Source: Allacma fusca | Taxonomy: Eukaryota > Arthropoda > Collembola > Symphypleona > Sminthuridae | NCBI GenBank assembly: GCA_947179485.1 | Contig: OX359248.1 | Span: forward strand, 28,157,378 to 28,221,377 | Length of the DNA stretch: 64,000 nt | Reading direction: 5' to 3' | In this document: positions 1-64,000 of the stretch, piece after piece | Layout of the letters: every line of letters begins with the position of its first letter | Position numbering within the stretch: the first letter of the stretch is position 1 | Notes under the pieces: model-generated | Database searches by the model: none | The model's input: only the letters and a program-made list of their open reading frames with translations | Told to the model about the DNA's origin: nothing | Made by a program: the position numbers and the translations under genes

Positions 1-672
1 AATTTTCCCACTGGGTTTCAACTGAAATATCTTCTCTCCACCGCCCGTTGTCAAGCCATCATCAATAATGACGTCCTTGCTGTACACAAATTTCTGAATA
101 ATTATTTCCTCCCATTGAGGATGCTCCTCTGACATATCTCCAGTTAGAGATGCTAACACCTCCTGCAAATCTGTCTCTACTAGGAAAGGTCTACCTTCCT
201 CCGGGGAGAAGACACGGATGTGATTTTTTATATCAAAATTACTATCCCTTTTCCAACAGCCGTAGCCAAATTTTCTAATGAAAATGTTCCTCAATTTCAA
301 GAAAGGCTTCATTCCCTCACTGTTCACATGACTAAAAACACGCTTTGAAAATTTCTCTTGGTAGGATTTAGGATCAATCTCAGTCCCATAAACTATCAGC
401 ATAAGCATGTTCCTGGAATTCCCTGGTTTCCGAAAAGACCATATATTGTCTTCCGTGGTTTGAACCAGGGTGACGTCATTCCCGAAACTTGTTCTTAAAC
501 GACAAGAAACTACGGCACGAGCAATTTCGTTAATTATCCACAAGAGAAGGGAACAGGGGAAAATAAGTATGATGGAGAAATATAGAGAAATACAAGCCTC
601 TGTTACTCTCCATATTAATGAAAATGAAAAGGATAGGAGAGTCAGTGCAGCTTCAACTTTGTTGGGCTTCAT
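1..672 (-). CDS. 5' part of a membrane-anchored protein, possibly a WSD/DGAT-type acyltransferase
   Basis: An open frame starts at an ATG whose first base is 672 and runs 224 codons off the left edge, so the C-terminal part is missing. Residues 1-55 hold two hydrophobic stretches (around 8-24 and 28-47), suggesting a membrane anchor. The rest is soluble and mixed, with the stretch DIKNHIRVF followed by an acidic segment. That arrangement recalls the N-terminal region of wax ester synthase/diacylglycerol acyltransferase-like proteins, in which a comparable block follows a membrane segment. The diagnostic HHxxxDG motif is not seen and may lie outside the window. The reading frame is certain; the family is a guess. 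Confidence 0.45.
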   Translation of the reverse strand, partial: MKPNKVEAALTLLSFSFSLIWRVTEACISLYFSIILIFPCSLLLWIINEIARAVVSCRLRTSFGNDVTLVQTTEDNIWSFRKPGNSRNMLMLIVYGTEIDPKSYQEKFSKRVFSHVNSEGMKPFLKLRNIFIRKFGYGCWKRDSNFDIKNHIRVFSPEEGRPFLVETDLQEVLASLTGDMSEEHPQWEEIIIQKFVYSKDVIIDDGLTTGGGEKIFQLKPSGKI

Positions 673-3600
673 GTTCCTCTCCTGAGAATCGGAATTGTGA
701 CAATTAGTCCATGCTCAGATTCCTCGAGGAATAAATCCGCTACACAAATAATAATTATTATGTATCTGAGAAATGGGAAACTCGTTGAACTGAACAAGAC
801 TTCTTGTAGGCAGGAACCTGTATTTCGTAGACTCCGTTTCGGCAGGTGCTTCTCTCAATGTAGAATATTGTTCTACTATGTATACTTGTGCACATATGTA
901 TGATTATATTCAAGTTCCTTTACTGTAGATTTCCTATTCCCACGTGTTGGGTTACTCACGCTGTTCCACTGAACTAGTCCATATAGTATAGGAGGGTTTA
1001 AAAATGTATAACACAAACCGCTGGAAATCTAGTCCTCTGTTGTGCAGTGGTACGGAAATAGTGCAAGGTACAAGAACACCGGCACGGCACAATTCCCCGC
1101 AAAAGGTGAAAACACGGGAGACGAATCCTGCAATAACCCACGCGCACAACTTAGCCAATTTAATATAATATTAATATGATTTAAGGTATTACATAAAAAG
1201 AAGAGAACCAGAAAGTGTAGGAGAGCATTTGCAAACTTAGCTCCGTACTTAAAACTTACGAGGAAGGGTTTTTTGCAAAACAACAAAACACTGTGTACCT
1301 ATAGTAACCAGATCATTCGGATGAAAAAGATATGAATGGACTTCTCCGCCTCCAGAGCAGAGGAAATGGTGAGTAGGGGTGCAGAATTTGTGGATTGTAA
1401 TAGCGTATCCTCATGATGCCCGCTAACACTGCGAACGTTACAGGAGGCCATGGCCAACTAAAACTTTTGTCGGGTAATGGAAGTATTTTCCCCCGGTGAG
1501 TATCCAAACACTATTGCAGGTGCAGCTGACCCAAGCATGGGGAATAATCGGAGCAGAGTGATATTTGGCTTGATCACTATACTTTTTAGTTCCGACCTGA
1601 CTCTCTCTCTCCCTCTTACAAGCTCTATTCCTATAGGTGCAAGAGCCACGAAATCAATGGAAACCTGGAGGAGGTGCTGGCCAAGTTTATAGGCAGTTTT
1701 ATTATTAGCAAGACAGACTTTAAGCACTAAACTTGCGCTTGTGCTTAATACACCTGCAGTAGATCTAATGCAATGGTGTTTTTAATTTATTAATTTCCAT
1801 TGTGTTCCCTTCCCTTGATGAATTTCCAGAGCTATCGTATATAGCTTCAGTGTTTATTCATGGATACGAACAACATTCTAAGAAACTTGACTCTAAAAAA
1901 AACTTAAGTAAATTGGGAGTACTGTATTTTGTCTGAGCCGTCATTTGTGATAAGTTGCAAGCAGACGTAAACCTTATAAGTGTTTTCTGTAGTTCTTGTA
2001 ATTCGTTCAAAACTCCTGAAAGCTGAGACCTGAGACTGTTCCTTGGGAACCATTTGCTCATTGAATTCCAACAACGTAACTCTTGAATAAGGACGGAGAC
2101 GAAGTCGCAATTCAGCATCAGAAATCTACAATGTACATATTACAGTGGGATGAAAGTTTTATTAGCTGAGCTTTACTCGGGTTATTTGCGGTTTTATGAT
2201 AGCTATAGATATATGTAATTATGTACATAGAGGTACATAGATATCAAAGCTTTCACTTTCTAGGTTTCAGCGGAGATTAAATTGGAGCAAGATTGATAGG
2301 ACTATTTTCAATACCTTTTTCACTATGTATATCCGTATAGGATATACAGGGGATACCTTCAAATCCATGCATTTCTCCGTAGGCTATATACTTTGCTTCG
2401 GAAAACAAATGCTCGGCTCAAATTAGGAAACTGTCAGAAGGATTCTGTTGATCCCCTCATTAGTAAAATAATCCTTTAGGACCTATAGACATTTAAGGAT
2501 TAGCTTGGCTAATAAGGATTCCCCCGCACTATAAATTGTTTGGTTTCAGTCGAATAGATAGAAATCTCAGAGCATCATCAATGACTCTGAAGTAGGGAGT
2601 TGGAAGTAACTGCAGAGAGTTGTGAAAGTGGCAGGCAGGTACCCTATTGGTGTATCATAACCATGGTCTATAAATTAGAGCCAGCTTTGTCGTAAAGGTG
2701 AACGTCCCCCCTGAAAGTAACCTGGAAATGAACTTGAAGCCCAGGAAAATTATAGGTTTGGTAAAAATAAACTCCCATTGTGCATATAAAACGTGGCACA
2801 ACTTTTATGTTACATACAGATAATAGATACTACAGATACTACAGCCACTACATGTGATTGCCACTTGAAGGTGCAATTTCTCCCTTGATGGAAGTAACTT
2901 GTTATAATGAATGTACAACAAAAGCACGTTACTCGTTTTAAAGCAACTTACTACATGGTGAATTGACCAGTTCTACTCAACAGTTACTTCGTCACGCCAT
3001 AAAACAATCAACTGGCCTCCAAATGAAGTTCCTGAAAACCTCACTCTGTACAGAGGAGTAGTGAACCCCAAGCAATTTTTTCGGGTCCTGATTATCGGTC
3101 AGCGAAGAAAATCCTAGGAGGAAAAGTTGCTTCTCTTCCTGAACTCATCAATTCCAAGCCCAATGCTTTTTCATGTATCATTGAAGGATATGTATATAAT
3201 TTTATACATTTAGACCTGATATGTATCTATACAGTACTGTACTCACGAGCTGCAGGAAAGCATCAACATTAACAAGACTGTTATCCAGAGAGGGAGATTG
3301 TTGGTGCCAGTAAGTCTACTAACCTGTCCACTTTCAGTTTTTACTATCACTTCAGTCATCAACGTAAACACATAGGACGTACATATATGGGAGATTTAAG
3401 GGCTTTGGAAATGCCTGTCTCTGCCTGTGATGGTCATCGTTCTTTCTGCAAGAGTTGTGGCGGGCTGCTGTCATAAGCTAAAAAGAATCGCCTCAAACGG
3501 GCACGTTTCTGTCATTATTATTTTTGTGCAAAAAATCTTTGGGCAATGAATGTCTTGTCCATTGCATCTATGCTGTAGTTCCTCCAACACTCGAAACATT

Positions 3601-5544
3601 TAGCTTCTCTCGAAACCTGAAGGTAATGGTGGTTGTGGTTTACTCGGTAATGAAGCATATGTATAGGTATAAGTATCGATTTTCCTTGGCAAAATATAGG
3701 GGTTCAAACAAGCAGGGGAAACATGAATGAACCATCCCATGCCTATTGCTGTGGGCCAATTCAGAAAAAAAAACTTGCAGAAATCAAATAAATCCTAACA
3801 GCCCTTGCATTTAGTGGAAATCATGGTCAAAGTTTACGTGCAAAAGTTTGCAAGTTTAGGATTTCCCCATGGTATCAAAATCTCTTCAGAGGTTTTTGTG
3901 CCATGGTTGTAAAATCCCGCATCAGAGTCATAGTGCCAAAGGAGGATGATCTTTATGCCCGCATTCCAACCATCTAGTTAATGAAGGCGGATTTGAATCG
4001 GGCATTTTAGAAAGCCGCATAAATAGGAAGTTCCTTGTGGGAATTCAATGGGAGACGGATTTAACCCCAGAGAATTTCTAAACGCTTAGACACTCTTCGC
4101 CTCTACATTCCTGCCTCTAATGTATAGGATCGTATATCTAGCTCTGAGCCTGTCTATGAAATACTTGGACCCATATATCTTTTAGAACCATATGTCCTTA
4201 TCTGTACTTATATAGCTCTGACCGCAAAATACTTCCTAATGAATAAAAGCTTAGGAATTCTGGTTGTCTTCTTGAAGGCTTCAGGCAGATCATGAAATGC
4301 ATATGATGATATACTCTCCAGGACCCAATTGCACACCGCCCAAAACACTTCCAGTGCTGAATGAATGGCAGATTGCCTACAATTTCCTACGGTTATGTCT
4401 GCATGTATGTGTGTATGTATAGTACTATGTTTACGTACAAACATGGGTTTGGTATAGGTACACACATGGAGTGCAATAATGCAGTTGTGTTATTGTGGAG
4501 CATAATAGCATTCCAATAAGACCATAATCATGGGCTCAATCAGAAAATAATTTCCAAAGGACTAGGGCTATACACTGTGGCTGTATATCTGCATTTGTAT
4601 TGTGATTGTTGGAGGTGAATCTCACTCCTCAGTTTTTTCCCCTTCCACAGTACGTCAGTTGTTGATCAGACCTCTGAATTAAAGTCCACAACATACCAGT
4701 CAGAGCAGCGGAGGGTTAATGAAATCCAATATTACAACTTACAACCTTCTTGGACTTACTCCTTCGTAAGTACTAAGCCTCATCGTAGAATATTGTAAGT
4801 TGAAGAAACCCTGGGATGCGGATGGGTAGAATTGCTTCCCAAATCAAAGCCCATGGAGACTTTCACAGGTATTTATGAAAATCTCCAAGAGCTTTTCAAT
4901 TATTTCTTTAATTCTAAAACGAGCGGGTGAGAATTCTTACGGGTCATATTTTTGGGCTGGGAGTGCAATGAAATATAAGGCAGGTGTGGGGTGTGGGTAG
5001 AGGCACCGACCCTCTTGATAGGCACAAAAAGTCTCACAGTTGGATTATAAATTGACAGATCATAAAAACTCGTAGGTTCCTTGTGTTGTCAAGAATGATT
5101 AGGCAAGGGAAGGCGTATTTTTTCCAAGTATGTATACTTATGCATACGTACCCCTGGGTTAACTCCCATACATATTTGGACAGTACGAGTACATATGTAC
5201 AAACACATTGCAGTACAGTTAACTTGTGAAAATCTATTTTATGTCTACAATGACTGACTCTTTATGGTTCGAGAGGCCTAAAAGTGTCAATTGGAAAGCA
5301 CCTTTACCACTCTTGTCCAATAACATGAAAGCTTACGGAGCATGTAAGTGAATAAGTTAGCACATTAGCATAAGAGCCAACGACGTAATGCTTTCAGTAT
5401 GTGCGCTAACAATTAACAAAAGTTATTACGGTTTGTAATTTTCTGGAACGTAGTCATCAGTGCATGGATAAAGTTGGCTATACATTTCTTCGGCAGTGGA
5501 ACATTCACCAGGAAAAACACTGGAGGTAAATAATAGGTTGCTAT

Positions 5545-5581
5545 TGTGTGTGTGTGTGTGTGTGTATGTGTGTGTGTGTGC
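5545..5581. repeat. (GT)n microsatellite
   Basis: An alternating GT run of about 37 bp, interrupted once by an A. Confidence 0.95.
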
Positions 5582-6214
5582 TTATGCGCTGTTTATTTAC
5601 GGTGGGATATAATATAAGGCGGAATTTAAATTTTATTTGGATCCATGCACGTGCATAAGTGTCCATATAGATATCTAATTGTAAATAAGTACTTGAAGGC
5701 TTACCTGTCCAACATATACATACATACATACATAGTCTTGGATCCTCATACCCCACAGTCTTTCTTCTGCACAGTTGTTTTGAATTAGCTATAAAACGAG
5801 CGTTTATATCGTTGGGAGAGTACCTACCTACAGGAGAACTTTTGTAGGTAAATATAAATTATATTTACTTATGAGAGATGATAGGAGGGAGCGAAACACC
5901 TGTGGATTTTCCCCTATAAGCCATAGGATTGGACGAGAGTATGTACGCCACCGAGAGATCTTCTTCTTTAGCATCAATTTGAAGGGGGCAGGTAAAGCTA
6001 AGGTTAACCACTTCTTCATCTTTACACCTCATACTTGCTATCTATTTCGTACTGAGGATGGAAATATACATGAGAAGCCATAAGCCATATTGTAATAACA
6101 ATCCTGCCTTCCACTCCAAGCTCCATTGTCCACGTCTCATGGATATCCAAATGTAAACTGACAAACTTTGCATCGCCAACAACTTCACATCAAGACACAT
6201 GCAGGTGTAGGTGT

Positions 6215-6215
6215 A

Positions 6216-6251
<36 letters not shown>

Positions 6252-6252
6252 C
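6215..6252. repeat. (CT)n microsatellite
   Basis: A CT dinucleotide run of about 38 bp with one extra T interruption. Confidence 0.95.
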
Positions 6253-6586
6253 CATTCTTCGTGTACTTTTGGAGTTGAAAGCAATTATCCACTGAAGAAC
6301 AAATCGAATCTTTATAGGTAAGATTTACATACAGAGTCAGGAGAGAGATGCTCATGGTTACTGTTTTCGTGAAGGATGGTTTCTGAGACTTCTAACGATC
6401 TTGAGATATTTGGTGTGGTGTGTATTGGAGTGTCTGTAGGTGTAGCTGAAGAAGACAAAGTTGATGTGCGATGCGGCTTCATACGCCAGCCATTCGAGTT
6501 TTCCTCCGTGCACAATGCAATGTACCTCATTCATGTGTAACTACACACACACAACATTTTCTTTGAGTATTGGCATTGACTAGAAG

Positions 6587-6643
6587 TAGAGAGAGAGAGA
6601 GAGAGAGAATTAGAGAGAGAGAATGAGAGAGAGAGAGAGAGAG
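6587..6643. repeat. (GA)n microsatellite, imperfect
   Basis: A GA dinucleotide run of about 57 bp broken by AATTA- and AAT-type interruptions. It lies about 330 bp from the (CT)n run and is its complement, so the two could pair as an inverted repeat. Confidence 0.9.
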
Positions 6644-7338
6644 ACGCGTAGACGCGGAGCTAATATACGAAGTCTAATCTTCACCATGGGATGCAAGTTG
6701 TCTTACGTTTCTTGAAGAAGGTAAAGTCGAAGAAATGAAACCAACAAAGAAAACCAACCCATTCACACGGCTGGTGAACGGAGAGTAGACGCAGACGACA
6801 TCACTTCTCTTTACCTCATCTGCTCATCATAACCGCCAGATTCTCGATTTAATTTGTTATTCCTGTGTAGATATCCCTTTGGGAAATAGCCTTGGTTAAT
6901 TTTTTGTGTTCGAGCTTCACTCCCTTACAATTCCAGATTATGTAGGAGGTGTCCGTACGCGTGCTGGAACTGGACTGGAATCCCATAACAAACTCAAGCT
7001 AATCAACTGTACAGCACACCATGTGTAACCAATCATAACAAGGAGGGCTTGGATGGGAAAATGAGTATTTCATTCAGCAGTGCTATTCATGGTGTGTGGC
7101 GTAATCCGCAGGTCTTCCCAACAATCAAAATCTGATAGAGGAAGTGTCCCAAAGGATTTTTCGAAAGGCTCAGTTGAGTTCATTCCTTACAGTAAGTCAC
7201 TTACTGTGAGGTTACTAAGGTTGAGTGGGCGAGTGGGCAGTTACAGTGTTGTGCCAGTTCTTGCTGCACAGTGTGTTCTTCTGATTCTTGTATATATCCT
7301 CTGAACGTCAAATTGACAAAGACCCAATCGTTTTAATT

Positions 7339-10300
7339 ATGGAGCTTCCACTTGAGTGTACATCCACCAAACATTTTTTTATTCTACTGATTCTGGCTTG
7401 TTTCACCACCTCTCAAAGCGAGTCTCGTGCTCATCACAAGGTAGGTTTTTTCTGGAATATACCAGTACAGACCTTGTTCAAACAGTAAACTTGATTTGTA
7501 AACATAATTTTTACTGCGAATGCTTTGAATTACATGGTAACCCATCTCACAGCCCTGATGTATATATCTGGTAGAGCTTCCATTACATTCTCGAAAGCAA
7601 AGAAATAATCATTTTTGCTACACGGATTTGACATAATAATTAACATGAAATCCAGCTCAAGTCTAGTTTCTAATACGTGTAAGACTTTGCACTTGACCTT
7701 TAGATTTCTACATCTGTTCATTGGATGTCTGTTTGTCATGTTTCGACGTACATCTTGAAATCTTTTTGAAAGGAACTGAAAGACTGGGCAATTTTGTGGC
7801 AAAAATATTTCTAAGGGCTTTATGTAATTATTATCTTTCGACGTTTCAACTATGATTTAAAATAAATTATCTCGTTTCCAGGAGCATTCCAGTAGACACT
7901 CACGAAGGTCTCAAGTTTGTGTGAAATCGGAGATAATTAAATGTAACTTTGCATGTGTACCATTCATTATTTGTGTAACTGAGGACAGGAATAGCTTAGA
8001 TTCTGAATGGGAAAAACGTCAGATTCTCAATGGAAAACACGTCAGTTTCCCTTTTTTAATCGGTGTCATTATTTTTAAATTATTTCCATATCATTTTTAT
8101 CTCTTGGCTGGACAATACGCAGGAACATCAGCCATGGAGTCATGCCTTTGGTAGTTGCAAATTAGTGTCTTGGTTGTTTTTGTGGCAATACAATATCATG
8201 TTAGATAGGAGCATACTCTAGCTATGAATAGCTAGACGAAACAACTTTTATCTTGAATTTTCAGGGCTGAAATTTTGTGACATAGATACTTTAGTTAGAT
8301 ACATGATTGGGACAATTTTTCTTGGATGCCTTGATGTTGTTGAACACAGGGTTGGGAGTCTCTGTGTGAAAAACAGGGGTCTGACCCATCCTCCAGGGCT
8401 GCAAAATATCAATCAGTCCAGTGTGTGTACAGTACTGTACGGCACTGGGGAAAATTGAAGGAAAAGCTTCATCTTAACATATGCTAATGAGATGGATGGG
8501 ATGGGATTATGGTATACAATTATTATTATATTCTGAAGATGACTAAGATGAGGCCACAGGGTATGAACGTTCCCTGCGTGATAAGTAATAGAAATGGCTT
8601 TTTTCATTCTGCTAAGGAAAGTATATGGGGGATAGGATTGCTCAGATGGGGAGTGGGTACATATGAGCTAAAGAACTTACTCATAATAGTCAGCGAAATA
8701 GTCAAGTAAAGTATGGATGAGAGCAATTGCAGTTGCAGCCCGATGCAATGATGATGTGATACATACGGAAGAAAAATGGGAGGATCGTGCAGAGTGCCCC
8801 AGGAGAAGAAGACAACCTTTGAGACAGAATTTTTGTAGGTTTTCCTTGTTCAATTAAAGACAATTATTCCCATTGCAGAATTCATCATGTCTTCCTCCAT
8901 AAGTAGGTGGATGGTGAAGATCTTCCACCATCCCATATGTATACAGTATGAGAGGACAGCTTTTGAGCCTTCTTTTTACAAGAATCACGACTAGCATACT
9001 TTCATACATGATGGTTTTACTATTTACACTACACGCAACAAGACACTAGTAAATCCCCATAGTTATAATGTGATAGCAGGTGGACAAGTCATTTTTTAAG
9101 AGGATTGGAGCGTGCTCATAATTCTGCTCCACTCAGGTCCAACACACAGAACGACAAATTGTTTACTATCCACGAATACATTGTTATCCAGTTTTTGCAA
9201 TGTATCCCCTCTATATAGCCAAAGTAGGTAACTTAGTTCATTGTCATAGGAAAAAAGGGAGGGAGAGATCCCACCGACAAATGGAAATCACTCCTTACAA
9301 AAAAAAATATTGCGCTGCAAAACACTTTCTTGGACAGCTTTCAGTACAGAGAACTCCCTATACTGTAGATATTACAATTGACATATAAAAATGTACACTT
9401 TTGTTACTATGTTACTTTTATATATCTACCTGCGATGGAAGTTAAATCCAGGGCTACTTAGAGTATGTAGCTAAACTGTGAACATGGTAATTTCTACTAC
9501 ACAAGTGTTCCAAGCAATTTGTATTTGTATAGCCTTTGCGATCGTTACTTGGGAACAGTTTATGAAATGTCACTTCTTCTTTCAGGTTCACAATTTGGCT
9601 TTATATCCCGAAAGGCATTCTTGGTGTCAAGCCACTCCGATCCGGCAGGAAATTGCACATGCTCCAGAATGTCATACAACAACTATTGACAACGTCGTCT
9701 GTCTCGGAGCTTGCTTCAGTTATAGTGTCCCTAAGGCTCAAGATGACCCAGTAATTCCTCCGTACTGTGATGCTTGCAGACCGACAATTTCCGCTTGGAA
9801 AGTTGTGAGTGACTTCACCACACTTTTATTATACCTAACAAGTTTTTCTGCATCAGACTCATACTGTATGTGACCCCCCACACCCCTAAATGTCATAAGC
9901 CAACCCTCATTCCTATTTTTTAAATTGTAGGTTACGCTAAACTGCACCAAGACAACCACGGGCGAGCCTTACCAACTTGCTAAAAATGTGGAAATCATTT
10001 CCAATTGCAGTTGTGTCGATTGCAATGATAATACTCCAAGAGGAGGAGCCTCAGAAGCAGGAGAATCTGCCGTATGTATTTCTAGTTCTCATTTAAAACT
10101 ATATGTGTAGCATCAAAGTGACGCCGTGTAAGTATTGGACTCCTACTTCGTCACAGTCCTAACTTCGTGATGACATCCGTGGCTCATGTTTATTTTTAGG
10201 AGGAGGACGGCGGAGAGCTCCCTGACTTGTGGTCAAATAATGAAGTCGAGGGTGATGATGATGATGAAGAGGAAGACGATGGGAAAACCTTGGATGAGAA

Positions 10301-10505
10301 TTTACCCCAAATCCCAACACTACACAAGCTGAAAAGTGTATCGGAAGAACTGAAAGAAATAAATAAAGCTGCGGATGAGGAGCTGATGATCAATCGAAAT
10401 AAAATCCCCTCTGACGATGATCATGACCAAGACTCTGCAGTTCGGATTCACAAAGAACGGGAACGCCAGCGTGCGGCAGTCAGTACTGATGAGGATGAAG
10501 ATTAG
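7339..10505 (+). CDS. DAN/NBL1-like secreted cystine-knot BMP antagonist
   Basis: Four exons join in phase: 7339-7440, 9586-9804, 9931-10071 and 10200-10505, giving 255 aa. Exon 1 encodes a signal peptide (hydrophobic core HFFILLILACF). Exons 2-3 encode the DAN/CTCK domain: the WCQATPI start, the CLGACFSYSVP block, the CDACRP turn, VTLNC and the closing CSCVDC all match the cysteine order of vertebrate NBL1. The last exon is an acidic low-complexity tail (DDDDEEEDD, ending DEDED), as NBL1 also has. Members bind BMP-class ligands outside the cell and block signalling. The signal-peptide exon is split from the domain by a 2.1 kb intron; an extra small exon near 7883 cannot be excluded. Family assignment is firm; ligand is unknown. 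Confidence 0.9.
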
Positions 10506-11266
10506 GAAGGGGGTGGTTCCCCTGAATTACAATTCGGAACTGTTGTTTCCAAGTTCGTTGTTTAACCTGATCATCGAATATTTTAAGAGAAATCCTGCAG
10601 ATTTAACAATATATTTATCTTCCGTGTTGTCTTGTAGAACTGAGAGTCGTTGCCATTTTAAGGACAAGTGCTGTACTACTTGTGTCTTGTTTGGACATTT
10701 TTGCATCCAGTGTTGAGACAAACGATGTTTGAACATCAATGGATCTGTAATAATTACCTTCTGATGCACATTATAATTTCTACATATATCTATGTACGTA
10801 CATACATACTTTTTCTGTAGTAAAACTTAACCCTGGGTCAGGTCAGCGATGTGGGAACACTATATAAATTATAATATTTTGTAATATTAAGAAAAGAAAA
10901 GGAAGAGGCTATCTCAAAGATTCTTGAATACGTTTTATAGCTAGTCTGCTATAAGGGCTTGCAGTATTTTGTTGCGCAAAACTTTATACAAATATATCCA
11001 CACATATTATCAAATTCCATGTACACACTTATATTAAAAATAAGCATTTTATTTTCGACATTATTTTATTGCAAAGGTCTAATAAAATCCCATCATCTTT
11101 TTTCCAAAACAATAATATAGTAATGCAATTTATCAACTTTCACTGCTTGCAATCATTCAAAGAGAAATATTTATATTTAATTGTTTCAGATACTTAATTA
11201 TATATAATAAAACCTATTGGTATCAACAGCAAGGGTCACATCATTTTCACGGTAGTTCTTAAAATT
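10506..11266. other. 3' region between DAN-like gene and membrane-protein gene
   Basis: AT-rich DNA with no convincing gene. It should contain the 3' UTR of the DAN-like gene (+) and the 3' UTR of the convergent gene ending at 11267 (-). Confidence 0.6.
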
Positions 11267-12122
11267 TCAATTATTTTTCTTTTGAGAGTTATCTGCGTTT
11301 GTATCCTTGCTCTTTGGTTGTGAATTCATTTTCCGCTGAATCATAGGATTTAGGTAAGATCCGATAGCCTTCCAAACGTAGAGGTAGACCCGGTAAAAGG
11401 TAAAATATTGTATGAATGCCAACCATTTAATGATCATTTCAAAAACCACACTCAAAATGGGTCCCGTCGAGTCATCCATCAGCCAAGTCAGAAAGTGGAA
11501 TATTTCTACCCCAAATTTAGCAACGCAAAAGCATGCGCTTAGAGACAATACTTTCATCTGAAAGAAGATCATAATATTATCTATTACGAGGGGGAAAGTA
11601 GGATTTAATTGAACTTTACTATCCATCATTAACTATATACATATATGCATTAAAATTTGTTCCAAATTAACCAATAGGAAACGACAAACCCAAACAATCC
11701 TAGTTTTGTAAATTGGCCCTGTAAACGTTTTGAACAGAATTTCTTCCTCTTTGTTTATGAATCTTGTTTTGAAGATTACATATATCCAAGAAATCAGAGC
11801 AATAATTACAGGCATATCCAGTAGGATAATTGAAAGTAGAATGGGTAACATCCATCGCGAATCCTTTAATACAGTCTTCATTTCTTTGATCTATGTAATA
11901 AATCGTCAATGATCATTATGATTTATGTGAAAGGAATTTTCAAATGTTTAATGTCGATAATAGAATAATACATAATGTATTGACTTTGAAGATAATTTTA
12001 TTATTCACCATTTCAAGTAAGTTCTTGGGCTGCATTAATTCAATAAAGCCACTGAAAGCTATTGCAATAATTGCTCTCACTCCGGCTGGATTTGCCATTT
12101 TTGATGTGCTCTTCCTCTCCAT
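11267..12122 (-). CDS. Small multi-pass membrane protein, unknown family
   Basis: Three exons read in phase on the - strand: 12122-12009, 11890-11672 and 11557-11267, giving 207 aa. The ATG at 12122 opens exon 1, which ends with a GTGAAT donor. The protein has about four hydrophobic segments: residues 13-30, a long one starting WMLPILLSIILLD in exon 2, one across the exon 2/3 junction (around CRFLL and KVLSLSACF), and one around VFEMIIKWLAFIQYF. The tail is polar and Lys/Asn/Ser-rich, suggesting a cytosolic C terminus. There are no cysteine or enzyme motifs. Small four-pass proteins of this type are common in arthropods. I do not recognise it. The exon 2 donor (GTTAAT) was chosen because it keeps the phase, and is the weakest point. 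Confidence 0.6.
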
Positions 12123-14907
12123 GGCTTGTGATAACTTGAGTAAATACTGTAAATATTTTATGTATAGACGAGCCTTGAAATAGATATTGATTTTGAGGAA
12201 GCATTAGTTACAAATCTTCTGTGCATAATAATTATCTATTTGGAAATTGAACTCACAATCCGATCTTGAACCAAGCTCTAATCTCTAATTCGATGTTGTA
12301 ATAATTATTAGTCCCGTTCCCGTAAGGCAAATAATAGAATCTTAGTAATCCAAAAGCCAAAATATCCAAAATCGTGTATCAAGTTAATGAAAGTGTAAAG
12401 TTTATAACTTTATTTGTAGTAATTCATTGGGCTATGGCTATGGGAAGGGAATACATTCACTATTGACACTCACTTCGTATTTTTTCACATCGAGCGTCAA
12501 CTTCACGATTCGCTGTTTAATGCTCCCGTGCCTATAATTCCACAAATTAATGCATCATTCATATTAAAAAAGTTTGTCGTACGTGTACGACTCCTAAAAT
12601 AATGGTTTAAATGTTGGGTATGTCAATGTTTCCTTAATGTTTATCTTGACAACAACTGCATGAAAAATAAAAAATATTCCGCAATTCAAACATGGAATGA
12701 CTTCCAAAATAAAATGTGCCGTCAATATGACAACTGGAACAAATTTACTTTTTGATTCTAATTTTGATAGCGTGTAATATTATCCAGAAATATTTGTGTG
12801 AGGAAGAGGAAGACTCTTGGAATAATCTCTTCTCACTACTAACCAGGGATGGGAAAGGCTTATATTCAAATAATTAATCCTTTTTTCTTAAGGTAGGAAG
12901 GAAATATTTGTATTTGACGGGGATCTTGGTATGCACGAAACAAAATTTCAATTTTTGCTTGATTTTTTCGGATACTAATTCTGATTCTGATACTTTTTTC
13001 CAAACCTGATTTTTACGTATTGTAATTATTGGGATTCAAAAATTCTGTACGGATTCCGATTCTACTATCCATAATCTATATTTTGAGGCTCACAGCGTCA
13101 CAGCTAATCATGGAGACTGACCATTTGAATATTAACGAGGTCCAAATTTTTTGGGGCACCATGAAATTCGGAGAGCTGGGAGTCGTCCGCTCCCGAGCGT
13201 CCATCATATTTTTTTCCTTTTCAACTGGAAAAAGCTTTTGTTAGGTTGCAGATAGGAGTAGGTTCTTCTATTTGGATAGGAACAAGTTATTAATATTTAA
13301 GGTAATGATAGAGGGAGCTATTTAGTTTAGGAATAGGACCAATTTTTAGGGGCGAAGTGAACTTGAAAGTCCCTATTGCGAATGTCGAGATGCATGCCTG
13401 TCTGCTTGACTGTCGCCAACTGCCGAACCAATTATACCAGGCAATTCAATTTTTTTCTAGGAGTGGATAATGCCAAAAGTAAGAATTAAGCCTATTGTTT
13501 TTGATGGAGCTTGGGTCATCCGTTTGACCTTCACAAATTAAATGAGGTCACGTAATACACTTATGCATTGAAACTGAGATGTTAAGCTGCATTATTGTAT
13601 TTATTACTTGCATTAAATTGCCCTTCATATCGACTGGTAGATGTCGCAAGACTTGCACATTACGTAATTTGAATATGAATGTGTACGTTTTCTCGAAATT
13701 TGTATACTCATACTGATAACGATTAAACGCGGGAATTTTAATCCGGAAGTTAGTTCAATACAATACCAACAGTACACACGAATGAATATATCTGTATATG
13801 CATGTCATGATAACCACAAAAGTTTTAAAGCTCAATGGTGTGCATAAGCGTTTTACTGACAAGTAGTCAACGCTTACTGCTATATTTACAAACATTTTAG
13901 AGTATTTTTCAGGGAACGTATAGTTACCAGCTTAAACTGTTACATCACTTACTGACGCTTTGCTCCTTAGTGACTTAGCACGTAGTGCTGATCACAGATG
14001 AATTTTTAGATTCTGGGTAGGAGTAGATTTTTAGGTTATGTACAGGGGTCGGTTTTGGGGTAATGGTTAGAGGGAGCTATTTAGTTTAGGAACAGGGATA
14101 ACTTTATGTACTAGTGATTAAGGGAATTATTTAGGGTGAAGGGTACATCAGCTATAAATTGCATCTATGCAAAAAAATAAACTCATATTCTGTGCGTAAG
14201 TACCTATACTGTAGATTAAATGCCTGGATTTGAATTTGCTCTGTATGAAACGTTTCTCCAACCTCTAGCCACTTGACAACAAACACTAATGACAGCTCCA
14301 TCTAATTATTAACGTTGGAAAAAATAAAATAAATATGCATTTTTCATGGCAACACGTTGTGAACAAAGGGACTCTGGAAATTGAAATGTGCTCATTGCAT
14401 TGTATTGGTGTCTTTAAATCCCTGGCTAGTCATGACAAAATACAAAAATAATTTAGTTTTATAACAAGACTGGTCAAGTGCTGACGGTAAAGTAAAAGCT
14501 ATGGAAATGTAAAAATTGCTAATGCAAAACTGTCATTTGACTTGTAAAGTTTCAAACCCCGGCCCAATCATCAGCACTGAAGTGAGTTGATTTTACATTG
14601 AAGACAGTAATATGATTTATGATACGAAGCTTATACTACACAAGGAATGAAAGAAAGTAAATAGTAGTAACAACGTCAAATACTAATACTGACACACACA
14701 CAGGAGGACACAAAGTTTCATTCCAACAGTCGTTATTTAACATTTGAGAAAAACTCTCCTACTCTATTCCATTATTGGTTTCACACCCATACAAAAACAT
14801 TTCTCTCCTATTTGAAACTTAAATGGCCATAAATTGAAAATATCATCCGCACGTTACGTTTAATTTGTTCTGACAATACTATTGAATTTTTTAGCACTCA
14901 AATTAGC
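12123..14907. other. Intergenic stretch with a dispersed repeat pair
   Basis: No coding exon chain was recognised. The stretch separates two divergently arranged genes, so it should hold both promoters. It carries a duplicated segment (see the repeat entry at 13308-14097). Confidence 0.5.
13308..14097. repeat. Direct repeat pair about 757 bp apart
   Basis: The segment at 13308-13340 recurs at 14065-14097 with few differences; both share AGAGGGAGCTATTTAGTTTA followed by GGAA and AGG. Neighbouring words (TAGGAGTAG, TTTTTAGG) also recur around both copies, so the repeated unit is longer and diverged. No coding capacity or terminal inverted repeat was found between them. This could be a decayed transposable element or an old local duplication. 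Confidence 0.6.
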
Positions 14908-16571
14908 ATGGGTAGCCGATCGGACTTAGTAGGTGTGGATAGTGGTCAAAACCAAATTAAAGCCTTCACGGAAGGTTTCATCCCCAACATGTACCGTGAT
15001 CCAGACTCTTATCCTCGTAATGCTACCAAAGTCTTGAAAGCCATTTGTGACTGTCTAGGATTTGGTAAACCGACTTATATTCTTGAGAAGGTACTTATAC
15101 ATAATAATTACACTTTGACTATATTTTACCAAATTCGTATACTTTCTTTTAATTAATTTTTTAATCTCCTCCAATATTTTCAATCCAGGGACCAGTAGGC
15201 CCAGAGATCGAGAAAGTTCACCAAGTGACCTGTGACATTGACGGATTGATGTGCTCAGCCATGGCTACTAGCACTGAAGAGGCAATTCGTGGGTCAGCTT
15301 TCCGTATGTCAGTCAGACTAATGCCTTGCGTAACCTTCGACGAACTTCTAGCTTTGCAGAGACTCTGTACATTGCAAAGATTGCCCGTCAATGACGTCAC
15401 ACTATTAAAGCAGCTACTTTCACTTGCAAATCCCACATGCATTCATACTAATGATAGCAAAGGCGATGAGACTGGGTTGGAGTACGCTGTACAAGCTGTA
15501 AGGACAATTTTGTTCATAATGTACAAAACCATGTACATACTTAATGACGTGTCTCTCTCTTATTTATTTGATTCCGTTTGTAAACCCAATGAATTTTTCA
15601 TGCGCCAGGGATTTTTCGGATTGAGGTGTAACTGCCCTATTTTATAATATTATTGTTTAGGTAACTCATAGTTTTGAAACTAAGAGCCTCCCAGTCCAGC
15701 TTGAGTCAGCTAATCGTACTCCGTTTGATGTCCAAGTAGCGGGAAGCACTTTATTTTCTCTTCTGGGTTGCGCCAGCGCCGACAAAAATGTTAGTACTAA
15801 TCCATTGTTGAGCCTCCTGGAACCTCTTCAGCTTCTTCATATTACTGAGGTAGAACCTAATGTCGAGGGAGGAGTTTTGAACGGAGATGTTAATTTTACT
15901 GATAATTTGTAGGCTCCGAAGACATTTTACGGAGCGTTCCCTCCACACAGTTCTGGAAGAAGCTCTGCCTCAGAAGAGCTCAGCATTATGACAAAACCAC
16001 CGGAAGTGACGGATAATAGCACAGCTACTACTGCTATCATCAGCCCAGCCTTGGGTACTGGAGACAGTGACCCTGTAAATGATGAAGGCCGAAAACGCAT
16101 CACAAGCTGCTCCTCTTCCGTTAGTATTGCTAAGAAGCATTCAAATCGATGCTATGTATTTACTTGGATTTTGTGGAATTATTTTATTTACTTTTACTTG
16201 TAGGATCAGAGCTTAAAATCCACAAAGAGCACCGTGGATAGTATCAGTAGGGTCAAGCATTATTGCGATCGCCATGGGCTGAGGCATTTTTATCTTGTAG
16301 GCGTTCTTTCAAACCATTGATAAATAAGAAATTAAAAATAATCGTTAAATGCATTCAAATATAATCTCTTTCATATGTTCTTGTACATATATAGTGTGCT
16401 CAAGTTGCGGATTGTCTTTCACCGCACTTCAAAGCGGACCTAACTGTTGATCGAGCAATCCTGCTCAAGGAATCTCTACATTCCCATGGGTACGGTCGAA
16501 CGAAAAAATCTGCGAGACACAATGCTGCTTTTAACATGTTAGAGCAACTGGAGATGGAGACACATATTTGA
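14908..16571 (+). CDS. dsRNA-binding-domain protein, Loqs/TARBP2/R2D2-like
   Basis: Six exons join in phase: 14908-15090, 15189-15497, 15661-15849, 15913-16155, 16204-16296 and 16395-16571, giving 397 aa. The first dsRBD, around residues 40-110, starts ATKVLKAICDCLGFGKPTY and continues to VTCDIDGL; its helix-2 position reads STEEAIRGSAF, so the usual KKxAK RNA contact is lost. The C-terminal dsRBD (about 315-392) starts SISRVKHYCDRHGL and ends RTKKSARHNAAFNMLEQL, with the KKxA(K/R) motif intact. The middle may hide another diverged copy (from DVTLLKQLL), followed by a Ser/Thr-rich linker. Proteins with two or three dsRBDs assist Dicer and Argonaute loading in RNA interference. A specific orthologue cannot be assigned by eye. 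The exon 3 donor at 15850 has an alternative at about 15790. Confidence 0.75.
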
Positions 16572-17657
16572 AAGTTTTTACTACTCCTGGCTTGAATTCA
16601 TCCGATCGAGTTTTCAGTGTCGATCGGTTTATACCAACGGACAGGCTCTGTACCTTTTAATACTTCTTTTTATCTAAATATCACAGCATTCCGTTTTGGA
16701 TTAGTTCATAAGGATGTTTTTAACTAACAATGATTTTTGCATGTGCCTTAATGTTTCCAGGCTCTGTTTTAAGGAACATTTTTAATAAAACGTTTTCTAC
16801 AAAACTTTTCAAGTAACCTGGTTGAGTTGACAATAATTCTGGGTATAGCATAATTTAAACAGCCCTTGTAGTCCGGAGAGTTCTACGTCATATAATTATT
16901 GCAATTAAAAGCTTGCTTTAGTAAATCGTCTACATCGAAGATAGAAATAAATAACGAGCTTACATTCAATTAGGACTGAATAAAAAGATGAGAACGGATG
17001 AACGAATCAGCTTGAGCGTATTTTTTTCTACAAAAAAAAGAACCAACTGGATGATTCGCACATGATTTTTACAACATCACCTTCAGCAAAACAAAAAGAT
17101 TAATGAAGTAATGCAAAGGTGTAGCCTGGGACAGGGTCTCCAAACAAAACAAAACATTCACACATCCATACATATACAATTAGTGCATGTAGTGTGTGAA
17201 CACTGTGAATACTTGAAGACACATCAATTGCAATAACTCATTATTTACTTTGCAATTTACTTCCAACGTGCAATGTCCAATCCACTCCAGTGGCTAAAGT
17301 TCGTAAATAAATAATGTAAAAAAAAATCAGCCTCATGCCTGAACCAACACCTCGTCATTTAATCACATTTTTACTGTCGTGTGAACCATTGCCTGATAAT
17401 CACAACAATTACGTCCTGGCGTTGCCTTTATTAGTATTACATAACATTACCATTATACAATAAATGTATTTATTAACGCAAACTGTACTGCAAGCTTGCA
17501 AGCCTCAGCGGATTTGGATCTAGGTTCATTGCGGTGCAATATCCTAGATAAAAATAATGGATAATGGATATATATGCATATAAATTAAAACTATTAGATA
17601 TGGGAATTGGAACAAATATTTTGCGAACAAATATGCTACTGATCTGGTGTTACCCTG
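16572..17657. other. Convergent 3' region
   Basis: The stretch lies between two genes that end toward each other. An AATAAA-type signal occurs near 16783 (TTTTTAATAAAACG) for the + strand gene. No exon was recognised; the DNA is AT-rich. Confidence 0.6.
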
Positions 17658-18892
17658 TTACACTTTCAATATTTCTGATGACTCGTCATCTGGTATAGGA
17701 TCCAATATAGGTTCAGGGTAGAACAGTTCGGTTTCATTTTCAATTACTGGAACTAATGACGGTGTTAATTGATCGTTGTCAGGGTGTTTCCCATCAGTAG
17801 GTTTTAGAGCTGATAACCTTCGATCCAGCTCGTCGTCAGGTTCTTCAAAGGAGCAGCATATCAACCCTTTTGGACAGTCAGCCTATACAGAAGCAATGAA
17901 TGTTTTACAAGATAATTAGCATCCACCGTTCAATTTTATTGCAAATTACAAATGATATAATTATGGTAACATGTGTCCAAAAATGTTACTTCAGTCCTAC
18001 CACATTGCAAAGTCTAAAATTTGCATCCAGAGTTTCTGACTGTGGATGAACAATAGTCATCATACAGTAGGAATAAGCAGACTGAAAGCTGTTTTCTGTG
18101 TCACAAAATTTTTGAATGTGCATATAAATTGTAAGCATTTTTAGTGTTATTTGCATCACTGCTTAAATATTTTATTTGCCAGTGTGCCGGCATTTGTAAT
18201 AATTGCTCCTTGAGACTCATGTTATTGTTAAGATTTCTCTTGGTACCCTTGCACTCCCATTATACCAACTGTAGTATGTACATACTAACAGCCTTCGTGC
18301 TAATAACATACTACATACATTACAACGGCTCGGAATATCATTTTGACGTGTTAAAAGTTTAAATGTCTTTCGTCCCCATTTTCATTGTATTTTATGGAAA
18401 CAAGTGTAATAGTAAGTAATTGCATAACAAAGAAACCCACAGGATCAGTTTTTATCACACGTGACAAACTTACCTTCTCAATGAGTTCACACGGCTTCAA
18501 ATGTTGCAAAACCCACAACGCCATGGCTGTTTTGCATTTACCCTTACATAATTGAGTTTTTGCTTCGGCTGAGACATTTTTGTAAGAGCCTGTCAAACGC
18601 ATTTCAAAAAATTACTTCTCAATATCAGCACCAAAGCAATTTTATAAAATATAAGCAATCACTCAATGACTTGGGTAATTCACTGGGTAAGTGTAAGAAT
18701 TTTCTCCTAGAAGTTAATCTTACCTAAAATTTCTTCCCAACTCAAATTCAGCTTCTGAATTCTTAGAAAAAAATTCAATTCCCGATTTTCTGGAGTAACT
18801 TGCTTCTTTGAAATATTTGCCGTATGGGATAGAACCACCAGGTACAATAGTAGGGTTAGAAGTCCTACTGGTGTGAACACACAACCTTTCAT
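17658..18892 (-). CDS. Small secreted cysteine-containing protein, unknown family
   Basis: Three - strand exons join in phase: 18892-18724, 18589-18474 and 17882-17658, giving 169 aa. Residues 1-25 form a signal peptide (MKGCVFTP followed by LLTLLLYLVVL). The mature part has a cysteine cluster: KTQLCKGKCKTA, then LKPCELIEK, then ADCPKGLICC, giving six cysteines that could form three disulfides. The tail is acidic and Pro-rich (EEPDDELD; ending near DESSEILKV) without cysteines. All three splice junctions have good GT/AG sites and the phases agree. I do not recognise the family; a secreted effector, peptide precursor or protease-inhibitor-like protein are all possible. Confidence 0.65.
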
Positions 18893-20438
18893 TTTGGTTT
18901 CAAAATAATAATAATAATTATTATTTTGGAAATTTATGACTGTTTGAAATCAACTGTGTAAATATATCTGGCAACATATGAACTTTGTTGGAGTGTTTCT
19001 TATGGGGTTAAAAAATAGGTGAGATTCTGTTATTGGTCCAGAAATAGTAGCTGTGTGAAAATAAAACTTGTAAGCTACAAAATATGGATGCTGTAGCTAG
19101 GTTGTTTATTCCTCAACTGAAATCAACACCGGAATTTCGAAGAAGCTACAACACATCACATGTGTGAACTTGTGTGGATTCCTTTAAAACGACAAGATAT
19201 GGTTGAGGTACTCGAAAGATTAAAGTTTCCGGTCGTATGTATATAGCTTTGCTGAAACAGTCGCTTTTTTTTTATTGTGAGGCCTTTATACTCTTTACAT
19301 ACACGAGATACACAATAGGGGAGATATGATATTATGGGCAGTAAACTGGAAATAGAACCATGTTTGTCCTCACAGGTCATTAGTATGTTAATTTTTTCTC
19401 AAGACATTTAGAAAGCTGGAGTACCTTACATGCAATCTGTAACATATTCATCCTTGCATCTACAATCTACAGTATTATTTCCTATTCAATTCCAGTTGGG
19501 ACCTAACGCTGAATATAAAAGGTTTAGGAGTCTGCAGCCTACATTTTAAGCTTTGATACAAAAAAAATTAAATATTTTGAATGTATATGCTCATTTCTGT
19601 AAACATCAGGAAATGTCTTCCTTGTTCCGCAAATCACTGTAATATCAGAACCAGTAAGTACATTTGATGTGGGAAAATTAGAAGGTTATTTCCCATTTTA
19701 ACATTTATTGATACTCACCGTTACTAACTTAAAGGTAACCACACGGGACTGATAATGCTTCCTAATAAGTTACAACCCAAACAATAGCCACGATTCCAAA
19801 AGTAGTTTTCTCGTGCCAAACAATCCCTCAGAGAAAAAAAGCAGTGTGCTTGAATAAACGTGCGAAAATAATGAGTTGATTGAATGGACTTAAACCAGAG
19901 GTAATCTCTTTTCATACGTAAATTTAGCAACAAGGCCTTCGTGGACGTGGGAAACAGGTAAACAAACCTTACTGAAGTATATAATTTCCAATAGTAGTGC
20001 TTGATTTTATTAAAATTTCACAGTTAGGCTCTGAAAAGGCTTTGAATAGCTTCAAATAAGTTATGATTGAATATGTAGCTACGTTTGTTGACGTATTTAT
20101 CAGTTGACAAAGGTTGACGCGTACGAACCATTCGCAACACTGCACTGGTCGAATGTACATATATACATGATGTTGAGACCATTTTATTTACTTTTACCAT
20201 ATCTCAATGGCTCTTAATGCTATAATTAATTATAAGCACCTCTCTGGCGTGCATTTATGCCCAATCTAATAATATAAGTGTAAAAACTCCAGACAATACT
20301 ATCTGTTCAAAGGTTAAATTATTTTAAGGGCGTCCGTGAAGGAGCATTTTGCCAAAAAAAACGTAAGTGTTCCTAGGTACCTTGTGCTAAAATTGTTGCT
20401 TACATTTTTAATATATGCAAGGTCATCACATGTACAGA
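18893..20438. other. Intergenic stretch
   Basis: No exon chain was recognised. An A/T palindrome built on AATAATAATTATTATT sits just upstream of the secreted-protein gene at about 18902-18928. The stretch should hold that gene's promoter and the 3' UTR of the ionotropic receptor. Confidence 0.5.
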
Positions 20439-23211
20439 TTATCTCAGGTAATATTGCGCGCTTCTGCGAATGTGAAGCATTTTACGTACTACCATCCATA
20501 TTTCGGATAAAATCCACAGAATCATTTCCAAAATAATGAAAAAACAGCTCGAGATGTGTTCCAAGACTAGAACTGCAACTGACACTTGACAACCAATTAT
20601 AAAACACCGCCGGATACCATCCAATTCAATCATTGTCAGCTGCTCGTATTCATACTGATTTTCACGTTGACCCGGACCCAGAGACTTTTTATTCCCTCTG
20701 GTTACACTTGAGCTCCAGTCAAGTAAAAATTCTGCAGTCTCGTCAATCTGCGCAACAATAAGGGCCAGTTAATAGGTTTAGTCCAGTCAATCGTAATTAT
20801 ATATACTCTGAATTTATATAAACAGATACGCAATAATTACTAGCATTGCTTCCGTATTCCCATCCCACGCAGTTCTCCCTCGACGAAAATTTCCCATCCA
20901 GTAATGAACCAAACCACTTTCCACAGCCTGACTCAGTATTCTATCAAATGCTCTGCGGAACGGCCAATTTTTTTGCATTGCCCATGCAAGGTTCACGTCC
21001 GGGAGAATATTCTCGGATGAGATGTGAAACGAGAAGACCCTTGTCTTATTATAGACAAACCTGGGAAGCAGGAAGGTGATTACAAACAATTCTAACAGGA
21101 TTAACGCGGAACACCAAAACTCACAATCTTTAACTGGATTTGAACCTATGATAAAACGATAGTCTGGATCTTGTATCCATGTATATTTTCGTGCCTCTAG
21201 AAACTCTCTTGATACTTTGACAGCTATCAAGCCAATTAACAAGTGTTGCATGCTTCCACAATTCCGGTCTCTTGCTTCGAAGGTACTCACCCAACTCTGC
21301 TTCGTAATCTCGAATGTCCAGAGGAATCCTAAAAGCCCAGATTTAGTTAGACTCTGTTTTACAGAGATTTCATATTTGGTCTTTGTACACCTCCTCACCC
21401 AGAATGTATAATATTACTGCTTTTATCAACTGATGGGATGATCTTTGGACTGGTCATGTTGGAAATCAAGTGTGTTATAAACACTATTCCTGCAATTTAT
21501 TTATATGAAAATAAGTTAATTGTTTGCAAAATGCACATAATGTATTTGCACAAAATATAAGGAAAAAGCAGCTCATTTAGCTTACCCAAGATGTAAAATG
21601 CAAGGGAAGATAAATGACAAATCCAGCATAAGGCAGCTGATCGGGGGAAACGGTTACAAGGTTTTTGAAACATTTGAGTGATTGCAAATGATGTGACATT
21701 CCCAAATCGTGTGAACCACTCATCATGTTTTGCAAATGGAAATTTCAGTTTCTTCGACATTTTTCTCTCGATATTAGCAATGATGTACAACATAACCGCG
21801 GTGAAAAGCTCTGCTCCAACAATGTGATACCACACAGATGTCCTGTGGAGAGAATGTGTTCATGTACCCGTATATAATAATTATTATTGTTACTTTCAAG
21901 CCTGCTAGCTCCAAGATTGTTCATAATGAATTATTACATTTTTTTCAGTGTGAGTACTCTACCTAAATGGCTTCATGATTATGTTCCGAATTTTTGTTTT
22001 CTGCTTGATAGTTGGGCTGATGAACGTGTAGCTGTCAACGTAATAAGTTCGGGAGAAATCAAAGTACTTACTACGTTCTGGAGTGAAAGCAATCCCTCCA
22101 AGAGCAAAGTCAATGGTGCCATTAGACAAATACCGAAACATTCCCGTCCAAGAATTATTTTCCAACCTGCCGAACTTTTCATTCTGTAAGGAGAAAGCAG
22201 CATAAACCCCAATAAGAACCAAATTTTAAATTTGATGGTAATATGAAAACTAAAATAAATACTTTACATGAACATGCATAATTGTAGTATTCAATTTCTT
22301 TTCCACGAGTTTACTCAGCCTCCAGTCCAAACCATCCAAGTAGGGGTGCAACTTGCTCCCCCAAATAAAAAATGGTTCCTTCCAGATAATACCAGCCGAA
22401 AGTGGAGCCCCATAGAAGCTAGTAAATTTGTCCGGGAAAATATTTAACCCTCCGCGATAGAATCTGTCTTCAGTTACCGACCAAACGTCCAAATTCTCGT
22501 AACAAATGCTTTTCCCCCCACAGTATGGGTACACCGTGAATACATTGATGTTGCCATATTTATGATCCTGTTTCAGACCCACAATGTACGGAATATGTTT
22601 CCAGAACTGAAGTTTTGGAATATCCTTCGATAACAACCCAAAGTTTTCAGGGTAAACTAAAATGACTCGATCGTGACGCTTCCACCCCGGATGAAGACGG
22701 GATGAGTCAGTGTAAAGAATTGTTGGATTAGAGACCCAAATAATGAACGTGTAGTGCTGGTTCGGACCGGATTTTCCTCGATTGTACAACAGTTGTAGGA
22801 CTGACCTCAAGACTGATGACTGTTTTGCGGTCCCGAAAGTTTGTTTGTGCCTTATCTCTTGACTTTCCCCCAGATTTATCATCACCACCACTCGATTTAG
22901 CATGTGCAGATCCTAAAAAACAGGTGTTTTGGAAATTACAATAGGATTTTCAAGTGTGCGTACACATTATAAGTTGCAACTCATTACAACCTTCTTACCT
23001 CTATAAATTTCATATGAATTCTTCGAGATTCCAGCTCTTTGTCGTAAAACAAAACAATAGTGTTATCCACGTTGTGGGTTTGTACGATTTCAATTGCAAG
23101 TTTCATTATCCCAGAAGTGTTGCACCCCCTTTTAGTTGAATTCTGGGCTCCAATGCTTATCAAAGCCACGGTTAAAATTAAAAGTACGGCTAAGTCTCTT
23201 TTTGCCGACAT
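20439..23211 (-). CDS. Ionotropic receptor (IR, iGluR-derived chemoreceptor)
   Basis: Eight - strand exons join in phase: 23211-22999, 22912-22268, 22183-21963, 21842-21586, 21489-21399, 21328-21146, 21060-20841 and 20747-20439, giving 712 aa. A signal peptide (DLAVLLILTVALISIGA) leads a long N-terminal domain. The S1 ligand lobe contains NNSWTGMFRYLSNGTIDFA and TPERSKYFDFS, keeping the Arg that contacts a glutamate-type ligand. M1 starts WYHIVGAELFTAVML; the pore/M3 region runs across exons 4-5 to ILGIVFITHLISN. S2 starts IPLDIRDYEAEL, passes YMDPRSRL and ends SQAVESGLVHYW. M4 is in the last exon (IIGCQVSVAVLVLEHIS). The layout matches insect and crustacean IRs, ligand-gated cation channels in chemosensory neurons. 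It looks like a divergent tuning receptor, not a co-receptor; ligand unknown. Confidence 0.88.
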
Positions 23212-23900
23212 GTCAAATACCAAAACTTGTGGGTGAGAGCCACAAGTTCAATACTGGGGCTATCTGCCTTCGTCGATTCAACAAAAGATTAAACATAAAT
23301 CATGCTCCTTCGTTCTCCTTTTAAACCACTGGATTTTTCCCATAGTTAAACTTTCATCTCAAAATTTTGGGTAGTTGAAGAAAAATAAAATTGATATTCC
23401 CATACAAAGATACATGAAATAGTTTAGGGCACAACAAATTACCTATTTGTTTTATAAAAATCTTTGTAGAAGTTTATTTTTAGGCAGTTTTCATGTCACT
23501 AGAGCTTGTAAAAAAGTTTCTTGAGTATCTGCTGTTCTCAAGTCAATAATTTATGTTCCAGCACGTCAAGTATGAATTCGATGATGAATATACGCGGTTT
23601 ACATGAGACCATGAGGACCATAACTTATTTAGGAAAAGGAACATCAACTACAGCTATTTCTGGAAGAATGTTTCAATGAGATACGTCATTAAGCTCCTGT
23701 ATTTAACTACATGTTGATATTAATACTAGAGCTATGTAGGAATCCTGGCTTTCTATCAAATGATTTCTGAGAAATAATAGCGAAACAAACATTTTCTCAT
23801 GTGACACAAAACATCGCAACTGAAATAGTTCTCAAACAAGTTATTATATATATTATACAAGAAGCACAAAACAAAAAAGTATCCTTAAATCTAGCAAACA
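23212..23900. other. Short intergenic spacer
   Basis: AT-rich DNA between the start of the receptor gene and the end of the ABCA gene, both on the - strand. No coding exon was seen; it should hold the receptor promoter and the ABCA 3' UTR. Confidence 0.6.
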
Positions 23901-26900
23901 TCAGGTGGTTTTGTCACGAAGATCAAGCTTTTCACCTTTGTTGGCTTCTTTCAGTGCCTTTTTTTCTGCTTGCTTTTGAGTAATAGATCCCGCAGATTTT
24001 GGTTCCATTTTTCGAGGAGCATCCAATTCTCTGTAATTACAAAGTCTATCCACATGACAATTTGTATTATTTATACCATAGGGCATTTAAATGATTATAA
24101 CCAGTCCAGTAATAACCTATAAATACACTACAAATATTTTTTAAAGCTCAACCTGTATTTATTGGTCAGTAAGATGAAAATTTCGTCAAGCGTTGATTCC
24201 GAAATAATATATTTTTCGATGATTTCATAATTTTCATCCAGAATTGATCGCATGCGACGAAAAAGCTCTCCCCATGTAATTCGCATATCGCGGAGAAAAT
24301 ATAGTAGAAGATTGTCTTGCTCATCTCTCAGAGTTAAATGTCTGGAATACAGACAGATGATTATTAAAATGAGTGAAATTCTGCTAATTTCATGATTTTC
24401 TAGTATTATTTACTTGAATTTCCTTTTCATGGTTTTCTTAAGAGACACAACTCTTCCCATGGTTGTAGACATGATTTCCATCGGGGAAAGTACTTCGTGT
24501 CGAAGTCGAAGCATAATAGTGAAACCTAAAAATAGTAATAAATACACGAAGCGGATTTTATACCACGTAGTATAGTTTTAGAGGTCCTAGTTAGAATTCG
24601 CGTATTTTTAATTGTAAGTGTAAGGTTTATATAAATATACCTCTCGAAAACCTCTGCATTAGCTCCCGTGGAGGCCCTAAACATTGAATGTTCCCTTCAC
24701 ACATGACAATCATTCTGGTACTTAGGTAACTGCACTCCTCAGTGTTGTAGGATGTAAACAAAACTGTCCGTCCATTACTGGTTAGTAGTTTCATAATTGT
24801 CCAGAATCTCTGTCGACAAGATGGATCTATCCCTGATGTAGGCTCATCCATCAGAATCAATTCACTGCCACCAATCAAGCACATAGCTGCACATACACAT
24901 CTCCGCATGCCATAGGTCAAGTGCTTGCATTGGTCTAATCTAGCTTCATACAATCCTACAGAAAATGACACCTTTTCCAATCAAATTATTTGAGCATGCT
25001 CGCAATTAAATACCAACCCTGCAGGGTCTCAAGTATAAAATCTTCAGAATCAACAGCAATTCAGTCTAGCAAAGTATTATATACATTCCAATACAACTAT
25101 TTAAAAGTTTACCGAAAATAGTGAGCCATTGATCCACATGAGCATTTACTTCAGAAATGGGTATGCCACGAAGTCGGGCCATCAGTTCCAGCATTTGTGC
25201 TGGGGTAAACCGCTCAAAGAGACAAAAGTTCTGGGCAGAGTAATCAATTCAGAGATAAATTCAAAAAATACTTTTTTACTTTGAGCATCCAATTTTTTGA
25301 AGGAGCTGTTTTTTAGTGAGTATATCATACCCTTTGAGTAAAATTACCTGAGGACAATAACCGATTTTACTAAGGAACTTAACCCGATGATGATGAATAC
25401 TTGAGTCACCAATAAATACTTCCCCAGTGGTTGCCAAAGTCTCGCCACACAGAAGCTTGACAAGTGTCGACTTCCCCGACCCACCCCCTCCGAGAACTCC
25501 GATGCATTCACCTTTCGTAATGGCAATGCTAGCGTCATTTACCAGCATCACGGTTGCGTAGGATTTTGTTAGGTCCCGACAAACCAGAGCAATATCTTGA
25601 GGAATTGTTTCTAACAAGAAATAAAATCAATCATCACCAATGTTTCAATCCAGTCAGTAGTATAGTGACTACAATGAAGCTCAGTACACTGCTGATTATC
25701 TATCTGTACATTACTCTGTTCTATAATTTCTTCACATCTGTCCCATTCGGCTTGAACATCTGGAGGTCTAGATCTAACCGTATTTTTTGAATGTGTTCGG
25801 ATAAACTTGAGCACGGAGTTGTGCAAAATATTGGCAATGACTCCACGATCAATAAGGATTAGCAGACCCCTGAGAGAGCGAAAATAAAACTCAAGATTCA
25901 TTAGTCCGTGGGAGCAAAGGTGACAGATACTGATGTTACGCACAATGAGATACGATATACGATACACATTCATACTATGAATCAATTAATTGTCGGATTT
26001 AGTCACACACTCACTCACCAATACAAAAAACCTTGAAGAACAAAGAATATGCAAAATTGAATCAGCAACGGCTCTTCGAAACTTTCCTTCCCCCAGTCAA
26101 AATATGGAGGAGACTGAAAACATTGGTTTCTATTCATGGAATTACATACCATATCTGTAAAGAAAAAAAAACAAAAGTATTGGGAATAATTATTATTGTA
26201 CAGACTTTCGAGAAGTACTCATTCAACATCAAAATACTATGATAAATATTTCAGTTTTTGCAATTATTATAGAATCTTACCACAACATTTAGCAAAATCC
26301 TGGTCATTTTCTATGATAAAGTCGTACAAACGTTGTCTTGACTCAACGTTGTCATACTTGGAGATCGTTCCACAAATCTACATGCACAGGGGATGATAAA
26401 AATTTATTTTACCTGTTTAGAAGTGAGATTTGAAAATTTTTACCAAAAGTTGTAAAACAATTATTATTAATTATCATTACCGCTTTGACTGATTTAGGCA
26501 TTGTGTGGCATTCGCTTCCCAGAGCATCTGCCTCAAACCAGCGGTAAAGAGCAGCTGTAATTGTGTACATTGGAAAGATGTTCAAAATATTTCGAAAAAA
26601 TATTACTCCATTAGAATGGTTTTTCTCAAAGGCATCGAAGGTCAATATAAGCGTAGGGACCAATCCTGTAAAAGCACAGATGTAGTTTGTACTTCAAAGT
26701 TTTGCTTTGATTGGTTCATGGCAATATTATTATCATTATTATATTTCTTCAAAGATTTTACCCAGTAACACATGAAGTACCACATAAAATCCATACCCAG
26801 TGATCTTGTTTGGGGAAATACAACTTAAAAAGTACGTAAAAGGGATCGAACTCCAGCATAAATACAGGGAAATAATTAGCGTAATCGAAATAACATCCTG

Positions 26901-29900
26901 CAATTCTGAAAGTTAAAAACGTAAAGATAGAATATACACTGATTTCGTTCAATACATATAAATATTCGAAAAAATATCAAACCTATGGGCTTTATTAGCG
27001 TTGCAGCAGCAACCATAAATATTCCAACAACCAAGAAGCTATAAATTAAAGTTATGATAAAATCGCATAAATATTCCGTTCCCCAGTACACGAATGGGTG
27101 TAAGCCTGTCATCAGCTGAATGTGTTTCATCTGTTGAATGTAATTAATTAATTTGGTTAAATACAAATACTAAGGAACAGGTACATACAACCACTGTCCA
27201 ACATGTCATTTATTTTTATTCAGCTTCTCACTCCTGTTGTTCGCTCGATCAAAGGGAAAACAATGAGACCCGCTACGAACAAAGATAATGCAAAGGATAC
27301 TATTACAGCGAACAGAACGCAAGTTACTTCACATTTCGCTTCCACATCAGATACCTGAGATGTAAAATAATTAGTACAATTTAAATTAAATATAAAATAA
27401 TTTAAATTGTGATCCGCTTATTTCATGGGAGTATTGCTCGAAATGTTCATAAGTAAATATTTCTTGATCTATAATAACGCTCACAATTTGTTCAGGAAAG
27501 GGTTCATTAAAAACTTTGATGTCTCGCTGAACCCCAGTCGAAATCGGGAAAAAAGCATCTAGCATGACATTTGAAATTAAATTCATCACAACTGGAGGGC
27601 CATGAAGTGCATCTGAAGAATAGTATCCCACGAACTGTACAAATTTGTGTAGTTTATTCTTAGAAAGAGCTTCATCTGGAATTAATTTATCTAGTTGCCG
27701 AAATTCAATTCCAATAAAATGCATATCTTTCACGTAGCCATCTCTGGAAGCATTGCTTTCTTCAAATTTAGTTAGAACTTGGTCTGTTTTGAGTAACCTG
27801 AGGCCATTATGTTTCAAGGTGCGGGATATGCTTTTCTTGTAGTTCTATTATCAAGTACATATGTACATTTGAAACCAAGTGAATTTTTAGACATAACAAA
27901 TATTTTTCCCAGCTTTTACACCATATTGCTTACGCGATTCATTAAGATAGGTACATCCGTTGAGCCCAGACGGTAGAAAACTTCGGCGTTTTTGTAGGTA
28001 TTTAAGGATAATTCAAGGGGTATTGGATCTTTAATTGGTTCTACAACTAAATTAGCGTGGTAGCAGACAGCCATTATTATAATCAGAGGAACCACGTATT
28101 CCCAGATAAAGAATTTGTTCTGAAAAAAAAAGAGCTGTGTATTTTCGACTCACTACATGACAGGCAAAATAATTATTATTCCTATGTAAGTACATTGTAC
28201 TGTAAATGTGTGTCTAGTAATTACTTTAGACCTCATAACGACTAGCCTTTTTGTAATTAATGCCCTGGCCGAGTTTGAACTCGTTGATTTGAATTCCTCA
28301 TGATCCAAAATACTGGGTAATGAGATATCTGCAGGTTTTATATTATTAGGACAAACACGCATAAGAGTCATACATACATAATTTCAAGAAATCATAAATT
28401 ATTCTTAATTAGGGGCTATTGATTATTAAAAGTGACCAGCTCACTGTCAAATGTCTTCCTCCTTGTATCCGGTTGTCCGCGTCTGAAGCATTTATCAGGG
28501 GACTCATCTTCTATTGAGACAGCTTCGCATATTTTAATGAAAACATCGAAAAGGGAGATCTGCTCCACGGAGTACTCATCAATTCCAAGGGTTTCCTTTT
28601 CTTTGTCTAGTTCATCGAATAAGTCCGGATAGCGAGACATTTTAGTTTTCCGTAGTTCAAAAATTATTCCCCTACTCTCTAAAATTTCATCGGCCTCATC
28701 TTGCTTGGGCTTTTCATCCATATGTTTCTCAATTATTTTAACTGTCCTCTCCAGATTAAAGGACTTCTCCGTGGAAGGAAAAATTTTAAGGAAGTATCCA
28801 GTGTCTGATGATTCATTACATTGTAATAATAATCTTGCTCGCATAATAGCAAGGGAAAACTGCTTATATAAGTATGTTGACAATATCTGTAATATGTGAA
28901 ATAGAGCATGGATTTTTTTTTACCATAGCGACTTTTTAAATATTTTGGCGTCCCATAGCAAATAAGTTTTCCATGGGATAGTAGAGCTATCCGGTCACCC
29001 AAATACTCAGCTTCATCCATTCGGTTCGTTCCAATGATGATCGTATGAAAGCGCCGTAGTTCCTAAAAAGGAACAGTAACCATATTGTGCTCTTGAACAC
29101 ATTGTACTTAATAACAACACATAAATCCATACATACAAATAACTTACAGTAGTAGGATTAAAATTATTATTGCTAGCAGTAAATAAAGGAGGGTTTAATC
29201 TAGAAAGATTTTAATTCCCTATTTGTAAAGCTTCTTTTTCATTAACGAGGATGAAACTTAAATTAATTATTGTAGATTACGACTAGAATCCTCCAGATTT
29301 CTCGACGAGAGACGGAATCCAAGCCATGGGTTGGCTCATCCAGGAAAATAACTTGTGGAGCGTTGACTAATGCTAATGAAATGCTAAGTTTCCTTTTGCT
29401 GGTGTCATTCAATTCCGACGGGATTTTATTTCGGAGTTCCCATAATCTCATTAGCGTTAGCAGCCCCATAGCTTGCTTCTTAGCTTCGGAATTGCTTACC
29501 CCTCGTAGCTGCACAACCCAATGACTTGTATTAGCATAATAGGGTTTATGACATTCAGTATTTAATGCAAGATAGGTGGATAGCTACATATATGTATGTA
29601 TGTATGTACATGGAATTAAACGCATACTATTATATGTAGCTATCTTTTTCGAGCTAGTGCAACAAATATAAATACACAGACTGCATTGTGTACTTGCACT
29701 GTAATTTCCTATTTGTGTTCATGCCCATGTACATACATTTAAAGTGTGAATACTGTATGCATGATTTGTATTCTGGAAATTAATTTACCCTGTAGCAGAG
29801 TGTCACATGTTCCATGACAGAGAGAAGGTTGAACAAAATTACTTTTTGCGGGCAGTACCCCATGTACTCTCTGACTTTCTTTCGGTCGTAATTCACGTCA

Positions 29901-32900
29901 AAGCCATTAATGGTGACATAGCCGTGGGAAGGAATTAGCTGGAATGTGGACATTTTAGACTTGAACTTGAGTCACGCTAAGTTCTGTTATACCTCTGATA
30001 TGTAGGTATGACTTACCATGCCACCCATGACGTGAATTAATGATGATTTCCCACTACCTGAATTTAAAGATAATGTTCGTACCATCAGCATAAAAAGTAT
30101 AAGTTGAAGTTTGTAAGTGAAAAGCAGTAGTGTGTGGTAGTCAGTTTTTACCAGTGTGTCCAAGTATAATCGTAATTTCTACACAAAGGGGTAAAGATAA
30201 CAAATGTAATAATGGATTTAGTGGTGAGGGGATATAAATAGTTATTACGTTGTGAATGAGTTTTAATAAAAAAAAAGTTTTACCTCCATGATAAAAATTC
30301 AAGTTAATGTTGTCAAGGACAATTTTATGCTTGCCACCTAGGGTTGTTAAATTTCTGACGTGTAAAACAGACTTGCGTTGGTCTTCCTCGTAAATATCGG
30401 GTTTCTGAAATACCTCATCCGCGTTGTGTTCTTTTAGATCTTGCATCATTTCTTCATGATCCTGTTTTTGTAGGTCTTTTTCTCGTTTGGCCTATTAGGT
30501 TGGCATAAAATGGGTCATAAAGGTTCGTTATGAGAACACATTAACAAATAAAGCTGTAGTTTAAAGTGTGGGGCAAAAGTGCCAATGGTATGCTGAAATG
30601 ACTTGCCTTCCAGCATTGGTACCATTTGTGAGTATGAGATAGTCCTCTTTGCTTTGTAATGTCCCGAAATACCGCGAGAGAGAAATAAAACAAACCACTT
30701 CCTTTATTGTTATCATCACCGACGTAAATTGAGCATATTAAAATGCGCGGACAGGGCAACGGTGGAGTTGAAACAGTTAAAAGCATTTAAAAGACGTTAG
30801 CAAATTTAGTAGACAGATACTATACATACACAGCTACTGGTAACTTCCCTTGAACCAAAATTTGTGTACAGGCTCTGCAGTAAAGGCTTAATCAATTTAT
30901 TCTTGGACTTACCCAGCAGCATGACAGTAGCCAGAGAAAAGCTAAGGTGTGTGCCGGCTACGGGGCTCAAAAAAATAGTTCCAAACCCCATCCCCTTTTC
31001 TATCATATGAGTAAAAAGAAACTAATATTTTTGGGCTTAGGGAGTAATGAAAAATGTGAATGCATGCATGGATTAGTATTAACATTTACATATGGAGGCG
31101 TACACATGCAAAGGTATAGCAGACAGTCATTTTATCGTTCTCTGTGAGTAAATGCTTAACTTTGTATTGGAAAACAAGCAACAAACCTTCACATTCTAAA
31201 ACAATGATTTGTTTGATTCCATTGATGAAAGCCCAATGAGGAAGAAATATAGCTGCTACTAGATTTGGGTAAAATGACATGAGCTCAACAAGTTTCAGAA
31301 TTAGGGGGATAAAGAAAGTTAAATATCCAATAAGCACTGCAAATGTTCCACCCCCAAGAGCTAAAATAAATTACGCTGCTATTATTATTATTATTTCCAG
31401 GGGATTATGGAACTTTGACTATAGTTTAGTATTTCCTTAAATCTGAAAATAAGTATCATTATGGCCTTTGCCGAAGTGCCACATCAAGTAAGTACCTCCC
31501 CTGTTGAAAGTGCTGCTCAAGAAGAATGTGAAAAACGTGTAGCTCATCAAGTGAAAGAATACAAACAGAAATACTACAACACGGTCGGACCTAGTAATTA
31601 TAGCACCGTTACCAAAATCCTGGAAGAGAAACCACGTTATAAGTAATGCTGTTACAAATCGGAGCACAAATGCATGGAAGAAAAGTACGATCCAGTGGAC
31701 GAACAACGGCAAGTGATGGAGTTTCAGGAGTGTCTGCAATAATAATTAAATAAACAAGGTCCGTTAAAATATTAGATACTTTAAAAAAAATCCTCAAGTT
31801 TCTTAATTAATAAAAATCACAGACTCGTTTGTAAATTATGGCTTATATGCTTACTAATTAAACTCACTTTGATTTCCGAATCGTTCTCTGTGACTATTTG
31901 CTTGACAATAAAGAATGTCAAAAAAGCATAGGACAGAAGCATCGTGTAGGCCACTACGGAAACTATCAATTCCTTGAGATTACTATTGATAAAGTTAGGG
32001 TAGTGATACATTTTGAATATTCTTAAGGGCCAAGCTTCCATATGATATTTGTCTATGAACAGATAATTCGGATCCATCTGCAACAACAGTCATTTCGATA
32101 TCTGAAGTCTTTTAGTAGTCAATTTTTATGCACATGATGATAAAAATATTTTTTTAAATATTTTCGCTACAGATGTGAACATATTCCATTCGTCTCATAT
32201 GCCTAATTATACTAACAACGGGATACTACAAATCTATTTGCAGGTTATTTGAAGGCAATTATAGGTAATTGCCTTATTATAGCTTGTCTTACAATAAGTT
32301 GTAAGCTGGATCTGCAAGGCGCATGTACCTATACCAAATGCAAACTTTACGTTCCCATTCAGGAAATAGAAATATAATTTATTACGGAATAGGGGCTTCT
32401 TATTACTACTAAATACTCCTCCCATGTATACAAAGGATCAAAATAAAAAAATGACACATGTTGAAAAGTAATGAGGTTAAGCTCTCATTATTGTCAGATG
32501 TTATATATAACTGTATTCAATGTAATAATCATGGTATAATAATAATTGTAATAATAAACGACGGGCATAGGAGTCAAATTCCTATATTCATATAATACTG
32601 GTGTAGGTGTAGGCTCAAATAGGAACTCGACAAAATAAAATCCACAATAGCACATTACCACAATACTCCAGCCGTCCTTAACTCCCTGACCTAGCAAATC
32701 TCTCTTACTATCGTTAGCTACATCCAATAACTGTTCCCTAATAGCGTCATCAACAATTTCCAAGTAAGCTTCTTCGATAGCATATTGCAACCCAAAGAAG
32801 CCAAGTTCAACGTACGGAGACACTAATATAGATAGCAAATGATAATAATTATTATTCCCATGTCATATAGAATTATTCCTATCACAGCTACTCATTAAGT

Positions 32901-34569
32901 GCGCACTGTGCACAGTACCTTTATCTTTGGACCTGGGAGGTTCCACATAAGGAAATTTTTCAGACGTTTGTGATAACTCTTCACTAAAAAATCGGATGCT
33001 GTACTTCATAGATTCTGGTATAATGGGTTGAACACCAGTGTCAGTTTCCTTCCCGTCGTAATCAAATACAATCCCAATGGGTTCCATATGCTTGCGCCGA
33101 TCTCTCCGATGAAGTAATGCTAATTCCAATATTTCCTGCCGCGACTCACAAGCTATCTGAAAATGTCATGCAGAAGTTGGTCCAGCATAATAATTATTAC
33201 ATGTTTACGAAACTTGTGAAAGTACATACAGCGAGAGTGAAAGTGACATATACAGTATAGAGTCCATAGCCACTCCAGCTATTGTCATACAATTATTTAC
33301 AGGATTTTTCATTAAATACTAACAAGTCCAGTTGGTTCGGTGCAGGAGAAGTCACCACTTTTGCAATTAAATTCTTTCGAACTCCGGAACCGATTTCGAT
33401 CCTCAATGTCAAACTCATCCAGTACTTCTGTCAGGATCCTCTGGGCAAGGGTGGTGTTGGGGTAGAACAGAAGGAAAATCCGACCTCCGGCATCACAGTA
33501 TTTATTCCTAAAATCCTGCTTGATGTCTTCAGTTTCTGCTTCCGGGAAACGAAGCTTGTTCTCTGCAATGGTATTCAAATAACGAATATTCCAAAGTACT
33601 CTCCATAATTTCCCAACTTCTACCCATACTATGCAAGTTAGCCTCATTTAGATGTTAAGGATGATTTTGTAGTTTTGAGGTGCACAAATGTTACTATTAC
33701 GGTACTTTTTTGAAAAGGTCGTAAATACATATTTAAAGGCTTGAGAATACTTGTGTATGGGAAGGTTTCACTTATCTGTACAGACAAGAGAGTCAGCGTG
33801 GAAAATAAAAGCAGTGATGACAATGCATTAGGTAAACAAGATGATGAGCAGCGTGTGGCACTACCGCACTTACGTTCGCTCATTAAATATCTATACTTAC
33901 ATACATACATGTAGACTATACATAATTATGTAGGTGCATAAATAATGATTACAACAAGGGGACTAATTACCATACAATTTCTTCTCCTGGTAAGCCTTGT
34001 CCCAAGAAATCCCATGAGTAAAAGCAGCAAAGATCCCAAGGACCATCAAAGGGGAGAAAAAAACCTCTACAAAGGTAGTAATGAGTGATCGATGTCTGAA
34101 AAACATTTTTCTGGAGAACATTACCAGGACCAAATTCCCACTTGTCCTCGTTTTGAATCTATCTACCCAACTTTTTTTAGGAGTCTCCTCTGTGGTCACA
34201 TCATCCTCTTTGAGTAATTCGATTCTATTTGTAATTGTCAAGTCAAATAGGATTATACATTCTCCTCAATCTCATTTCCATATGAAATTACCAATAGGAA
34301 ACAGCAAAGGGGCGTCAAACTCGTCTTTCATTAGAACTTTACGGCTGTGGGGTAGCGTGACGCGTTTGCCTAATTAGTTTGAACATTTAGGCTAATTACG
34401 TTTTAAAATATACTTCCACGTCCACGTCAGGCTTCTTATTCTCCTCCCTCTCTCTCTCCTGTGATGATATGGATTCGTCATCACCATAGTTCGGATGCTG
34501 GTACTTGGTCTCGACCTTCTCAGTTTTTCCATCCTCCTTACTCCCAGGAGCTTCAGTCGTTGATGACAT
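23901..34569 (-). CDS. Full-length ABCA-type ABC transporter with degenerate ATPase motifs
   Basis: About 25-30 small exons on the - strand encode one polypeptide with two membrane domains and two NBDs. The probable start is the ATG at 34569 ([10 protein letters not shown]). TMD1 begins with [16 protein letters not shown] near 34.1 kb, followed by a large extracellular loop and the helices at 31.1-32.1 kb. NBD1 (30.4-28.4 kb) has split Walker A GHTGSGKSS and Walker [16 protein letters not shown]2 covers 28.1-25.8 kb, including the ABCA-typical [20 protein letters not shown]2 (25.6-24.6 kb) has Walker [10 protein letters not shown] and Walker [14 protein letters not shown]. Both signatures are eroded ([20 protein letters not shown]) and both H-loop positions changed ([17 protein letters not shown]). 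ABCA proteins move lipids across membranes. The tail ends near 23905. Most exon borders are approximate. Confidence 0.85.
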
Positions 34570-34967
34570 CTTCAGGTATCGTGTACCTATTGGTGACTCG
34601 ATTAAATTAAACTTCCTTTCAGCTAAATTTAGATAGTCCAGAGAAGATCATCCCCATGGTTAATGAAGCCTGGGCTCATTATGTATAAAATGTAAGGACA
34701 AGGACTTTCTAGGTATTTACCTCACAATCAGTCCCTCCTCACCTCCACAATATTTTTTAGTATAGGCCTCACCTTAAAACCAGTCCTAGACTCCTAAGTG
34801 GAGTTTTACTCGTTTAGTTTATAGCAAGTGCTGAGCACAAAATGTGAGCACTATGATAGTAATCTCACATACATATTTATAACCAGTAATGTCATTAATG
34901 TCTCACAAGTCAACAGTCAAGAATAGAACTGCAAGAGTGCAAACTGTAAATAAACTTGTCCAATCCC

Positions 34968-34996
34968 CACACAAACACACACACACACACACACAC
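34968..34996. repeat. (CA)n microsatellite
   Basis: An alternating CA run of about 29 bp with one AA interruption. Confidence 0.9.
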
Positions 34997-35859
34997 GTCA
35001 AGCCAAAAGCAAAATATTGTTACCTTCTCTTTCACTTTCCCCAATAATAATTCCTTATCCCCATAGTGAATCATTCCTAATTTAGCATTGCTTTAATTTT
35101 CATTCATTCACTGTTTCTTTTCATCCTTCTAATCTGACATGTCCGTACTCTGAAAATTTCCTTCACCCACATAATCTCCGTCTTTTCCTCACTCTTGACG
35201 TATGTACTTTGGGGAATGAAATAACAAAATAATTAATGCAAATCCAGCATCTATGGTAATTCCTTTCCTCATAGCTCACCATGCATCACCCATACTAATT
35301 CAAATTCCCACGATTTCCATGTATGTAGGTGACTGGGATTTTTTTTTTGTCTTTCTCGAGCTTTTATTTTGCAAAAGCACACATCATTTCTCATGTATGC
35401 GGAAATCCACCAAAAGTATAAAATACAGCCAGAGAGACAGTCTGACAATGTCAGGAATATGAGCCAGTCCCACCAACTCTGAAGCAACTGTTCCCATTGT
35501 GATCCCCGTCCATACCACATCCAAATACTCCATCCATGAAAATAAGCCCATAAAGACCAGCTTTGAAATGTCACTTCTATATAATACTCATCCTATAGTC
35601 TATGCACACAATCCACATTATATTTTTAGTCATAAAGAGCCCCAAGGTTGCGTCCCCGTGACGACAATACTGATTTCTATTACAACCGTGTCTGATATAG
35701 ACCTTCATTGATATTTATATTGGTAATCCATTTACAAGGGAAGGAGTTTGAGAAACCGCTCGGATCCGAGCATATTACCGAATTCGGTAAAGTCCGACAG
35801 CTCCTCGGAAATTCAGCAGTGGAGTAGTGACAAGCTCAAAGAAGGTGTGTAGGTGTTCC

Positions 35860-35861
<2 letters not shown>

Positions 35862-35922
<61 letters not shown>
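35862..35922. repeat. (CT)n microsatellite
   Basis: A pure CT run of about 60 bp, the longest simple repeat in the window and probably length-polymorphic. A pyrimidine tract this long can form triplex DNA. Confidence 0.97.
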
Positions 35923-35925
<3 letters not shown>

Positions 35926-36441
35926 GATATCATATTATAGTACTTATCTGACAGTGACTCTCTGCGCCCTTTCCCTTCTAAAGGCATGCTCACATCTCCT
36001 ATCCCCAGCCCCTGTCATACATACTTACCCGTACAGTCACACACATGATTTTTATTCCTCATGAAATTTCCCTTCTATTTTTTTTATACCCTTGCCCAAT
36101 TCCTATTTTAGCAAAAAGGACCTGACGCTGACATAGAGGAATAGCTCACTTTTTCCCAACATTTATGCAGCCAGCCCATGAGCGCAAAATGTTCCACATG
36201 TGCGTCCGGCTTTCAAAAACAGATACATATCATGTACCATTAAAAAAGGCATTTCTCAATTCTACTATACAGACCTTTCTCTCCATCACGTACACTTCTC
36301 TTTTTTTTTGTTATCCCTCACAATTCTCAACAAACACTTTTAATTTTAAAAATTCAGTGTTTCTAGTATTTAAAATTCTGCTGGACCGAAGGTTCCCTAG
36401 TACTAACGGCTGACTATAAAAAAATGTTATGAGCTTCGGAG

Positions 36442-36470
36442 TATAATAATAATAATAATAATAATAATAG
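36442..36470. repeat. (AAT)n microsatellite
   Basis: About nine tandem AAT trinucleotides. Confidence 0.95.
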
Positions 36471-37505
36471 CGGCATAGAACGGTTGTTACAAATATGTTA
36501 CGCTTCAGATTTGAGGTACATGTGGCAGCATTGGACATTCTCAGTGGCAGTTTCACGTTGGCTTTGCTTTTGCTCTTGTGGCGTATACAGAGAGGTTTGG
36601 GTTTGTATGGTGCAGGATGAGGAAGGCCGGAGCAGTGTCTGTGGACTGTACATGGCATAAGTAAATCCTACAGTTGAGATTCGTATGCTGGGAGTATACA
36701 GGGAAGGGAGTACGCGGTGCTAGTAGTAGTAGTGGGCAGAGAGGCGCAGAGTGTATGTTCAAGCGTGTGTATGTGTGTGTGTGTACAGTTTAGAGTGTTA
36801 GTAGTAACTGGTAATGTTACCTGAGTGAGGTAACTTACTCTGCTGGGAAATACATACGGGATACTTGAAAGTAGTTCGCGGTTATATGTACCTTCGGCAC
36901 CTTGTTTGTGCCTTGTGCTTGTGCTATTCGTTCAGTGTTTATTGAGGCTTTAGAGGGACTCCTCTCGTATGGTTTGGATTTTCGATTGAGTTTTTTAAAG
37001 CTGTGTGTTCTTCTGTTGGAAATTGTTGATGATGCAGATATAGATGCAGTGACTCTGTCTCTTGTGTGTATATAGTGTAGGTAATAATAGTGAGTGAGTA
37101 TTTCAGTTTAATAGTAGTGTGAATAGAGAGAGAGAGGGAGAATTGTGCTGCATTTATTATGTTAACTCTTGATTGTTTATTATGGTAATTCAGGATGTAA
37201 GAGTGCTTACAAATTGAATTTTAGAGTTAGGAGACAACATCTCAGGAAAGTGTGTGTCGTTACTTTACATTCGTCTCATATATAATTACTATGTGAGAGA
37301 GGGAGAAATGTCAAACATTTCGTTGGGGCCAGACGGGAGCGATATTAAACGATAGTACAAATTATTATTCAAAAAAAAAAAATATATACTGGTGTCAGCT
37401 CTGCGTTGGGAGCTTCGTCACTTTTAGTTGGTCATATTTAACGTAAGGAATTAGGTTAGTGTGGAAGGAGGCGTCAATTTAATTAGAATTGAAAGTCAAT
37501 GCAGA

Positions 37506-40500
37506 ATGGATAGTGCACTGGAGTCAATTCGATCCGAAATCCGGAGATTTGAGTCTGTCCACCCGTCCATCTACTCGATCTATGAATTACTTGAAACTAT
37601 TTCCGACTCACCCGTGGCGAATCTCATCCGTGAACATGTTGTTTCCATTGAGGGTAAATATTTAATTTCGTTTATATTTGTTTGGCTTTTTTTTTACATA
37701 GATGTGTCGTGTCGTTATGGTATGTTGACTTTATAGAGTGTGATTGTAATGTTTAAAGGGGCTTAATAGTTTGTGGGAAAGTGTTTGGTCATATGGGTTG
37801 GTAAAAGGGCATTGAGTTGTTGTGAAATTGTTTGAGGATATTCTAAAGAAATTATTGTTTTTTGTGTTTGTGTGTGTGCATAGTCGTTGATTTAGGTGAA
37901 GGGTTATGTGTTCAGTTTTATAAGTATAGTATAATGTGTAATGTTTTGGAGATGGATTATTGAATGACCATGACGTGATCTTTAATTTTGAAAGCTGTCA
38001 ATTTTTATTGTTCACATGGGAGTATAGCGGGGACTTTGGAGCTATTTTGAATGATAATTTGATTAGGCTGTAATTTATTGGGTGATTATGAGAATGCTTT
38101 TGGTTGAAGGAAGGTCAGCGTGAGAGCTGTTGGCTGATGTGTAAATGTTTTTATCTTTTTTTTTCAGACTCATTCGTCAATAGTCAAGAGTGGACGTTGA
38201 GTAGAGAAGTGAAGGAAATTAGAATTGGTGTGATTGGGGATGTTCATTCGGAGAAGTCCAGCCTTGTTCATCGGTACATTACTGGGACGTTCTTACACGT
38301 GAGAAATTTGGTTTTTGTTTTTAAAGACTTTTAGGGTTGGGATTTTTGTGGAAGTTTTGTTTATATGAATTAATTCAGGGTTTGTTTTATAGATGGGAAG
38401 TATTAAAAAATTGTGAGTTGTTTAATTTGGTTTTAGGATGATAGCCCGGATGGTGGAAGGTTCAAGAAAGAGTTGACAATAGGATCGAAATCTTATCTTC
38501 TGTTGATACGTGATGAAGCGGATGTAGACCAGATTGAAAATTTGTATTCCTGGATACACTGCTTAATTGTGGTTTCCAATTCTCATTTAGCTAACTCAGT
38601 TGTGGCGAATATTAGAACGAATGTCCCGGTTCTCCTAGTGGGGATTTGTACCCATGGAAGTGATTTTGTTGATTCCTTTACTCAAGTTCAGCACGACGCT
38701 TTCGCTCAGATACTGCACTGGGATCGAGATGAAATTGACCTTGTATTCTCAACTGCCACGCAGCTTGCACTAAATCAAATTAATTTAATGAATGTTCTCA
38801 ACCAAAACGTAAGTTAAGTGCTTTTATTTATAGATTCTTTTTTTAGAGTTTATGGTAATGGTGTGTGTATTGATTTTACAATCATTTCAGGAGAAGAAGG
38901 TACCAACCTGTAATAATACACCACTGAGCACACCCATAAGCAACCGTAAGCTTCGAAGACGAAGTAATCTATTCAACAATTCATGTAAATCTCTCGGGGT
39001 TGGGAGAACTATTCCTATAAAGCAAGGACTGCTGTATAAAAAGACGGATAAGAGCAAGAGGTGGAAGAAAAAATATGTTATTCTGCTGCAGGATGAAATG
39101 GTGTACTATAATAGCTTGAACGATTACATGGAAAATTGTAATGGCAAGGTATGAAATTAAACCCTTTTTATTTTTGGTGTACTCAAGCAAGTAATTGCCA
39201 TCTAAATGTTGAGCAAGTGTTGACCGTACTGTTTCATGGTGGTCTCAGTGTTTTAATGTGTTTTTAAGTTGTTGTTTCATTAAGTTAATCAAGCGTTAAC
39301 CGCAAACATGTGGGAGAAATTTTTCATTCTGACGCAAGTTGGCTGGTTGTTTTGTTACAATGTGGTTATATTTGACGCTTGCATATCTTAAATGTATATT
39401 TTGGTTCTTCCATGAGATTTCTCGTCATAAAAATAAACTGCTGTCAACGAGTGTACCAGCATATACTGTATAATTATGTAGGTCTGTTGAAAGCTAGTGT
39501 TAATAGCTTATGTCCTTGTTGTATTTCCAGAGCATCAAGCTTATGAATACTTGTATAAAGCCATCAACAGGAATGATGAAAGGTGTAGACACCAAAAATT
39601 CAGCAATGCCAGGTTTCACTTTGACTACTTTGGAGAAGAAAGTTTATGAATTCGAGGTAGATTCCAATGAAGAGTTAGAGTCGTGGGTGAAACTTGTTCA
39701 AGAAGTCATTATGTCTCTGATTCAACGTACGTATTCATGCTTTTATCTTTGTTTGTGATCATTCTTTATATACGTGTGATGTAAGCTAATTAAATGGTAA
39801 AACAACTGATGGAAAATAATTGTTTTGATTTACAGATAGTGGAAGCGGAACTAGTAACATTGATAAAATACTACTCGAGAGAATCAAAAGACTGCCTGGG
39901 AATGATTTTTGTGCAGATTGCGGAAATAACAGTAAGTCAGAAGTGTCGCATTGCTGATGTTTACCGGAAAATTGAATGATTGCACTGTAGATATCACAGT
40001 CTACAAAGTTTTGTCTGCTCTGCAGTGAATATTTTTCTAGCCAAGGAATTTATTATGTGTACAGATCCAATGTGGACTTGCATCAACCATGGAACTCTGG
40101 TTTGCATTCGCTGTTCTGGGATCCATCGACAATTAGGAACACACATTTCCCGTATTCGGTCCCTACAACTCGATGAATTCAGTAACGACCAGTTAGAAAT
40201 GCTTCTTTTGGTCGGCAATCAAACTTTCAATAAAGTCTATGGAGGAACCTGCCCAGAAAACGAGTCTATTCAAGATTATATTAGAGAAAAATATGTTCTA
40301 AGGAAGTTCGTGCGCAGTACAAATGTAAAGGAATTGAAAGAGTCTCTGAGCTTACGTAATGTCGAAGGTGTCATCCGATATATAGCCAACCAGTTACCTT
40401 TCTCTAAAGATATTGATGCGTCAAAATTTTCTATCATTCAGCATTTTGTGAGTGACGTTTTTTTTCATGTATGTGATGATTCGGTGAAAATTTCGGTGTT

Positions 40501-40621
40501 TAATAATGTCAATGCGGATGTTTATTCCAGGCGCTCCAGAGTTCTGTCACAAATCACCGCGGCACGGCAGGCCAACCTACGTCAAAGTCAAACTATCACA
40601 CCTGAAGTTTTTAATGCGTGA
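37506..40621 (+). CDS. AGAP/centaurin-gamma family ArfGAP
   Basis: Seven exons join in phase: 37506-37653, 38168-38298, 38437-38808, 38891-39148, 39531-39726, 39836-39931 and 40065-40621, giving 585 aa. The N terminus ([20 protein letters not shown]) is the conserved AGAP leader. A Ras-like GTPase domain follows (residues about 60-215; [21 protein letters not shown]). A PH domain starts [16 protein letters not shown]. The ArfGAP zinc finger reads CADCGNNNP...[14 protein letters not shown], with all four Cys and the arginine finger present. AGAPs inactivate Arf GTPases on endosomes. The P-loop reads GDVHSEKSS, with Glu replacing the Gly before Lys. The ankyrin region is reduced to one weak unit before the stop. 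The DIRS element begins within about 10 bp of the stop codon. Confidence 0.9.
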
Positions 40622-40628
40622 AGTATCT

Positions 40629-40842
40629 ATAATAATTTAAAGTTAAACGAGACTTACCTGTAAGGTGAAGTTTGACTATAATTATATGAGTAACCGAGGC
40701 CTGAAAGTAGAACTGAAGTTTACGATATGTAGATTACTCTTGCACGGCGAGAGTATAGCACATGAACTTTAAAGATAAGAAACGTTTTGTGTCCCCTTCA
40801 CTTCCTCCTCTTCCCACTCCCATGAACCCTGCACACCTCAGT
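40629..40842 (+). repeat. DIRS left (3') terminal repeat
   Basis: The portion 40706-40842 is the inverted copy of the right terminal repeat. The outer portion, about 40631-40715, is unique to this end and is complementary to 40895-40979 in the internal complementary region. Confidence 0.92.
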
Positions 40843-40894
40843 AATTTAAAGATGATTTTTTAATTAGGACAATGTTGGGGGTGGGTAGGAGGGA

Positions 40895-41026
40895 CAGTTC
40901 TACTTTCAGGCCTCGGTTACTCATATAATTATAGTCAAACTTCACCTTACAGGTAAGTCTCGTTTAACTTTAAATTATACTTCGTAACCTCCGGCCTTCA
41001 GTAGAACTGAAGTTTACGATATGTAG
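40895..41026 (+). repeat. DIRS internal complementary region
   Basis: The first 85 bp (40895-40979) are the reverse complement of the left element end. The rest (about 40974-41026) is the reverse complement of the right end at 45573-45631. The junction is around 40973-40979. In the DIRS model this segment aligns the two cDNA ends so they can be joined into a circle. Confidence 0.92.
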
Positions 41027-41103
41027 CTGTTTAAAGAGTAATTAAAAAATGGGAAGCAAACAGTTGGATAATTGCAGATTCTATAGGTTTATTGCAGTAA
41101 CAA

Positions 41104-42070
41104 TTACGTCAGTACAGAATCATGAAAATTATCATCCCGTGGGACCCGTAAATTATAAAACCTCGCAAATGTGTGTGATCCCGCTCTCCATCCTGCTGCT
41201 CTAAATATAACATCTGAAGTCACTCCTGCAGCCGCAGCCTTGGATGTGGCTGCATGGCGGAATGAATGAGCCTTAAAAATCGAGGTGTCAATACCGGCAC
41301 ACTCCAAACAACGTCTCAACCATCTACTGAGGGTCTGATTAGAAACAGGCCGGTGAGGCCGTTCGTAACTTAAAAATAAATTGTTAAACCTACGGTACGG
41401 TAACGTACGGTACAAATAATGACAAATAATATTCTGAAGACATAACTTATTATTATGGTAGGGTGGAAACGTAAACAAGGGTTGACATTGACCAGGTCTT
41501 GAAGTCTTCAAGAGATCTGGAACAGCAATAACAATACGATTTCCTTCATGTTTAATATTATTAGTTGTAATACAATTTAATGTCTGCACTCGTTGTGCTG
41601 TAACCAAAGCTAGCAGAGCCACCAACTTTATTGTGAGTCTGTCAATTGGGAGCTGGTCATTGCACTGCCAACCTTCAAACATTCGTAATATAATATTAAC
41701 ATCCCAAGTATGATCATAACGAGGACGAGGTGGTCTTAACCTGTAAATCCCCTTGATATAACGGATTACAACCGGATGTGTCCCTATTGAAAACCCCTCG
41801 ATAGGGGGAAGTAGCCATGACAATGCCGACCTGGCCGTATTTAGTGTACTGTAGCCTACATCCGTGTTATATAGATCATTCAGGAATTCTAATACCTGTG
41901 CTAGACTTGGACTAACACTATTCAATCCATTAAGGCGACAAAAATTGTACCACCTCTTAATATATGACTGATACTGTGACTGGGTGCTAGTGGACGCTGA
42001 CGCGAGAAGAATTGATATAGATTGCTCGCTGAGGTCGTGAGCTAAATAGGCCCGCCTGATAAAATTGCCA
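41104..42070 (-). CDS. DIRS tyrosine recombinase
   Basis: The frame is open from upstream of 42042, overlapping the RT stop codon in another frame, down to the stop at 41104. The first clear family-like segment is QSYIKRWYNFCRLNGL. A SAM-like core-binding part is followed by the catalytic domain with all expected residues: Arg in TAQRVQTLN, His and Arg in HSFRHAATS, Trp in GWRAGSH and the nucleophile Tyr in FARFYN. It would insert the circular double-stranded DNA copy by recombination, replacing the integrase of LTR elements. No ATG was seen near the start, so it may be made by frameshift or reinitiation after RT; the upper bound given is approximate. Confidence 0.9.
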
Positions 42071-43919
42071 CTGCCAGTCTCAACGTCTGAGCCAGAGGGT
42101 GAGCCCTAAAACATATATAAGAATTCAATAAATTCCTGTCTGGACCCAAGGTCAATATACTAGACCGTGCTAACCGCTGAAATAGGGGCCACCAGGGCTG
42201 TGCCGGCCATAGCGGCACTATAAATAATGCGGTGGCGTGATCTGCCTGGAGCTTATTTAATGCCCGCAACACTAAGTTAAATGGGGGGAATATATACGCC
42301 TTCCAATACTTCCAACTCATCGAAAAAGCATCTACGAACGATGAGCCTGGATCCGGATGCCATGAGGCATATAAATGACACTGGGCAGTCCACTGCGAAG
42401 CGAACAAGTCAATATCAGGAAAGAACCGTAATTCCGCGCAAATCTGGTTGAAAACCTCAATGTTTAACTGCCAGTCAGATTGATCGAGCTTGGAACGAGA
42501 TTGAACGTCTGCAATTATGTTCTCTCTAGTACCTATGTATGTAGCGCGAAGGAAGGATCCTACGGTCTGTGCCCACTGAAAAATTCTCTTGGCAATTGCA
42601 TGAAGCCGAGGAGCTCGGCACCCGCCATAATTATTAATATAGGATAAAGCGACCACACTGTCCATCCTGACTAGAATTGTGCTGTGGTACAGCTTGCTGG
42701 AAAACGACAATAATGCGTTCTCTACTGCTAAGAGCTCTAATTCATTTATGTGCATCTGTTGCTCTATCACAGACCAAAACCCCCGGGTCGTGTCAGTGTT
42801 GTTAATATTAGCTCCCCAACCGGTTAAGGAAGCGTCTGTCTCAATAATAGAGTCAAATGTGTCCGAACGAATATTGTTTCTGGCGTTATGGATAGAATCT
42901 CGCCACCAGCAGACGTCCTCCCTTGCCAGTGGGGAGATCGTGACGTGGGAACCAAAGTCCCCACTAGACTTAATTAAAGCTAAGCCCTTCTCCGCTTCTA
43001 GCTGGCGTGTGTACAATAAGCCAAAGGGTACGGCCGGAGTAGCCGACACTAAAATCCCAATAAAAACAGCCAGGTCACGGATGGTCATAACTGGACTAGC
43101 TAACGCCTTCTCACATAACAGTTGTATCCGGTTACGCTTATCAGACGGCAGTTGTATCACCATGTCCAGTGTATTGAATACAAAACCAAGATATAGCAAT
43201 TGTTGTGTTGGTACTAACACAGACCGGGAGAAGTTTATACGAAAGCCCACTCGCGTAAAAATTTCTAAAACTGCTCTTATGCTCTGATCACAGCGTTCTG
43301 GATCTTGCGCAACAACTCCAAAATCGTCTAAGAAGGCTATTAACTCGTGCCCCTGTGCCCGTAAAACCGCCAGGATGGGTTTTACAATCTTTGTGAAAAC
43401 TCTTGGGGCCGAACTTAAACCGAATGGTAATGCGGTGTATTCGTACATTTGATCGTCAAAAATGAAACGAAGGTACTTTCTTGAGTTCTGGTGGATGGGA
43501 ACCAGTAAATATGCGTCTTGCAAGTCCACCTTCCCCATGTACATATTCCGTTTAAGGAGGTTACAAAATGACCTATAGTCCTCCATTTTAAATTTACTAT
43601 AGCCTAAAAACTGATTTAACTCTTTCAAATTGAGTATCAAACGGTAGGTACCATCGGATTTGGGCACGGAAAAAATGCGCGAAATGAACTGACCCGGTAC
43701 CTCCCGAGCTTTAACCACTGCTCCGATTGTGAGTAACCTCGCAACGCAATTAGCGATAATCCGTCGTTCGGCAGTTTGAAAATGTACAACTGGGTAGACC
43801 CTCTGGTAAGGGGTTACATTAAACTCAAGTTTATATCCTTTAATAACCTCTAAAACGAACTGATTGGAAGTATGCTTCAACCACTCTGAATAAAATAGTT
43901 GAAGCTGTCCGGCATACAT
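42042..43919 (-). CDS. DIRS reverse transcriptase/RNase H
   Basis: An intact frame of 625 codons from the ATG at 43919. The RT core shows LNLKELNQFL, VDLQDAYLLVPIH, ALPFGLSSAPRVF and the catalytic FLDDF, followed by LYLGFVFN. The RNase H part starts IETDASLTGWGA with the first catalytic Asp, then ELELLAVENAL and RMDSVVALSYIN. The C-terminal region contains DIDLFASQW and a PDPGSSFVDAFSMSW-type block found in DIRS polyproteins, whose role I cannot state. The frame is open upstream of the ATG into the end of gag (offset frame), so a frameshift product is possible. Gag ends 11 bp before this ATG. Confidence 0.95.
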   Translation of the reverse strand: MYAGQLQLFYSEWLKHTSNQFVLEVIKGYKLEFNVTPYQRVYPVVHFQTAERRIIANCVARLLTIGAVVKAREVPGQFISRIFSVPKSDGTYRLILNLKELNQFLGYSKFKMEDYRSFCNLLKRNMYMGKVDLQDAYLLVPIHQNSRKYLRFIFDDQMYEYTALPFGLSSAPRVFTKIVKPILAVLRAQGHELIAFLDDFGVVAQDPERCDQSIRAVLEIFTRVGFRINFSRSVLVPTQQLLYLGFVFNTLDMVIQLPSDKRNRIQLLCEKALASPVMTIRDLAVFIGILVSATPAVPFGLLYTRQLEAEKGLALIKSSGDFGSHVTISPLAREDVCWWRDSIHNARNNIRSDTFDSIIETDASLTGWGANINNTDTTRGFWSVIEQQMHINELELLAVENALLSFSSKLYHSTILVRMDSVVALSYINNYGGCRAPRLHAIAKRIFQWAQTVGSFLRATYIGTRENIIADVQSRSKLDQSDWQLNIEVFNQICAELRFFPDIDLFASQWTAQCHLYASWHPDPGSSFVDAFSMSWKYWKAYIFPPFNLVLRALNKLQADHATALFIVPLWPAQPWWPLFQRLARSSILTLGPDRNLLNSYICFRAHPLAQTLRLAVAILSGGPI

Positions 43920-43930
43920 ACTTACTTCAG

Positions 43931-45084
43931 CTAACGGCCCCTTTGGGAGCGCTGGGTATACCCCCGGGTTTGGTTGAATCCTTGAAATCGACCGGACCCG
44001 CCTCTGTACTGATGGTGAGACGAGTCCCCCCGCCCGTTTAAAGAAGGCCGGTATGGCTGGTTAAACCGAGTGAATCTTTGATATGGTTGAAACCTCATTG
44101 AGGAACGGCTGGAACTTGCTCCACGCATAAGTCTCGCGGTGGTGTTGGCAGCCCGAAGGTCCGCGTCCAACGTGTCGCCAAATAACAATTCCGATATCGT
44201 GTCAGTATCACCACAGATGGAAGCTAGTGCGGGGTTCGTGCGCTTAATAATCGCGCGTCTTCGTTGACTGAGCTCCTTCAGGCCGAAGCCCACCAAACTG
44301 GCAGTATCCATTAGAGGGGATAACACTTCTTTAACACATTCCCTCGAGAGCCTCTTCTCTGTTGCCCATCCTAACACCAACTCAGCAATTCGAGCATTTG
44401 CCACGAGAGCCTGACTGAGTAAACCTTGGATATTCTGTAATTTTCCATCCGACGTGCGGTCACGGGGATTTAACTGACGCCACACTGGCGGGTTCACTCG
44501 AGGTACCACTAAATTTTTTAAATTTTCAGGGACCTTATAACTGTCCCTGTACCTCTGAGCCACCTCCTTCTGTAAAGCTCTAGTGGCAATGTGCTTAAAT
44601 GATACGGCAATCTTGTCTGAAACCCTAGGGCCATACTCGGGACTTTGATTTGTAGCTTCTAATACCTCATCTATTACGGATATTGTTTCGTCCGCCTCTA
44701 TAACCACTTCGGGTGTCTCGTCTGTAATACCTTCTAGTAAATGATTCAAAATCTCAATCTCATCTGGAGCTTCAGTATGCTCATCGTCCTCTACCTCGGG
44801 AATATCTGAATGAGCCTGGTGCAGCCTCGCTTCAACAGCCCCTGCCATTTCCTCCACACGGAGCATTATTGCCTCCATGGCACTCTCTAAGGAAGTACAT
44901 ACTGTGCATAAGGATTACATCCTGTTTAGGCTATACGTGTGACTAGGTACTTACGTTGCGAGGCCGTGGTGGCACTCATGGTAGATAACTTCGTTATCAA
45001 ACTATTCAAATCAGTTTCCTGGGACGGCATGGGACCCCCCGTGGCTGAGCCCTCGCTACGTTTGCGTGACCTTCGAGTCGCCAT
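43931..45084 (-). CDS. DIRS gag-like protein, spliced
   Basis: A 948-bp frame starts at ATG 44878, but a better model adds an upstream exon: ATG at 45084, exon 45084-44955, donor GTAAGT, acceptor CTTCCTTAG, exon 44886-43931. The two join in phase to give 361 aa, starting MATRRSRKRSEG. The N-terminal part is basic, the middle acidic (EVEDDEHTEAPDEIE), and the C terminus is Arg/Gly/Tyr/Gln-rich (YRGGSGRFQGFNQTRGY), typical of RNA-binding gag tails without a zinc knuckle. The likely role is packaging of the element RNA. Confidence 0.75.
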
Positions 45085-45467
45085 TTTATCTGGAGCGAGC
45101 ACGAGGCCCGATCTAAGAAATATTAAAGGGTTACCCCGAAATCCAAATGAAAAAAGGAACCACGTTCCCTGTATTGATATCAGTGTAAAATAGACTACGT
45201 CTAATTCCATACAATGTATAACTGTAGTTGTGTCAACTCAATAGAGACCGCGTCTCGTGGTAATTTTGGTGTCGGATAAATTGGAATTCCGCTAGAAAAG
45301 GAAGTAAAAGAAAAAAGACTTACGTGCCCTGAGGAGGGGATAAATCCGGTGGTCCTGAATGACCGTCCATGGTAACGCAATCACTAAGACCCACTGGACT
45401 TGGACGAACACTTGTGTAATAAGGGGAGCGCGACGTTCAGTGCTTACTGCTCGACATGAAAAAGTAA

Positions 45468-45632
45468 ACTGAGGTGTGCAGGGTTCATGGGAGTGGGAAG
45501 AGGAGGAAGTGAAGGGGACACAAAACGTTTCTTATCTTTAAAGTTCATGTGCTATACTCTCGCCGTGCAAGAGTAATCTACATATCGTAAACTTCAGTTC
45601 TACTGAAGGCCGGAGGTTACGAAGTATAATTA
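45468..45632 (+). repeat. DIRS right (5') terminal repeat
   Basis: Bases 45468-45604 form the inverted copy of 40706-40842. The outer 28 bp (45605-45632) are complementary to 40973-41000 in the internal complementary region. Confidence 0.92.
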
Positions 45633-46860
45633 TTTATTATTACCTCATTACTCAAATGAAATCATATATGTATTATGTGTTTTAATTTATTCAAATTAGT
45701 ACCAGTGTTATCACTAGCATCAGCTAACATATCTACTACATATTCAACCAAACTCTTGTGAATGTTTAGATGTTTTATTTATAATAATTATATCATTACT
45801 TCTTCGTCAATATTGCTGTTTGCAACTCATGTGTATGTAGAGTAGTGTATTCAGAAACATGCGTTTCTCGTTGATCTTGCCTTGTCAGAAAATCCTACCT
45901 GAAAAACGTATCATCACCAGTAAATAAAGAATCAGTGGAAGTTTTATTACTGGTGTTTTACTTTCATGCACAAGTGTCACCAGATGGATGCCGAATCTGC
46001 GATTTAACAAAAATATAAGATAATAAAATTTGTTGTTAGTATAGGTACATCTGCACTAAACACTACACGGGTACTAATTACTACAGATAATTGTAAGTTC
46101 CATTTCATTATGCCCACCCGAATCCATGTATTGAAATAAACCTGGTAATCGCATCTGCAGTGATCTTGAAAATTCTATCAGCGGAAATTCCAATCCGTAT
46201 TGTCTCCTACAGTACTGTAATAGCAACTTCGACTGAGACTACACCTACGGATTCTGGCTGCCAAACAGTAACAAGTAATTCAACTAATACCTGTATCGCA
46301 AGTGTGGAATAATACTTCCAGGGACATGAAATTCCCATATTTGACCTTACAGATAGATAACAAATCGGAATTCCAAGTAAAAGTCATTTGTTTTAGTGTA
46401 CATAGAAGTCGTTCGATAACTGTACTGTTTAACCCTGAAATGGCTTCACATTAAGCGCAAAATTACTTTGGTTTGATGCAGTTTATTTAGCGTTGTAGTA
46501 GGCAAATTAGGCATGGAATGGAAATGATTCTACAATAATTGCAACTACGAACAACATTAATTAAATGTAAGTTGCTTGCAGCAGTTGCAACTTATCTAGT
46601 TTTGTATGTAATATTCAACAATCCTGCTGATTGCTAAATCACAATTATAAACAGTCAAATTTTCCGAATACAGAGTGAGTGGAATTATGAAGTTAACAAT
46701 TACAGAAGTAAGGATAATACTGTAATAATTACTACTATTTTCATTACTTATTTGTAAAACATAATTAAGTACGTTAACTTTTACAACCTTGTTTGTTTAC
46801 CAATTTCCGTTGGTGAGTTGTACACCTAAAATCAAAATAATTTTTGTTCTCATATTTTAG
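45633..46860. other. Region between DIRS element and first tandem membrane gene
   Basis: No coding exon was recognised. An AATAAA-type signal occurs at about 45922 (AGTAAATAAAGAATC) and could serve the AGAP gene if transcription reads through the element. The promoter and first exon of the following gene must lie here or further upstream. Confidence 0.5.
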
Positions 46861-48147
46861 ACCCCAAAATATCTCCCAGGCTTGCAAGCAGTGAATGACC
46901 ACGTAGTGGTTGAGACACATAACCGTGGCCCAGACAATAAGTTTTATCGTGATTTCAAATTTTGCATCTATTTAGGGATATTTGTTTTGACCGCCACCCT
47001 TTTTGGCCTGGCAGCCTATTCTTGGCTGCAAATGACGGAAACTGGTAACATGCTTTTTGATCAACGTTTTGGATACCACCAAAGTCTCAGAAGTTTACCA
47101 CGCTCACGCGTGTGCCTTATAATTAACTAATTTTACCTGCACACTCTCACACAATCTGAATATGATAACAAAATAACGGTGGAATTCCTGATACCATTTA
47201 ATTGCAGTCCCAGCTACAATCACTTCTGAAGCTCCACAGCGGACTTCTGGGACATTTTTCACAGTGCCCCAAAGCACTACTACAGCATTATCCAAGCCTC
47301 CAGTGTCAGCTACCACGACGATTGTAACCCAACGAACAACTAGTGGTTTCCGTACAACAACCAGTGACGAGAAAACATCGTCCATGCTCACTTTGCCCCA
47401 TTCGTCAACTACAACACAACCAAGAAGTAGCTCTTCAGATGTAACTCCCCCTGACGAAGAAGCAACCACGCAATCAACTGGTGCCTGGATGACCACAGAA
47501 ATTTCGTCTACGTTTACAATCATTACAGCATCAACTAGCTCAGTGTCTTCCACAAATACTGCAATAAGTACTGAAACTGAAACCACCAATGAATTAGTAC
47601 GAACTACACCACATGTACAGATAACAACTACTGTTGCTCAAACGTCAGTTCAACTAACAACAACAGAAGAGCAAACAACAGCAGAATCCCAACCGGTACC
47701 AAAACCTATGGATATACTATTGGCTTTAGTAAATACTACATCCTTGTATGTAGTACGGTCAGGGTGGGAGGGCTGCAAAACAAATATTCTACCTGGAAAT
47801 TGGTATAATTTAACTTCTGTTCTGCTGTATAAAAAGAATTCCACTACTGCGTTCTCCGCAAGCGGTTAGATCAATTATTTACTTCTATGAAAAATGTTAT
47901 CTTAAATCCGTATTCTACTCGAAAATGATAATAATTCTTGGTAACTAAAGAAGGTACGTTATTTCTTGCAGTGCTCTCCTCTTCTAAAAACCTAGAAACT
48001 AGTCATCAAGGACCAGCTTTCCTCATCTTGAATCATACATTTCCCGATGAATTGAGCATGTACCAGGATCCAATAACAGGGTGGTGGCCAAAACTTTGGG
48101 AAGATTCACACTGGACAAATTCTACGACTGTTTTTACATGCAAATGA
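46861..48147 (+). CDS. Mucin-stalked type II membrane protein with degraded dsRBD-like C terminus
   Basis: Exons 46861-47044, 47208-47864 and 47972-48147 join in phase to give 338 codons; the start lies in an unfound upstream exon (acceptor TTTTAG at 46860, phase 0). One transmembrane segment is at about residues 34-55 (FCIYLGIFVLTATLFGLAAY), preceded by Lys/Arg and followed by none, so the N terminus should be cytosolic. Residues about 62-225 are Thr/Ser-rich (STTTALSKP, TTTIVTQRTT), typical of an O-glycosylated extracellular stalk. The C-terminal 85 residues start PMDILLALVNTTS and include SSSKNLETSHQGPAFLILN; they align with the dsRBD of the next gene but have lost its Lys cluster. Sequons NLT, NST and NHT are present. 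No known full-length family was recognised. Confidence 0.7.
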
Positions 48148-48931
48148 TTTTTAGATGAATTAGTATTTTCACGAATGTGCCATTTATGCTCACATTGAGC
48201 ATTTAATGTGGATGAATAAAATTAGCCGTTATAAATATCCTCTTTATTGCATGGATAAGTTGTGGAAGTGGCAAATATGTAGGTCATCATTTTATTTTAT
48301 CTGCATTTTGCCATTTGCAGCTTGCTTGCATAGCATTTTATCTAACCCATTTCATAGTATGTGAATATGTGAGACTCTTGAATTAATATTACTGCAGTAG
48401 TTATTATGCCAACAACCAAGATGTGAAAACATAGTACATACGCTTCGGTATCACAAGTCAAACATAGATTGATTCAATGGTCCTAGTTTATATCTTGCTC
48501 CTTTAATGTAATTTTGACCGAAAATATTTTGTACATATTATGAAGTACATACGTACATGTACATACATCAAAGTATAATCTGATTTACCTGCTAATTCTC
48601 AGATTTAGCGAGAAATCTCAATTGTCAATTCAGCACTACTTGGGTTGATAAAAGCTTTTAGGATGCGAACTGTTTACTTGAAGATAAGTATTCTAAAAAA
48701 CCGGAAAAAAACTCGGCAGTTCAGGGACCGTTTCAGACTTCCAAGTTTCAGAAGCAGTTAGTCGTCGTACAAAATAGGTAGCACAACTTGAATCGGATTT
48801 TGTTGAAATTGATCAGTATTTTTACAGTACGTTAAACAGTCTATAAACTTATATACGATATAAGTAATTACATGTGATCGTTTGCTGATTGCCTTTGAGA
48901 AAGATATTTTATTTCTGAAATCCTACCAAGC
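48148..48931. other. Spacer between the tandem membrane genes
   Basis: 3' UTR of the first gene, then AT-rich spacer that must hold the promoter and 5' UTR of the second. Nothing else was recognised. Confidence 0.6.
48214..48219 (+). promoter_or_regulatory. Poly(A) signal AATAAA
   Basis: A canonical AATAAA 67 bp after the stop codon of the preceding membrane-protein gene. Confidence 0.6.
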
Positions 48932-50058
48932 ATGGTAAGTTAAAAATAAGCCGGCTCTATGCCCAATAACAGAAGTTTTACTACTTAAGATTTTTTTTTA
49001 AATCTCTAAAATTTCTAGGAAACGCCAAAGAAGACTGAAACATGGAACGGTGATATGAGCACTTTCTCGACACCTGCCCAACCTGAATCACCCTGTCATG
49101 GCATGGCCATGAATTCTGCCGTTAAAGACAAAACACCTCTCTGGACCTGGATTTCAATACTGTTTTCCGCCATTATTCTGTCCAACTCAATTTTTTGCAC
49201 TCTGCTACTCTGCCATGTTGCTTTCACTAATCAAGAAACACGATCATCTCTCCGTAAATTCATTATAATTTATAATCCAATAAAAATTAAGCCAATATCT
49301 TGAGAATCCTGCAATCACAATACTGACCAAAATATATTACTCCTTTTACTTTTCAGTACTACTTTCAACAAAACTGGATGGCATTATTGCCCAGAAAGCA
49401 ATTCCTAATTTTATGACCCCGGCTGAGGACAAGGGATTCTTTTCTGATATTAAGAAGGGGTTGATGGAGCCAGAAGCTGAAATGATGGAAGAGGTAATTA
49501 TGTAAATGCGAACTATTTATACAAGCTATAGACTTTGCATGCATGTGTACATACATATGTACGTCTCTATTCTCGAATTTAATAGCTAGTGGCTGGTAAA
49601 TCTCCATCAGAAGATGAATGCCCAGCTTGTCCGCCATGTCAACCAGAGGAAGGAATCCCAACTAACAAAGATCCTGTCAGCTTTATTAACATGATATACC
49701 ATGCTTCAGCCACATACACTTGTAAAACCGTTTGTTTAAATCCTCCCGTCCATATTGCGACTTTGAGCATCCTGAACCACAGTGAAACGTGGGAGAAGAA
49801 AGGTAAATTAGCTGTATTTAATTTGCAGAGCCCTTGTAACAAATCCTCCAGAAAATACTTTCAGAAATATTCGATTATCTCTTTTTGGTAATTTCAGGGA
49901 TTACGAAAAAACGCAGTAAGCAAGAAGCAGCTTTCGCGGCTCTAAAAGTCCTTAATGCCAGCTTGGCAGAACAGGTTGTGTTTATATCTGAACCCTATAA
50001 TCCTACATGCAAAAGTAAATCAGTTTTGTTTGGTCTGGAAGACGGTAGTAAATGCTAG
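48932..50058 (+). CDS. Membrane-anchored double-stranded RNA-binding-domain protein
   Basis: Five exons join in phase: 48932-48934 (the ATG alone, donor GTAAGT), 49019-49253, 49357-49493, 49586-49802 and 49898-50058, giving 250 aa. A transmembrane segment is at about residues 42-66 (WISILFSAIILSNSIFCTLL). A charged linker follows, with a CPACPPC cluster at 137-143. Residues about 153-216 fit a dsRBD: helix 1 DPVSFINMIYH, the PPVHIATLSI strand after the NPP loop, and helix 2 KKRSKQEAAFAALKVL with the RNA-contacting KKxxK pattern. Sequons NHS and NAS and the cysteines suggest an extracytosolic C terminus. dsRBDs bind A-form RNA helices; a membrane-tethered, outward-facing one is unusual. Paralogue of the upstream gene by layout. 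Function unknown. Confidence 0.78.
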
Positions 50059-50152
50059 TTTCTCCAAAAGGTTTTATGAATTGAATTTACAACAAAATGA
50101 ATAACCTGATGCATTCAACCAGTTCAATGACACTAATTATTACAGAAAAGGA

Positions 50153-50158
50153 AATAAA
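50153..50158 (+). promoter_or_regulatory. Poly(A) signal AATAAA of the dsRBD membrane gene
   Basis: Canonical AATAAA 95 bp after the stop codon at 50058. Confidence 0.65.
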
Positions 50159-50180
50159 CCAGTGACATTTTAGGTATAAT

Positions 50181-50186
50181 TTTATT
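50181..50186 (-). promoter_or_regulatory. Poly(A) signal AATAAA of the crystallin-like gene
   Basis: TTTATT on the + strand is AATAAA on the - strand, 105 bp after the stop at 50291. The two convergent genes therefore share an overlapping 3' region of under 150 bp. Confidence 0.6.
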
Positions 50187-50290
50187 CGTGCCGCAGGAGC
50201 TCTCACCCTCATTTTTAATCATGCCGGCTATTTTGTTGATGTTGTCTCATGAGGGAAGTTTCTTCTTCGTACATTTTTATCATGTTTAGT

Positions 50291-51064
50291 TTATCTACAT
50301 CCTTTCCTAACTGATCGAATTCCATTAGGGAAATTGATGGTTGATGTATCATGAATAAAGTCTGGAACGTAGTTGTTGGTTTGAGAGTGAACGCACTGCC
50401 ACTTTCCGCCGAAACCTCGTTCACTAAATATGGTCCAAGGATCATTGCCAGTCACAATGAAAGATACTCCCTTAAATCCCACATCAGAACTTTCTCGATC
50501 TACCATCCACTGTCCGGCGCGGAAGTAGGTTTTCTCATATACAGTGAGGGTAGATCCACGATAATTATTAGAGTATCCGGCATATCTTGCGGAGGAAACT
50601 CTACCTCCAATGTTTCTAAAATTTACGCAATTCTCGCTGTCACCGACGTGGTAATAGTACTCCATTTGCTCATTCTCGTTTTGAGAGTAGTCGCGGCTAG
50701 CATAAAAGAGCCAGCTGTGGGAAACAAGGATCATGTTAATTCTCAAAAAATCGCAAAAAATAAATGCTTCCAATAGATTAAATCAAACCATGTAAATTTT
50801 ACTCTGTTCTGTTCAAAAAATACAAAATAGTTCAACTCACACTCCTTTAACGCAGGTGGACCGGGCTTGCCTATCAAAATTTTGCTTTCTTAGGTCTGGA
50901 TAAAACGATTGGTCCAAAAACACGTTGTTACCGCTCCTCTTATCCTTTTCGTAATTAGAAAACAAGGTAGCTTCTTGTTGATAGTTGGCGCTGACCCCAA
51001 GCAGATTTTCTGTGATCACAAAGACCATCAGTAATGCTCCGAGCATTCTGACTGAATTTATCAT
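50291..51064 (-). CDS. Secreted beta/gamma-crystallin-fold protein
   Basis: Two - strand exons join in phase: 51064-50841 and 50714-50291, 215 aa. The ATG at 51064 opens a signal peptide (RMLGALLMVFVITENLLGVSA). A linker with a dibasic KDKRSG and a QARS site follows, suggesting pro-peptide cleavage. The domain begins CVKGVWLFYASRDYS and contains RYAGYSNNYRGSTLTVYE and SFIVTGNDPWTIFSERGFGG, ending NFPNGIRSVRKGC. The repeated strand order and the Tyr/Trp-x-x-F/Y-x-x-x-x-F-x-G motif fit two Greek-key units. Such proteins are structural or Ca-binding, and secreted ones occur in several invertebrates. The model uses acceptor TTTCCCACAG; an ORF-extended start in the intron was rejected. Confidence 0.75.
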
Positions 51065-53043
51065 GTTCAATAAATTTCAGGAGAACGACGTTTGCAGTGA
51101 GGAAGGAATACTAAACTCGCAATTTCAGATAAAATTATATTCCGAAAATATTTTGAGCTGCTGTGTCAGGGTTGGACTTGAGTGTTTGAACTGAATAACT
51201 CAACATAAGTTTGGATCGGTATTTAAACCAATTTGATGTGGATTCAACCAATTACAAGTGACAGGGTAATATATTTTAGAGGTACCACATGACATTTAAA
51301 AATTAAGATAAGTAAATAAAATGTCTCTGGCATTATTAAAAACAAACGTGAGTACATGGATTCATGGGTGGATTTATGCATTGTACATTTTACTCGAAAT
51401 AAATAATAGAGCCGCTAATTATTTATGCAAAAAAGGCATTCTCCTTAATTGCAGTTTTTAACGAAGTGTGTCAAAGGGCAAATTAATTCTGGTGGTTATT
51501 GGAAACCAAACTTGGCATACTTATTTGCAAGCCATGCTTGCTGATGTAAAAACGCATCTTCCAACGACAATAAATTAAGTATTAATCTGCTGTCATAATT
51601 ATCCCGTCAGGGTGACAAAGTTGACAATGAATTACATTTGACAAGCAATACACCAATGAGGTTTCAGAGTCTATTGTATATCAGGTAATATTGAAAGTGT
51701 TCATAAATTATCTCAATAATTGAAATAATTGTTTTTATAACAGGGCAGGTGTGCAAACATTGGATATTTTTGAGAGGACAATACATTTTAAATAGAGAAT
51801 TATTTATTCTAGCTCTACTAAAATTTGTCATAACTTTTCCAATGTTTATGGAATCAGTAAATTGCATCCACGTGATTATATTTTTTGCTCAAAACTATAT
51901 TTTAGTTTTAATGTCATACAACATCTGTCTGTATTTTCTTTGACGGGTTTTGGTTAATGTTTGTTCCGCATTCTGCAAGAAGGATTTTTTACAACAACTA
52001 ACTATCACTTTACCCTTGAAATGAGATGCACAATTTATTATATTCTATTTGTACTTTTGGGAACAGCTTCGTCACTCATCTATCATTTCGTTTTCAGGTG
52101 GCATATTGGCAATCTATAGTTGGATAGTTGGGTTCAGTTTTCAGTTCTTTTTCACACTCGCGCAACAAATGCATGTATGTATCCCGGTATGCTCTATGCC
52201 TCTAATGTTACCCTATGGAAACAAGATCCCTGCTTATTAAATGATATTTCCCAGTGAAGTGCAAATGCCGATAAAAATGTTTACAATGCACTTAATATTT
52301 TAAAGTAGCAATTATTCAACAAACCATTTTGAAAATAATTTTTTATTGTAATTTGAAATAATTGAGTTTTAATTAGAAGTCCAGGCGAAAATGATAACAT
52401 AATTTAACATTTTGACTGAGAAAGGCTGAAAGAGCAATACAATATTAATATAATATAATATATTTAATATAATATATTATGTAATGATGAACTTTAGCAA
52501 ATTAATTTCTCAGCAATAACATTTGCAATTTCCATAAACTAGTAGATACAAAAAATTAATTGCGCTTGTATAAGAAAGTATTGGAACTATTGGAAGTTGG
52601 AAAGAGTTTCACGTTTATAAGATCATCCCGAATGGTTGAATCAATAAATAAATTAGGTGGAGTAATATTGAGAGAAAGTACATTTTCCTCGCTGACTGTT
52701 AATTGCTTTCGGACTCAATACAGCATCAAAATTATTCTCGTGTTATAATCAATTGTATTTTAAAGAAATAACAATATTCAATTTAAATGTCATGATTTTA
52801 TAAACACGGCTATCTAGAATTTTAATAATTAAACCACCTTAGTCAAGGTATCTTCAAGTAACGAAACTCGCATTTGTATAGCTATACCGTTATTATATAT
52901 TCATTATGCAAATAGTCAATATTTCTACGCGTGTTGTGAGCCTTGAGCTGTGTACAGTAGCCTAAAGTCAATCACGTCAAAACTAACTCAACACAATTAG
53001 TGCAACATTGAAAGCACAAGTAAAAATAAAAGGTTTTAGAAAT
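51065..53043. other. AT-rich intergenic stretch
   Basis: No exon chain was recognised. It holds the promoters of two divergent genes and an AT palindrome-like tract at about 52440-52482 (ATATAATATA-type repeats). Confidence 0.55.
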
Positions 53044-54544
53044 ATGCTTAACTACGAGATACGCCTAGCTTCACTTTTTTCAGCCATACTTTATCCATGC
53101 TTTTTAAACAAACTGTTTCGACGGCTGGCTGGTGAAAACCCAGAATGTGACTTTGAGGATGGTGGTAAGAATCTGTTGATGTTTCATTTTTTGAATTTTT
53201 AAAAATCGTCAAGTTCAAACTAAATGTTAGTTGTTTTACTCATTGTAAGACTGCCGGGTGAAATGATATGTTTTCAAAATCTTGCAGACGTTCCTATATG
53301 CTCTGACTTCGTTGACGCCATTATCTTCAACCCAGAAATCTTTGTGCATTCAAGAATTATTGTCGTGTCTCCAGAGACTTACGCTCTTCCATTTGAAATT
53401 GTACAGATTGATACAAAGGATGGAGTCAGTATCATGGGATACCTTATTTTGCAGCAGGATTTCAACTACAAGACTGCTCCCACCATAATTTTCTACCACG
53501 GTAACTCTGGAAATATTGGTGACAGGTTAATGCTGATTGAGAATTTAGACAAAAATAAATCCTTAAACTCACGTAATGTACTGTTAAACGCGGATTTTTA
53601 CAAGCAACATCTTTTGTATACTACCATTAGATTATACTGTGCGAAAAAGTTTTACCGAGATATGAAGGTTAATATTTTATTGGTTGAATACAGAGGATAC
53701 GGATTTTCACAAGTAAGCCATTAAAATAATATATGGACTAGATAACCTGTTATGTACGGCTACTTGGAAATTAAAATTGTGCCACTAATTGTACAAATAT
53801 TTTTTTCGAAAAACCTCAAGGGACATGCCTCAGAGCAAGGCGTCTACAGAGATGCTCAGGCTGCATTTGATTACGTGACTCATCGAACGGATTTAGATTC
53901 ATCCCAAATTATTGTATTTGGCAGGTCCTTAGGTAACCTTTTTTGTTTACAACTGTGTCCATGAGAAGCCGAAACTAAATTATTTCATTCGTGCTAACAC
54001 ATGCTTAACCATTTTCTGTCGAAAGGTGGTGCAGTTGCGATTGATTTGGCTACCAGAAGTGAGTACAAAGATCGTATCGCCTGCCTAGTGCTCGAAAATA
54101 CATTCGCATCCATCGCAGAGCTCGCCAGACATTTACTTCCGAATTGTTTAATGCCTGTAGTTAAAATATTCCGACTAACTCAGAAGGTTGGAAAAATTTA
54201 ATTGTGTTTCCCACTTCAAGAAGCTAGTGTATTTAAATTAGATGGTTAACATTAATCAACAGTTTGCCAACTACAAGAAGATTGAATCGGTGGTCCGGCC
54301 AACATTTTTTATCTCGGGCCTAGAAGATGCACTGATTCCTCCAGCTCATATGACAAAACTATACATGCGATGCAAGGCACGAAAGAAAATTATCCGCTTT
54401 CGCCACGGAGACCATATGAACTCATGGACCATCAGTGGATACACCCAAGTTTTCGCTGATTTCTTCCAAGATTCTATCAAAAGATTTCCTGTTAATAAAA
54501 TCCCTACGACAGTGGTTCTTCACTGTAAGGATGAGGTTATATAG
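53044..54544 (+). CDS. ABHD13/BEM46-type alpha/beta hydrolase
   Basis: Five exons join in phase: 53044-53164, 53288-53712, 53821-53932, 54026-54186 and 54263-54544, giving 366 aa. The N terminus has a hydrophobic segment (LASLFSAILYPCF) that could anchor it. The oxyanion region is IIFYHGNSGNIGD, the core strand VNILLVEYRGYGFS, and the nucleophile elbow GRSLGGAVAI with the catalytic Ser. The acid is Asp in SGLEDALIPP and the base His in HGDHMNSW, so the triad is complete. ABHD13 is a single-pass serine hydrolase of uncertain substrate. The protein is about 30 residues longer than vertebrate ABHD13: roughly 40 extra residues lie between GNIGD and VNILLVEY, and could be an unrecognised in-frame intron. 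Confidence 0.88.
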
Positions 54545-57500
54545 ATTCAGCTATGCGTTCGTTACATGTGATAATAATTATTAATGTAAAAATTGCTACA
54601 AACTGGTGTAATGGAATACAGCATATTGTTCACTTATTATATACCAACGAGGAAAATCATAACGATTACCCAACAAAAGAAAAGATTTACCTCCCTCTTA
54701 TCCCATATATTAGAAATGACGAGCTGTGAAACAAGTCACTACGTTTATAATTGTGGACATGTAAGATCATAACGCAAGATTGAGAAAATTCATTTCAAAA
54801 TATTTTTTTTGAACGACTGGCCGTTCATAAAAAATTCGAAGATCACATATTCCTTTCTCGCGTCTTTGCTCCTGAAGCTGAATTTCCCAAACCTTGCTCT
54901 CTGTTCTTAAGGATCATGCTCACAATTCTGCGTAGGGGCACATTTCATAGCTCGTTTGAAACTCAATAAAATTTCCTCCAACTCAGTGTCAAAGATTAGG
55001 TTGAAAACATTTTTGGAGAAGACAAACAATTTACAACTTTTAAAATTTCACCTTTTCCAAATAAAGTCCTAGCATTGCATCTACTCCTCGAGTTTTTGAG
55101 CTAGCGGGATGAAACGGTCAATTTTAAAAATCTGGAATAAGACATACTAAATCTTGGGGGACTTAGATATTGTCTACTATCCCTCCTTGCAAGAGCAAGG
55201 GGGGGGGGTAAATGGATTGATATGCTGTATATCATCAAGTCACATTTTTTGCAAAAAAATGTTTACATAATTTCCACATCATATGGCACGAAATTTGTAA
55301 AACAAAACTATTGCAGCTCACAAACCATTTTATAATCCTTCCAAAATCTTGACAACATGACACAAATTTGACGTCTATAAAAAACCCAACATTTAGATGA
55401 AACTATTTGGGAAGGATCTACAAAATGTGGGAAATGATTACCACACAGTTATGACCACAGAAAGAAAGTACAAAATGATACATACACCTATGCAATCAGG
55501 CACGGACAACTACTTACGGTTAATTTTTCAAGTAGTAATTTAGTACTCCTTCTGCAAATTCACTCGTGCCCTCGCCATATTCGCCCTTGGACTAATTCCC
55601 TCCAAAATGTGAATATTGGCGATTGGCGCCTCAAGTAGCACCGAATGAGACTGTACACGAAATCGTGCAACACTACAACAAATGATGGGACGTAGCATGC
55701 GAGCTTTTGAAATATATAGCTTAAATTTTTTAGTTAATACTAGCACTGCACAGCCAGCTGTCGCTGGCTTCGAAAGTCTTCATAATTTGTTGGTTCAGTC
55801 ACACTAGCAGCAGCCCTGTGCTTCACAGGAGCAATTTATTACTTGGAGAGGTAGTAGTGTGAGTGTAGAGGCTTAATCGCTTACAAATCAAGCCCAGTCG
55901 TGGAGACTTACTGTATGCCTAAATCTTGCGCGCTGTTCTTAAGAGTAGAGCGCGAAATTTTAATAGCCACAAACTCCATTCCTAGGCCATTCATTTATAA
56001 GGATATCACATAATTCAGAAATAACTGACTGTGCACTGTGCAGTAGATATATATAAATACTCTGGAAAAAATGTGGATAATGAGATGCATAAACATCCAT
56101 CTGCTTGGCAAATGGAATATACAAAAACGACAATTGTAAATACATGAATACTACAATTCGCAAATAAGCCTGGTAGTTCACCTTTAAGGTAATTGGTACT
56201 CGCAATCGTAAACCGTTAGGAGTTTTTAGACTTAAAGAGGGAGAGCGAAGATTTAACTTGTCATCAACGTCAAATTAATCTATCAGATAACTGATCAAGC
56301 GACCGTCTTCGTCAGTGGTTAACCCCCATTTTCCAATAACAACACCGACGCAGTCTAGTGGCTTGTTCCACCAGCATTAAAATACTATTGTCGAAATAAA
56401 AAACTTCAAATCAAATATTTTTTTAAAATAATGACATTTATTTCTGAAATACATCTTATCTAACATTACAGAACTTCTTTAAACAAACAATTTGAAATTT
56501 TAACTCACGAACCAATAAAGCGCGTTTAGGAGAGAGAGAGAGAGTGAAGATTTAAAAATGCCCTCTCATCATCATTAAATTCTAGTTGAAGAAAGCCGAT
56601 AGCCTTAGTAAGGCCTTTTTTACTCAATTTTTTTTAATAATAATTAAAGATTCAACAAATTACGAAATGTCAAATTAAAAACTTAATTACTTGTGTATTT
56701 ACCTTCACCTTTAGCCATTGTTTCCCCTTGTTCGGCAGTATCAGTTACACGGACCTTGATATTTTCTTTAGTCTTACCCCTCGAAAAAGCAACCTTCCAG
56801 CAAATGCAGCGCGTGACAATATCACCGCCTTTGCTACTGTATAATGCTTTGGTGTATCATTAAGCCATTTTGCCTTTATGGTAGCCTGTACTCGCGAACC
56901 TATAAAGCGCGCGTAGGAGAGAGCGAAGATTTAAAAATGCCCCTCTCTCATCATCTTCAAATTAGAGTATAGAGATTTCCCATACTAGCAATAACGATAT
57001 GTCCGGTTGGAGAGAACTAGTGTTGAGTTGTGTTGTGTTGTATCATTTGTAGGTTTTCACTTGAGTTACGTCATGATTTTCAGGTTGAAATTTTAAGTAA
57101 AAAACCTGATTTCAATGTTTTGAATTTTTTGCGTTGTGGGGTAGCATAAATTTTGAAAATCATAATGACAATAAAATCATAAAATGAAAAAATTTTAAAC
57201 AATCGGTTGACAGACAGCTCAATGCGCAAAGCGATAGGCGTTGTATGCGTTTGACAGTCGTATAAATGTAAATTAATTTCGCATCTTGTTGTGGTAGCTC
57301 ATTTTGCTTTTTAAGAGCGAATTTCTTTCTGAAGCTATTCCAAAGTTCTCAGAAACTGAAAAAATTGAACTGGTTTTCATACACGCATGTTGATGAAATT
57401 TGCATGATATTTTTTTTCCAAAATTTCGAAAATTGGAAAATTCGAAGTGCATAACTCCATGTTCAGGGAAATGTGATAGCGAAATTTAAAGCGTAATTTA

Positions 57501-57853
57501 TGTTTTTGATTCCAAGTGTTTTGAACATGCATCTACATGGTCAGGTGTTTGCATTGGGCAATTTTTTTTCAGCTAAGCTTAATGTTGTAGAAACAAGCCT
57601 TTGTGTCAAAAAGGTCAAAACTGAGATCGCTCCAGGATTCCGTTTGTTGAGAAGTTTCCCGTAATTTTTGGAATTTTGGAAAATTCGAAGTGGTGGTTCG
57701 AAAATTTACGAAAATGAATGAAAAATAAATGGAGAAATGATTCTTACATTTTACAAAGCATACAGATATAATATTAATTAAATAAATTGTTAAAAACGAG
57801 CAATAATAAATTGAAGTTGATGAACAAGTGAGGAGAGATTTGCTACATCTGAT
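54545..57853. other. Intergenic stretch with a locally repeated unit
   Basis: No gene was recognised. Three diverged copies of a segment lie at about 56185-56275, 56495-56570 and 56885-56960 (see the repeat entry). The rest is AT-rich, including runs near 55201 (poly-G of 9) and 57080-57700. Confidence 0.5.
56185..56960. repeat. Three diverged direct copies of a ~70 bp unit
   Basis: The copies share GGAGAGAG(C/T)GAAGATTTAA, a TCATCATC-type end and, upstream in two, CGAACC(A/T)ATAAAGCGCG. Start-to-start spacing is about 300 and 390 bp, so either a larger tandem unit has decayed or a short element inserted repeatedly. No coding frame was seen. Confidence 0.65.
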
Positions 57854-57972
57854 GCCAACGGCCATACCACGTTGAAAGCACCAGTTCTCGTCCGATCACT
57901 GTAGTTAAGCAACGTTGGGCCCGGTTAGTACTAGGATGGGTGACCGCTTGGGAACCCCGGGTATTGTTGGCA
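57854..57972 (+). rRNA. 5S ribosomal RNA
   Basis: About 119 bp that start GCCAACGGCCATACCACG and end with the complementary GTTGGCA, forming helix I. The internal RNA polymerase III promoter is present: box A AGTTAAGCAACGT, the intermediate element, and box C GGATGGGTGACCGC. A T-run follows at once, serving as terminator. All conserved blocks of animal 5S appear intact, so it is probably functional. It is a single copy here, away from any visible tandem array. Confidence 0.97.
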
Positions 57973-57981
57973 TTTTCTTTT
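57973..57981 (+). terminator. RNA polymerase III terminator of the 5S gene
   Basis: The run TTTTCTTTT begins directly after the 3' end of the 5S sequence. Confidence 0.85.
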
Positions 57982-60846
57982 GCATGTTTTCCTTCTGATT
58001 TACAGCTTACGGATTTGTATTCCCTTTTCACTCCTTTTTGTTGATACAACTTAAATCGACTGGCCAAGTTTTACAGAATGACAACTTTTGTCGTTTTTTC
58101 ATTTTTTTAGCATCAATGTTTGCTTATTGCAATACTCAGATTCCGTTTCAACGTGCTACTAATTTACGCGTTTGATTTGGGATTAATTAAACGGTGGATG
58201 CTCAGTTGTGGTACAACAAGGCATTTTTTGTTGAATTCCATAAAAACTAATTTGAAATTATTTTTGGAATAATGAATATCAATGAATTAAGAGCGTAATG
58301 GCACACATGCTTTTTAAAGCGAAGCGTACATATAGTGAAATTGTCCGATTTTTATCTTCTGATTCATAAGGCTTTTGTACGGAAGCACATATGTACAAAT
58401 AAAGAAGAATCCAACGGCAAATGAATTGTTTCATCGTGTAGTTAGTTGGTCAAACTGCCCTTAGTTTTCCGAATTTTATGAAATGTCTAAAACATTTAAA
58501 CCATGTCGATGATTGAAATTACCTTTCCAAATTGAAATTTTCCTTTTAGTTAGTTGTAGATAGTCCGAAGATGAGCACAGTTGTTGTTCGAAAGTTTGCT
58601 ATTTATAATAAAAATGGAATTCCACTGAAACCAATGTAAATGTGAAAAATAATTGAGATGTCCCATTTTCTCGACTATCTTGAATCCATTGTTTGGTCCT
58701 TTGACCACTGAATTTGAAAATATGAGAATTCTGTTGGCTTCGACATTCCCAGAGTTATCGTAAAGGTGATCTCCGTCGTTATTATATTCACTCTCAAGTG
58801 CGGCTACAGTACAAGAAATAATTTTGCCTATATTGAATCGGTTATCAGTTAATGAGATTTAGTTGCGTGAATAAACATTCAAAGCTTATAGAAGCCTCAC
58901 AAATAGTATATTGCTCATATGATTGACAAAGACTCGCGGGTTTTTAACTTGATGTTATCCCATTAAGGTTACATAAACGATAAATTGGATGGATTAAATT
59001 AGCTGTTCACGGACCAGCTTCTTTTACTGTGGTTTTTAATTTTTGCAAGGCAATGTATCTAGTAATGATTGCCTTAAACTTAATTCAAAGCAACTTATCA
59101 GTTATTATTTACCTTTCAGGTAGCAAGAATAATTACTGTTCATGTTCATTCAGCAACACGTAAGCCAGCATTTCAAAATCTTTTTCACCTGTGGAAGGTA
59201 TACTGTAGTCTCTTCATAACAGCGCCCAAAAAGGGACAAAATATTACACTTTTATAATGACATACATAAATGTGTGAAAAATTAACAAGGTGATAGATGG
59301 GAACATGCGTCCACATACTGGTGTTCACAGAGCAGATATATATTATTTTAACGGGGTTCTGGGACAGAGAGATTATATTGTACAGAAGATCCCACTTACA
59401 CTTACAATTAGCTACAGTCATTATTTTTTGCAGTTACAAAATAAGAGGATCAGGATGAATATATTGATACACTGATAACCATGCTTGGCTAACCATTATT
59501 CTGAGTATTTTGGAAATTGATTTATCACTTCATTATCAAATGAGCTACAATACTCACTTTCTGGAATTGAACACATACTTGCCCCTATTTATTTCAACAC
59601 AAATCCAGTGAAACAATAATTCATCGGAAGTCTCCAGCTCCAACCTTAAGTTAACCTTCGTTCAAAGTTAAAGACTTTCGGGCTGCGCAGAAATTCTTAC
59701 TGTTAGTGAACCAATTTGCTTTTTGTTGAGGAAATATGCAAACAAAAGTGTAGGTAAAATCGATGAATTTACGAACACTTCAGGTAAATAATGAAAAATA
59801 AAGGTCTTATTTTGTCACCAAAAATATTTGTACTATATACTGATAGCTATGCATAAATAAACTACTCCTCAATACATGCAAATACAGATGCTAAGAAACC
59901 TCGCTCATTCACCCTTTCTGTCAAGCGTATTAGCTAAAAACTATTCCCGGTGTAAATTGTTTTATAAGGTTTTCGTCAATCGTCTTAAATTGACTTTATT
60001 AACCCAAACATGTAGGCATGTTCTATATCATCAATGTATTTGCAACAATTTAGTAAAGCCATGAAGGGAGTTCACAGTATCTTGGAAACCTGAAAAGGTA
60101 ATATTACTTACAATTAGTACTGTTATAAAATGCACAATAAAATTATGGTAATTAATACTACGATAATTGCTTGGAGTGTAGATATAGTATTATCAGAGCA
60201 TTACAGTGCATGTCAGGTAAAATTGAAATTGATCTTATGAAATGGGTGTATCGAAAGATGACATCATGGTCAAAGTAAATAAGAATAACAACAAAAATCT
60301 GGGAAGTTCTAGAGATTTAGCTTACACATAATTATCTACATAAATTGCATACATGCATGTATGTGTAGATATCACTGCTGTGAACCTGAGAAGACTGACT
60401 GTAAAACGTGGAATACCTGTTATCAAAAATATTGTAATGCACGCAATTTCGTTGTATTAAAAATGGCCAACTCTTGATTTCCCCTCCCTTACATGTACTA
60501 TGCGCATCTTGCATTTGCAGTTATTACTTATGCTCACAAATAAAAAGCATTATGTTGCGAATACTTAGAAATCGTCCACATTCTTTAGAAAAGAGTTGCA
60601 CACTTTTATTAAAAATACCATAATTTATTATACCTTTTGCTAAAATTGAATTGAATTGTTATTTCGGAAGAGTAAAATAGCTTCATAAGATTTGGATTAA
60701 AATAAAAGAGCACGAAAACCTGAACTTGACATTAAAAAACCTTTGAACAATCGTTCTGAAATCAAACACATTACGTAAATAGATACTCCATAAAATTGCA
60801 TTTAAATTTTCGAATAAACGACAGCAGACAATTCTTGCAGATATTT
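57982..60846. other. AT-rich intergenic stretch
   Basis: No coding exon chain, tRNA cloverleaf or transposon feature was recognised in this 2.9 kb. Confidence 0.5.
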
Positions 60847-61937
60847 TCAAAAAATTGGCAATGGATTATCTGTCGTCCATTGCTGGAGTTGTGGAAGACT
60901 AAGAATCTTATTTTTGTACGCTCTGAAGTGCTCCTGATACTTATCCATGAACTTGAGAGTCAAGGAAGCTTCCCAAACGTCAATAATATGGGCTAAAGTA
61001 ATATCAGCGTATGTCAGCTTGTCCCCCAGAATGTAGTCTCCCTCCATTTCATTCATAATTCCGTACAGTTGTTCAATGTATCGGCCTAGAATTTGAGAAG
61101 CAAATACAGGGAGATTCGAAAATGCGTCCTCCGGCACTGACATCATTCCTTCGAGGAAATCTGCTCTCACGATATCCATTACGATCGGTCGAGAGACTGT
61201 AAAAAATTTTACTTTGTAAAATCCTAAAACTCAACTATATTCATTAACTCATAAAGTTTTCATATTGGCATAATTACTCAAATTTCAACCACTTCTGTCT
61301 TATCATATATCAATTATTCCGTATTTATTTGACAGTCAGTTCACAAATTTGGAGTGTTTACCCACGTAAATGGTATGCGAGATTAGCTTCTATGTACTGA
61401 TACTTACTTATGAAGCAGTCTTCAACAATGTCAGAAACTTGCTCCACTTTGTAAGCCAAGAAAGGATCTTCTGGAACCAGTCTGAATATCTTTGAAATAT
61501 AACGAGCGATCACACCCGGGTGTGTCATTGCAACTCTCCCGTCCTCCACAAAGAGTGGCCATTTTTGATTTTGAAAAACTGGAAATCAAAATAAAACCGA
61601 AATATTTTCTAGTATCACATCAAACAATTTTATCTTAATTAAAATTTCAGTAAGATGTTTGGACGCTGCATCCAGAGTAATAATATCATTATAACTATAA
61701 ATGTAATTAATTTCAATACAAACAGGATTTCTTACATTCTTCAATCATCTGGTCCGGCGTCGTCCCAAAACGAACTAAGGTGTTCTTGAAAGGAATGTCA
61801 AAAGCTCTAAAAAACCATCGTAATTGCTCTCCTGTACCACGAGATGGAAGATAAAATAGTTCGTTTTGAGGAGGTACATCTTCTGCTTCCTGCATTATTA
61901 AAACGTTTTGAGGAAGAACATGTCCTACTTCCTGCAT
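60847..61937 (-). CDS. Sigma-like glutathione S-transferase
   Basis: Three - strand exons join in phase: 61937-61736, 61578-61408 and 61196-60847, giving 240 aa. The N-terminal thioredoxin-like domain contains ELFYLPSRGTGEQLRW with the Tyr expected to activate glutathione and the Arg-Gly pair of sigma-class enzymes. It is followed by WPLFVEDGRVAMTHPGVIA, where MTHPGVI takes the place of the usual QSxAI glutathione-contact block. The C-terminal helical domain includes YILGDKLTYADITLAHIID, the N-capping/Asp motif of GSTs. The enzyme conjugates glutathione to electrophiles, or isomerises prostaglandin-like compounds in sigma class. The QS(x)A to THPG change could reduce glutathione binding. The start lies in a 42-45 bp minisatellite; a second in-frame ATG at 61895 would give 226 aa. 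Confidence 0.85.
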
Positions 61938-61990
61938 GATTAATTAAACGTTTTGAGGAAGTACATGTTCTGCTTCCTGCATGATTAAAA
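61862..61990. repeat. Three-copy minisatellite over the GST start codon
   Basis: Units at 61862-61903 (42 bp), 61904-61948 (45 bp) and 61949-61990 (42 bp) share CGTTTTGAGGA at one end and CTTCCTGCAT near the other. On the coding strand each unit carries an ATG-CAG-GAA start. The outermost unit ends with an in-frame TAA, so it encodes only a 12-codon peptide, while the next two read through into GST. Confidence 0.93.
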
Positions 61991-64000
61991 AAATTTATAA
62001 ACGAGATTTATTACAGATATTAGTTTAATTTGCTTCAGAGAGAGTTAGCACACTGCGGACTATATACCTCCACGCCTGTAAGCAAACTAAATGTTGGAAA
62101 CTCCTGTGAATGAAATCAATTTACTTTTATTTTATGTATGTATATGTCAATATGCATATTTACTATTATTAGAAATAACTTGAGGATTGTCAGACAAATT
62201 GGGCTCGGAGGGCCTAATCAAATACATGTGAAGGAGAGAGTTCTATGAAAAATGGAAATTATTTGTTTACTTTTTCTTTACATTAATTAAGTAAACGGCA
62301 TTGACTGTGTGTACAGTTACCCTGTTTTAATAGAAGTTACCCTCAAATTACCTGGAATTCAAATGAGCTCGTTGTCAAATATGTATAAGAGAACCTATTT
62401 CTAACCACCGTTACAAGTGGAACTGTTATTTTGCAGAGAATTTCTATCAAGCTGTCGGGTCGGGACATCATGTTATCGATTGTTTTGCATGATATTTTCC
62501 TGTGAGTTTTCCATCAATGATATAGTACAGCGTACGGTTGATCCATGAATGAGAATCGAATGTGACAAAACTGATACTACTGTTGGACTGAAACTTTCGT
62601 CCCTACTTCAGGTCATACAGCCTTTGATGTTAGCAAAATTGCATAATTACATAGTTACTTCACTTTATCCAATTATATATGATGGAATGCTGACAGTTAA
62701 CAAAATGGTATACTTGCGTCTATAAAAATCATTAAGTGCGCTACAGTAACATGAATATGCTATTTAAATTTTAATTATTTTCCCAGGAGTACTAATTTGG
62801 AAGTCTTTAATAATTTTAATTCACAACAAATTGTTTCGGGGAAACATTTTTAAAAGATGAGCCCAACGTATTAATTTTTTCAATAGACACCTGTCCTACT
62901 TGCTCGTCAATTTGTTTTAAAACAAGTCTATTCAGTGTAGGAATATTTAATAAAAAGTCCTAAACTATATATGTCATATGTAATTTTCCTATAGGTTTTA
63001 GTAAACATCCATTCGTCCTGTGGGACACGAACAAGTATTTCTTGATGTAATGATAATTGTTATTGCCTATAAACTTTACGCGTGTATATTTATACGAATG
63101 TGGAAGCAAAATAATGTCAAATAATATGCATCCTGTACTTGTGCTGTGCTACACCGAATGAAAAGAAAAGTAACGTTGATCGTATGTGTTGCTGCTAAAT
63201 GACTGGCATTCCCAGTTACTATGGTTTCTGCGAATTTAATGCATTGGAGATTTGTTATTTCTTCAGAAATAGGAATATTGTTATGAGTTGTGTTGAAGAT
63301 TAGATTACACCATAGAAATTAACCATAGACACTCTGAAGGCATTTGTTACATTTCAATACATATATACAATTTTAGTGCATAAGAGTCTCATAGATGGCG
63401 CATATGTATAGTACGTATAACATATGCTAGACTAATTATCCGAAGTTGGACTAAGATACCCGGGTAGTATACCTAATGTCTAAAGGTGTCAATACCACTA
63501 AAAGCTTTCCATATATGTAGTATTTGATTTTAAGAGGGATAAATGAAAATGTTGGTGTTCGTTTATTAAATAAATTTAGTGACAGTAGAAAAAGTATGTA
63601 TGTACCAAGTATTTAGATGGTGAATATTGTATATTATTACCATAGCTATTTTAGTACACATTTATTTATAAAATGAATACTGTAAATTCGGGAAACAATG
63701 TATTTTAAGTTAAAATCATTGGTTATTGTTATTGGACGTACTATATGATGTGTATAATGAGGAGAGAAAAAGAAGGATTGAAATTATTTCGTGTGAGCAA
63801 TAAAGACGTGTTTTTAAGTTTCTCTGAATTCAGAAAGGGAACGAAGTGATAATTTATTTTCTCACGACAAGTCCTTCCACTATTGTTCACACGGGGAAGC
63901 AAAGGCTTCCATCATCAGGAAGGTGAAAACTAGGACCAAAAGTGGGTGAAAATATTGTCCAAAGGGACTGGTCCTTCGGAGGGAACAAAGTGTTTCTAAA
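61991..64000. other. Intergenic stretch at the right edge
   Basis: AT-rich DNA with no recognised exon. The first few hundred bases should contain the GST promoter. Nothing else can be supported. Confidence 0.5.

What the first reader, a model, noticed from the sequence alone, without database searches (positions are those of the whole stretch)
48932..50058. A dsRNA-binding domain tethered to a membrane, predicted to face outward
Seen: a five-exon model with perfect phase encodes one transmembrane helix, a Cys-containing linker and a C-terminal domain with the dsRBD order (helix 1 DPVSFINMIYH, PP loop, strand, helix 2 KKRSKQEAAFAALKVL). Known: dsRBDs normally sit in cytosolic or nuclear proteins such as Dicer partners, ADAR and Staufen. 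Inference: with N-in topology, sequons and cysteines the domain would be extracellular or lumenal, where it could capture dsRNA from the environment, gut or viruses, or present it to an uptake channel such as SID-1. I know of no described family with this layout.
Basis: partly seen in the sequence, partly recalled or inferred. Interest (0 to 1): 0.88.

Follow-up and report, generated by a model that had tools for sequence, protein, structure and literature searches.

The report
Springtail membrane protein with dsRNA-binding domain
A gene of the springtail Allacma fusca joins one membrane-spanning helix to a degenerate double-stranded-RNA-binding domain; if that domain really sits outside the cell, it would be an unusual kind of RNA catcher, but which side it faces and whether it binds RNA are not known.

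Summary
The five-exon reading holds: exons 48932-48934, 49019-49253, 49357-49493, 49586-49802 and 49898-50058 give 250 aa. A public Allacma fusca protein is identical at 249 of 250 residues; UniRef calls it 'DRBM domain-containing protein'. One strong membrane helix is present (residues 45-66). The C-terminal domain falls below Pfam's dsrm cut-off (12.9-15.2 against 23 bits). Against 12 dsRBD pieces of the same genome it scores 17.5 bits, best of 20,000 shuffles 10.2; against only the seven Pfam-found pieces 7.9 bits, which 14 of 20,000 shuffles reach. Only its second half aligns; structure prediction failed twice. The outward topology is not established: charge bias is 2 against 1, sequons at chance. 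Only its own exons match in its genome, and no relative was found by word-based searches of 5.8 billion proteins. The genome carries about eight SID-1-family loci, so extracellular dsRNA handling is a live idea. Best reading: a membrane-tethered divergent dsRBD, more likely than not lumenal or extracellular; function and topology untested.

The parts
48932..48934 (+). exon 1: start codon only
   Evidence: followed by GTAAGT; P0001 begins with the same residues METPKK
49019..49253 (+). exon 2: residues 2-79 and first base of codon 80; N-terminal tail and membrane helix
49148..49213 (+). predicted membrane helix, residues 45-66
   Evidence: hydropathy maximum 2.25, 35 of 5000 shuffles reach it
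49357..49493 (+). exon 3: rest of codon 80 to residue 125, linker
49586..49802 (+). exon 4: residues 126-197 and first base of codon 198; Cys linker and first half of the dsRBD-like domain
49619..49639 (+). CPACPPC motif, residues 137-143
   Evidence: hinge-like role is inference
49667..49802 (+). dsRBD-like domain, first part (residues 153-197): PVSFINMI helix-1 pattern, NPPVH loop
   Evidence: pattern seen by eye; stretch before residue 174 not recovered by profile alignment
49898..50058 (+). exon 5: rest of codon 198 to residue 250 and stop; contains helix 2 with KKxxK (201-205) to about residue 218 (49959), then a C-terminal tail with Cys 235 and 250

Best explanation
The gene encodes a single-pass, signal-anchored membrane protein found so far only in Allacma fusca. 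Its C-terminal domain is a diverged dsRBD, most similar to Dicer-partner-type (TRBP/Loquacious-like, my label) dsRBDs of the same genome. Proposed mechanism: N terminus inside, stalk with hinge-like CPACPPC cysteines that could form disulfide-linked dimers, and dsRBD in the lumen of the secretory or endosomal system or on the cell surface. There, the PxH loop and the KKxxK helix would hold dsRNA against the membrane, for uptake or sensing. Shown: splice-consistent model, membrane helix, dsRBD-like second half, no second copy found. Inferred: topology, dimerisation, RNA binding, any link with SID-1.
For: Model and public twin. Pfam dsrm is the only family hit for the full protein and the best of two for the crop. 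Same-genome dsRBD profile of 12 pieces: 17.5 bits against a best of 10.2 in 20,000 shuffles; hhalign probability 80.2% against 4.6% for the best-scoring of 200 shuffles. Leaving out the L002 piece found with the target still gives 16.0 against 10.5; leaving out all L002, all L006 or the second window gene gives 15.5, 17.8 and 13.9, with no shuffle as high. Pairwise z 8.8 and 6.1 against pieces of L002 and L006. A phase-1 intron lies between strand 3 and helix 2 here and in L006 dsRBD1 (both sides seen) and L002 (acceptor side seen), 2-4 codons off. KKRSK (201-205) and PPVH (178-181) fit dsRBD contact positions that I recall. Membrane helix. About eight SID-1-family loci in the genome. Injected dsRNA works parentally in another springtail, Orchesella cincta (PMC3910676, passages).
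Against: Pfam score below cut-off, and the crop has a second weak Pfam hit (INTS7_HB, 13.4 bits). Helix 1 and strand 1 not recovered. With only the seven pieces that Pfam itself found, the domain scores 7.9 bits and 14 of 20,000 shuffles reach it; with the first nine-row profile 2 of 20,000 score higher. Of 13 pairwise comparisons two are at chance (L001 z 0.04, L007 z -0.22) and one is weak (L004 z 1.98). Both AlphaFold runs failed (pLDDT 41.9 and 34.9). Charge bias is slight and sequons are at chance. The conserved glutamate of dsRBD helix 1 (recalled) is replaced, Met161 by my alignment. No conservation outside one species could be shown. In another springtail, Sinella curviseta, dietary dsRNA had negligible impact (PMC4945638, abstract).
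Confidence: 0.35

Rival explanations
1. Same protein, opposite topology: the dsRBD faces the cytosol and the helix anchors a Loquacious-like dsRBD to the ER, endosome or mitochondrial surface, for example at sites of RNA-virus replication or Dicer loading.
For: All natural dsRBDs that I recall work in cytosol, nucleus or organelle matrix; charge bias is almost nil (2 vs 1 K/R in 15-residue flanks, 2 vs 2 in 20); sequons at chance; the RNA-contact lysines are kept (sequence).
Against: The slight charge bias of the nearest flanks points the other way; seven cysteines in the C-terminal 184 residues, CPACPPC among them, suit an oxidising compartment.
Confidence: 0.25
2. The domain is a dsRBD fold that no longer binds RNA and serves as a protein-protein or dimerisation module of a membrane protein.
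For: Helix-1 glutamate lost and domain highly diverged; degenerate dsRBDs can serve as dimerisation modules (recalled, third dsRBD of TRBP/PACT/Loquacious).
Against: KKxxK and PxH positions are kept (sequence).
Confidence: 0.2
3. The domain is not a dsRBD: a lysine/alanine-rich amphipathic helix mimics dsRBD helix 2.
For: Only the second half aligns; Pfam 12.9 bits against a cut-off of 23; 14 of 20,000 shuffles reach its score on the seven-piece profile; no confident structure.
Against: 0 of 20,000 shuffles reach the score on the 12-piece profile or on four reduced versions of it, and 2 of 20,000 on the nine-row one; the pattern PVSxIN...PxH...GxTKKxxK...AAxxAL is in dsRBD order; UniRef assigns DRBM, by a rule not shown.
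Confidence: 0.12
4. Gene-model chimera: the membrane exon belongs to a different transcript from exons 4-5.
For: No RNA evidence seen; exon 1 is a bare ATG; the public protein may itself be only a prediction.
Against: All junctions are GT-AG in matching phase, introns of 84-103 bases, and the public protein joins the same parts.
Confidence: 0.08

Closest known systems
dsRBD proteins of the TRBP/PACT/Loquacious/R2D2 type (Dicer partners)
   Same: The two highest pairwise scores of the C-terminal domain are to pieces of L002 and L006 (z 8.8 and 6.1 of 13; the L002 piece was picked up with the target itself); phase-1 intron between strand 3 and helix 2. The TRBP/Loquacious label of L002/L006 is my reading, not a tool result.
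   Different: One recognisable domain, not two or three; below Pfam cut-off; preceded by a membrane helix and a Cys-rich stalk.
SID-1 / SIDT family dsRNA channels (PF13965) and SID-2
   Same: The proposed place of action, dsRNA at the outer face of a membrane (recalled).
   Different: No sequence relation was found (Pfam); this protein has one helix and a dsRBD-like domain. SID-1-family loci lie elsewhere in this genome.
dsRBEC, an engineered fusion of the PKR dsRBD with EGF (PMC5012564, abstract and outline)
   Same: A dsRBD working outside the cell to deliver dsRNA by receptor endocytosis.
   Different: Man-made, soluble, canonical dsRBD.
The second dsRBD gene of this window (14908-16571)
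   Same: dsRBD with G-x-TKK and AAF patterns like the target domain (pairwise z 5.3).
   Different: No membrane helix in its public relatives (hydropathy maximum 1.18 in P0002, 0.69 in P0003, against 2.25 here); relative P0003 passes the Pfam cut-off.

Membership tests
dsRBD superfamily (PF00035 dsrm) | profile score above the curated cut-off | tested here: not met
   12.9 bits full, 15.2 bits crop, cut-off 23
dsRBD superfamily (PF00035 dsrm) | significant similarity to bona fide dsRBDs | tested here: met
   17.5 bits to a 12-piece same-genome profile, 0 of 20,000 shuffles as high, residues 185-218 only; robust to leaving out L002, L006 or the second window gene, but only 7.9 bits (14 of 20,000 shuffles as high) with the seven Pfam-found pieces alone; nine-row profile 11.9 bits, 2 of 20,000 higher
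dsRBD superfamily (PF00035 dsrm) | alpha-beta-beta-beta-alpha fold | tested here: inconclusive
   AlphaFold pLDDT 41.9 and 34.9
dsRBD superfamily (PF00035 dsrm) | dsRNA contact positions: helix-1 Glu, GPxH loop, KKxAK (recalled) | tested here: inconclusive
   by inspection of the protein: Glu absent (Met161 by my alignment); PPVH 178-181 and KKRSK 201-205 present
dsRBD superfamily (PF00035 dsrm) | binds dsRNA | not testable with these tools
   needs a binding assay
single-pass type II membrane protein | one hydrophobic helix | tested here: met
   residues 45-66, the only stretch above 1.6; next highest 1.47 at residues 209-227
single-pass type II membrane protein | no cleaved N-terminal signal peptide | not tested
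   judged by eye from the 44 residues before the helix; no predictor on hand
single-pass type II membrane protein | N terminus cytosolic | tested here: inconclusive
   K/R 2 vs 1 in 15-residue flanks, 2 vs 2 in 20-residue flanks
TRBP/Loquacious family | two or three dsRBDs, soluble (recalled) | tested here: not met
   one domain hit, one membrane helix

The most novel reading that the evidence does not exclude
A springtail-specific cell-surface or endosome-lumenal dsRNA receptor: a dsRBD taken from a Dicer-partner-type gene, put behind a signal anchor and a disulfide stalk, which captures extracellular dsRNA in an animal with a large set of SID-1-family channels.
Probability: 0.17. Interest if true: 0.88.

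Novelty: new variant of a known kind. Interest (0 to 1): 0.5.

Why it matters
Natural outward-facing dsRNA binders that I recall (TLR3, scavenger receptors, SID-1, SID-2) do not use a dsRBD. A natural membrane-tethered dsRBD on the outside would show how an intracellular RNA module can be re-used for extracellular RNA, and would be a testable piece of environmental RNAi in a basal hexapod. Even with the domain in the cytosol, a membrane-anchored dsRBD would be an unusual architecture.

Tried and rejected
Structure prediction of the single sequence and of a three-row alignment with P0003 and P0002 gave no usable model, so no fold search was run. The three-row model shows two strands and a helix (167-174, 180-187, 201-219), but at this confidence it is not evidence, and the single-sequence model showed helices only. 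PDB sequence search: three chance-level hits to one receptor over residues 15-86. NCBIfam: none at E up to 1. Phage DNA and IMG/VR: no match, so a viral origin gets no support from these. Flanks of 40 kb on either side of the window (eight loci): no dsRBD-like peptide above 5.6 bits among the 25 best listed, and only weak tblastn hits (best E 0.091, N-terminal part). Full-length search of the genome gave only the gene's own exons; a search with the domain alone did not complete. A bacterial-type promoter scan is meaningless here. The genome paper PMC9630974 was searched for annotation and RNA terms: no occurrence. The 12-piece profile was made after the nine-row result was seen (P0003 removed, four pieces added, one of them, L002a, also a tblastn hit of the target), so it is not blind; one search was run to test this, and the blind seven-piece version is clearly weaker. 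In one search the shuffle test gave no output and was repeated; the second half of the script failed.

Full report
Source. The window is G000:C12:28157378-28221377 of an assembly of 392,743,791 bases. Contig C12 has 58,810,162 bases. The genome note of Allacma fusca (PMC10427803, passages) gives 392.8 Mb and a chromosome 4 of 58.81 Mb, and the public twin of the target protein is named Allacma fusca. So the window is almost certainly from chromosome 4 of this globular springtail.

Observation. The five-exon model holds to the base: GT-AG introns of 84, 103, 92 and 95 bases, matching phases and 250 codons. P0001, an 'unnamed protein product [Allacma fusca]' (longest contig 30,249 bases), equals the spliced translation except for A129 in place of G129. 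UniRef names it 'DRBM domain-containing protein', by a rule not shown. The finding is therefore a predicted, uncharacterised gene already in public protein sets. I saw no RNA evidence; the genome note says that annotation with RNA-Seq was still to come, and the earlier genome paper has none of the annotation or RNA terms looked for (PMC9630974).

Is it a dsRBD? Pfam dsrm is the only family for the full protein at E up to 10, with 12.9 bits; the crop from residue 154 gives 15.2 bits, E 0.032 against 24,736 models, cut-off 23, with a second weak hit, INTS7_HB, at 13.4 bits. I then used dsRBDs of the same genome. One search found seven places of PF00035, all over the cut-off; neither dsRBD-like gene of the window was among them. 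A first profile of nine rows scored the domain (residues 131-250) 11.9 bits, and 2 of 20,000 shuffles scored higher. A second profile of 12 pieces, made after that result, scored it 17.5 bits and the full protein 15.9; the best of 20,000 shuffles reached 10.2 and the reversed sequence -1.5. hhalign of residues 150-224 gave probability 80.2% against 4.6% for the best-scoring of 200 shuffles. The check: without the piece L002a 16.0 bits (best shuffle 10.5), without all L002 pieces 15.5 (11.7), without L006 17.8 (10.7), without the second window gene 13.9 (9.7); but with only the seven pieces, 7.9 bits, with 14 of 20,000 shuffles as high and the best at 12.6. Pairwise, z ranged from -0.22 (L007) to 8.8 (L002a) over 13 pieces. 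In the profile comparisons only the second half aligns, strand 3 through helix 2 and in Pfam part of strand 2. The helix-1 pattern DPVSFIN and the PPVH loop are visible by eye in the right order but are not carried by the profile scores. The intron between strand 3 and helix 2 is phase 1, as in dsRBD1 of L006 and, on the acceptor side, in L002, but 2-4 codons displaced. I judge a diverged dsRBD likely (about 0.85), and RNA binding open.

Topology. There is one helix at 45-66 (hydropathy 2.25; 35 of 5000 shuffles reach it). Lysine plus arginine in 15-residue flanks is 2 before and 1 after; in 20-residue flanks it is 2 and 2. Two sequons are at chance. Seven cysteines in the last 184 residues, with a CPACPPC stretch like an antibody hinge (recalled), favour an oxidising side. 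I give about 0.6 to a lumenal or extracellular domain.

Distribution. No other protein at E up to 1 for the full length (270 candidates) or at E up to 10 for residues 150-222 (7 candidates) among 5.8 billion sequences. The method needs shared 5-residue words and a similar length, so distant relatives and single exons called as short genes can be missed. Within the genome only the gene's own four longer exons match (3 candidates scored). No match in IMG/VR to the six peptide patterns used.

Context. I did not test whether they are intact. SID-1 paralogues need not carry RNA: in C. elegans CHUP-1 does not (PMC5714486, start of the abstract in the listings). Springtails do respond to injected dsRNA (Orchesella, PMC3910676, passages), while ingested dsRNA had negligible impact in Sinella (PMC4945638, abstract). 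So an outward dsRNA receptor is possible here, but nothing ties this gene to uptake.

Literature. Paper searches of the held open-access library (for membrane or extracellular dsRBDs; 50, 102 for springtail RNAi) listed no natural membrane-anchored dsRBD. Of several lists only the top was shown: 20 of 560 papers, 20 of 30, 15 of 186, 15 of 53, 15 of 624 in 102; searches had 5, 0 and 3 papers in all. The nearest thing is an engineered PKR-dsRBD-EGF fusion (PMC5012564, abstract and outline).

Verdict. The architecture is unusual, seen in one species only so far, and cheap to test. The outward-facing RNA-capture reading stays a hypothesis at about 0.17.

Noticed in passing
14908-16571 (+): A second dsRBD gene in the same window: six exons, 397 aa by my model; Pfam dsrm 21.7 bits (cut-off 23), Dicer_dimer 16.5; relatives P0002 (Allacma, partial) and P0003 (JGI, 55% identity, dsrm 25.7 bits)..
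   Followed up: partly
G000:C10 15.51-21.30 Mb and C5 0.57 Mb (loci L020-L027 hold eight of the matches): About eight SID-1-family (PF13965) loci in this springtail genome, five of them within about 380 kb (39 matches). Possible expansion of dsRNA- or sterol-transport genes; intactness not tested.
   Followed up: partly
41104-45237 (-): Retroelement with reverse transcriptase (42042-44060) and tyrosine-recombinase (Phage_integrase, 41104-42105) open frames, DIRS-like by layout (label recalled).
   Followed up: no
46861-48147 (+): The gene just upstream looks like a membrane-anchored protein with a Thr/Ser-rich mucin-like stretch and several sequons; no Pfam match at E up to 1 for 47192-47869.
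   Followed up: no
50215-51076 (-): The next gene downstream, on the other strand, has a signal-peptide-like start; no Pfam match at E up to 1 for 50291-50782.
   Followed up: no
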